Source: Candidatus Acidiferrales bacterium (GTDB lineage: Bacteria; Acidobacteriota; Terriglobia; Acidiferrales; UBA7541). Taken from it: a stretch of DNA of 41,212 nucleotides. The notes under the pieces were generated by a model that worked only from the letters and a program-made list of their open reading frames with translations, did not search any database and was not told the origin of the DNA. Shown here one piece after another: positions 1 through 41,212 of this stretch; the first letter of the stretch is position 1; each line of letters starts with the position of its first letter. A program made the translations under genes and the position numbers. The DNA lies in contig JARLGK010000112.1 of assembly GCA_031296075.1 (NCBI GenBank), positions 1-41,212 of the forward strand. Reading direction: 5' to 3'.

Positions 1-410
<410 letters not shown>

Positions 411-644
411 AAAACTTTCCTAACGCGTAGCGTTACCCTGAAGAGCCCGTTTTTTTCGGGCGTCGAAGGGCCGCAAAGAGGTTCCCTGAGAAGCCCCGAT
501 TTATCGGAGCGGCGAAGGGCCTCGCGGCGGAGGGAATGAAGCTTTTCCGCGAAATGCTACTCTCTAGCGGAATTTGCGGTTTATCCTACTTCCTTCAGTT
601 GCTCATCGAAACTCGCGCTTCAATCCGAGTTTCGATTTCCAGTT
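411..644 (+). other. 23S-5S internal transcribed spacer
   Basis: This spacer has no gene. It contains several dyads: a short GCCCG/CGGGC hairpin with a T-rich loop just after the 23S end, a hairpin around 547-583, and a perfect 11-bp inverted repeat (605-615 with 626-636) that ends eight bases before the 5S start. The last is well placed to be a pre-rRNA processing stem. That role is inferred from position only. Confidence 0.7.
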
Positions 645-763
<119 letters not shown>

Positions 764-771
764 TAAATCTC

Positions 772-811
772 AAAGGCCGGTCCGATTCGTCGGATCGGCC
801 TTTTTGTTTTT
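772..811 (+). terminator. rho-independent terminator of the rRNA operon
   Basis: A long stem (AAAGGCCGGTCCGA pairing with TCGGATCGGCCTTT, one G-U pair) with a TTCG tetraloop is followed by a T-rich run (about 800-811). It begins nine bases after the 5S gene, so it should end the rRNA transcript. Confidence 0.92.
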
Positions 812-835
812 CTAGTGCATAATGCTCGCTTCTAG

Positions 836-1258
836 ATGGTCCGCGAAACGAGCATCGGAGTGTGCGAACACTGTCACACGGAATTCTCTTATTACCTCGT
901 CCACAACGGCTTCAACGACAGTGCATACGCCTATTGCGACACCTGCGAGCAATGCACGATCCTCACCCGCTCGCACAAGCCGATACCCCCAGGAGCTGTG
1001 CTCAGTGTTTATCAGCGCATTTCAAATGATGTCGAATCGTTCCTCAAACCCTGTCCCTGCGGCGGGATGTTCAGGGCAGACGCCGACCCAAGATGCCCCC
1101 ATTGTCGTCAAGTCCTCTCTCCCGTCCTCGTGCGAAAGTATTTAGAGGGCAATGCCCCGGGAACGAAAAAGGGTTGGAAATGGCAGAACAATTGGAGCGG
1201 CATCTATTCGATTGTCATTGCCAACAAGTGTGTGAGTGACTGCTGGAAACTGCAATAG
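836..1258 (+). CDS. zinc-ribbon protein of unknown function
   Basis: The 140-residue protein has four cysteine pairs: CEHC near residue 10, CDTC/CEQC near 34-40, CPCG near 73 and CPHC near 87. This suggests two or more zinc-ribbon knuckles, so a metal-binding cytoplasmic protein is likely. There is no signal peptide or membrane segment, and the C-terminal 40 residues have no motif I know. The ATG lies only about 25 bases after the rRNA terminator and has no clear Shine-Dalgarno sequence. A -10-like CATAAT at 818-823 would put the transcript start almost on the start codon, so a leaderless message is possible. The specific function is unknown. Confidence 0.75.
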   Translation: MVRETSIGVCEHCHTEFSYYLVHNGFNDSAYAYCDTCEQCTILTRSHKPIPPGAVLSVYQRISNDVESFLKPCPCGGMFRADADPRCPHCRQVLSPVLVRKYLEGNAPGTKKGWKWQNNWSGIYSIVIANKCVSDCWKLQ

Positions 1259-1272
1259 CGTTTCGCAGACCG

Positions 1273-1800
1273 ATGAGCCCCCGCAAAGCAGAGCGGTTCC
1301 TGGCGACGATCTATCGAATCTGGATGATGCGACACGTGGATGTGCCTGATGAAATCGCGCGCCGCCTGCAGAAGCAAATGAGCGACGGCGACGGCGCGAG
1401 CAAACGCGGGAAGCGAGCGAAGCCGAAATACATTCCCGTCGTCGCCATCGTGAATGGCAAGAGCGCTCGCACCACTCTCGTCCCGGCTGGTGCGGGACGC
1501 TACCGGATGCAAATCAATACAGCGCTGCGCAAAGCGGCGCGCGCGGACGTGGGCGACGTGGTCAGCGTCGAGCTTCGCCTCGACCGCGAATCGCGCGAAC
1601 TCGCCGTCCCGGCCGACCTGCGTGCCGGACTGAAGCGCCATCCCAAGGCGTGGAAGGCATTCGAGGCACTCGGGCCGGGGCATCGTCGCCATATCATCCA
1701 GTGGTTTGATTCCACCAAGTCCGCCGCGGCGCGCGAGCGGCGACTCGACCGCGCCGTTGACCATCTTCTTGAGCGCGCGCTTCTCCGCAAATCGCCCTAG
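1273..1800 (+). CDS. DUF1905 / YdeI-OmpD-associated family protein
   Basis: This 175-residue soluble protein has the two parts expected of the family. An N-terminal beta-barrel-like DUF1905 region (about 30-105) includes an ARTTLVP...GRYR...LRKAA segment and GDVVSVEL. The C-terminal YdeI/OmpD-associated helical region (about 110-170) includes AFEALGPGHRRHIIQW and a basic RRLDRAVDHLLE helix. The C-terminal family is sometimes named for bacteriocin protection, but its biochemical role is not established. ATGs at 1324 and 1327 are alternative starts. The 1273 start keeps the hydrophobic first strand (FLATIYRIW). It starts 15 bases after the upstream gene and may be cotranscribed with it. Confidence 0.8.
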   Translation: MSPRKAERFLATIYRIWMMRHVDVPDEIARRLQKQMSDGDGASKRGKRAKPKYIPVVAIVNGKSARTTLVPAGAGRYRMQINTALRKAARADVGDVVSVELRLDRESRELAVPADLRAGLKRHPKAWKAFEALGPGHRRHIIQWFDSTKSAAARERRLDRAVDHLLERALLRKSP

Positions 1801-1867
1801 TCTGCTTCCTTGACTTCCCTGCCCCGCCGCGAACACAATCGCGCCCATCCTGCACTGGAGGCTTCTC

Positions 1868-2398
1868 ATGCGAACGAAACTGGCGATCCTCGCACTCGCA
1901 TTTCTGCTTCTCCCCGCGGTTCTGTCGCGACCTATTGGCGCGCAGGGCGGCAGCGCCACCGACGAAAAAGCGATCCGTGATGTCGAATCGCACTGGGAGA
2001 AAGCTTGGAACGACAATGACGTACCCGCTATGTCCCGCGATTTCGCGCCTGATGTGGACGCCATCAACCTCGCGGGCGAATGGTTCAAGGGGCGCGCGCC
2101 GTTCGCGCAGAGCCTCTCCGAATTGCATTCGGACAAAGCCAAGGGCAGCGTGTGGCAGACCGAACAGACCAGCGTGAAATTCCTGACTCCGGGAATCGCC
2201 GTCGTCCACGTTCTCGTCAACTCGCACGGCGAGCACAATCCCGACGGCTCGCTGCGGCCCGCGCGCCACGCCATTCTGACTCGCGTCGAGGTGAAGCGCG
2301 GCGGCCAATGGCTCATCGTCGCTTCGCAGGCCACTAACATCGTGCCGCGGGCATCGGCTTCTATGCCCGGCGCGCCCGGCGGAGCTTCAGGCCGGTAG
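1868..2398 (+). CDS. secreted SnoaL/DUF4440-like (NTF2 fold) protein
   Basis: The 176-residue protein starts with a signal peptide (MRTKLAILALAFLLLPAVL, with cleavage probably after AQG near residue 27). An NTF2-like domain of the SgcJ/DUF4440 type follows. Typical elements are an N-terminal helix (EKAIRDVESHWEKAWNDND), the D-x-D around residue 62 in the pocket segment, and late strands ending GQWLIVASQATNIV. Members of this fold bind or isomerise small molecules, but no substrate can be read from the sequence. The ATG is well supported by GGAG about seven bases upstream. The C-terminus is a disordered Gly/Pro/Ala tail. Confidence 0.85.
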   Translation: MRTKLAILALAFLLLPAVLSRPIGAQGGSATDEKAIRDVESHWEKAWNDNDVPAMSRDFAPDVDAINLAGEWFKGRAPFAQSLSELHSDKAKGSVWQTEQTSVKFLTPGIAVVHVLVNSHGEHNPDGSLRPARHAILTRVEVKRGGQWLIVASQATNIVPRASASMPGAPGGASGR

Positions 2399-2444
2399 AG
2401 TCGCTGCTTGCGGTGCGTCGTCCCGCTCAAGTAGGATTTCACCG

Positions 2445-3251
2445 ATGCGACGCGTGATTCTCTCTCTGCTGCTTCTCACCGCTGTGGCTGGACCTGTTTT
2501 CGCGCGACCCCAATCCCCTTCTCGTCCGCCGCAAAAGCCCGACTCCGACCGCTTCGGCATGACGTGTACGGAGATCCTGAAAATGACCTCGGCCGAATGG
2601 ATCGCGTACTTTCACGACAAGTCGCAGGCGCCCGCGCCCGACTCTACCGCCGGACTCGCGCGAGCGATTGCGGTATACGAGAAATGTTTTGACGCTCGAA
2701 CCGATAGCCTTGCTTCCGCGCTCGCGAAAAGCGGCAAGGGGCCCACGAAAGCCGCGCGGGCGGACTTCGCCGCATTTGAGGCATCCCTGAAAGACTTCGC
2801 CGCCAAGGCACTCGCCAACGCGCAGCCTCCCGCAGACAGCCAAAAGACAGCCTACGCCAGCCTCTACGAAAAACAGTTTCGCTACCAGTTCTATCAAGAT
2901 TACCAAGCGAAAATGGTGAAAGCCGTTAAGCCCGCTCCACCTGCGACGAAGCCTGTTGCCCCAGCAGCCGCCACGCCCCCGCCCGGCGCGGCCACGTCCA
3001 CTCCGCCGGCTCCAGCGACCGCGCAAGAACGCGTGCGTAGCGACGCCGATCCCGTTACCATGGCCAAGAATCGTTTCGGAAAACTTCTCGAGGTGCTCCC
3101 GGACGACAAGATACACGATCTCCACCGCGCCTTCGGCGAAGTCATCGGGCCGCATCACATCAGCGAGGCGACGCGGCTTGCCGTCTATCGTTACGCCATC
3201 TTCATTCTCGAGCCGCCTTCCGCCACGCCGTTTTCGCAACCGCCGTTTTGA
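2445..3251 (+). CDS. secreted hypothetical protein, Ala/Pro-rich linker
   Basis: The 268-residue product has a clear signal peptide (about residues 1-20, ending in VFA-R). A helical region with two cysteines follows (about 41 and 82: MTCTEILKMTS and EKCFDARTD). Next is an Ala/Pro-rich linker (about 165-200) and a final short helical domain (about 205-255). I do not recognise the family. Composition and the linker suggest a periplasmic or exported two-domain protein. It follows the DUF4440 gene by 46 bases on the same strand, so the two may share a transcript. Confidence 0.75.
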   Translation: MRRVILSLLLLTAVAGPVFARPQSPSRPPQKPDSDRFGMTCTEILKMTSAEWIAYFHDKSQAPAPDSTAGLARAIAVYEKCFDARTDSLASALAKSGKGPTKAARADFAAFEASLKDFAAKALANAQPPADSQKTAYASLYEKQFRYQFYQDYQAKMVKAVKPAPPATKPVAPAAATPPPGAATSTPPAPATAQERVRSDADPVTMAKNRFGKLLEVLPDDKIHDLHRAFGEVIGPHHISEATRLAVYRYAIFILEPPSATPFSQPPF

Positions 3252-3317
3252 TCGTCGCCGGGGAACCGGGCGTTGGAACTGGATTCCCCTCGCCGAATTC
3301 GGTTATAACTCCCTAGG

Positions 3318-4127
3318 ATGCCCGTCCCCGCAATCGTCGTTGAAAACCTCGAAAAGTTTTTCCCTCCCGCGCTCTCCGGCTGGCGCTCCCTGCTGCACCC
3401 TTTTGCCCCGGCAACCCAATGCGCGCTCGCCGGCGTCTCGTTCGTCGTCGATCGGGGAGAGGCGGTGGCCCTTGTCGGTCACAACGGCGCGGGGAAGACG
3501 ACTCTGATGCGCATTCTCGCGACGCTCGTTCTTCCGACGCGGGGGCGCGCGATGCTTGACGGCTTCGATGTCGCGAACGAACCCGGACACGCTCGCGAGC
3601 GCCTCGGCTACCACACCGGCGGAGATGAAGGATTCTACGGACGCCTCAGCGGGCGCGAAAACCTCGCCTTCTTCGCGGCCATGAACAATCTAACCGGCGC
3701 CGACGCGAGGGCAAGAATCGCCTCCGCTGCCGAATGGATGGGACTTGCGGACGATCTCGACCGCCAGATGCGCACCTATTCCACCGGCATGCGTCACAGC
3801 CTGGGCCTCGCCCGCGCGCTGCTGCATGGCCCGTCGGTCTTGCTGCTGGACGAGCCCACGCGCAGCCTCGACCCGCTCGCCGCGGCGGATTTTCGCCGCC
3901 TGCTGAAGGACGACATCGTGCGCCGGCGCGGCACCACGCTGCTCTTTGCCTCGCATACGCTCGCCGAGGTCGAGAAGATTGCCGACCGTGTCGTCCTCCT
4001 CGACCATGGAAAAATGATTGCGTGCGATTCCCCGCTCGGGCTGCGCGTCTCTACCGGCACGCCCACCCTCGAGGCGGCGATTGGCCACATCCTGCGACCG
4101 GGAACAACCGCCGGGGGCTCGCGATGA
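3318..4127 (+). CDS. ABC transporter ATP-binding protein
   Basis: The 269-residue ATPase is complete. It has Walker A GHNGAGKTT near residue 54, an ABC signature YSTGMRHSLGLARAL near 155, Walker B VLLLDEP near 175, and a late switch histidine (FASHTL near 213). The order and length fit the DrrA/NatA-type subfamily, which energises two-component export or permease systems. It overlaps the permease gene by four bases (ATGA at 4124-4127), so the two are translationally coupled. The exported substrate cannot be assigned from sequence. Confidence 0.95.
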   Translation: MPVPAIVVENLEKFFPPALSGWRSLLHPFAPATQCALAGVSFVVDRGEAVALVGHNGAGKTTLMRILATLVLPTRGRAMLDGFDVANEPGHARERLGYHTGGDEGFYGRLSGRENLAFFAAMNNLTGADARARIASAAEWMGLADDLDRQMRTYSTGMRHSLGLARALLHGPSVLLLDEPTRSLDPLAAADFRRLLKDDIVRRRGTTLLFASHTLAEVEKIADRVVLLDHGKMIACDSPLGLRVSTGTPTLEAAIGHILRPGTTAGGSR

Positions 4128-4945
4128 ACACGATGCGCACGCTCCGCAAAATTGCCGCATTCTTCTGGCGCGACTTCCTGATCGCGCGCGGCTATCGCTT
4201 GGCTCTCGTGGCGCAAACCGTCGAAGAGCTTTTCGGCGTGGCGACGTTCTTTTACCTTTCGCGTTTCGTGGATAGCCCGCAGTTGGAGCGCGCCCTGCCG
4301 GCCGGGCGAAGCTACTTCACCTTCGCGCTCGTGGGGTTTGCGTTCTTCGACTATCTCAGCGTCTCCATGACCGCATTCGATTCCAGCCTGGAAGAGGCGC
4401 GCCAGAACCGCACCCTCGAAGCGCTTCTCGTCACCCAAACGCCTCTTCCGGTGATCATCGCGGGCTCGGCCGTCTATCCATTCGTGGCGCTCGCGCTGCG
4501 AACCTGCGTCTATCTCGGGCTGGGAGCAATTTTCTTTGGTTTTGCGCCGCGCGGGGCGAACTGGTTCGGGGCGCTGGCCATTCTTCTGGCTTCGATTCTC
4601 GCGTTCGCTGGGCTCGGAATACTCTCAGCGAGCTATCAGATTCTCTTCAAGCGCGGAAATCCCGCGAAATGGATTGTCCTGGGTGTCTCGAGCCTGGTGA
4701 GCGGGATGATGTATCCGGTCTCGGTGCTGCCCGGACCGTTGCAAATGCTCGCGCGGATGATTCCGGTGACGTACTCGCTTGAGGGGATGCGCGCCGCGCT
4801 CCTCGCCGGGGCGGGCTGGGGTCAACTTTGGCCGTCGCTCGTGGCACTGCTGGCGTTCGCGGCGGTTCTGATTCCGCTCTCGTTCGCGGTGTTTGGCTGG
4901 GCGCTGCGCCGCACGAAGATCACGGGCACGCTCACCCACATCTGA
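4124..4945 (+). CDS. ABC-2 type transporter permease
   Basis: The 273-residue membrane protein partners the preceding ATPase. It has about six hydrophobic segments (for example near residues 18-40, 62-85, 105-130, 140-165, 175-200 and 240-262) and the ABC-2 style motif SLEEARQNRTLEALLVTQTPL. That motif corresponds to the cytoplasmic coupling region of exporters of this class. I chose the ATG at 4124 because it overlaps the ATPase stop codon and gives a normal N-terminus; longer readings in the same frame merely run through the ATPase gene. Likely role: export of a lipid, polysaccharide, drug or ion; substrate unknown. Confidence 0.92.
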   Translation: MNTMRTLRKIAAFFWRDFLIARGYRLALVAQTVEELFGVATFFYLSRFVDSPQLERALPAGRSYFTFALVGFAFFDYLSVSMTAFDSSLEEARQNRTLEALLVTQTPLPVIIAGSAVYPFVALALRTCVYLGLGAIFFGFAPRGANWFGALAILLASILAFAGLGILSASYQILFKRGNPAKWIVLGVSSLVSGMMYPVSVLPGPLQMLARMIPVTYSLEGMRAALLAGAGWGQLWPSLVALLAFAAVLIPLSFAVFGWALRRTKITGTLTHI

Positions 4946-4954
4946 CGAATCTCG

Positions 4955-6481
4955 TTACCGGCCCTGGAATCTCTCCAGTATCTGGGCCTGCGTTTCCGCC
5001 TTATCCAGATATTCCTTGGCCTGCGCGCCGTCTCCGTTTCGCAGCGCCGTCTGGGCCCTCGATAGATTGATTTGCATCATTTGCTCGGCCTGAACGATGT
5101 CTCCGCGCAGTCCATATCCCTGGGCCTGCTGCGCGCGCTTCAAATTATCCAGGCTTTGCGAAATTGCGGCCGAACGCGCCTCCAGCTGATCCGATTGCTG
5201 CTCGGCTTCCTTGAGCAACGCGGCTTTCCGAGCGGCCTCTTCCCGCGCCTTCTTCTCCGCCTCCCGTCGAGCGGCGGCAACGGCGGGATCCTCTTGAGGC
5301 CGCGCAGCAACGACGGGCGCGGCATCCGCCGGTACGGCGTCTGGCGGCGGAGCCGAGATGTCCACGGGAGCATCCGCAGGTTGCGTGACGGGCTGTGCAA
5401 CAGTGGAACCCGCGCTCGCGTGGGTCTTGATTATGCGCGGAACATAGAAACCCGCAGCGAAGAGAATGGCCACGACGATCAATCCGCCGAGGACCATGTA
5501 AACGCCCCGGCTGCTGCTTCGGTGTGCGGCGTTTGATTCGGCGGCCACCGCCATCGGAACGGTCGCCTGAACCGGAACTTGCGCCGCGGAAACCGCCGGC
5601 GCTCCTTGCGGCACGCGTACGGTGCCGGGAATAGGACTCACGAATCCCGCCGCACCGGTCGGCATCACAGTCTTCAACGCATTCGAAAAGGCCTCCGCGG
5701 ACTGGAATCGATCTTTCGGGTCCTTAGCCATCGCCATCAGGACGATGTCGCTCAGCCCCTGGGGCAGATCCGGACGCACCACGATAGGAGCTTGCGGCGT
5801 CTCCTGAAGGTGCGCCGACATCACCGAGTAATTGCTGTGGCCCCGGAACGGAAGTTGCCCGGTGACCATCTCGTAGAGCGACACACCCATGGAATACAAA
5901 TCGGAGCGCTGATCCACGGGCTCGCCCCTCACCTGCTCGGGCGACATATAATTAAGCGATCCGAGCGTCGTGCCCGTGACCGTCATGCCGGCCTCGTTGT
6001 TCGGGCGCGCGATGCCGAAATCCATCAGCTTTACCACGCCCTGGGGCGTCAGCATCATGTTGCCGGGCTTGACGTCCCGGTGGATCACGTTCAATTTGTG
6101 CGCGTAGCTCAGGGCGCCAAGCAGTTGGTCGGAGTAGTTCACTGCATCCGCGGGCGCAATCGGACCCTGCTGCAGGCGGGAGGCCAGCGTGACACCGTCC
6201 ACATACTCCATCATCATGACGAGTTGGTTGTCCATCGTCAGCGCAGTGTTCAGCGCGGCGATGTTGGGATGATTCAAGCTCGCCAGGAGCTTGATTTCGC
6301 GAAGAAATCGGTCGGCGAGTTCCTTTTGGACGGCAAGGTTTGCCAGAAGAACCTTCATCGCCTCGACGCGGTCCGAAATCACGTTCCGAACCTTGTAAAC
6401 CTTCCCCATTCCTCCGACGCCGAGTACTCCGAGGATTTCGTAGTCACCAATTCGCTGCCCGGGGACGAAATCGTCGCTCAT
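4955..6481 (-). CDS. transmembrane serine/threonine protein kinase (PknB type)
   Basis: The 508-residue protein begins with a complete Hanks-type kinase domain (about 14-275). It has the glycine loop GVGGMGKVY near 21-29, catalytic Lys in AMKVL near 43, HRDVKPGN near 137, DFGIA near 157, and an SPEQ segment near 181. A Pro/Ala/Val-rich juxtamembrane stretch and one membrane helix (about 328-348) follow. The outer part is Ala/Glu-rich and probably coiled-coil, without PASTA repeats, so the sensor region is unusual. The start has an excellent ribosome site (AAGGAG eight bases upstream). It probably phosphorylates cytoplasmic targets; no cognate substrate or phosphatase lies next to it. Confidence 0.95.
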   Translation of the reverse strand: MSDDFVPGQRIGDYEILGVLGVGGMGKVYKVRNVISDRVEAMKVLLANLAVQKELADRFLREIKLLASLNHPNIAALNTALTMDNQLVMMMEYVDGVTLASRLQQGPIAPADAVNYSDQLLGALSYAHKLNVIHRDVKPGNMMLTPQGVVKLMDFGIARPNNEAGMTVTGTTLGSLNYMSPEQVRGEPVDQRSDLYSMGVSLYEMVTGQLPFRGHSNYSVMSAHLQETPQAPIVVRPDLPQGLSDIVLMAMAKDPKDRFQSAEAFSNALKTVMPTGAAGFVSPIPGTVRVPQGAPAVSAAQVPVQATVPMAVAAESNAAHRSSSRGVYMVLGGLIVVAILFAAGFYVPRIIKTHASAGSTVAQPVTQPADAPVDISAPPPDAVPADAAPVVAARPQEDPAVAAARREAEKKAREEAARKAALLKEAEQQSDQLEARSAAISQSLDNLKRAQQAQGYGLRGDIVQAEQMMQINLSRAQTALRNGDGAQAKEYLDKAETQAQILERFQGR

Positions 6482-6544
6482 TGAGGAACTCCTTTTGACC
6501 GTCTGATTGGCGGATTCTATCCGGAGGGACGGTCCCGGGCAACA

Positions 6545-6916
6545 CTATTTCGATTGGGAGGGAGAGGCCTGGCCCGGTGTGCTGGATTCCGCGCGCAACA
6601 GGCGCGCGACGAGTTTTTCCACGCGGGATGCGTCTTGCGCGCTGAGTTCGATGAATTGAACGCCCATCCCCTCGCCTGGAACTACGTTTCGTACCACGGC
6701 GCGGCTGCGAATTTCGCCCTCAGGTACGGACATCAAAAGAGTGACCTCGCTGCCCAGAGCCAGTGGCGTAGGCGTGGCTACGAACAGCCCTCCCACATTC
6801 AGGTCGCGGACCCGCGAGACGTTCTGCTGTTTACCATCTTGCCAAGCAACCCATACACCCTTCGGCGTCGCAATTCGCTGGTAGCGCCGGTCGGCCTTCG
6901 AACTTCCCTTTGCCAT
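6545..6916 (-). CDS. PilZ domain protein
   Basis: The product is 123 residues from the chosen start (MAKGSSKADRR). It shows the two c-di-GMP-binding signatures of PilZ: an RxxxR motif (RRYQR near residue 10) and D-x-N-x-x-G (DLNVGG near 42). The remaining strands of the barrel end in GMGVQFIELS. I prefer the ATG at 6916 over an upstream in-frame ATG at 6973. PilZ proteins usually begin shortly before RxxxR, and a GGGAG lies upstream of 6916. The kinase gene follows 63 bases downstream on the same strand, so a c-di-GMP sensor and a Ser/Thr kinase may be expressed together. Confidence 0.9.
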   Translation of the reverse strand: MAKGSSKADRRYQRIATPKGVWVAWQDGKQQNVSRVRDLNVGGLFVATPTPLALGSEVTLLMSVPEGEIRSRAVVRNVVPGEGMGVQFIELSAQDASRVEKLVARLLRAESSTPGQASPSQSK

Positions 6917-7447
6917 CGGACGAGAAACTCCCAGAGAGTAACAACGTATAATGCCGGCGGATAGCAAATCCATCCCGCCTCACTTCTCGACAACGCCGCT
7001 CCACCACATCATACCAATCGCGTCGGCCTGCAAGCGGGTCATTTCGCTCGCGCTTTCAAAACGAAGCCGCTCCTCATGCCTGGCCTTGCGTGCCAATTTA
7101 CTTCCGTCACATCCACAGGCGCTCACTCTTGCATTGAGATTCCCGCGTATTAAGATTGATCCCGTGCGCGCGATGATCGAACTCAGTCACGGTTCAGGCG
7201 CCCTGCGAAGAGCTGTGGATTCATCCGCCGGCTCGCGCTTGGGCGCGCCAGGCCAACATTCGTGGCATCCGCAACCGCACCCAATTGACACACTGTGTCG
7301 AGCAAAAATCGGCGTAAGTCACTCACAACAAAGGCTTGCGGCCTGCTTTACTCGACACAGAAAACAAGAATCCCCCGCTGCCGCGCAGAGCTTGTCGCAC
7401 CGCATCGTGTACACTAGATGTTTGCCGCGGGCGCGAGGCGACCAACC
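6917..7447. other. divergent intergenic region with repeat and dyads
   Basis: This gap separates the leftward PilZ gene from the rightward aminotransferase gene. An open frame runs across it, but its product (Ser/His/Arg-rich, no motif) looks accidental. The gap holds the first copy of a 73-nt repeat (7287-7359). Inside that is a 13-nt palindrome GACACACTGTGTC (7287-7299) and an inverted pair TGTGTCGAG/CTCGACACA (7294-7302 with 7351-7359). A consensus TTGACA occurs at 7285-7290 but has no good -10 at normal spacing. I see no convincing RNA gene. Confidence 0.5.
7287..7359 (+). repeat. 73-nt intergenic repeat, copy 1
   Basis: This matches, without gaps and over exactly the same length, the reverse complement of 18753-18825 (about 47 of 73 bases by hand count). 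Identity is concentrated in blocks: the GACACAC left end, a 12-base core TCGGCGTAAGTC, AACAAAG, GCGG, and the GACACA right end. The blocky pattern suggests a conserved structure or binding array. Its nature is unknown. Confidence 0.55.
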
Positions 7448-8569
7448 ATGAAGGTTCCTGTTCTCGATCTGAAGGCCGAATACGCAGAGTTGCGGGATGA
7501 AATCCTGCCTGCAATCGATCGCGTTTGTTTGAATTCCTCGTTCGTTCTCGGAGAAGAAGTCGAAGCGTTCGAACGGGAATTCGCTGATTTCTGCGGGACC
7601 AAGCACTGCGTCGCGCTCAGCACCGGAACGGCGGCGCTTCACCTCGGCTTGCTCGCACTCGGCGTTCAGACCGACGACGAAGTCATCACCAGCCCCAACA
7701 CCTTCCTCGCCACCGCCGAAGCGATTACCTATTGCGGCGCCGTGCCCGTCTTCGTGGATATCGACCCGGCGACAGACAATCTCGATCCGAATCTCATCGA
7801 GCGAGCGATCACGCCCCGCACCCGTGCCATCCTGCCGGTTCATCTATACGGTCGTCCCGCCGATATGGACCCGATTCGCGAAATCGCCGCGCGGCACAAC
7901 ATCCGGATTCTTGAGGACGCGGCGCAGGCGCACGGAGCACGCTACCGTGGCCGGCGCGCCGGGGGACTTGGCCACGCGGCCGCGTTCAGTTTTTATCCCA
8001 CCAAGAATCTTGGGGCCTACGGCGAGGGAGGTGCGTTAACAACCGATGACGACCAGATCGCCAAATTCGTGCGCGCCGCCCGCAACCACGGCCAAACCGC
8101 CCGCTACGAGCACGAGTTCGTCGGTTACAACTGCCGCATGCACGGATTCCAAGGGGCCGTGCTGAGGATCAAGCTGCGCCACCTCTATGCCTGGACCAAA
8201 CGGAGGCAGGAAATCGCGCGTGAGTACCGCCACTCGCTCGCCGGCGCCCGCCTCGATTTCCCCGTGGACGATCCGCGCGACGAGTGCGTTTACCATCAGT
8301 TCGTCATCTATGTGGGCAATCGCAATTCGGTGGTCTCGCAGCTTGCTGCGCGAGAGATCGAAACCGTGGTGCACTATCCGAAGCCCGTGCATCTGCAGCC
8401 TGCGTATTCATCCCTCGGGGTTCCGCCCGGAACCTTTCCCCGCGCGGAGCGCGCCTGCGACCGCGTGTTGAGCCTTCCGGTGCACCCCCGGTTAACGGCC
8501 GAGCAAGTTGCCTTTGTATCGAGTTCGGTGCGGGAAGCGGCGGGAGAAAAGCAGGCTTCGGCCGGCTGA
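7448..8569 (+). CDS. DegT/DnrJ/EryC1/StrS family aminotransferase
   Basis: The 373-residue enzyme is a PLP-dependent sugar aminotransferase of the ArnB/WecE/DesV class, which transfers an amino group to a nucleotide-linked keto-sugar. Family features are the N-terminal VPVLDLKAEY, the cofactor-contact segment ALSTGTAALHL near 55, EDAAQAHGA near 155, and the Schiff-base lysine in YPTKNLGAYGEGG near 183. The ATG at 7448 is preferred to one at 7418 because it has GAGG upstream and gives the standard N-terminus. The likely pathway is a cell-surface polysaccharide or glycan modification, but no other sugar gene is adjacent, so the substrate is open. Confidence 0.93.
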   Translation: MKVPVLDLKAEYAELRDEILPAIDRVCLNSSFVLGEEVEAFEREFADFCGTKHCVALSTGTAALHLGLLALGVQTDDEVITSPNTFLATAEAITYCGAVPVFVDIDPATDNLDPNLIERAITPRTRAILPVHLYGRPADMDPIREIAARHNIRILEDAAQAHGARYRGRRAGGLGHAAAFSFYPTKNLGAYGEGGALTTDDDQIAKFVRAARNHGQTARYEHEFVGYNCRMHGFQGAVLRIKLRHLYAWTKRRQEIAREYRHSLAGARLDFPVDDPRDECVYHQFVIYVGNRNSVVSQLAAREIETVVHYPKPVHLQPAYSSLGVPPGTFPRAERACDRVLSLPVHPRLTAEQVAFVSSSVREAAGEKQASAG

Positions 8570-8600
8570 TTCGATTGCGAAATGGCCCGCTCGCCGGCGG

Positions 8601-11219
8601 CTAGGCGTTCGCGCCCTTGGAAGTCGCTTGATTGTGCGGCGCCGAAGTATCCCCCGCGTCGCGGCCCGGTGAAGGCGCAAATCCCGCAACTCCGGCGGCG
8701 TTTGTCGCGCGATCCCTCATCATTTCGGAAAGCCCGTCGAAAACCTTCGAACACGAATCGCGGAGAGCCTGATCGGCCGAACGCATCAGGGATTCGATCA
8801 CGTTCTGTCCATGCTCGTTGAGGCGGCGCACCGACGAAACCATCCAGGAATCGCAGGCAGCCTCCAGACGGCCCTGGTATTTTTCCACGGCTTCACCGCT
8901 CACGCGGTCCAGGCTCTCTGCCCACGCCTTGTCGTGCGCGTCGCGTTCGAGGCGATATCCATCGAGCGCCAAAGCAAATTCGGCGGCCAGCTCCCTGCGT
9001 CCCTCCGCCACATTCGCGTCGCGCTGCGAAACCATTTGTGCCTGGAAATTTTCGACCATTGCCGTGGCGCTCGAATCGAGATTGCGAACGAGCTGCTCGG
9101 TAAAGCCCTGCAGCTCCTGCTTCCGCTCTTCGACCGCGCTGTGACTCCGGCTCATAAATTGTCCGACTTCCTCGTCGGAAATGCTGCGGAGGACTTGACC
9201 GAAGGACGCTGCGGCGGCTTCCGCGGCTTCGTCGAACTGCGTGCGTGTGCGTCCGGAAATTTCGCCGGCAACGCCATCGAGTTGCTGGTGAATCTGAGTC
9301 AGGCGGCTTGTTGACTTCTCTTCAAGCCGGGCTTCGAACTGGCGCTCGGCTTCGGCGGTCTTTTCCTGGTAGCCGCTACCTGCGGTGACCAGCGCCTGCT
9401 CGACCAGCACCTGTAAGCGCGCCCGCGCCTCCTGCTGAAACCATTCCGAGGACTTGCCGATGGATTCCGCGGCGGCGTGAGAAGCGCGCACACCGCTGGC
9501 ATCCAGCTCTTCGTTCCACTTCGTCAGCGCTTTCTTCCGCGCCGCTTCAAAATCGTTGCGAAGGCTGGCGATGGTAGTCGTCATCTGCCCGACCACGTCG
9601 CGCTGGCTGTTTTCCGACACCTGGCGCAACCGCTCACGATGCAGGCGCAGGCTGTCTTCCGTCTCGATCTGGCGGGCGGCTAGTTCGCGAAGCAATTCGG
9701 GGACGCGCTCGATGCGGGGACCGAGTTTCGATTCCACTTCCGCCAGCGTTCGCTCGACGAATTGATTGCCCAGATAATCGAGCGTGGGCCCGAGGCGCTC
9801 CGGCACGCCGGACGCGGCGAGTTCGGCGCGCCGTTTCATCTCATCGGTTTGGGCTTCCAGGATGTTCTCCAGGCGGCGATGCAATTCGTTGAGCGTGTCG
9901 TGGCTCGCGGCCTCGAGTTGCGCGGAGTATTCCTTCATGCGGCCCGCCGCATGCTCGATTTCCGAAAGAGACGACCGCGCGCGCCCCACCTCGTGTTCTA
10001 GCGCCGACTTCACGCCCGAGAGCGTTTCGCGCGCTTCGGAGTACATTTGGCCAAGAGGCTGCCGTAGCTCCGCAAAACGGTCGGACATTCTTTGTTCGGC
10101 GGCGCGAAGGATCTCCTGGGACCGCCCGGACAGTTGCTCGACGAGGCGCTCGATGCTGCCATCGAGCGACGACTGCAAAAGTTCGTTCCATTGCGCCTGC
10201 GCCAGCGCCATCTCCGACTCCAACCGCTGCCGCCATTCTGATGCAGCGCTTTCGGTCGAGGCCATCGCCTCCCTCGAATGCTCCGCGGACTGTTGCTGTG
10301 TTCGCGATGCTTCCACGGCGTCCAACTGGAGACGTGCCTGGGCCATGCGGCTGGTGGATTCGAGCGCCGCCTCGGTCTCCGCTCGGAGCGCCTGAGCCTT
10401 GCCGTCCAGATCGTTGAGGAGCTCGCGGGCCTGCTGAAGGCCGCTTTCAAACTGCGACCTCAACCCGCCGAGGAATTCTTCCTGCTTCGCCGCCATTTCA
10501 GAAGAGAAGTTCCCACGCACGGACTTGTGAGTCTCCTCGAACTCTTCCATGGCCCGGCGAATCTGTTCTCCGGCGCGAGCCGACGCGGACTCCGCTGCAC
10601 GGCTTGCCTGCCGCTCGATCTCCGCGTTCCATTCACGCAGAAGCGGGCTTTCCGGCACGGCGGTCGACTCCTGATCGGTTGGGGAAGCCGGCGAAAATGG
10701 AGGAGCAGATGCAGATTCAAAGAATGGGTTCGTCATGTCGGCCGCCGCTCTCTCCATCGGACTTTCCATCGTTTCCGGAACCGCGCTTGCATCGGACTCT
10801 TCCGCAGCCCGCATGACCTGCCGCGCGGACGGTTCCACGGGCGGAAGGCTCGCGATTTCACTTATGTTCCAATCGGCGGGCGGAGCTTCGATGCCCCAGA
10901 TGTTCGCGGGGCTTTCGAGCTCCACGGCGATTTGGAAAAACTCCCGCACCGAATGAGGCCGCTGAATCCACGCGACTCGCGCGCGCAGATTGCAGCGCTG
11001 GGCTCCCTGAGGCAGCTCGAGCGTAACCCAGGTATTTTTCGGCAGGTGATGCTTCGAAGAGTACCTGCATCCATTGAGATTCAGAGCCAGCGTGGATGTG
11101 CGCTCCTCGAACGGCTGGCCCAGGAGGTCTATTCCGCGAACGATCAATGGCACAGACTTCGAGACTCGTTCGCTGCGCCGGCGCTGGGTACTTGCTTGGT
11201 TGGATTCCACGTCGTGCAC
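8601..11219 (-). CDS. PilZ domain protein with long coiled-coil region
   Basis: This large protein (about 872 residues) has an N-terminal PilZ-like domain: an arginine-rich RRRSER near residue 14 for the RxxxR motif, then LNLNGCRY near 46 in place of the usual (D/N)xSxxG. A linker follows, then roughly 650 residues of heptad-rich, Glu/Gln/Ala/Arg-rich coiled coil, almost without Pro or aromatic clusters. No membrane segment is visible. The start is uncertain. I chose GTG at 11219 because GAGG lies six bases upstream; the frame stays open to a GTG at 11300. The architecture suggests a c-di-GMP-responsive structural or scaffold protein, which is inference. It converges on the aminotransferase gene with a 31-base gap. 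Confidence 0.85.
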   Translation of the reverse strand: MHDVESNQASTQRRRSERVSKSVPLIVRGIDLLGQPFEERTSTLALNLNGCRYSSKHHLPKNTWVTLELPQGAQRCNLRARVAWIQRPHSVREFFQIAVELESPANIWGIEAPPADWNISEIASLPPVEPSARQVMRAAEESDASAVPETMESPMERAAADMTNPFFESASAPPFSPASPTDQESTAVPESPLLREWNAEIERQASRAAESASARAGEQIRRAMEEFEETHKSVRGNFSSEMAAKQEEFLGGLRSQFESGLQQARELLNDLDGKAQALRAETEAALESTSRMAQARLQLDAVEASRTQQQSAEHSREAMASTESAASEWRQRLESEMALAQAQWNELLQSSLDGSIERLVEQLSGRSQEILRAAEQRMSDRFAELRQPLGQMYSEARETLSGVKSALEHEVGRARSSLSEIEHAAGRMKEYSAQLEAASHDTLNELHRRLENILEAQTDEMKRRAELAASGVPERLGPTLDYLGNQFVERTLAEVESKLGPRIERVPELLRELAARQIETEDSLRLHRERLRQVSENSQRDVVGQMTTTIASLRNDFEAARKKALTKWNEELDASGVRASHAAAESIGKSSEWFQQEARARLQVLVEQALVTAGSGYQEKTAEAERQFEARLEEKSTSRLTQIHQQLDGVAGEISGRTRTQFDEAAEAAAASFGQVLRSISDEEVGQFMSRSHSAVEERKQELQGFTEQLVRNLDSSATAMVENFQAQMVSQRDANVAEGRRELAAEFALALDGYRLERDAHDKAWAESLDRVSGEAVEKYQGRLEAACDSWMVSSVRRLNEHGQNVIESLMRSADQALRDSCSKVFDGLSEMMRDRATNAAGVAGFAPSPGRDAGDTSAPHNQATSKGANA

Positions 11220-11376
11220 CACAATCCTCGGAGCTATCTGCGAGAGAATAGCACTCTCGTGCGTTCGGGTCGAGAGGTGAGACGACCCGGGCAAAAACAC
11301 GAAAACCCAAAATACAAAAGACTACCGGCGTTACGAATAAAACGGCGGACGATCGCCCCGCCCGCAACGCGGATTG

Positions 11377-12543
11377 CTACTTCTTCTTCTTTGGCCTCAA
11401 GCCCACGCTCATGGCGTCGCCACCGGCCATCGCGGTCAACGCATCAAGGCTCTGTTTGGCCTGCGCGGCATACGGCCCATTCGGATCGAGATCGATGCAC
11501 TTCTGATAGGCATCAGTCGTGCCGGGCGGGATGTCGTACGTCATCTTTTCGCCTTGCTGGTTCGGCGTGATCAATCCGGTGTAGGCGCTCCCGAGCAAGA
11601 ACCACGCCTGCGCGTCTTTCGCGTTTAGTTGGGTGGCCTTCAGCAAGACCGGAGCCGCGTCCTTGAAGTCGCCTTTGTTGCTGAGGACGATCCCCAGATT
11701 CTTCCAGCAAACCGTTGCCAACCCAGGGTTCGGATCGAGCGCTGCCGCCTTGTCGCAATCCGCGCTGGCATCGGCGATCTTCTGTTGAGCGATTTTCGGA
11801 TCGGTCTGCGCGACCGCAACATTCGCCAGCGCCGTGCTCTGGCTCTGGTAGAAACTCGCGTTGGGTTGCAGATCGATTGCTTTCTGATACGCATCGGCGG
11901 CTTCTTCCGGCTGCCCCGCGCGATCGTAGGCCTGCCCGAGGTTCGACCACACGACCGCATGGTTCTTCACGTCCTTCGGCTGGACTCCCTGCTCCGCCAG
12001 CTGCATTTCCGCGACGGCGGTCTTGCTATCCGCCGCGAGCTTGTCCTGGATTGGCCCCCTCTGATCGGCGGGCGTGGCGTTCAGCGTCTTGTGAGCCGCG
12101 TCCCAATCGTCCAGCGCCGCACGCCCGGCAAGGAAATGCGTTTGCATGTCCTTGAATTTACTCGCCTGGTCTTGCTGCGCCTTCTGCTGTTCCGGGGTGG
12201 GCGCGCCTTGCTTCGCGGCAATCTCCTTGAGATTGATGGTGATGTCCGTCTCATCGCCGGAGATCTGATGCGGTTCCGTAAAATTCAAACCGTCCGCCTG
12301 GCTGGTGAGGGTAAACGTGTACACGCCGGAGGCCAATCCGATCTGCGTGAATTTTCCGTCTTTGTCGGTCTTGAGTGTGAACGTGCGTCCATTGTCGCTC
12401 TTAATAACCACCGTGATACCCGGCCAAGGCTTTCCTTCCCGATCCATCACCTGGCCAACGACGCGCGAGTTCTGCGCGGCGGCAATCGTCGCGCAGGCAA
12501 GAACCGCGGTAAGCGTTATCAAGGCACGAGTGAGTCGCTTCAT
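11377..12543 (-). CDS. secreted protein with carboxypeptidase-regulatory-like domain and TPR repeats
   Basis: The 388-residue product has a signal peptide (MKRLTRALITLTAVLACATIAAA). A beta-sandwich carboxypeptidase-regulatory-like domain follows (about 24-100: VVGQVMDREGKPWPGITV, FTLKTDKDGKF). After a helical linker come several TPR units (about 190-340), for example AVVWSNLGQAYDRAGQPEEAADAYQKAIDLQPN. It ends in a lysine run. The ATG at 12543 has a run of G residues as ribosome site seven bases upstream; in-frame codons further up are not needed. It probably acts outside the inner membrane as a protein-interaction module. A housekeeping role cannot be named. Confidence 0.88.
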   Translation of the reverse strand: MKRLTRALITLTAVLACATIAAAQNSRVVGQVMDREGKPWPGITVVIKSDNGRTFTLKTDKDGKFTQIGLASGVYTFTLTSQADGLNFTEPHQISGDETDITINLKEIAAKQGAPTPEQQKAQQDQASKFKDMQTHFLAGRAALDDWDAAHKTLNATPADQRGPIQDKLAADSKTAVAEMQLAEQGVQPKDVKNHAVVWSNLGQAYDRAGQPEEAADAYQKAIDLQPNASFYQSQSTALANVAVAQTDPKIAQQKIADASADCDKAAALDPNPGLATVCWKNLGIVLSNKGDFKDAAPVLLKATQLNAKDAQAWFLLGSAYTGLITPNQQGEKMTYDIPPGTTDAYQKCIDLDPNGPYAAQAKQSLDALTAMAGGDAMSVGLRPKKKK

Positions 12544-12586
12544 GTTTGAATCCCCCCAAGGTAGCTGCAGAATCCCCTCGCGCCTA

Positions 12587-13282
12587 TTATCGCGCAATTC
12601 GAGCCCGATAGGCGATAGGGTCGCGGAGCCCCGCCTCCTCAAATGCCCGCAACCGCAGGCGGCAACTATCGCACGTGCCGCACGCCTCGTCATCAAATTG
12701 ATAGCAGGACCACGTGCGGTCCAGCGGCGCACCGAGTTCCGCCCCGCGCCGGACAATTTCGCTTTTCTTCATGCCGATCACCGGCGTCGCAATCTCAATA
12801 TGCGTTTCCGGGCGCGTTCCTTCCCGAATCAGCGCCTCGAACGCCCGATAATACTCCGGCCGGCAATCGGGATAGCCCGAGCTATCTTCGGCCACCGCCC
12901 CGACGAAAATGGCCGTCGCGCCGATTACCTCCGCCCAGCTGACCGCCGCGGAAAGAAAATGCGCATTGCGGAACGGAACGTAGGTGACCGGAATCCCCGC
13001 GTGCGGCGCCAGCGCTGCGCCCGATTCGGGCACGGCGATGCGCTCGTCGGTTAACGCGGAGCCGCCGATCTGCGCGAACGCGTCGAAGCGGACCACTAGC
13101 CTTTCGCGCACGCCGTAGAAATCTGCAATTTCCTCGAATGCCCGCCGCTCGCGCCGCTCCGTCCGCTGGCCGTAGCTCGCGTGCAGCAGCGCCAGACGGT
13201 GCGTCTGGTTCGCGATCGCCGTGGTGACGCAGGAATCCATCCCTCCGCTCAGCAGCAACACCGCTTTGGGTTTTTCCGCCAT
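12587..13282 (-). CDS. queC: 7-cyano-7-deazaguanine synthase QueC
   Basis: QueC converts 7-carboxy-7-deazaguanine to preQ0 using ammonia and ATP. The 231-residue protein has the PP-loop SGGMDS at residues 12-17 and the four-cysteine zinc site near the C-terminus (WSC, then EACGTCDSC around 192-207). Length and both motifs fit the family. It starts nine bases after the queE stop codon, so it is the last gene of a queD-queE-queC cluster. A QueF reductase gene, needed to take preQ0 on to preQ1, is not in the window. Confidence 0.96.
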   Translation of the reverse strand: MAEKPKAVLLLSGGMDSCVTTAIANQTHRLALLHASYGQRTERRERRAFEEIADFYGVRERLVVRFDAFAQIGGSALTDERIAVPESGAALAPHAGIPVTYVPFRNAHFLSAAVSWAEVIGATAIFVGAVAEDSSGYPDCRPEYYRAFEALIREGTRPETHIEIATPVIGMKKSEIVRRGAELGAPLDRTWSCYQFDDEACGTCDSCRLRLRAFEEAGLRDPIAYRARIAR

Positions 13283-13291
13283 CGCCTGCGC

Positions 13292-13969
13292 TTAAACCCC
13301 CTTCGTCGCCGGGTCCCAAATGAATTTGTGCAACTGAAGACCCAGCCGCACCCGCAATCCATCCGCCAGAATCCATTCCGTGAGTTCCCGCGCGTTCAAT
13401 CCGGGCCAGCTTCCCGCCGGGTCCGCAAACGCGGGAGAAAACAGAACTTGATGGACGCGCTCGGCGAGCCGGTGGCGCGCCGTGAAATCGCGCGCGAAAT
13501 CATAATCCCGGCGGCTGGCAATCACAAACTTGATTTCATCATTGCCGCCGACCGCTTCGAGATTTGCCGCGTCAAAGGTTTCAGGCTCGCCCGAGTCCGG
13601 GCACTTCACGTCCACGATCTTGATGACCTCGCGGGGCAGCACGCCGACGAACCGTTCGCCGCTCGTCTCGATCATTACCGTATAGCCTGCGGCGAGGAGC
13701 TTTTCGGCCAGCTCCGGCGTTTCCGGCTGCAGCAGCGGTTCGCCGCCCGTGATCTCGACAAGCGAAACGCGCCCGGCGCCATTTCCGGCGAGCGCGCTTA
13801 CCTGCGCGAGCACCTCATCCACGCTGTACTTTGTGCCTCCGTGAAACGCGTACGCCGTGTCGCACCACGTGCAGCGCAGATTGCAGCCCGTCAGACGCAC
13901 GAATATGCACGGCAATCCCGCGCGGGTGCCTTCCCCCTGAATGGACTTGAATATTTCTGTGATCTGCAT
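13292..13969 (-). CDS. queE: 7-carboxy-7-deazaguanine synthase QueE (radical SAM)
   Basis: QueE is the radical SAM enzyme that rearranges 6-carboxy-tetrahydropterin to 7-carboxy-7-deazaguanine. The 225-residue protein opens with the diagnostic ITEIFKSIQGEGTRAGLPCIFVR segment. It has the iron-sulfur CxxxCxxC cluster motif CNLRCTWC near residues 29-36 and the GGEPLLQ substrate/SAM segment near 76. I chose the ATG at 13969 because it gives the family N-terminus; the frame stays open upstream. It lies between queD and queC in pathway order on the minus strand. The 165-base gap to queD carries a palindromic repeat. Confidence 0.95.
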   Translation of the reverse strand: MQITEIFKSIQGEGTRAGLPCIFVRLTGCNLRCTWCDTAYAFHGGTKYSVDEVLAQVSALAGNGAGRVSLVEITGGEPLLQPETPELAEKLLAAGYTVMIETSGERFVGVLPREVIKIVDVKCPDSGEPETFDAANLEAVGGNDEIKFVIASRRDYDFARDFTARHRLAERVHQVLFSPAFADPAGSWPGLNARELTEWILADGLRVRLGLQLHKFIWDPATKGV

Positions 13970-14002
13970 ACTCTTCAGCCGCGGAGCGGCGGGCGTAATT
14001 AG

Positions 14003-14031
14003 CCCGGCACGGAACGCAGCGCAGTGCCGGG
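14003..14031. repeat. palindromic intergenic repeat (REP-like)
   Basis: An 8-bp perfect stem CCCGGCAC/GTGCCGGG (14003-14010 with 14024-14031) encloses a 13-base loop. It is followed by a second small dyad GTCCC GGA GGGAC near 14058. It lies between queD and queE. It resembles the other GC-rich palindromes scattered through gaps of this window and could act as a weak terminator or RNA-stability element. Confidence 0.6.
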
Positions 14032-14134
14032 AACGAAACCAAAGCGATCCGGGTGTCCCGGAGGGACGATTGAGACTTGAGGCGTCGCTTGCACAGCCCT
14101 CACGCAAATTCCTCAGCCTGGCGAGTCCTCCGTC

Positions 14135-14509
14135 CTACGCGCGATACGTCGCCGCGCTCGTTTCCGTTTCCCAAACCGTGACGCTGGCGATTCCCGCAGC
14201 GTTGGGAGCCTGTGGAAGCTCCTTGGCCGTCCGGTCGTAAATATGCCGCGCGATGTTTTCCGCCGACGGGTTCAGCGTGTCGAACGGCACAAGCTCATTC
14301 AGGTACTTGTGATCGAGCGACCGGATCACTTCCTGGATCACGCGCTTCAGGTGGACGAAATCGTAGAGCAGCCCTGTCGAGTCGAGTTCCTTGCCGGCGA
14401 GAACCACGCGCACCTTGTAATTATGGCCGTGCAAATCCTCGCATTTTCCGTGGTAATTGCGCAGGTTGTGGGCCGCGGCAAATGTTTCATCAACGCTGAT
14501 TTCGTACAT
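14135..14509 (-). CDS. queD: 6-carboxy-5,6,7,8-tetrahydropterin synthase QueD
   Basis: QueD makes 6-carboxy-tetrahydropterin from dihydroneopterin triphosphate, an early step of 7-deazaguanine synthesis. The 124-residue protein has the zinc-binding histidines (AAAH near residue 14 and LHGHNY near 27-32), the catalytic cysteine in KCEDLHGH near 23, the FVHLK segment near 51, and a late glutamate in WETETS near 115. The length matches the family. It is the first gene of queD-queE-queC. The dinG-like helicase gene is immediately upstream (27 bases), so transcription may begin further up. Confidence 0.95.
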   Translation of the reverse strand: MYEISVDETFAAAHNLRNYHGKCEDLHGHNYKVRVVLAGKELDSTGLLYDFVHLKRVIQEVIRSLDHKYLNELVPFDTLNPSAENIARHIYDRTAKELPQAPNAAGIASVTVWETETSAATYRA

Positions 14510-14535
14510 GGGCTGTCCTTTGGAGCGAAACCGCG

Positions 14536-16494
14536 CTATTCCGGTCGGTCTTCCATGAAACGCGCGACTTCCGCGAGATCCTGCGTGGTTGTGTACTCGG
14601 GCAGGGACTCGAGAAAAATCTTACCATAGTGCATGCGCCGGATGCGGTTATCGAGAATGGAGAGAATGCCGCGGTCGGTCTTCGACCGAATCAGCCGGCC
14701 GAAACCCTGCTTCAGGGCCAGCACCGCCTCGGGGACCTGATATTCGGCGAAAGCGTTGCGACCGTCTTCTTGGAGGGCGCGCACCCGGGCCGCGACGATC
14801 GGATCGCTCGGCACCGCGAATGGCAACTTATCAATGATGACGCAGGAAAGCTGCGCACCCGGCACGTCCACGCCCTGCCAGAAACTCGACGTGGCGAAGA
14901 GCACCGCGTGGGGCGTGGTGCGAAACCGGTCGAGCAGAATCGAACGCGGCGCGGTCCCCTGCAACAGGAAAGGAAACTTCAGCCGTCCCGAGACGCGCTC
15001 GTAGAGATCTTTCATCTGCGCGTAGCTCGTGAAAAGGCAAAAAGCGCGGCCTTGCGAAATTTCGAGCAGGCGCGTGATTTCATCCGCGGCGCTGGCGGCA
15101 AATGACGGATGTCGCAGGTCCGGCAGTGACGGCGGCATGTAGAGCAGCGCCTGCGTGGGGTAATCGAACTCCTGCGGCAGCACGTTCTCGTTCGCCGGCA
15201 GCACGCCGAGACGCTGCTTTAGATAATCGAATTTCCCGCCAACCGCGAGTGTCGCCGACGTGAGGATGACCGTGTCGAACTGGTCGAAGAGCTTTTCGCG
15301 CAGGATTTCGCTCACGTCAATGGGTGTCGCCGCGAGAAAAACACCGCGGCCGCGGCGTTCGTACCAGTAGACGTAGCCCTTTTCGTCGCTTTCGAGCAGG
15401 AACGACAGCTCGCGGCGCATTTCGGCGGCGCGGCGAGCCATGGCCACCACCTCTTCGGGCTTCGGAGTCAGAGCCGAAAGCTCGGCCTCAATCCGCTTGA
15501 TAGCAGAAGATAGCTCGTCATATTCCTCGCGATTCTGATCGAGGAATGCGCTTCGTTCCGCAGGCCCGAACGAGTAGCGCCCCTCACGCTCCGGAAAGCG
15601 CTCGAAGAAACCGCGGGCGCGTTCGCGCATCCGCGCCAGTTGACGCCGCAGCGGAACCGCCTCGATTTGCAGCACCCGCATCATGTTCTCAGCGTCGCGT
15701 CCGAGCTCCTCGAAGCGGTAGCTTGAAAGCTGCCGGCCGAAATAGTCGCTGGCGACGTCCTCGATCTCGTGCGCCTCGTCGAACACCACCGCCGAATATT
15801 CCGGAATGATCGATCCGAAATCGTCCTCGCGAAGGGCGAGGTCGGCGAAAAAAAGATGGTGATTCACGATGATCAGGTCCGCTTCCTGCGCGCGCTGATG
15901 CATCGCGGTGATAAAGCAGCTCTGGTATTCGGGGCACTTCTTGCCGGTGCAAAGATCGCTGCGTGCGTCGATGCGATTCCACAGCTCGGCGTCGTCGGGG
16001 AGGAACGTCAGCTCGTTGCGGTCGCCCGTTTCCGTCAATTTTTCCCAGTCGCGGATCTGCGAGAACCAGTCAATCTCGTCAATTCCCTTCAAGACTGGCT
16101 GGCCCTCCATCTGATGCACTTTTTGGCGGCAGAGGAAATTCGCGCGACCCTTCATCAGGGCGGCCTTCAGATTCGGCGCGAAGTGTTTTTGCAGGAAGGG
16201 CACGTCCTTCTGGAAAAGCTGCTCCTGGAGTGATTTGGTCGCGGTCGAAATGACCACGCGGCGGCCGCTGCGAATCGCGGGAATCAGGTACGCGAGCGTC
16301 TTGCCGGTGCCCGTGCCGGCTTCGATGACCACGTGCTGGTGCTTCGCGAAAGCGTCGTCCGCGATTTTCGCCATCGCCAGCTGCGACGGCCGGAATTCAT
16401 ACCCGGGATGGCGCTTTTCGAGCAGCCCTCCCGGGCCAAAGATTCCATCGACGGTGATTTCCTCGGCTTTGGCAGTGGCAGCTTTTTTCGGCAT
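14536..16494 (-). CDS. dinG: DinG/XPD-type ATP-dependent DNA helicase
   Basis: The 652-residue protein is a superfamily 2 helicase of the DinG/YoaA/XPD type. It has Walker A EAGTGTGKT near residue 57, four cysteines between motifs Ia and II (FLCRQK, then DLCTGKKCPEYQSC) that would hold a 4Fe-4S cluster, and the DEAH box near 237. Late motifs include ATSSFWQGVDVPG and QGFGRLIRS. Family members unwind DNA 5' to 3' during repair of R-loops and stalled forks. The start at 16494 places a Lys/Ala-rich tail before the first domain. The naming as dinG is by family; YoaA is an equally close alternative. Confidence 0.93.
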   Translation of the reverse strand: MPKKAATAKAEEITVDGIFGPGGLLEKRHPGYEFRPSQLAMAKIADDAFAKHQHVVIEAGTGTGKTLAYLIPAIRSGRRVVISTATKSLQEQLFQKDVPFLQKHFAPNLKAALMKGRANFLCRQKVHQMEGQPVLKGIDEIDWFSQIRDWEKLTETGDRNELTFLPDDAELWNRIDARSDLCTGKKCPEYQSCFITAMHQRAQEADLIIVNHHLFFADLALREDDFGSIIPEYSAVVFDEAHEIEDVASDYFGRQLSSYRFEELGRDAENMMRVLQIEAVPLRRQLARMRERARGFFERFPEREGRYSFGPAERSAFLDQNREEYDELSSAIKRIEAELSALTPKPEEVVAMARRAAEMRRELSFLLESDEKGYVYWYERRGRGVFLAATPIDVSEILREKLFDQFDTVILTSATLAVGGKFDYLKQRLGVLPANENVLPQEFDYPTQALLYMPPSLPDLRHPSFAASAADEITRLLEISQGRAFCLFTSYAQMKDLYERVSGRLKFPFLLQGTAPRSILLDRFRTTPHAVLFATSSFWQGVDVPGAQLSCVIIDKLPFAVPSDPIVAARVRALQEDGRNAFAEYQVPEAVLALKQGFGRLIRSKTDRGILSILDNRIRRMHYGKIFLESLPEYTTTQDLAEVARFMEDRPE

Positions 16495-16506
16495 AGGTTT
16501 CGTCAG

Positions 16507-16550
16507 GGCACGACTTCTTGCCCTGAGTGAAGCCGAAGGGCAGTCGTGCC
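16507..16550. repeat. nested inverted repeat upstream of dinG
   Basis: The outer arms GGCACGACT/AGTCGTGCC (16507-16515 with 16542-16550) and inner arms TGCCCT/AGGGCA (16519-16524 with 16537-16542) form a long interrupted hairpin. It begins 12 bases upstream of the helicase start codon. It is either an intergenic repeat or a leader structure. Confidence 0.6.
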
Positions 16551-16665
16551 GCAATCGTCGCAAGATTGGTGCGGCATTGGCCGCTCAGGAACGAAAACTA
16601 AAATAACACACTGCGCAAAGGGATGCCCGCGGCCAAACCGCCTGCGCTCGGCCTTGCTGTAGGCC

Positions 16666-16721
16666 GTAGGGGCGTAGCACCGCTACGCCCGGCGTAAGTG
16701 CTTGGCGAAATCGCGCCATTT
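16666..16721. repeat. 56-nt REP-like repeat, copy A
   Basis: The first 28 bases are identical to 18672-18699 and contain the hairpin GGCGTAGC-ACC-GCTACGCC. The next 28 bases are clearly similar to 18700-18727, sharing TGCTTGGC, CGCGC and ATTT. Both copies lie in gaps, in the same orientation, about 2 kb apart. Confidence 0.8.
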
Positions 16722-16750
16722 AGGGCCGTGCGGTTAGGTTTCAACGTGGC

Positions 16751-16768
16751 GCCGGGCTTCAGCCCGGC
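16751..16768. repeat. short perfect palindrome
   Basis: GCCGGGCT-TC-AGCCCGGC is an 8-bp stem with a two-base centre. It shares the TTCA centre with the palindrome at 18074-18093. It is one of a set of hairpins in the gaps of this region. Confidence 0.6.
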
Positions 16769-16799
16769 AGCCTTTGCATTCGGTTTTGCCGGTCTCGCC

Positions 16800-17561
16800 T
16801 CACCGCCGCGCCGCCTCAGCCAAACTCTTCGCCCAGTGCGAAAGATGCTCGAGCGACGGCGAGTGCGTATGATCCACTTCGAGCGGCGTGATGGAAATGG
16901 CCCCGTCGCGAATCGCGGCGTGATCGGTGTCGGGCTCGATTCCTTCTGTGAACTGCTGCTCGCTCAGCCAGAAATACCGCCGGCCGCGCGGATCGGTTCC
17001 CGGCTGCAGCACATTGCGGGTGATCTTCGACGACTGGCGCGTGATGCGCACCGCGCCGTTCCAATCCTGGGGAACGTTTACGTTCAGCATCACGCCGGCG
17101 GGCAATCCCTCGCGCAGCACCAGCGGCGCAAGGCAGCGCGTGAAATACGCCGCGGGCTCGAAATCGAATTCCCTGCCGCGGTATGCCACCGAAACCGCGA
17201 TCGCCGGCGCGCGATTGATGGCGGCTTCCATGGCCGCGCCCACCGTGCCGGAGTAATAGATGTTCTCGCCCATATTGCCGCCGCGGTTGATCCCGGAGAT
17301 GACCAGATCGGGCTTTTCCGTGAGCAGCGTGTGGAACGCCACAATCATCGCGTCGGCCGGAGTGCCTTCGATCGAATACTCGCGCTCGGCGATCTGGTCG
17401 CAATAGATCGGCTGGCGCAGCGTCAGCGACTGCGCCGCCGCGCTGCGCTCGCGCGAAGGCGCGACCACGGTGATCGTTCCCAGGCCCTTCAGTCCTTCGA
17501 CCAGCGCGCGCAGGCCCGCCGCGTGAATCCCGTCGTCATTGGTGATCAGAATATTCGGCAT
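16800..17561 (-). CDS. surE: 5'/3'-nucleotidase SurE
   Basis: SurE removes phosphate from nucleoside 5'- and 3'-monophosphates and is a stress-survival enzyme. The 253-residue protein has the metal-binding aspartates ILITNDDG at residues 9-10, the active-site serine in APSRERSAAAQ at 40, and the asparagine in SGINRGGN near 97. The central segment YSGTVGAAMEA is also conserved. The ATG at 17561 gives the canonical MPNILITNDDG start. The downstream gap contains palindromic repeats. Confidence 0.97.
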   Translation of the reverse strand: MPNILITNDDGIHAAGLRALVEGLKGLGTITVVAPSRERSAAAQSLTLRQPIYCDQIAEREYSIEGTPADAMIVAFHTLLTEKPDLVISGINRGGNMGENIYYSGTVGAAMEAAINRAPAIAVSVAYRGREFDFEPAAYFTRCLAPLVLREGLPAGVMLNVNVPQDWNGAVRITRQSSKITRNVLQPGTDPRGRRYFWLSEQQFTEGIEPDTDHAAIRDGAISITPLEVDHTHSPSLEHLSHWAKSLAEAARR

Positions 17562-17590
17562 GAAAGTGTCAGTCCCAAAGCTGGCGCGAC

Positions 17591-17902
17591 TCACCCGTTA
17601 GAAAACTTAGCGAGGCCACAGTGGACGCAGCGGCGCACGAACACCGGTGGCAGCAGATTGAAAAACATTTTCACGGCAAACGTCTTGCCGCATCTCGGGC
17701 ACCGGACCCAAGACACTTCTGCGACGGTTGAGGCCATGAAAAGCATCCACACCAAGGCGGCCACGATGAAGAGCGATGGGACGTCAAAATGCTTTCCAAT
17801 CACTCCGGCAAGATAGGTCACAGGAAAGAAGCCCAGCCACACTAGAATGGCCAAACTGCGCCAAATTCTGTACCTTCGCCAGGCCGGTTGGTAGTCAATC
17901 AT
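17591..17902 (-). CDS. small membrane protein with zinc ribbon
   Basis: The 103-residue protein has two predicted membrane helices (about 17-36, ILVWLGFFPVTYLAG, and 44-65, FIVAALVWMLFMAS). A C-terminal zinc-ribbon follows, with cysteine pairs CPRC near 72 and CVHC near 95. I chose the ATG at 17902 because reading further upstream enters sequence just outside the tRNA gene and gives a meaningless N-terminus. The family is not known to me. The zinc ribbon would face the cytoplasm if the N-terminus does. Confidence 0.75.
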   Translation of the reverse strand: MIDYQPAWRRYRIWRSLAILVWLGFFPVTYLAGVIGKHFDVPSLFIVAALVWMLFMASTVAEVSWVRCPRCGKTFAVKMFFNLLPPVFVRRCVHCGLAKFSNG

Positions 17903-17940
17903 TCCGTAGCTATGGCAACTCGGGCCATGCAAAAGGAAAA

Positions 17941-18017
17941 TGGTCGGGACGACTGGATTTGAACCAGCGACCTCACGCACCCCAAGCGTGCGCGCTACCA
18001 GGCTGCGCTACGTCCCG
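17941..18017 (-). tRNA. tRNA-Pro (anticodon GGG)
   Basis: On the minus strand the 77 bases fold as a normal cloverleaf. The acceptor stem is CGGGACG/CGTCCCG with discriminator A and encoded CCA. The D arm is GCGC/GCGC and the anticodon arm CACGC/GCGTG with loop TTGGGGT, giving anticodon GGG. The variable loop has five bases and the T arm is GCTGG/CCAGT with loop TTCAAAT. The 3' end lies 38 bases before the start codon of the small membrane protein gene. Confidence 0.97.
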
Positions 18018-18073
18018 ACCGCCATTGACAACAGTGTTTCACAGCTTGCGGAAATAAGGGCACCTTTTAGGGG

Positions 18074-18093
18074 GTCGGAGCTTCAGCTCCGAC
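18074..18093. repeat. perfect palindrome upstream of tRNA-Pro
   Basis: GTCGGAGCT-TC-AGCTCCGAC is a 9-bp stem with a two-base centre, about 57 bases upstream of the tRNA 5' end. It is the same design as 16751-16768 with a different arm sequence, so it is probably part of the same class of intergenic hairpins. Confidence 0.6.
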
Positions 18094-18170
18094 ATAAAGA
18101 GCTTGCTCTCAATGCGCTTTAGCGCCTGAGGACACTCTTCATTGCCTTCTTCCACAACATGTTGAGCGTA

Positions 18171-18599
18171 TCACTCGCGTTCGAGAAGGGTCAAGACGGC
18201 GAGCAATTCTTCGTGGAGATCGAGCAGGAATTTTCGATGCGCGCGTGATGCCGGACCGTGCTTCGCGGGCGCCTCCACGGCGCGCGTCGCTTCGCGGGCC
18301 GTTTCACCGCGCGCTCCGGCCACCCCGTTGCCGCCATTCTGATCCGCGAGGTGCTTCCGCGCGCCGGCGATCGTAAAACCTTCTTCATAGAGCAGCCGCT
18401 TGATTTCGAAGACGGTTTCAATGTCCTCGCGGCGATAAAGCCGGTGACCGCTGGGACTTTTCACGGGCTGCAGCGCCGGAAACTCCGATTCCCAGTAGCG
18501 CAGAACGAACGTCTTCGTCGCCGTCAGACGGCTCACTTCTCCGATGCGGAAAAGGCTCTTTTCCGGTAGTTCTTGCGCAGCTTGGGCCGCACTCGCCAT
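18171..18599 (-). CDS. MerR family transcriptional regulator
   Basis: The 142-residue protein has a winged-helix MerR DNA-binding domain at about 15-85: LFRIGEVSRLTATKTFVLRYWE for the helix-turn-helix, then the wing SPSGHRLYRREDIETVFEIKRLL. The C-terminal part is a helical, charged segment without the cysteines of metal-sensing members. It is therefore probably a ligand-independent or small-molecule regulator. The ATG at 18599 matches the family N-terminus. No obvious target gene is divergent from it; the 537-base gap upstream is full of repeats. Confidence 0.92.
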   Translation of the reverse strand: MASAAQAAQELPEKSLFRIGEVSRLTATKTFVLRYWESEFPALQPVKSPSGHRLYRREDIETVFEIKRLLYEEGFTIAGARKHLADQNGGNGVAGARGETAREATRAVEAPAKHGPASRAHRKFLLDLHEELLAVLTLLERE

Positions 18600-18671
18600 G
18601 GGTTGTCTGTATCCTAAGCCGATTTCCAGCGCTGTCAACCCCTCGGCCATTTCACCGCTGGTTTTGCCCTC

Positions 18672-18727
18672 GTAGGGGCGTAGCACCGCTACGCCCGGCA
18701 AGCTTGCTTGGCATGACCGCGCAATTT
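18672..18727. repeat. 56-nt REP-like repeat, copy B
   Basis: Identical to 16666-16693 over the first 28 bases, which include the GGCGTAGC-ACC-GCTACGCC hairpin. It stays similar through the second half. It lies upstream of the MerR gene. Confidence 0.8.
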
Positions 18728-18752
18728 GCCGCGTTTCCCGCGTTCGATATTG

Positions 18753-18825
18753 TGTGTCACTTTGTGGGTACCGCTTTTCTTTGTTTTCAGCGACTTACGC
18801 CGAAAATTACTTTGCATGGTGTGTC
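18753..18825 (-). repeat. 73-nt intergenic repeat, copy 2
   Basis: The reverse complement aligns without gaps to 7287-7359 over all 73 bases, with about 64% identity by hand. The 12-base core TCGGCGTAAGTC and the AACAAAG block are fully conserved. On the plus strand the element is bounded by direct copies of TGTGTCACTT. Confidence 0.55.
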
Positions 18826-18899
18826 ACTTGTTTTCAGCGCCGGACGGGTGGAATTCTCACGCCCGCGCAGTCATACGTGGCTAAGCGGCGGTCGCAAGA

Positions 18900-18921
18900 G
18901 CACAGACAAGAGTGTCTGTGC
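18900..18921. repeat. perfect hairpin GCACAGACA/TGTCTGTGC
   Basis: A 9-bp perfect stem (18900-18908 with 18913-18921) encloses an AGAG tetraloop. It lies in the gap downstream of der and upstream of the MerR gene. There is no T run on either side, so it is not a classic terminator. Confidence 0.65.
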
Positions 18922-19136
18922 CACCAAGAGCAAATCCTATTCAGTTGTCAAAGAACGGTACGGCTCTCGCCAGGAGAGCGGACGAAAAATATTCGTCGTT
19001 ACCACGTTGTCAGATTGTGGGACGGGCGTCTACTGGCCGTTCGTTCAACGGAAGTGCAACCTGTACTGTTCCCGCCTCCGCGCTTCGGGCTACGGCGCGA
19101 CAGGCCCGCTTCGCACTCCAGCGCGCCGCCTTCTTT

Positions 19137-20618
19137 TCAGCTGCGGTCGCGCTTCTTCTTCTCGGGGTGCCACTTTCGCTTATCGCTGTGGCGGGGCTCG
19201 TGCTTCGTGATGCGGCGAGGCTCCCGGCCCGGATCCAGGCGAGGCGCGCTCTTTTTCAGCCGCTGCGTAAAGCGAATCGGCGTGCCGATGAAGTCGAAGG
19301 CTTCGCGCAGACGATTCTCGAGAAATCGCTGATAGCTGAAATGCAGCGGCTTGGTCTGATTCGTGAAGAGCACAAACGTGGGCGGTCCAGCCGTGGCCTG
19401 CGTCAGATAGTAGATTTTTACCTTGCGGCTCGCCGGCGAAGTCCCGCGCTCAAGATCCACGCCCGCCAGCCACCGGTTCAGCTCGCCGGTTGAAATCCGC
19501 CGCTGGCGCGCTTCGGAGACGCGATCGATCAGCGTGTAGAGCTTCTCGACTCGCTCGCCGGTCAGCGCGGACAGAAACACGATGGGCGCAAACGCGAGAA
19601 ATTTGAATTTTTCCCGCACGAGCGGCTCGTAATCCGCGAGCAGCTTACTCGGATTTCCGCCCGCGCCCTTGCCGCCGTGCTTCTTTTCCTTCGCGGCCTT
19701 CTCCTGCGCGGCTTCGAGCGCCAGGTCCCATTTGTTCATCGCGATGATTACCGACCGCCCCGACTGCTCGGCGTAACTCGCGATGGTCGCGTCGTGCGAT
19801 GTGACGCCCACCGACCCGTCCACCACGATTACCGCGATGTCCGCGCGCTCCAGGTGACGCCGCGCCATGATCACGCTCAATTTTTCGGCAATGAGCTTCG
19901 TCTTGCCCTTGCGGCGGATTCCCGCGGTGTCGAGAAAACGGTACGTTTTCCCGTGGCGCTCGACCACCGTATCCACGGCGTCCCGCGTGGTGCCCGGCTC
20001 CGGCGAGACAATGGACCTCTCCGCGCCCACGAGTTGATTCAGCAGCGTGGACTTCCCCACGTTCGGGCGTCCGATGATGGCGATGTTGACGTCCGGCCTC
20101 TGTTCGACCGGTTCGCCTGTCGGGAAATCCTTGGTCACCGCATCGAGCAGCGTATCAACGCCAAACCCGTGCTCGGCCGAAATCGGAAATATTTGGTCGC
20201 CCAGCTCGTAAAACTGTGCGGCCAGCTCCATCTGTTTCGGCGAGTCCACTTTATTCACGGCGAGCACGGGCGGCTTGCCGGCGCGGCGCAGCAATTGAAA
20301 AAGCTCGGCATCCAGCGGCACCGGACCTTCGCGGCCGTCCACGACCTGCACCACGCACGCTGCGTTTTCGATCGCCACGCGCGCCTGCCGGAGAATTTCG
20401 CCGGGAATTCCGGCCTTGTCCTCGGGCACGATTCCGCCCGTATCCACCACTTCAAACGCGCGGCCTTCCCAATTGGCCATGCCGTAGATGCGGTCGCGCG
20501 TGATGCCGGGTTCGTTCGTGACGATGGACCGCCGCGTGCCGGTCAGGCGGTTGAATAGCGTGGACTTCCCCACATTGGGGCGTCCGACGATCACGATGGA
20601 CGGGAGCTTCGAGGTCAT
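19137..20618 (-). CDS. der: ribosome biogenesis GTPase Der (EngA)
   Basis: Der is an essential GTPase with two tandem G domains that acts in 50S subunit assembly. The 493-residue protein shows GRPNVGKST at residues 12-20, DTGG near 58 and NKVD near 120 in domain 1. Domain 2 has GRPNVGKST near 183, DTAGI near 230 and NKWD near 295. A KH-like domain follows to about 455. The last 35 residues are a highly basic tail (Lys/Arg/His), a plausible rRNA-contact extension. The start codon is one base beyond the dnaG stop, so translational coupling is likely. Confidence 0.98.
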   Translation of the reverse strand: MTSKLPSIVIVGRPNVGKSTLFNRLTGTRRSIVTNEPGITRDRIYGMANWEGRAFEVVDTGGIVPEDKAGIPGEILRQARVAIENAACVVQVVDGREGPVPLDAELFQLLRRAGKPPVLAVNKVDSPKQMELAAQFYELGDQIFPISAEHGFGVDTLLDAVTKDFPTGEPVEQRPDVNIAIIGRPNVGKSTLLNQLVGAERSIVSPEPGTTRDAVDTVVERHGKTYRFLDTAGIRRKGKTKLIAEKLSVIMARRHLERADIAVIVVDGSVGVTSHDATIASYAEQSGRSVIIAMNKWDLALEAAQEKAAKEKKHGGKGAGGNPSKLLADYEPLVREKFKFLAFAPIVFLSALTGERVEKLYTLIDRVSEARQRRISTGELNRWLAGVDLERGTSPASRKVKIYYLTQATAGPPTFVLFTNQTKPLHFSYQRFLENRLREAFDFIGTPIRFTQRLKKSAPRLDPGREPRRITKHEPRHSDKRKWHPEKKKRDRS

Positions 20619-20619
20619 T

Positions 20620-22362
20620 TCAGCGTTGCGCTAATTTTTTCTGCAGTTCCAATCGTTGGGTAAGCAGGCGATTCAATTCGCCGGGGGAGGCCTTGGACTC
20701 GATCTTCTGCTGCAATTCGGCGAGCTCCACTTCGTCCCGGCGGCTTCGCAGCACGCTCAGACAGCTTTCCGCCGATTCCCAGGTCGCTTCGCCGGACGAT
20801 TCGAAAAGGATCTCGAACAATAAGCGGCGGTCTTTCTCTTCCAGCGCGGCGGCCAGCATCGTTGGGTCGGGCGCTTCGCCCACCTTGGAGATTAACAGTT
20901 CCAGGATTTTTTCGCTCTCCAGACCGCGGTGTAGGGCGCTCGAAATGATTTCGTGCGCGAGTTTTTCCCGAAATCCCTCGGCTTCGATGAGCATGCGGAT
21001 CAATTGCCGCTCGGCGGGCTTGACGACCGGCGTCAGCAGCTCCGCCTTCGGCTTCACTTCGCTGCGGCGCTCGGTGGCGGCGCGGCGCAGCGCCTCGCGC
21101 AGCACGGGCTCGTCCACGCGCAATTCCGAAGCGATTCGCGTGGCCCATTCCGAACGCAGCAGCCGATCCGGAAGCCGCTGCACGTAAGGCATCAGAAAAT
21201 TCAGCGCGGCAACCTTTCCCGCGGCGGTCGTGCGGTCCATCTGCCGCGCGCGCCCAATCAAATAATCGAGATAGGGAGGCGCCTGCGCGAGCAATTTGCG
21301 ATAGGCGTCCGCACCCTGCTCCTTCAGGAATTTGTCGGGATCGGCGCCGCCCGGCAGAGCCAGCACGCGTACGTCGAATTCTTTTTCGAGCAGCAGCGTC
21401 AACGAGCGTTCGGTCGCGATCTGACCAGCCGTGTCCGGGTCGTAATTCACCACCACGCGGCGCGTGAACCGGCCCAGCAGCTTTATCTGGGGTTCGGCCA
21501 GGCTCGTTCCGCAGCTGGCGACCACATTCGTGATTCCCGCGCGCGCCACGGCGATCGCGTCCATATAGCCTTCGACCAGAATTCCGAAATCGCTTTTCCG
21601 CAGCTCCTCTTTCGCGCGGTCCAGATGATAAAGCACGTTGCTTTTCGAATAGATCGGCGTTTCGGGCGAGTTCATGTATTTCGGCATGTCGTCGCCCATC
21701 GAGCGCCCGCCGAATGCGATCACCTTTCCGGCCTCGTTCGCGATCGGGAACATGATGCGGCGGCGAAAGCGGTCGTAAAGTCGCCCGCTTTGGTCGCGCG
21801 AAAACAGGCCCGAGGCTTCCAGCAGCTTCTCGGGATATTTCGATTTCAACTGGCGCAGCAGCGCGTCGCCGGAGGACGGGGCCCATCCCAGGCCAAAGCG
21901 TTTCATCGCTTCGACGTCCAAGCCGCGGTCTTCGAGATACCCCGCCGCGACTTTGCCTTCGTGACCTTCCTGAAGTTGCCGCGCGAAGAATGACGCCGCC
22001 TCGCGGTGCATTTCCACCAGCACGCTGCGCTGCTGATTCTCGCGATGTTCTTCCGGCGAACGCTCGCGCGGCCTGGGAATCGGAATGCCGCACTTTTCGG
22101 CGACGATTCGTATGGCCTCGGGAAACGGGCACTTGTCCATTTCCATCACGAATTTGAAGACGTCCCCGCCCGCGCCGCAGCCAAAGCAGTGATAAATCTG
22201 CCGCACCGGATGCACGGCAAACGATGGAGACTTTTCCTGGTGAAATGGGCATAGCCCAGTGAAATTCTGGCCCGTCTTCTTCAGGCGGACGTATTCCCCG
22301 ATCACGCGGACGATGTCCGCCTGCTGCTTCACCTTCTCCGCGAATGATCCTGCTTCAGCCAT
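20620..22362 (-). CDS. dnaG: DNA primase DnaG
   Basis: DnaG makes RNA primers at the replication fork. The 580-residue protein has an N-terminal zinc-binding domain (C38, H41, C59, C62). The TOPRIM catalytic core has the conserved glutamate in EGYMDA near 262 and NYDPDTAG near 310. The C-terminal helicase-interaction region is helical. The length is typical. The ATG at 22362 begins the standard MxxxxSFAEKVKQQADIV segment, but there is no clear Shine-Dalgarno sequence. Immediately upstream, five bases away, lies an inverted-repeat arm of the four-helix-bundle element, which seems to have replaced the native leader. Confidence 0.98.
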   Translation of the reverse strand: MAEAGSFAEKVKQQADIVRVIGEYVRLKKTGQNFTGLCPFHQEKSPSFAVHPVRQIYHCFGCGAGGDVFKFVMEMDKCPFPEAIRIVAEKCGIPIPRPRERSPEEHRENQQRSVLVEMHREAASFFARQLQEGHEGKVAAGYLEDRGLDVEAMKRFGLGWAPSSGDALLRQLKSKYPEKLLEASGLFSRDQSGRLYDRFRRRIMFPIANEAGKVIAFGGRSMGDDMPKYMNSPETPIYSKSNVLYHLDRAKEELRKSDFGILVEGYMDAIAVARAGITNVVASCGTSLAEPQIKLLGRFTRRVVVNYDPDTAGQIATERSLTLLLEKEFDVRVLALPGGADPDKFLKEQGADAYRKLLAQAPPYLDYLIGRARQMDRTTAAGKVAALNFLMPYVQRLPDRLLRSEWATRIASELRVDEPVLREALRRAATERRSEVKPKAELLTPVVKPAERQLIRMLIEAEGFREKLAHEIISSALHRGLESEKILELLISKVGEAPDPTMLAAALEEKDRRLLFEILFESSGEATWESAESCLSVLRSRRDEVELAELQQKIESKASPGELNRLLTQRLELQKKLAQR

Positions 22363-22367
22363 AGTGA

Positions 22368-22398
22368 CGAAACTCGAAAAACGAAATTCGAAACTCGC
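22368..22398. repeat. left inverted arm of four heptamers
   Basis: On the plus strand it reads CG, then AAACTCG, AAAAACG, AAATTCG, AAACTCG, then C. It lies between the four-helix-bundle stop codon (22405) and the dnaG start codon. Confidence 0.85.
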
Positions 22399-22404
22399 TA
22401 CTCC

Positions 22405-22848
22405 TCAATCTGCCGGTCGGCTATTCATTGCGAGCCGCTGAGTCGCCCGGATATAGCCATTCAGGACCTGGATGACTCTTTGCGCTGCGGCGTCGATATC
22501 CTTCCATTCTTGAGACGAGATGTACGCGGCATCCAGCGCCGAAGTTAAGTGAACCCGTAGTTCGAAGGCTGAACCCCGGGCATGACGACAAAATTGGACA
22601 TTCTCCTTATAGGAGAACCGACCGAAGCCCTCAGCAACGTTCGCAGTAACCGATAGAGCCGCCCGCCGCATCTGGTCGATCAAGGCGTGCCTCTCCTCGC
22701 TTGGAAATCTTCGGGTGATCGTGTAAATGGTCATTCGCAATTCCCTTCCAAGTCTCCAAGCATCCAGGTCAGTAAAATCCCGCACCGGATTTGCGCCGAT
22801 GGTAGATGGTTTGGCGAGTTTCGAATTTCGAGTTTCGAGTTTCGCCAT
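22405..22848 (-). CDS. four-helix bundle protein (S23 / 23S rRNA IVS family)
   Basis: The 147-residue product has the family core DLDAWRLGRELRMTIYTITRRFP (about 27-49), then QMRRAALSVTANVAEGFGR near 60-78, and two more amphipathic helices. The family is named after proteins encoded in 23S rRNA intervening sequences and includes the Avd-like accessory fold; the free-standing members have no settled role. The first 14 residues (MAKLETRNSKLAK) are translated from the right inverted arm, so the native protein may start later (for example GTG at 22785). No strong ribosome site supports either start. Confidence is high for family and low for start. Confidence 0.85.
   Translation of the reverse strand: MAKLETRNSKLAKPSTIGANPVRDFTDLDAWRLGRELRMTIYTITRRFPSEERHALIDQMRRAALSVTANVAEGFGRFSYKENVQFCRHARGSAFELRVHLTSALDAAYISSQEWKDIDAAAQRVIQVLNGYIRATQRLAMNSRPAD
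22814..22844. repeat. right inverted arm of four heptamers
   Basis: Its reverse complement reads CG, AAACTCG, AAACTCG, AAATTCG, AAACTCG, C. It differs from the left arm at two bases, both in the second heptamer. It overlaps codons 2-12 of the four-helix-bundle gene as read from 22848. Confidence 0.85.
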
Positions 22849-22884
22849 CGCCCTATCCAGGAGAGCACCTTTAGCATCATGCCA

Positions 22885-25305
22885 TCAGGATTTCAACTCG
22901 GCGATGGTAATCGCCGTTCCGCCGCGATCTTCCGCCTCCGCGTGAATGCTGGCCACGAGCGGGTGCGACGACAAATATTCTGCAAGACCTCTCCGCAGCG
23001 CGCCCTTGCCGTGCCCGTGAATAATTCGCACTCGAAGAAGATCGCGCAAAGCCGCTTCGTCGATAAACTTATCCACTCGGTTTGTGGCTTCCTCAACCGT
23101 GCAGCCGATCACGTTGATTTCCTCGCCGGCGGCTTCATCGCTCGGCTGCGTGTGAACGGTAATTCCGCGCGGGCGTTCCGGCGCAGCGCCGCTCGGTTTC
23201 ACCGAACTCGCGCCGCTCTCGATGGCGACAATATCGGCCAGCGGAATCTTCATGCGCAGCGGCCCGGCTTCGACTTCGGCGATCCGGCCGTCATGCCGGC
23301 GAAATACGACCACCTGCTTGAATCCCTTCACATGCACGCGTGTTCCGGCTGAAAGCTGCTCGGGCGCTACAGGCTTTGGGGGTGCTTCGACGCCCACGCC
23401 GAGGTCCTGCTGCGACGCGGCGAGCGTGTCAATGACCGCGGCATCGGCTTCCGCGCGCGCGTCCCCGCCAAGCTTCCCCATGCGGCGCCCGGCCTGCTTT
23501 TCCAACTGCGCGCGAAACGTGCGGTCCTTGATGTCGGCGGCAAGCCGCTGAACCTCGCTTTCCAGCCGCTTCTGCGTGGCGAGGAAACTCTTTTCCAGTT
23601 CGGCGATGCGTTTTTTCTGCCGCTCGACCCATTCCGTTTGCAGCTCCCGGCGGGCGGCCTCGAGTTGTGCGAGCTGCTCGCGGCCCTGGCGCGTCACCTC
23701 TTCCATCTCGTCGCGGCTGCCGTGGAGATAGGCGATCAGGTCGCGCGCCTCGCGCGATTCCGGCGACAGGCTCGCGTTGGCGTGATCCACCACACGCGCG
23801 GGCAAGCCGAGCCGCCGCGCGATTTCAATCCCGCTCGACGTTCCCGGCACGCCGAAGAGCAGCCGGTAGGTCGGCCGCAGATTCACCTGGTCGAATTCCA
23901 TCGCGGCGTTCACGATTCCCGGCGTTGTGGAGGCGTATGCCTTGAGGCGGTCGTGATGCGTCGTCGCAAGCGTGAGGGCGCGGCGCGCGCGAAACTCCTC
24001 GAGGAGAGCCACGGAGAGCGCGGCGCCTTCTTCGGGCGCCGTGCCCGTTCCCATTTCATCCACGAGAATCAGCGAACGGTCCGTCGCGATTTCCAGCATC
24101 GCCTTCAGATTCAACATGTGCGCCGAAAATGTCGAAAGGTCTGCGGCGATGGACTGCTCGTCGCCAATATCCGCGAGGACGCGGTCGAAGACGGGCATCT
24201 CGGCGCGCTCCGCCGCTACGGGAATTCCTGATTGCGCGGAAAGCGCCGCGAGTCCGACGGTCTTCAGCGAAACCGTCTTGCCTCCGGTGTTCGGCCCGCT
24301 GACGACCATCACCGTCTCGTCGCCGCCCAGCGCGAGACTCATGGGCACGGCCTTGCGGCCCTGCGGCCGCAGCGTTGCTTCAAGCACCGGATTGCGCGCC
24401 GCTTCCAGTCCCAGCGAATTCCCCGACGTGAATTCAGGCACGACGCAATCAAACTCCCGCGCAAACCGGGCGCGCGCGAAAATAGAATCGAGATGCGCGA
24501 TGGATGCGGCCGCCGCTTCGAGCGGACCCTGCTCCGCCCGCACGCGGTTCGTAAGCTCGTCGAGGATGCGCGCAATCTCGCTGATTTCGTCCTCGCCCAG
24601 CTGCACGAGGCGATTGTTCAAATCAATGGCCTCGAGCGGCTCGACGAACACCGTCTGTCCCGTGGCGCTCGCCGCGTGGACCACTCCGGGAACAGCGCGA
24701 CGGTCGGAAGCGCGCACCGGAATCACGAAGCGGTCGTTCCGCAGAGTGACGTAATCCTCGCCCGCCGGTTCCCCGCGCGTGCGCAATATCTTTTCGAGCG
24801 AATGCCGAATTGTGACGCGCGCCTGGATCATGCTGGCGCGAATGCGTTTTAGTTGCTGCGAAGCGTCGTCGCTGATTTCGCCGCTGGGCAGTACCGCGCG
24901 GCGAATCGCAGTCAAGAGCGGACGGAAATCGGCAAGCGCTGCGGCGCGTTCCGCCAAACGCGGATGCTTCGCGGCCTCGGTCTTGAATGTCTGGCGGACT
25001 GCATCCGCGTTTTCCGCAAGCGAAGCGACGTCGAGCAGCTCCGCCGGCGTCAGCATTGAACCAGGCATGCCCAGCCGCGCGAGCCACGCGTCCGGATCGG
25101 CCAGCGAGCCAAATCCCAGCTCCGAGCCCGCGCGCAGGTAAGCGATGGCTTCGCGGACCAGCTCGAACTCAGCATCGAGCGACGCGACGTCCTGCTGAGG
25201 GACGAGCGCCTCGATCGCGCGACGACCGGGTACACAGGTCGTCGAGCGGCTGACGATATCCTTCAGCCGGTCGAATTCGAGAAGTTCTTCTGCGGGGCGA
25301 GACAC
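22885..25305 (-). CDS. mutS2: MutS2 family ATPase/endonuclease
   Basis: MutS2 binds branched DNA or collided ribosomes depending on species; it is not the mismatch-repair MutS. The 806-residue protein has clamp/lever helices at the N-terminus and the ABC-type ATPase with Walker A GPNTGGKT near 335. Walker B ILVDEMGTGT lies near 415. A long charged coiled coil (about 520-610) and a KOW-like middle follow. The C-terminal Smr nuclease domain has IIHGHGKGALR near 765. The start is GTG with GAGG five bases upstream. The four-helix-bundle element begins 36 bases after the stop codon. Confidence 0.97.
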   Translation of the reverse strand: MSRPAEELLEFDRLKDIVSRSTTCVPGRRAIEALVPQQDVASLDAEFELVREAIAYLRAGSELGFGSLADPDAWLARLGMPGSMLTPAELLDVASLAENADAVRQTFKTEAAKHPRLAERAAALADFRPLLTAIRRAVLPSGEISDDASQQLKRIRASMIQARVTIRHSLEKILRTRGEPAGEDYVTLRNDRFVIPVRASDRRAVPGVVHAASATGQTVFVEPLEAIDLNNRLVQLGEDEISEIARILDELTNRVRAEQGPLEAAAASIAHLDSIFARARFAREFDCVVPEFTSGNSLGLEAARNPVLEATLRPQGRKAVPMSLALGGDETVMVVSGPNTGGKTVSLKTVGLAALSAQSGIPVAAERAEMPVFDRVLADIGDEQSIAADLSTFSAHMLNLKAMLEIATDRSLILVDEMGTGTAPEEGAALSVALLEEFRARRALTLATTHHDRLKAYASTTPGIVNAAMEFDQVNLRPTYRLLFGVPGTSSGIEIARRLGLPARVVDHANASLSPESREARDLIAYLHGSRDEMEEVTRQGREQLAQLEAARRELQTEWVERQKKRIAELEKSFLATQKRLESEVQRLAADIKDRTFRAQLEKQAGRRMGKLGGDARAEADAAVIDTLAASQQDLGVGVEAPPKPVAPEQLSAGTRVHVKGFKQVVVFRRHDGRIAEVEAGPLRMKIPLADIVAIESGASSVKPSGAAPERPRGITVHTQPSDEAAGEEINVIGCTVEEATNRVDKFIDEAALRDLLRVRIIHGHGKGALRRGLAEYLSSHPLVASIHAEAEDRGGTAITIAELKS

Positions 25306-25361
25306 GGAGACCTCGAGATCGATTGTAGCCCGGTTAGCTATTGGAAATCAGCGAGCGTCGA

Positions 25362-25919
25362 TCAGCGCAATTCGAAATGCTCTGTGAGGTAGGTGGCCGC
25401 ATCGGCGGGAGAAGACGCCACGTACACGAGTGGCTCGCCGCGCTCGCCCCAGCGCGAAGAATGCCCGAGCTCGACTTCGCGCACCCGCTCGATCACCGGC
25501 TGCCAGAAATCCCCGAGAACGACCAACGGCTTCCTGCTCATCGTGCCTTTGTTGAGCATCTCCCAGACGACGGCGAGTTCGACGAGCGTTCCCGTGCCGC
25601 CGGGGCAGGTGACATACCCATGCCCGCGTTTGACCAGTTCGAAAAGCCGGTCCTGCCAGGTCTTCACACGCACTTCTTCGTCCACCCAGCGGTTCGCACG
25701 ACTCTTGAAGAATTTCGTCGTCACGGCGAGCGTGCGCCCGCCCCCTTGTTTCGCGCCGCGCGAAACGGCTTCCATCACGCCGGTGTATCCTCCGCTGCAA
25801 ATAACCAGCCCCTTTTCGGCCAGCGCGACTCCCAGCGCCTGCGCCTGGTCGTAGTGCGCATCGCCTTCGCGCGGCCGCGAGCTGCCGAATACGGTGATAA
25901 TTTTCGCAGGCCGCTTCAT
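25362..25919 (-). CDS. LOG family / TIGR00730 Rossmann protein
   Basis: The 185-residue protein matches the LOG (lysine-decarboxylase-like fold) family. Known plant and bacterial members release cytokinin base from nucleotide, and bacterial homologues hydrolyse nucleotide monophosphates such as AMP (PpnN-like). Visible motifs are VFGSSRP near 10, SGGYTGVMEAVSRGA near 42-56 and PGGTGTLVE near 110, which includes the conserved glutamate. It overlaps the preceding carboxypeptidase gene by four bases (ATGA, 25916-25919), so the two are coupled. Which nucleotide it hydrolyses cannot be told from sequence. Confidence 0.9.
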   Translation of the reverse strand: MKRPAKIITVFGSSRPREGDAHYDQAQALGVALAEKGLVICSGGYTGVMEAVSRGAKQGGGRTLAVTTKFFKSRANRWVDEEVRVKTWQDRLFELVKRGHGYVTCPGGTGTLVELAVVWEMLNKGTMSRKPLVVLGDFWQPVIERVREVELGHSSRWGERGEPLVYVASSPADAATYLTEHFELR

Positions 25920-27574
25920 TTTTTCCTGGCACGGGGCGGGGCGCCCAGCGTCTCGACCATGGCGGTCGCAATGGCGTCAACCGGAGCGGCGGTGCCGGCG
26001 CCGTGCTGCGGATCATTGTTGTAGAAAATTGAGAACACCAGCGATTCCCCGCGCAGCGTGGTGGCGTAGCCGGAAAGCGCGCGAACGTGCTCGATCTCGC
26101 CGGTCTTCGCCTCGATCATGCCCGACGCTGCGCTGCCCGTCATTCGGCCTTCGAGCGTGCCGTCCACGCCGGCCACCGGCAAAGTCGAGAGAAAATCTCC
26201 GCCCCACGGTTGCCGGGACACGTACCGAAGCAGCGTCACGATGGCCCGAGGCGTCACAAGATCGTCGCGCGCCAGCCCCGAACCATCCGACAGCAATATG
26301 TCGCCGTCCGCGACACCAGCGCTCCTCAGAAATTCGCGCTCGACTTTCAGCCCCGCAGCGGTCGAGCCCACACCGAGCTTTTCGCGCCCCACGGCTCGCA
26401 GCAAAAGCTCCGCATGCAAATTGTGGCTTAGCTTGTTGGTGAGTCGGATGGTTTCGAGGAGCGGCAACGAAACATGCTCCGCAAAAGTCGCGGCATTCGG
26501 CTCCGGTGATACGGCCGAAGGTGCCGGGACGATTGGCTCACCCGCGACGTTGGAGTAGGGTGGCGGCGCGTGCTGCGCGCGTGCCGTGCCAGACACCCGA
26601 ACGCCGCGCGCCTCGAGCAGTTGCTTGAGCGCGAGCGCGGCCGTTTCGGCGGGCGCGGTCATGGCGATGTCGAGTCTCGTGGATTCGTGACCGAGCGCGA
26701 TGGTTCCGCGCAGTAGTATGAAATTCACTCCCGGCTGGCGGACGACCGCGAAATCGGATTTCACGCTGGGCGGCCCGGTCGTGATTTCCTGCGTGAACGT
26801 GACCAGAGCGGCGGCCGGCTCGGTACGAATTGTCGCCGGATCCCCGACCCGCCCGCCCGGTTCGATCAGCACTGAAACGGTGTTGTCGCTGAACGCGATG
26901 GCGCTGACCGGCGCGCCGAACTGGAAGAACAAATCGCCGTTGCTCCACCCCGCTGGATAGGGATCGTACGGATAGTAGCTGTCGTCCGCGATGATGTCGC
27001 CATCCACCTCGCGCAGACCTTTCGCGACGGCTTCATCGGCCATCTCGGCCAAAACTCTTTCGGTGGTTCCCATGCGCTCGCCCTTGCCTACATAGGGGAA
27101 CCGGCGATTGGAAAGATCGGGGTCTCCGCGTCCCACGAGTATCAAATCTCCGGCGAGGCGGCCGTCGTTCCCGAGCGAGGCTTTTGATTCGAGAGTGGTG
27201 CGAAATCTGTAGTCGCCGCCGAGTGAGCCGAGCGCGAGCGCGGTGGTGACAATTTTCGCATTCGACGCCGGTGTAAAGAAATGATCGGCGTTCAGTTCGT
27301 AGAACATCTCGCCGGTCTGCCGGTCGGCGACGACAACTCCCCAATCGAGCCTCTCCGCGTTGCTTTGCGCGAGTAGGGCTTCCGCACGCGCGCGAAACCG
27401 CGTCACATCGGAACGCGCCTTCGCGTGCACTGCCCCATGTGATGGCGTCGTGCGCGAAACCGTCTGCGCCCGCGCATGCGAGGCGAACAATGCGGCCGTC
27501 GCGCATAGCGCCAGCGCCGCTCGGAGCGCGCGACTTCGGCCATCGCCGCGCTGAAGAATGGCAAATGCGTTCAT
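25916..27574 (-). CDS. dacB: D-alanyl-D-alanine carboxypeptidase/endopeptidase (PBP4, S13 family)
   Basis: The 552-residue periplasmic protein trims or cleaves peptidoglycan cross-links. It has an N-terminal signal-like segment (about 20-36, ending in SHARAQT). The three penicillin-binding motifs are present: SxxK as SNAK near 101, SxN as SHN near 383 with downstream DGSGL, and KTG near 488. The large insert between SxxK and SxN is normal for class C PBP4. The ATG at 27574 is preferred over 27604. It is the first gene of a pair with the LOG-family gene. The symbol is by family resemblance. Confidence 0.94.
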   Translation of the reverse strand: MNAFAILQRGDGRSRALRAALALCATAALFASHARAQTVSRTTPSHGAVHAKARSDVTRFRARAEALLAQSNAERLDWGVVVADRQTGEMFYELNADHFFTPASNAKIVTTALALGSLGGDYRFRTTLESKASLGNDGRLAGDLILVGRGDPDLSNRRFPYVGKGERMGTTERVLAEMADEAVAKGLREVDGDIIADDSYYPYDPYPAGWSNGDLFFQFGAPVSAIAFSDNTVSVLIEPGGRVGDPATIRTEPAAALVTFTQEITTGPPSVKSDFAVVRQPGVNFILLRGTIALGHESTRLDIAMTAPAETAALALKQLLEARGVRVSGTARAQHAPPPYSNVAGEPIVPAPSAVSPEPNAATFAEHVSLPLLETIRLTNKLSHNLHAELLLRAVGREKLGVGSTAAGLKVEREFLRSAGVADGDILLSDGSGLARDDLVTPRAIVTLLRYVSRQPWGGDFLSTLPVAGVDGTLEGRMTGSAASGMIEAKTGEIEHVRALSGYATTLRGESLVFSIFYNNDPQHGAGTAAPVDAIATAMVETLGAPPRARKK

Positions 27575-27650
27575 ACGATGTGCGATCCTTATCGAAGCGC
27601 CCAATTATATGGCAAGCCCGCGTGCGATGCCGCCGGCTTTAGCGGCAGGG

Positions 27651-27680
27651 TTGCGCATCGCCGCCCGAAACACATATCAT
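27651..27680 (+). promoter_or_regulatory. possible sigma-70-type promoter for the SYLF gene
   Basis: TTGCGC (27651-27656), an 18-base spacer and TATCAT (27675-27680) lie about 28 bases before the start codon at 27709. The elements are imperfect, and the call rests on spacing and position. Confidence 0.35.
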
Positions 27681-27708
27681 GGAGTCCCACCCAACGGAGG
27701 ATTCAATC

Positions 27709-28425
27709 ATGACAAAGAAAACGATTTCGTTGATGCTCGCCGTGACATTGATGGGCTTCGTGGCACTGTTGAATCCCGCGCGGGGCGATAATCAGGAGAA
27801 GGACGAGGATCGCCTTCGCAATGCGGGGCAGGTCATTAAGGAGATCCTGAATATTCCGGACGACATTCCGCAAGGCCTGATTGACAAGGCCGACTGCGTG
27901 GTTGTGATCCCCTCGGTTCTCAAAGCGGCGTTTATCGTCGGCGGCAGTTACGGCCGCGGCGCCATGACTTGCCGCAGCGGCGACAACATGGAAGGTCCGT
28001 GGGGCGCCCCGACGATGATGGCTCTCGAAGGTGGCAGCTTCGGATTCCAGATCGGCGCTCAAGCGACCGATTTTGTCCTGCTGATCATGAATAGGGATGG
28101 CGCCGGTTCCATTCTCAGCAGCAAAGTGAAGCTGGGCGCTGACGCTTCCGCCGCGGCCGGGCCCAAGGGCCGGGACGCGGAGGCGGACACGGACGTGGCC
28201 ATGCGCGCTGAAGTTCTTACGTACTCGCGTGCCCGCGGCCTCTTTGCCGGCATTTCGCTCGAAGGATCCACGCTGCGTCCGGATGACGACGCGAACGAGC
28301 GCATCTACGGCAAGAAATTGCCCTCGAAGGACATCGCCCTGCACGGCGCCGTTCCCGTTCCGCCCGCGGCGCGGATGCTTACCGCCACGCTCAATCAACA
28401 CAGCCCGAAGAACCTTTCAAAGTAG
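27709..28425 (+). CDS. secreted SYLF (Ysc84-like) lipid-binding domain protein
   Basis: The 238-residue protein begins with a signal peptide (MTKKTISLMLAVTLMGFVALL, cleavage near RG-D). The SYLF/Ysc84 domain fills the rest: helix RLRNAGQVIKEIL, then IPQGLIDKADCVVVIPSV, the glycine-rich GGSYGRGAMTCR, GGSFGFQIGAQATDFVLLIMN, and ARAEVL-like YSRARGLFAGISLEGSTL. In eukaryotes the domain binds phosphoinositides; bacterial exported versions are abundant in soil bacteria with no settled role. GGAGG eight bases upstream fixes the ATG at 27709 rather than an ATG at 27679. A GC hairpin follows the gene. Confidence 0.93.
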   Translation: MTKKTISLMLAVTLMGFVALLNPARGDNQEKDEDRLRNAGQVIKEILNIPDDIPQGLIDKADCVVVIPSVLKAAFIVGGSYGRGAMTCRSGDNMEGPWGAPTMMALEGGSFGFQIGAQATDFVLLIMNRDGAGSILSSKVKLGADASAAAGPKGRDAEADTDVAMRAEVLTYSRARGLFAGISLEGSTLRPDDDANERIYGKKLPSKDIALHGAVPVPPAARMLTATLNQHSPKNLSK

Positions 28426-28441
28426 CGGCCCTGGCCGCCGT

Positions 28442-28471
28442 CCGCGCCGAAGGGCCAGCCTTTCGGCGCGG
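28442..28471 (+). terminator. GC hairpin downstream of the SYLF gene
   Basis: A 10-bp perfect stem CCGCGCCGAA/TTCGGCGCGG (28442-28451 with 28462-28471) with a 10-base loop starts 17 bases after the stop codon. There is no T run, so it may be a weak terminator or a 3'-end stabiliser. Confidence 0.5.
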
Positions 28472-28516
28472 GTCGTTCCGCTAAATGCAATCCCGCCCGC
28501 CGTTCTCCGGCGAATA

Positions 28517-28545
28517 TTGACCTGCACTCAAAGATGACTTATAGT
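28517..28545 (+). promoter_or_regulatory. promoter of the tetR-tolC-emrAB operon
   Basis: TTGACC (28517-28522), exactly 17 bases, then TATAGT (28540-28545): close to the sigma-70 consensus at ideal spacing. Transcription would start near 28552, about 30 bases before the tetR start codon. The -10 lies inside the inverted repeat at 28535-28564. Confidence 0.75.
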
Positions 28546-28564
28546 CGAATATGGCTATGGGTCA
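28535..28564 (+). promoter_or_regulatory. probable TetR operator overlapping the -10 box
   Basis: A 30-base inverted repeat of the form TGAC-nn-ATAG-N10-CTAT-nn-GTCA covers the -10 element and transcription start. Half-sites are perfect in all eight defined bases. Position directly before a tetR gene fits autorepression of the whole efflux operon; direct binding is inference. Confidence 0.65.
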
Positions 28565-28580
28565 AGTCGGGAGATAATTG

Positions 28581-29252
28581 GTGGCCTCATCCACAGCAGC
28601 CGCGCGTCACGCCGCCCTGCCCCACACGGGCCGCCGCGAACGCCATCGCACCGAAATTCGCGAACGGCTGTTTCGCGCCGCGCTGCGGCTTTTCGCCGAA
28701 CGCGGCTACCTCGAAACCACCGTCGAGGACATCACCGAAGCCGCCGACGTGGGCAAAGGCACTTTCTTCAATTATTTTCAGACGAAAGAGCATGTTCTGG
28801 CCACCTTCGGCGCCGAACGAATCGCCGCCATCGAGCGGGCCCGCGAGCGCGCCACAAAAGGGCCCGTCTTGCCGGTACTCAGGGAATTGGCGACGGACCT
28901 AGCGGGTCATTCCACGGAAAATCCCGCACTGCTTCGCGCGATCTACGCCGCACACGCATCGTGCGCGCCCGTCCGCGCGGAACTCCACAAGCGGCTGCAG
29001 AACGGCCGCAAGCTGCTGGCCGAGATTTTCGCGATTGCACAAGAACGCGGCGAGGTGCGGCGCGACATTTCCGCCGCCGAGTTGGCCCGCATGGTTCAGG
29101 TTACGCTATTGGGCATCACGCTCGCCTGGGCCCTGCATCCGGATTCCTCGCTGCGCGGCACGGCGCAGCAAACATGGGACCTGTTCTTGCCCGGTCTGCT
29201 TGCCGATACGAAACGCAGGAACGCGAAGACCTCCCGGAGCTCGCGATCGTGA
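28581..29252 (+). CDS. TetR/AcrR family transcriptional regulator
   Basis: The product is 223 residues from GTG at 28581. The N-terminal TetR helix-turn-helix (about 20-65) reads RERLFRAALRLFAERGYLETTVEDITEAADVGKGTFFNYF, matching the family through the recognition helix. The C-terminal ligand-binding region is all-helical. GGGAG lies seven bases upstream of GTG; a TTG at 28578 is an alternative. It is the first gene of tetR-tolC-emrA-emrB and probably represses that operon, releasing it when an efflux substrate binds. The operator candidate is 17-46 bases upstream. Confidence 0.95.
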   Translation: MASSTAAARHAALPHTGRRERHRTEIRERLFRAALRLFAERGYLETTVEDITEAADVGKGTFFNYFQTKEHVLATFGAERIAAIERARERATKGPVLPVLRELATDLAGHSTENPALLRAIYAAHASCAPVRAELHKRLQNGRKLLAEIFAIAQERGEVRRDISAAELARMVQVTLLGITLAWALHPDSSLRGTAQQTWDLFLPGLLADTKRRNAKTSRSSRS

Positions 29253-29353
29253 ACGCCGGGCGCCGCTCCGTTATGATTTGCCGTGGAATCCGTGCGTCTT
29301 CCGCGGTTCCGGCGTCATCCAAAGTGAGATGGCCTTCAGAAGGAGATTCAGCG

Positions 29354-30802
29354 ATGCGCCGATTGGCGGTTGCGTTCGTCGTCTTCGCCGCGCTGTTGCC
29401 TTTAGCGACCCGTACCGCCCGGGCACAGGGGACGCCTTCCGGCGCTCCCGCCCCTCCCGCCGGCGCGATGCTTTCGCAGAATGGGTACTCAGGTAGCGTG
29501 CCGACAAAACTCGAGCCGGACGTTCTGCAGCTTTCGTTGAAAGACGCTCTGGCGCGCGGGCTGAAGCAGAATTTGGGCGTTCTTCTCTCGAGCGAAGATG
29601 TCCGCGCGGCTCGCGGCGGCCGCTGGCAGCAGTTGAGTTCCCTTCTGCCCAACGTGACCACATCTTCCTATATGAACGGATCTCAGGTGGATCTGGCGGA
29701 GTTTGGCTTCAGCTTCAAACTTCCGCCGAGCGCGGGGTTCACAATCCCTACCATCGTCGGGCCTTTTTCCTATTTCGATTCGCGCGCCTACGTGACGCAA
29801 TCCATTTTTGATTGGAAGGCGATCAACAACACGCATGCGGCCTCGGAAAACGTGAAATCTTCCCAGGCCACGTACAAAGACGCGCGCGACCTGGTCATCC
29901 TTTCCGTCGGCTACACCTATCTCCAGGCGATCGCCGACGAAGCCCGCATCGAAACGGCGGATGCGCAGGTGAAGACCGCCCAGACGCTGTACGACCAGGC
30001 CTCGGATCAGGTCAAGGCGGGCACCTCGCCCGCCATTGACGGCCTGCGAGCACAGGTCGAACTGAAAACGCGGCAGCAGCAGTTGATCCAGGCCAAGAAC
30101 GATTTCGCGATCGAGAAGCTGACACTCGCGCGCGTGATCGGACTCGCTCCGGGGCAGGAATTCGAGCTCATGGACAAATCGCCCTACGAGCCGTTTGCGG
30201 GCATGACGGTGGACGAAGCGCTCAAGCGAGCGTACGATGCGCGCTCTGATTTCCAAGCCGCGCAGGCGGACGTCCGCTCCGCGCAATACTCACGCAAGGC
30301 CGCCGAGGGCGGCTACCTGCCCTCGTTCTCCGTGAGCGCAGATTACGGCCTCGCGGGTACTTATCCGAACGTAAATATTCACGGCGTCTTCGACGCGCGC
30401 GGCACGCTCACCATTCCGATCTTTCAGGGCGGCCGCGTCCATGGCGATGTTCTCCAAGCGGATGCGCGCCTGGAACAGAGCCGCCAGCGGCTGGAAAACT
30501 TGCGCGCCCAAATTGACGCGGATGTTCGCACCGCGCTGCTGAACATCGAGTCCGGCGAGGAACAGGTCGCCGTGGCGCGGAGCAATATCGACCTCGCGGA
30601 GCAGACGCTGGCGCAGGCTCGCGACCGATTCCGCGCGGGCGTCACCGACACGGTAGAGGTCGTGCAGGCGCAGGAAGCCGTCGCGAGCGCGCACGATAGC
30701 TATATTTCCAGTCTGTATCGCGACAACTACGCCAAGATTTCTTTGGCCCGCGCCATGGGCCTGGCCGAAGAAGGCGTCAAAGAATATTTCAAAGGAAACT
30801 AA
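29354..30802 (+). CDS. TolC family outer membrane efflux protein
   Basis: The 482-residue protein has a signal peptide (MRRLAVAFVVFAALLPLATRTARA). Two long outer-membrane-efflux repeats follow, with coiled-coil helices such as DEARIETADAQVKTAQTLYDQASDQVKAG (split by beta segments) and a second repeat ending RDNYAKISLARAMGLAEE. It would form the outer-membrane channel of a tripartite pump. The ATG at 29354 is supported by AAGGAG upstream. It lies 101 bases after tetR and three bases before the adaptor gene, so the pump genes are one transcript. Confidence 0.95.
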   Translation: MRRLAVAFVVFAALLPLATRTARAQGTPSGAPAPPAGAMLSQNGYSGSVPTKLEPDVLQLSLKDALARGLKQNLGVLLSSEDVRAARGGRWQQLSSLLPNVTTSSYMNGSQVDLAEFGFSFKLPPSAGFTIPTIVGPFSYFDSRAYVTQSIFDWKAINNTHAASENVKSSQATYKDARDLVILSVGYTYLQAIADEARIETADAQVKTAQTLYDQASDQVKAGTSPAIDGLRAQVELKTRQQQLIQAKNDFAIEKLTLARVIGLAPGQEFELMDKSPYEPFAGMTVDEALKRAYDARSDFQAAQADVRSAQYSRKAAEGGYLPSFSVSADYGLAGTYPNVNIHGVFDARGTLTIPIFQGGRVHGDVLQADARLEQSRQRLENLRAQIDADVRTALLNIESGEEQVAVARSNIDLAEQTLAQARDRFRAGVTDTVEVVQAQEAVASAHDSYISSLYRDNYAKISLARAMGLAEEGVKEYFKGN

Positions 30803-30805
30803 GAC

Positions 30806-32080
30806 ATGGCACAGAAAACCGAACTCGACGCCTCGCCTGCCGCTGCTGTGGAGAATTCCGTCGCACCGGAAACCCGCTCCGCGGAGCCGCCTTCGCCGAA
30901 TCGTGCTTCCGGCTACCTTCGCGAGCGGCCGAACACGCGGTTCTTCTTGATCGGAGCGGTTCTTGTTTTGCTGGTGGCTGGCTTCTTTGCGTGGCGCTAC
31001 TTCTCGAGCTATGAATCCACGGATGACGCGCAGGTGGATGGACACGTGATGCCCGTCAGCGCCCGGATTTCAGGTTACGTCTCCAAGGTGAACGTCGGAG
31101 ACAATCAGTACGTGCAGTCGGGCGCGACCCTCGTCGAAGTGGATCCGCGCGATTATCAGGTTGCCGTGGACCAGGCGCGCGCAAACGTCGGTGACGCCCA
31201 GGCCACCGCTCAGTCCCTCAACATAGACGTTCCGGTCACATCGGTAAATACGTCGAGCCAGGTTTCATCGTCCGAGGCGGACGTCTCGAATACCCAGGCC
31301 GGAATTGCGGCGGCCCAGCAGCAGTTCGACGCAGCGCAAGCCCAGCTCCTGCAAGCTCAGGCGAACGATGTGAAAGCGCAAAATGATCTGGTGCGCTACA
31401 AGCAGCTCGTAGACAAGCAGGAAATCTCGCAGCAGCAGTACGACCAGGCCGTGGCAGCCGCGGCGGCAAATGCCGCCGGCGTCGCAGCAGCGAAAGCCTC
31501 GGCCGCAGCCGCTGCGCAGCAGGTAACGCAGGCGCGCGGCCGCCTGACGCAGGCCCAGGCAAACTGGCGGTCCTCCCAAACTGGACCCAGCCAGGTTGCG
31601 TCCATGCGGGCTCGCGCGAATTCCGCGGACGCCGCTGCGAAAGCGAAGCAAGCTGCGCTGGAACAAGCCGAGCTAAATCTCCAGTACACAAAAATCATCG
31701 CGCCCGCCACCGGCGTGGTCATCAAAAATGTCGAGGTGGGCATGAACGTTCAACCCGGCCAGCAGTTGGCCACCGTCGTTCCGCTGGATGATGTGTGGAT
31801 CACCGCGAACTTCAAAGAAACTCAGCTGAAGAACATGCATTCCGGACAGCGCGCCGAAATCAAAGCGGACAGTAACGGGCGCGTCTATAAGGGACGCGTG
31901 GACAGTATCTCTGGATCGAGCGGCGCGCGATTGAGTTTGCTCCCGCCGGAAAATGCGACCGGAAACTATGTGAAAGTCGTGCAGCGTGTCCCCGTGAAAA
32001 TCGTCCTCGACCCGGGACAGAATGCCGACCACTCTCTTCGCATCGGGATGTCGGTCGAACCCAAAGTCTTCTTGAAGTAA
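30806..32080 (+). CDS. HlyD/EmrA family membrane fusion protein
   Basis: The 424-residue periplasmic adaptor links an inner-membrane exporter to TolC. It has a short cytoplasmic N-terminus, one membrane helix (about 43-63, FFLIGAVLVLLVAGFF), and the biotinyl-lipoyl half-motif (STDDAQVDGHVMPVSARISGYV near 71). A long Gln/Ala-rich coiled-coil hairpin (about 140-270) precedes the second lipoyl half with IIAPATGVVIKNVEVG and the beta-barrel domain. The STDDAxVxG start is diagnostic of EmrA/VceA-type adaptors. It starts three bases after tolC and precedes the MFS pump gene. Confidence 0.95.
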   Translation: MAQKTELDASPAAAVENSVAPETRSAEPPSPNRASGYLRERPNTRFFLIGAVLVLLVAGFFAWRYFSSYESTDDAQVDGHVMPVSARISGYVSKVNVGDNQYVQSGATLVEVDPRDYQVAVDQARANVGDAQATAQSLNIDVPVTSVNTSSQVSSSEADVSNTQAGIAAAQQQFDAAQAQLLQAQANDVKAQNDLVRYKQLVDKQEISQQQYDQAVAAAAANAAGVAAAKASAAAAAQQVTQARGRLTQAQANWRSSQTGPSQVASMRARANSADAAAKAKQAALEQAELNLQYTKIIAPATGVVIKNVEVGMNVQPGQQLATVVPLDDVWITANFKETQLKNMHSGQRAEIKADSNGRVYKGRVDSISGSSGARLSLLPPENATGNYVKVVQRVPVKIVLDPGQNADHSLRIGMSVEPKVFLK

Positions 32081-32150
32081 GTCCCATTTAGCGCTTGCCT
32101 AACAATTCTCCCAGCAAGACTGTCGTAAGCCATCTCCGAGATTCGAACTC

Positions 32151-33788
32151 ATGGCAGACAGCCCCGAAATCAGCGGCAAAGCGCCAACCGGCTACAGTGC
32201 AGCATTAGTTGCGGAAACTTCTGCCGCCGTGTGGCAACCCAGATTCAACCCATGGTTGATTGCGGTTGTCGTCGCGATGGCGGCCTTCATGGAGGTGCTC
32301 GACACGAGCATCGCCAATGTCGCGCTCCCCTACATGGCCGGCAGTCTCGGCGCGAGCAACGATCAAAGCACCTGGGTGCTCACTTCCTATCTCGTGTCGA
32401 ATGCCATCGTGCTGCCCATCAGCGGATGGCTTGCCGCTGCATTCGGCCGCAAACGGTTTTTCATCATCTGTCTGGTAATTTTCACTCTGAGCTCCCTTTT
32501 ATGTGGGATCGCGCCAAGCCTCGGAGCCATCATCTTCTTTCGGATTCTGCAAGGGATCGGCGGTGGCGGGCTTCAACCCATGGCCCAGGCAATCCTGGCG
32601 GACACTTTCCCGCCCGAAAAGCGCGGTCTGGCCTTCGCGCTCTACGGGGTCACCGCAATCATCGCGCCGACGATCGGACCTACCCTCGGCGGATGGATCA
32701 CGGATAACTACACCTGGCGCTGGATTTTCTTCATCAATCTGCCGGTCGGCATTCTGGCGCTGTTCCTGATCTTTCGCCTCGTCGAAGATCCCCCTTGGGT
32801 AAAGCGCCTCTCGGGCGCGGGATTGAAAATTGACTACATCGGAGTCGCCTTGCTTACACTCGGCGTCGGCGCCCTGCAAGTGATGCTTGATAAAGGGCAG
32901 GAGGACGACTGGTTCGGCTCGCGTTTCATTCTCACCCTTGCAGTCCTTACGGCCGCCGGACTTGTTTCGTTCGTGATTTGGGAATGGTTTTACAAAAGCC
33001 CGATCGTCGAGGTAAGACTTTTCAAGAATCTGAACTTCGTTGCTGCCAACGGCATGATATTTGTGTTGGGGATTATGCTGTTTTCCAGCCTCGTGATGAT
33101 GCCGCTGTTCCTGCAGTCTCAGATGGGCTATACGGCGGAATCCGCTGGTTTGGTGCTTTCCGGTGGAGGCCTTCTGCTGCTGTTTCTGATGCCCGTCGTC
33201 GGAGTTCTGTCATCCAAAGTGCAGGCGCGTTATCTGGTCGCGTTTGGCTGGCTGGCGCTCTCCATCGGGATGTACATTTCCGCCCGGCAACTCGATCTTG
33301 CAGTGAGCTTTCGAAGCGCCAGCATGCTGCGTCTTGCTCAGGTGTTCGGGCTCGCGTTCCTGTTCGTGCCCATTAACCTGGCTTCCTACATCGGAATGCC
33401 GGCGGAGAAAAGCAGCAGCGTCGCTGGTCTGGTGAATTTCATGCGAAACATCGGCAGTAGCGTGGGCACGTCGATGGTCACGACACTCATCGCGCGCCGC
33501 ACGCAAATCCATCAAGTGTACCTGGCAGCGGATGTCACGGCCGGACGGCCCGGCCTTGCACGGGAACTTTCGGGACTGACGGCGCGCCTGGTCGCGTCCG
33601 GCATGAATGCCGAAAGGGCGGCGACACAGGCCAACGCGATCGTCTTTCGGACCGTGATCGCTCAGGCCACGACCCTGGCCTACGTTGACACCTTTATGGT
33701 TCTGGCTGCGGGAGCGGCAATCATGTTTGTGCTAGCCTTCGCATTGAAGAAAAATGACCCTGGCAGACGCCGCGTGGTGCTGGAGTAG
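32151..33788 (+). CDS. DHA2 family MFS multidrug transporter (EmrB type)
   Basis: The 545-residue inner-membrane proton antiporter has about 14 hydrophobic helices. DHA2 signatures are LDTSIANVALPYMAGSL in helix 1 (near 45), WVLTSYLVSNAIVLPISGWLA, and the motif C-like GPTLGGWITDNYTWRWIF near 180. Together with the adaptor and TolC it would expel hydrophobic drugs directly across both membranes. It starts 70 bases after emrA without a terminator between. The exact substrate range is unknown; EmrAB in Escherichia coli handles uncouplers and nalidixic acid. Confidence 0.95.
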   Translation: MADSPEISGKAPTGYSAALVAETSAAVWQPRFNPWLIAVVVAMAAFMEVLDTSIANVALPYMAGSLGASNDQSTWVLTSYLVSNAIVLPISGWLAAAFGRKRFFIICLVIFTLSSLLCGIAPSLGAIIFFRILQGIGGGGLQPMAQAILADTFPPEKRGLAFALYGVTAIIAPTIGPTLGGWITDNYTWRWIFFINLPVGILALFLIFRLVEDPPWVKRLSGAGLKIDYIGVALLTLGVGALQVMLDKGQEDDWFGSRFILTLAVLTAAGLVSFVIWEWFYKSPIVEVRLFKNLNFVAANGMIFVLGIMLFSSLVMMPLFLQSQMGYTAESAGLVLSGGGLLLLFLMPVVGVLSSKVQARYLVAFGWLALSIGMYISARQLDLAVSFRSASMLRLAQVFGLAFLFVPINLASYIGMPAEKSSSVAGLVNFMRNIGSSVGTSMVTTLIARRTQIHQVYLAADVTAGRPGLARELSGLTARLVASGMNAERAATQANAIVFRTVIAQATTLAYVDTFMVLAAGAAIMFVLAFALKKNDPGRRRVVLE

Positions 33789-33868
33789 CAGCTGTATACC
33801 CAATATGGTAGGCTCGCAGCCGTTGTGCTGCTTCAACGCGGTCCGGACGGGTTGCAGAGGAAGAATCC

Positions 33869-34531
33869 ATGATCCGAGTGCTTACTATCGAGCGCGAATA
33901 CGGCAGCGGCGGCGGGGAAATCGCGAGTGCAGTGGCACAGCGCCTCGGCTGGAAGTTGTGGGATCAGGCTCTGACCAACGAGATCGCCCGGGTGATGGAG
34001 TGCGATTGCCGGATTGTCGAGGAACGCGAAGAGAAGCGGGACCCTTTGTTCCACCGGCTGCTCATGGCTTTTATGCGAGGCAGCCACGAAGGCAGCTTGA
34101 ACGCTCCGCGGCTGAAGATCGCCGATGCCGAGTGCATCCGTGAGGTCGCGGAGCATGTCGTCAAGGACGCTGCGGAACGCGGCCAATGCGTAATTGTCGG
34201 CCGCGGTTCCTCCTACTATCTCCAAAAACGCAGCGATACCTTTCATGTCTTCATTTGCGCTCCGTTCAACGAAAAGGTCCAGCGGCTGCGGGCCGGCGGC
34301 AAGCACGAGAGAGAAGCTATCCAACTTGCCGATACCGTGGACCGCGATCGCGCGGCTTTCATAAGGCAGTATTTTGGCGTCGAATGGTTCGATCGCCACC
34401 GCTTCCACTTAGTGCTGAATTCCACGATCGGCGAGGAAGCGGCAGTGGAAACAATACTCAACAGCATCGCATTATTCGAGAAGCAGAAAATCCCATCGTC
34501 ACCTTCCGCGCAGCGATCCGTCGCTTCCTAA
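33869..34531 (+). CDS. cytidylate kinase-like family protein
   Basis: The 220-residue protein resembles the cytidylate-kinase-like P-loop family. It has an N-terminal ITIEREYGSGGGEIASAVAQRLGW in which the P-loop is glycine-rich but lacks the usual GKS/T, as in that family. Later segments are VIVGRGSSYYLQ near 109 and a basic DTVDRDRAAFIRQYFGV lid near 150. The substrate is not established. The ATG has GAGGA seven bases upstream. The last 28 codons (34445-34531) are repeated, at about 86% identity, as the tail of the chimeric gene at 36409. Confidence 0.9.
   Translation: MIRVLTIEREYGSGGGEIASAVAQRLGWKLWDQALTNEIARVMECDCRIVEEREEKRDPLFHRLLMAFMRGSHEGSLNAPRLKIADAECIREVAEHVVKDAAERGQCVIVGRGSSYYLQKRSDTFHVFICAPFNEKVQRLRAGGKHEREAIQLADTVDRDRAAFIRQYFGVEWFDRHRFHLVLNSTIGEEAAVETILNSIALFEKQKIPSSPSAQRSVAS
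34445..34531 (+). repeat. 87-nt direct repeat, copy in kinase tail
   Basis: It aligns without gaps with 36592-36678 (about 75 of 87 bases), in the same reading frame and ending at the stop codon in both. Similarity stops right after the stop codons. Confidence 0.85.
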
Positions 34532-34591
34532 TCATCCTCGTTCCAAGTCTTGCACCACCAGCGAATCCTGCCGTTCGAAATGCCATATCGC

Positions 34592-34621
34592 TTGTTTGCC
34601 AACTATCGCCGCGTGTACTAT
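34592..34621 (+). promoter_or_regulatory. possible promoter, near-leaderless
   Basis: TTGTTT (34592-34597), 18 bases, TACTAT (34616-34621). The start site would fall within a few bases of the ATG at 34629, so the message may be leaderless. No ribosome site is visible before that ATG. Confidence 0.35.
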
Positions 34622-34628
34622 CCCGCGC

Positions 34629-36314
34629 ATGTATACGCTCAGGCTGATCGCTGTCTTGGTTTTGATGCTGGGATTTCCTCGCTTTGACCCTGCCGCGGAT
34701 GATGCGGGCACGGTCAAGAAGGTCGCGGAGCGGAGCACGCTCAATCAGCCGGGAACCAAACCGTTTCACTTGAAAGCGATTCTTGCGCCAAAGAGGGTTT
34801 CGGACGAGGGATCGAATCGCACCGGAGAAGTCGAAATCTGGTGGGTTTCGCCGACACAATATAGGCGAGAAGTCCGGTCGCCGGAGTTTCACCAGATCGC
34901 CATTGTGAACGGCGCTCAGGAATGGCAGAAGAACGAGGGAGACTACTTTCCCGAGTGGCTGAGAGAGATTTCAGTGGCGCTGATTGAGCCTGTCCCACGC
35001 CTAAATGAGGTGCTAAAGCAGGTTGAAGACGCCGACGTGAAAAAACTCTTCGGCACAACTCAGTACAGCTGGACGATCCCGAGCTCGAACGGAGAAATAC
35101 AGGGGACCATTGGCGCTGGGCTTTCGATTACGGACCGTACGGGACTGCTTCAATATGTATCCGGATTCGGATGGAGCGGCGAATATAGCGACTACCGCGA
35201 TTTTCATGGCCGAACGGTGGCGCGAACTGTCGGTGCGGGATCGCCGGAGGTGGTTGCGAAGGTAATGGTGCTCGAAGATTTGGGTGCTGCTCCCACGGAT
35301 CTTTTTGACGCTGGCGCAAGCGGCGGCGACGGCACTTTGCTGCGAACATTGCTGGTTAACGAAGTCTCGCTACGGGGAAATCTACAGCCTGCCGCGCCGC
35401 CCGAATGGCCGGCTCTTGAAGACGGCCCCGTTGAAGGGGCTCTGACCACAACAATCACTGTGGATCGCTCGGGAAAAGTGCGCGAGGTCGGGACAATCGT
35501 CAGCAATAACCCTGGCGTGAACGACACGGCGCGCCAAACGATCGCGGCGATGCAGTTTCAACCGTATTTGCAGGACGGAGTGCCCGTGCAGGTCGTTTCG
35601 CGCATCACGATGGCGTTCAAATCTGCTCGGCCCGCGGGCGTCGAGGCGTTTGACACCGCTCGCTCGTATTTTGAGCGCGGACGCCGCGCAGGATTTCCCG
35701 CCGCAGCGGGCGGATCGCCCTACGTGCTGCACGCCACCTTTCAGGTGAGGATTTCGGGTGGCTTGATTGGAAACGGCCAGTACACGGATACATGGATGAG
35801 CGATACCGAATGGCGCCGCGAGGCGACCGTTGGCAATAGTCGAGTGATTCGCGCGCGACGCGCTGACAAGTATTATCGGGAGTCGGACGGCCCCGACGCC
35901 GCGCTCCTGCAAATTGCGATGAGATCGCTCGAGCCGATTCCGGCGATCGACACGTTCGTCGAGTCCGACTGGAAGATCAAGCGAGACACCGCTAACGGCG
36001 TCAATGCCATCCGCGTCCTCACTGGCTATGTAAACCCAGAAGGAGAATTCGACCCCGAACACGTGCGCGCATTCTGGTTCGACGACAGCGGAAAATTGCT
36101 GAAGACTTATTATCTCGGCAACGAGACGCGGCGATCGGAGTTCCAGAATTTCGCCGGCGTCATGGTGGCGCATCTCATTCAATTGCTGCACAATGGAGGG
36201 TTGGCAATGTCGATTCAGGTGACGGACATTTCTGCCGGCGGAAATGTGCCGGAAAGCACCTTCGAGCTTCACGGCCAGGAGTGGACCCATCAATTCACCG
36301 ACGAAGTACGATAG
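34629..36314 (+). CDS. secreted protein with central TonB C-terminal-like domain and duplicated flanking modules
   Basis: The 561-residue protein has an N-terminal signal segment (MYTLRLIAVLVLMLGFP). A TonB C-terminal-type domain lies near 260-335: TTTITVDRSGKVREVGTIV, then AMQFQPYLQDGVPVQVVSRITMAF. Flanking it are two similar modules, about 38-135 and 360-470. They share an aromatic-rich W-x-S-x-T-x-(W/Y)-RRE stretch and an LEP(I/V)P motif. The TonB-like fold here probably serves as a protein-binding module in the periplasm rather than energy transduction, since it is central and no proline-rich spanning region exists. The ATG at 34629 fits the signal peptide. The family is otherwise unknown to me. 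Confidence 0.85.
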   Translation: MYTLRLIAVLVLMLGFPRFDPAADDAGTVKKVAERSTLNQPGTKPFHLKAILAPKRVSDEGSNRTGEVEIWWVSPTQYRREVRSPEFHQIAIVNGAQEWQKNEGDYFPEWLREISVALIEPVPRLNEVLKQVEDADVKKLFGTTQYSWTIPSSNGEIQGTIGAGLSITDRTGLLQYVSGFGWSGEYSDYRDFHGRTVARTVGAGSPEVVAKVMVLEDLGAAPTDLFDAGASGGDGTLLRTLLVNEVSLRGNLQPAAPPEWPALEDGPVEGALTTTITVDRSGKVREVGTIVSNNPGVNDTARQTIAAMQFQPYLQDGVPVQVVSRITMAFKSARPAGVEAFDTARSYFERGRRAGFPAAAGGSPYVLHATFQVRISGGLIGNGQYTDTWMSDTEWRREATVGNSRVIRARRADKYYRESDGPDAALLQIAMRSLEPIPAIDTFVESDWKIKRDTANGVNAIRVLTGYVNPEGEFDPEHVRAFWFDDSGKLLKTYYLGNETRRSEFQNFAGVMVAHLIQLLHNGGLAMSIQVTDISAGGNVPESTFELHGQEWTHQFTDEVR

Positions 36315-36408
36315 CGGTATTCAAAGCAGCTGAGGTCCTCTTGTCCCCGCCTGGACCTTCCCGTAGTCTGGCTATCCTAATTGCGTAAGCGAATCATCGG
36401 GGGCGCGA

Positions 36409-36678
36409 ATGAGCTGTGCCATTTGCGAAAAGCGGCCGCCGACGCGTTACTGCCCCGCCAAGGGCGTGAAAATCTGCGCGATCTGCTGCGGGCGCGAACG
36501 CGAAGTCACGATCGATTGCCCGGCCGATTGCCCACATCTGATCGCGGCGCACCGCTACGAAGCCGAGCACCGCAAACCGCCTTCCGCCGCGGTGGAGACG
36601 ATACTGAACAGCCTCGCATTATTCGAGAAGCAGAAAATCCCATCCGCCCCTTCCCCTCAGCGATCCGTAGCATCCTGA
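36409..36678 (+). CDS. chimeric zinc-finger gene (zinc-finger N-terminus joined to kinase-like tail)
   Basis: The 89-residue product is a fusion. Residues 1-59 are a near copy of the N-terminus of the 213-residue zinc-finger protein at 38475, including all eight cysteines (C3, C6, C15, C23, C26, C27, C37, C41 by my count). Residues 61-89 copy the C-terminal tail of the cytidylate-kinase-like protein ending at 34531. The reading frame is intact through the join (near 36586-36592), with a good ribosome site (GGGGG) upstream. It may be expressed, or may be a recent recombination remnant. The upstream 50 bases also match those before 38475. Confidence 0.65.
   Translation: MSCAICEKRPPTRYCPAKGVKICAICCGREREVTIDCPADCPHLIAAHRYEAEHRKPPSAAVETILNSLALFEKQKIPSAPSPQRSVAS
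36592..36678 (+). repeat. 87-nt direct repeat, copy in chimeric gene
   Basis: This is the second copy of 34445-34531, about 86% identical by hand alignment, same strand and frame. The centres are about 2.15 kb apart. Confidence 0.85.
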
Positions 36679-36991
36679 CCGGCGACTCTTGGTTTCCTCT
36701 GTGCTCTCACGCTGTGCCCGTGTCCTGGGCGTGCGTTGAACTTTTCCAAGCGGCCAAGCGACCATCGCTGCGTTTGCCGTCGCATTCAACAAAATGATTC
36801 CTCGCATCTACGCAAGTTCATCATGTGCATACAAATTACGTAGAACGTTTTGACGCAACCTTTAGGAATCATTTACGCCTCTTTTGTACCGTTCGCGTAG
36901 CAGCCTCACGAAGATAAAGACTCGGCTGGAGAAAAACATTTCGCCTTCACTACATGTCTCGCTCGCACAGTCACCAGGAAGGGGCGCGGCG
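36679..36991. other. intergenic region before the response regulator
   Basis: No gene is supported here. A TTGACG at 36850-36855 might be a -35 element for the response regulator gene, but the -10 at matching distance (TTTACG, 36872-36877) is poor. The stretch 36820-36890 is AT-richer than its neighbours, which fits a promoter zone. I see no hairpin worth listing. Confidence 0.4.
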
Positions 36992-37372
36992 ATGAATGCC
37001 CCAAGGATTCTTTTGGTAGACGATGACTTGCAGGTTAGCCGCGCGTTGCGCTTGACACTGACGAGCGCGGGATACGTTGTCGTCGAAGCGCGGACTGGCG
37101 AGGAAGCCCTCGAGCGGTTTCAAGCGGAAGGACCTGTCGATATCGTCCTGCTGGATTTGAAGATGCCGGGCATTGGCGGGCTGGAGGCCTGCCGCAGGAT
37201 GCGGAAACTCATTAATATTCCGATTCTCGTAATCAGCGTCCTTCGCGATCCGGAAGACAGAGCGCAGGCGCTCGATGCCGGCGCTGACGATTACCTTGTG
37301 AAGCCCTTTGGCATTCAGGAGCTGTTATCCCACATTAGAACACAGCGACAAAGGGCGGCCGGTTTGGAATAG
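36992..37372 (+). CDS. single-domain response regulator (CheY-like receiver)
   Basis: The 126-residue protein is just a receiver domain. The acidic pocket is VDDD at 10-12, the phosphorylated aspartate is in IVLLDLKMPG near 55, the switch Ser/Thr position is in LVISVLRD near 83, and the conserved lysine is in LVKPFG near 104. There is no output domain, so it would act through protein contact, like CheY, or in a phosphorelay. The ATG at 36992 is preceded by AGGAAGGGG. No histidine kinase is adjacent, which makes it an orphan regulator. Confidence 0.93.
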   Translation: MNAPRILLVDDDLQVSRALRLTLTSAGYVVVEARTGEEALERFQAEGPVDIVLLDLKMPGIGGLEACRRMRKLINIPILVISVLRDPEDRAQALDAGADDYLVKPFGIQELLSHIRTQRQRAAGLE

Positions 37373-37469
37373 ACCCTCTCCGTTGGAAGCCTCGGACTTG
37401 AAGAACCGCGTACTCTGTGTTAACGCCGCCGGCACGGGCCGACTGATGTACGATGGAAATGGGTGATTC

Positions 37470-38345
37470 TTGAGCCGGTCGATACGAATCCTTGCCATTC
37501 TTGTTTTTACGGCGGCTTCCGCTCTCTCAGCTTCCGCCGGGAAGACCGGGCACCCGGCTCTGTCTGGGAAAATCCTGCAGGCGAACTCCGTTTTCGTGGA
37601 CTGCGTCTGCCCGCGGGGATTGGCCGTGGCGCGGGAAACCGACTTGCACCAACTGCGAGAGTGGGGACGTTTCCAGATCGCGGAAAACCACCGGCAAGCC
37701 GATCTAATCCTGCTCTTTTCCGGGAATCCATACCTCGGCGACTACCTCACTCGCGATGGCCCCGACACCAGGCCCGTCAATATTGAATCCACCATCTTGA
37801 CCGTCATCGATCCGAACACGGGCCAGAGCCTTTGGACGGATTCGAAGCGCTCGGGCAGCTGGCGCGTCAGCGGCGCGACGAAGGACTTGATCGCGGAGCT
37901 TCGCGACCTGATGGAGGGCGAGACTAAGAAATGGAGTCTGAACGATATCCTTATGTGTGGCGTGACTCCGGTCTACGCTGGGTTTGCGCATCTCACAGCG
38001 GACGAGGCCCTCGCGAAAACCGATGCTGGAAGCGGAAAGGTCTATGGCACGCCGGATCGCCTGATGTTGACCTCGCCCGACGCCCCGGATTTTTGCAAGC
38101 GCACCGAGTTCGTACTCAGTCCCGATCACCGGATCGTCGGCTTCCAAGTATTCGTCTCGCGCGCGGATGATCTGGACGTGAACGAAATCCTGCAGCGCGC
38201 CGACCGCTTCGATTTTACTGGCGGAAAATTCGCCAGTAGCGATCAGGTCTACTTCATCGCTCAGAGCAAGGACAAGAGAATAGTGATCCAATACGATGTC
38301 GAAAACCACAGGCTAGTGCTGTCGCGCGTCTCCTATTCTTACTGA
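37470..38345 (+). CDS. secreted hypothetical protein
   Basis: The 291-residue protein has a signal peptide (MSRSIRILAILVFTAASALSASA). A domain follows with a strand-turn pattern reminiscent of lipoprotein-like or nucleotide-hypersensitive surface proteins: SVFVDCVCPRGLAVARETDLHQLREWGRF, ADLILLFSGNPYLGDY, and an ILTVIDPNTGQSLWTDSKR segment. The second half (about 170-291) is separate and resembles a small beta-rich outer domain. Start is TTG at 37470; no in-frame ATG would keep the signal peptide. I do not recognise the family. Confidence 0.75.
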   Translation: MSRSIRILAILVFTAASALSASAGKTGHPALSGKILQANSVFVDCVCPRGLAVARETDLHQLREWGRFQIAENHRQADLILLFSGNPYLGDYLTRDGPDTRPVNIESTILTVIDPNTGQSLWTDSKRSGSWRVSGATKDLIAELRDLMEGETKKWSLNDILMCGVTPVYAGFAHLTADEALAKTDAGSGKVYGTPDRLMLTSPDAPDFCKRTEFVLSPDHRIVGFQVFVSRADDLDVNEILQRADRFDFTGGKFASSDQVYFIAQSKDKRIVIQYDVENHRLVLSRVSYSY

Positions 38346-38474
38346 CCGGCCTTACTTTCGAGTCGTTCCACGCCGCGTTGGAAGGGTCCTTTGACTTCGC
38401 TTGCCGGCACCCGCGTCTTCCCGTAGTCTGGTTATCCGAATCCCAGCCCGGTTCATCAATCGCCAGGAAAACGC

Positions 38475-39116
38475 ATGAGTTGTGCTATTTGCGAAAAGCG
38501 GCCGCCGAAGCGCTACTGCCCCGCCAAGGGCGAGAAAATCTGTGCGAACTGTTGCGGCCGCGAACGCGAAGTCACCATCGATTGCCTGCCCGACTGTCCG
38601 CATCTAATCGCGGCGCACCGCTACGAGGCCGAACACCGCAAGCCGCTCTCCGCAGATGACTATCCCTACCGCGACGTTCAAGTTCGTGAGGAGTTCGTGT
38701 ACGAGCGCTGGCCGGTGATTACCGGCCTTGCGGGGACCATCCTGAATTTCCAGATTCAACACAAGGATCTTAATGACGGCGCGGTTTGCGCCGCCATCGA
38801 AGCCCTGGCCGAAACCTTGCGCACATTGGGAACCGGCATCTACTACGAGAAGCCGCCCGATGCGCCTCTCGCGCGCGCCCTCTACGGGCAAGTCGCCGAG
38901 TTCCTGCAGGAATTCCGGAAGGCCGACGCAGGACGCGCCGGGATTCCCCCTCTAAGAGACTCCGACGCTTTTCACCTGCTCGTATTTCTGCTGCGCGTCG
39001 CCAGGCAGGAAACCAACGGCCGCTCCCGCGCCGGCGCGTTTCTCGGCTTTCTCCAGGCGCGCTTCCCTCTTCCCGCGGAAGCCGCGAAAGACGCTCCTCG
39101 AATCATCATTCCCTGA
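38475..39116 (+). CDS. zinc-finger protein, full-length paralogue
   Basis: The 213-residue protein has an N-terminal cysteine cluster (SCAICEKRPP, YCPAKGEKIC, CCGREREV, DCLPDC) spaced for one or two zinc sites. A helical C-terminal region of about 150 residues follows (LNDGAVCAAIEALAETLRTLGTGIYY, ALYGQVAEFLQEFRK). The N-terminal 59 residues are shared with the chimeric gene at 36409, and so is the upstream region (from 38417). AGGA precedes the ATG. No known function. It looks like the intact parent of the chimera. Confidence 0.8.
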   Translation: MSCAICEKRPPKRYCPAKGEKICANCCGREREVTIDCLPDCPHLIAAHRYEAEHRKPLSADDYPYRDVQVREEFVYERWPVITGLAGTILNFQIQHKDLNDGAVCAAIEALAETLRTLGTGIYYEKPPDAPLARALYGQVAEFLQEFRKADAGRAGIPPLRDSDAFHLLVFLLRVARQETNGRSRAGAFLGFLQARFPLPAEAAKDAPRIIIP

Positions 39117-39129
39117 GGACCGCGCGCGC

Positions 39130-39501
39130 TCACTTTTCTTTGATCTTGAATTTCGGGTTCTCGATGATACCGAGCGTGTTCCCGAACGGATCGTGGACCG
39201 CGCCAATCAGAATCCCATCGCCGACGTCCTGTATCGGGTCCTGCCCTGTGGCGCCGAGCTCGATCAGCCGCTTGTAGGCGCCCTGCGCGTCTTCCACGCC
39301 CCAGTAGGCGATTCCCGACGCCGCTCGCTTCGCCGAGCAATGCGCATCCGGAACGAGGCCCAATTCATATCCGCCTACATTAAACCCGACATAGAACGGC
39401 TGATCAAAGTATGGCTGCATACCCAGTACGTTGCTGTACCAGGCCTTGGCCTTGTCGAGCTCTTTTACTTGGTATGCGGCGGTTCGCAGTCCGAGAAACA
39501 T
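39130..39501 (-). CDS. VOC family (glyoxalase/bleomycin resistance-like) protein
   Basis: The 123-residue protein is one VOC module. It has a starting strand (LRTAAYQVKELDKAKAWYSNVLGMQPYF), the metal or substrate face segment GFNVGGYELGLVPD, and the closing HDPFGNTLGIIENP. Family members are glyoxalases, dioxygenases or antibiotic-binding proteins; the catalytic type cannot be told from here. The ATG at 39501 has GGGAG upstream. A longer open frame to 39582 exists but lacks a ribosome site. It follows the radical SAM gene on the same strand. Confidence 0.88.
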   Translation of the reverse strand: MFLGLRTAAYQVKELDKAKAWYSNVLGMQPYFDQPFYVGFNVGGYELGLVPDAHCSAKRAASGIAYWGVEDAQGAYKRLIELGATGQDPIQDVGDGILIGAVHDPFGNTLGIIENPKFKIKEK

Positions 39502-39739
39502 GAATGGCTCCCTTCGCGCGATGAATGGCGGTTGTTCCCGCCGCGGAAGCGGGCGGGCGCCCAGCCGCAAATGCTGCCACACACAGTAGCGCGAAGACCA
39601 GCGTCAAAGTGGACACGGTTTTGAGTTTCACTCCCCGCACCGGTTTTTCCTCGGCCAGCGCCGGGGCGCACACGATTTTCGGGGTGATCGCATGCGCACC
39701 ACGTCGCAACCGTTTCCTTCGTGATCTTACGTTCGGCAT
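39404..39739 (-). CDS. possible short ORF with signal-like segment, overlapping VOC gene
   Basis: A 111-codon frame starts at 39739 with a good ribosome site (GGAG seven bases upstream) overlapping the end of the radical SAM gene by 13 bases. It includes a hydrophobic signal-like segment TLTLVFALLCVAAFAA near 45-60. It then runs into the VOC gene in another frame with no motif. It may be a genuine short exported peptide, or the leader of an ancestral secreted VOC protein broken by a frameshift. Confidence 0.3.
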   Translation of the reverse strand: MPNVRSRRKRLRRGAHAITPKIVCAPALAEEKPVRGVKLKTVSTLTLVFALLCVAAFAAGRPPASAAGTTAIHRAKGAIHVSRTANRRIPSKRARQGQGLVQQRTGYAAIL

Positions 39740-40887
39740 TCCTGTTCTCCTTTATTGAGGGCAAGCTGCATTTGCGGCGAGTGCCAGGACCGCGCTGCGG
39801 GTGTCTCCGGCCGCGAGCCCAGGGCATACTTCCGCCGCAGGATTTCGATGCGCGCCGCCATCTCCTTGCGGTAATTTTCCGGCGCGTCCGCGTTCCTGCC
39901 GTACCACTCTCGATATCGCGCCACCAGCCTCGGAAATTTCGCTTGGAGAAAAGCCATGAAAGTATTCCGGGAGTCCGGCATCAGGTAGAGCACTCTCGCG
40001 CCCAACCACTCCGCGTTCGCGTCTTTCGCGCCGAGTGCGAGCGCATCGAGATCTTCCTCGCGGTCGGTTAACCAGGGCACGATCGGCATGGCGAACACAC
40101 CTGCGGAAATGCCCGCCTCGCGCAACCGGCGAACGGCTGCCAGGCGCAGATCTGGCCGCGGCGCTCGCGGTTCCAGCAATCGCGCCAGGTGCGTTCGCAG
40201 CGTCGTGATGCTCAGATTGACGGTAAGCGACGAGCGCGCCGAAATCCTCTGCAGCAGATCGATATCGCGCACCACTTGATCCGATTTCGTGGTGATCGAG
40301 ACGCTCAGTCCTTCTCGCTCCGCCATTTTCTCCAGGATCGCCCGCGTCGCGCCGAACTCGCGCTCGGCCGGCTGATAGGGGTCGGTCGCGCTGCCGATGG
40401 CGATGTGCTCGCCCCAGATTTTTTCGTGGCCCAGATCGCGCTCCGCGAGCGGGCCCGCGTCCTTCTTCACGTAGATCTTCGATTCGAAGTCGGAGGCCTC
40501 GAGTTCCATATACCCGTGTGTGTAACGCGCGTAGCAGTAGCGGCAGCCGTATTCGCAGCCGCGATAGGGGTTCACCGTCCAGCGGAAGGGTACCCGCTCG
40601 GAATGGCACTCGTTCAGGATTGACTTTACGGGCAGGAGAAAATACTCCGTCCCGCGCTTGGCTTCGGCGCGAGGGGAGGATGCGGCGAGGCGCGCAATGC
40701 CGACCAGTTCCGTCGCGGGCTTCGTTCTCCGGTCAGGGACCGGAGGGGGCGCGGAAGCACCGCTTGGCGACTCACAGTTGCCGTGGCGAGCGGCTGGAGG
40801 GAATAAGGTGAGACTGGTTTGCTTCGCACCAGCCGGGCGGCGCCGAAGCGTCCCCGGACTCGGTCGAAGGATGGGAGAAGTGGCCAT
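39727..40887 (-). CDS. radical SAM protein (PA0069 / SplB-like family)
   Basis: The 386-residue protein has the radical SAM cysteines in YRGCEYGCRYCYARYTH (CxxxCxxC, near 111-118). The family segment WGEHIAIGSATDPYQPAE follows near 158. The partial TIM-barrel strand SLTVNLSITTL lies near 215 and AMPIVPWLTD near 260. The PA0069-type family is related to spore photoproduct lyase, but its reaction is unknown. The first 60 residues are a low-complexity, Arg/Pro-rich extension. GAGG lies six bases before the ATG. It heads a leftward group with the VOC gene. Confidence 0.92.
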   Translation of the reverse strand: MATSPILRPSPGTLRRRPAGAKQTSLTLFPPAARHGNCESPSGASAPPPVPDRRTKPATELVGIARLAASSPRAEAKRGTEYFLLPVKSILNECHSERVPFRWTVNPYRGCEYGCRYCYARYTHGYMELEASDFESKIYVKKDAGPLAERDLGHEKIWGEHIAIGSATDPYQPAEREFGATRAILEKMAEREGLSVSITTKSDQVVRDIDLLQRISARSSLTVNLSITTLRTHLARLLEPRAPRPDLRLAAVRRLREAGISAGVFAMPIVPWLTDREEDLDALALGAKDANAEWLGARVLYLMPDSRNTFMAFLQAKFPRLVARYREWYGRNADAPENYRKEMAARIEILRRKYALGSRPETPAARSWHSPQMQLALNKGEQECRT

Positions 40888-41072
40888 TGGCAGCCTCGCC
40901 GCACAGGGGCAGACTATATTCGCCTTTTGTTCGCTATGTCAAGAATTATTATTCGCTTTTGTTTCGCCTGTTCCGGCGTACAAGGTCGCCCCTGGAAATC
41001 CGGCCGGAAGGCCCCGTTTCAGCCTTCCCCGTCACCGATATACTTGATAGGCGCCCTCAGGGAGACCCAGCC

Positions 41073-41212
41073 GTGCCCGAAGTCGGAATACTGATCGTTG
41101 ACGACGATGTCGCCAGCCAGCGTGCGCTGAAAAACGTCCTGGATTCCGAGGGTTGGCGCGTCCGCATTGTTCCGGAGGTTTCCCAGGCTCTGATGGAATT
41201 GGCCACGGGCAC
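41073..41212 (+). CDS. response regulator receiver domain, 5' part (truncated by window end)
   Basis: A frame opens with GTG at 41073 (GGGAG nine bases upstream) and runs out of the window. The first 46 codons read VPEVGILIVDDDVASQRALK followed by NVLDSEGWRVRIV and more. The DDD at 10-12 and the following helix are the standard start of a CheY-like receiver domain. The rest of the protein is outside the window, so whether it has an output domain is unknown. It is divergent from the radical SAM gene across a 185-base gap. Confidence 0.8.
   Translation, partial: MPEVGILIVDDDVASQRALKNVLDSEGWRVRIVPEVSQALMELATG

Follow-up and report, generated by a model that had tools for sequence, protein, structure and literature searches.

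Inverted tandem heptamer arrays bound S23 four-helix-bundle genes across bacteria and point to a probable REPIN-like system

The window, by which we mean the whole 41,212-nucleotide stretch of DNA analysed here, carries on its minus strand, in this order, mutS2 (22,885..25,305), an S23 gene (22,405..22,848) and dnaG (20,620..22,362). The S23 gene, of the 23S_rRNA_IVP four-helix-bundle type and with a product of 147 amino acids, is co-directional with its upstream neighbour mutS2 and its downstream neighbour dnaG, and lies in an element that spans, junction bases included, 22,363..22,848 (minus strand). This element is bounded by two inverted arms at the positions given in the first-pass annotation. 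The upstream arm (22,814..22,844, minus strand), 5′ of the S23 domain in gene sense, consists of the heptamers AAACTCG, AAACTCG, AAATTCG and AAACTCG and codes for residues 2-12 of the S23 ORF, and the downstream arm (22,368..22,398, minus strand) ends five bases from the dnaG start at 22,362, both as had been described. The sequence at 22,368-22,398 is CGAAACTCGAAAAACGAAATTCGAAACTCGC, equal to the reverse complement of the other arm at 29 of 31 bases; this match is far beyond chance, with an arm-to-arm local score of 25 where 300 dinucleotide-preserving shuffles reached 12 at most. Both arms are built of AAAYTCG heptamers. The four units per arm of the earlier description hold for the arm at the S23 start, whereas the dnaG-side arm has three clean heptamers and one degenerate unit, AAAAACG. 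No further arrays of period 7-10 were found elsewhere in the 41-kb window.

The S23 family came to light with the rRNA intervening sequences described in the 1990s, and structures have been solved for two members, 2GSC and 2RLD. The assignment of the enclosed gene to this family, already made in the first-pass annotation, is borne out by matches to PF05635 (E=7.8e-31, 106.9 bits against a gathering cut-off of 33.8) and to TIGR02436, four helix bundle protein. Its structural model matches 2GSC and also Avd, a partner of diversity-generating reverse transcriptases that handles RNA. The core is predicted with confidence as a four-helix bundle (mean pLDDT 89), whereas residues 1-17, which include the arm-coded stretch, are predicted to be disordered (pLDDT <50), so that it seems incidental that the arm encodes residues 2-12. 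Superposition of the model on Avd gives TM-scores by target length of 0.89 (4DWL) and 0.81 (8UB7) at a sequence identity of 11-14%, and the predicted fold of S23 is that of Avd. Across 186 S23 proteins, N49 and G53 (N70 and G74 of the window protein) are invariant and Q38, E52, E75, S45 and R41 are conserved at 96-99%, a set of polar residues which suggests an active or binding site. Values of dN/dS between 0.06 and 0.17 in close S23 pairs, including a pair of copies within one genome, are solid sequence evidence of strong purifying selection on S23. We know of no nuclease, transposase or polymerase motif in these proteins.

The 23S rRNA intervening sequence (IVS) of Coxiella burnetii contains an S23 ORF and inverted ends that form a 28-bp stem, GACAGAT tandem heptamers precede the S23 start codon in copy numbers that vary among strains, and cleavage by RNase III falls at the first heptamer (PMC4990558). 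The likeness of the window element to such sequences, which had been noted for the protein family and the inverted repeats, is therefore stronger than claimed, extending to size (428-444 nt) and to tandem heptamers beside the S23 gene; the window element, like an IVS, is an S23 ORF between inverted repeats. It differs in lying outside 23S rRNA, between the protein genes mutS2 and dnaG, and in that heptamers make up both of its arms, diverse and concerted over many elements, whereas the Coxiella study treats the IVS heptamers as a local detail (PMC4990558). We propose that the feature is a single compact element, about 480 nt long, made of an S23 gene with inverted short-tandem-repeat arrays as its ends, and that it probably represents the 23S rRNA intervening sequence in free-standing form.

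Inverted arms proved to be a solid and general feature of S23 genes. They were scored as the best inverted match between 160-nt flanks, with a score of at least 14, and by this measure are present at 65% of 84 usable S23 genes from 61 related genomes (set 1), a search that the first-pass annotation had recommended. The corresponding values are 2.4% for the direct orientation, 0.7% for flanks taken from different elements and 0.8% for control windows of the same loci. Strong short-period arrays (score of at least 16 of 21), with period 7 dominant, occur at 81% of the set 1 genes and in 8% of controls. Set 2, drawn from named genomes and plasmids, has 86 loci, four of which repeat set 1 loci; it was gathered with a single protein query and is biased towards the subfamily of that query. 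Here 76% are armed, against 5.5% of mismatched pairs. The armed loci of set 2 comprise 14 of 17 in Acidobacteria, 8 of 10 in Gemmatimonadetes, 18 of 22 in Alphaproteobacteria, 9 of 14 in Planctomycetes, 4 of 4 in Betaproteobacteria, 4 of 7 in Chloroflexi, 4 of 5 in Cyanobacteria, 2 of 2 in Bacteroidetes, 1 of 1 in Verrucomicrobia and 1 of 2 in Deltaproteobacteria. Armed S23 genes thus span at least ten phyla and proteobacterial classes, and between roughly a quarter and a third of the S23 genes have no detectable arms.

The arms are also specific to S23 genes. Within 250 nt of S23 there are 1.56 arrays per kb, compared with 0.077 per kb in the remainder of the same loci, a difference of about 20-fold. 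Among S23-selected and unselected loci, GxxExxY loci apart, all 71 inverted array pairs with an interior of 280-650 nt enclose an S23 gene, and none of those with an interior below 280 nt does. A purely mutational origin, in which template switching between the arms (quasi-palindrome correction) and slippage homogenise the arrays and S23 is a tolerant passenger, leaves unexplained both this concentration and the gap in size that separates pairs with a gene from pairs without one.

The repeat unit itself is far from constant. Across 117 armed elements (median length 475 nt, median arm 28 nt) there are 83 different units, the period is nearly always 7, and the upstream arm is purine-rich in 91%. 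Unit sequence tracks S23 protein similarity (Mantel r 0.26, permutation maximum 0.08), and distant S23 genes in one genome have no unit in common, indicating that the unit follows the S23 protein lineage and not the genome. This link, too, has no place in the purely mutational account. In the window's own genome, the second S23 gene has arms of a different unit, GAGGGAY, and just two more AAAYTCG arrays were found, both unpaired. In three other genomes (G015, G037 and G038, of three families), S23 elements apparently lie between atpG and atpD (L033/L112, L030/L099 and L029/L098), with a different heptamer unit in each.

In Rhizobiales, an S23 element is found between nuoC and nuoD, and the 34 loci read at this junction allow the two arms to be compared among orthologues. 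The unit varies by genome, being TAGGCAA, TAGCGAA, TGGCGAA, CGGCAAT or GTGAGTA. Units were called on each side separately with periodicity as the sole criterion, and orthologues were compared at a gene identity below 0.75. The two sides of one element differ by a mean of 0.97 mismatches of 7 (32 elements), while the same side differs between orthologues by 2.16 (upstream) and 1.82 (downstream) of 7, with a random expectation of 3.67 (p=6e-9). Agreement within elements is thus better than between orthologues, the opposite of what independent evolution of the arms since insertion would give, and we regard the concerted evolution of the arms as solid. The resulting pattern is unusual, in that arms diverge completely between orthologous elements yet remain mutual mirror images. 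Such concert can be produced either by selection on pairing or by exchange between the arms. The mutational account finds support here, since concerted arm change and unit turnover occur at fixed sites whether or not a gene lies inside; given the points that it leaves unexplained, we consider it quite improbable as the whole story. At five loci of this junction (L319, L329, L332, L333 and L338) we observed a different small gene at the site used by S23 elements in relatives; its product starts with a GQCLCGAV-type motif and is probably a GFA-family protein.

Selection on pairing would be expected if the element acted as RNA. According to this explanation, the arms are kept as a long stem in the operon transcript, an RNase III cut frees the S23 message and separates its neighbours, S23 binds the RNA or times its processing, and the element spreads only passively. 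The RNase III cut at the first heptamer and the 28-bp stem of the Coxiella IVS (PMC4990558) are in keeping with it, as is the predicted RNA fold of the window element, in which the arms are paired (-189 kcal/mol, z -3.75). Orientation also agrees: with usable neighbours, the upstream gene is co-directional with S23 at 77 of 83 loci and both neighbours are at 66 of 83, and the class with a divergent upstream and a sense downstream neighbour is found at 0 of 83 S23 loci against 16% of background gene triples. This sense orientation, mostly within operons, suggests that S23 elements are probably expressed by read-through. Selection on RNA should, however, favour G.U over A.C among the arm mismatches, and in the main set the two are equally frequent (166 and 158, p=0.70); a weak lean to G.U appears in the Rhizobiales subset only (68 and 44, p=0.03). 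Selection on RNA pairing is therefore not supported by the main mismatch comparison, and the lack of a G.U bias agrees with the mutational account. The structured RNA and protein pair envisaged in the first-pass annotation is a possible reading, with the predicted pairing of the arms in its favour and no mismatch signature for it in the main set. Rfam gave no match in 20,600-25,400. As the RNA-level explanation also leaves the unit turnover (83 units in 117 elements) and the link between unit and S23 protein unexplained, we regard it as rather unlikely.

The mutS2-dnaG junction was read in 19 genomes of the genus, the window's own (G000) included. As the annotation had anticipated, empty sites exist: 16 of these junctions are empty, and an S23 gene is found at the other three, those of G000, G018 and G002; one genome of another genus of the same family (G023) has an S23 gene at this junction too. 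The empty sites, here and at nuoC-nuoD junctions in relatives, are a solid observation. At dnaG, the arm units are of the GAAAATG type in G018 and G002 and of the GAAAYTC type in G000 and G023, and the S23 copy of G018 carries an in-frame TAG. The element at dnaG is thus optional and decaying, and its unit varies between genomes. In G018, both S23 genes (L079 and L106) have an in-frame TAG, at different positions, with arms that persist while the genes decay. An AGAAGG-like ribosome-binding motif precedes dnaG in some of the empty genus genomes; in G000 and G018, where the right arm adjoins the dnaG start, the bases immediately ahead of the gene show no such motif. Since a clear motif is also missing in other empty-site members of the genus, a loss of the motif at dnaG is suggestive only.

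That arms and gene form one unit, as first proposed from the window, is a solid result, given the arms at S23 genes in at least ten phyla and classes and arm-to-arm copies within one genome. Two S23 copies of one Gemmatimonadaceae genome (L242 and L247) are 90% identical over about 525 nt, from arm to arm, in unrelated flanks, and a second such case involves two related genomes (L114 and L119). The stretch shared by L242 and L247 comprises exactly the arms and the gene, so that the unit can, to judge by this alignment, be copied whole; such pairs are the best evidence of a unit moving or being copied as such. Many elements have been vertically inherited at one site, such as nuoC-nuoD across Rhizobiales, which makes current movement rare. 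Spread by viruses was considered and set aside, with one weak match in viral contigs.

Empty sites, inverted ends and whole-unit copies are also what an ordinary non-autonomous transposon would show; S23 would then be its cargo, and a conventional transposase would act in trans on the heptamer arms, which would serve as the terminal inverted repeats. The first-pass annotation had offered GCCAT/ATGGC as a possible target duplication; the match is present at both edges, but as a general rule there is no target site duplication, matches between left and right flanks being no longer than between unrelated elements (p=0.16). Edge matches at single sites, namely ATGGC at dnaG in G000, ATGGCTGA in G023 and ATGAC in L328, are suggestive of duplication at those sites only. 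The ends moreover lack constant sequence, even among elements of one genome, and the cargo of the heptamer class is always S23. A conventional transposon is accordingly a very improbable explanation.

Inverted arrays are also found without the gene. In Rhizobiaceae, AGCGAAT flanks an S23 gene and is dispersed as inverted pairs; (AGYGART)x3 occurs in 38 of 200 genomes of this family, and the reversed pattern in 1. With shared ancestry uncorrected, the array is present in 29 of 60 genomes with the matching S23 subfamily and 9 of 140 without it; when the arms of S23 itself are discounted, the figures become 12 (position-confirmed) to 21 of 60 against 9 of 140 (p 0.006 to 1e-6, phylogeny again uncorrected). 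The majority of the arrays read form inverted pairs that enclose 30-100 nt of unrelated sequence, and the gene-less pairs often start at a stop codon and often contain a terminator-like hairpin. These hairpins are not deletion copies of S23 elements, a candidate that we rejected because their interiors match neither S23 elements, beyond arm residues, nor one another. Their unrelated interiors, and the hairpins of the nine S23-negative genomes, imply that S23 may not be needed for hairpins.

Gene-less sites can also be stable. At the rnj-mce junction of Rhizobiaceae (L396-L425), a gene-less inverted pair is present in about 23 of 25 readable relatives, a share that may be inflated because the listing favours the relatives closest to the query in sequence. 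The flanking genes encode a protein ending in ANEAWGKKPLVTVFVTR, which we take to be RNase J, and one starting MLGRLNHVA, presumably methylmalonyl-CoA epimerase. The units differ between genomes (AGCGAAT, GGTGAAT, AGGCAGT and octamers), showing that gene-less sites persist while the units of both arms change together. The first-pass annotation had held that arms kept in relatives lacking the gene would speak against an element. One nuoC-nuoD locus (L328) has indeed lost the gene and kept the arms, and many gene-less inverted arrays exist besides, so that arms can clearly exist without S23; to us, such arm-only loci seem to be non-autonomous or decayed members and not a refutation.

REPINs and their RAYT transposases are the nearest system in behaviour, by analogy, as there too inverted repeats are scattered between genes, a partner gene has the same repeats at its sides (seen here for AGCGAAT in Rhizobiaceae), repeat type is linked to partner lineage and most copies are gene-less (PMC3116915). 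They differ in the partner, which here is an S23 protein of Avd fold and not a Y1 tyrosine transposase (the window gene matches PF05635 only), and in the repeats, which here are tandem 7-mers and not fixed palindromic REPs. On balance, we think it probable that S23 elements belong to a REPIN/RAYT-like system in which S23 is the partner protein of a heptamer-array-bounded element and the 23S rRNA IVS is the best-known special case. S23, a putative homopentamer with the Avd fold, would bind the heptamer arrays of its own element, most likely in folded single-stranded form, and together with a host or other enzyme in trans would promote copying of the arms, as well as of gene-less heptamer hairpins elsewhere. 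As partner protein, S23 would thus stand to the hairpins as RAYT transposases stand to REPINs, and each S23 protein should recognise its own heptamer.

Intergenic tandem heptamers resembling the S23 arms have been described as STRR-like repeats in Xanthomonas (GGGAATC) and Nostoc (GGGGAYT) (PMC4692102) and as TAACTGA in Beggiatoaceae (PMC4679880). Xanthomonas campestris has 70 inverted heptamer pairs, and the Xanthomonas and Nostoc heptamers generally show no association with mobile elements (PMC4692102). Text searches of these two papers found no mention of S23 (PMC4692102, PMC4679880). In the open-licence PMC literature we found no description of free-standing S23 genes with heptamer arms, and the proposed REPIN-like S23-heptamer system seems not to have been described before. 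The crystallised 2GSC is the S23 protein XCC0516 of Xanthomonas campestris. The over-abundance of heptameric repeats in bacteria has, to our knowledge, been noted without explanation. S23 proteins and heptameric repeats are now linked across at least ten phyla and classes.

A wider role is possible, though doubtful: S23 might be the trans-acting factor of an unrecognised transposase-free system that both generates and rewrites tandem heptamer arrays in bacteria, perhaps with the help of a reverse transcriptase or of the replication machinery, by analogy with Avd in diversity-generating retroelements. S23 shares with Avd the predicted four-helix-bundle fold; unlike those retroelements, the window element has no reverse transcriptase, template or variable repeat beside it, its immediate neighbours being mutS2 and dnaG. 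If such a system exists, one mechanism would account for rRNA intervening sequences, cyanobacterial STRRs, the GGGAATC repeats of Xanthomonas and the elements in operons.

GxxExxY genes (PF13366, PDDEXK_3) make up another single-gene class with this architecture and are bracketed by inverted tandem arrays at 18 of 28 loci (within L141-L170; for example L149 at 1449-1893, L152 and L154). Their arrays have a period of 8-10 and fairly uniform units, of the CACAGAG and ACAGATGAAC types, and occur in the same genomes as S23. In the window's own genome (L006, contig C222, 1500-1680), an unpaired AAAYTCG array directly 3′ of the cdsA stop is followed by CACAGAG-type arrays, so that repeats of the S23 and GxxExxY types are adjacent without either gene. 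On a Pseudanabaena plasmid (L253, 3001-3360), cas6 and cas4 flank an S23 gene within a type I-D cas operon; heptamer arrays are numerous nearby and are in direct, not inverted, orientation at the gene.
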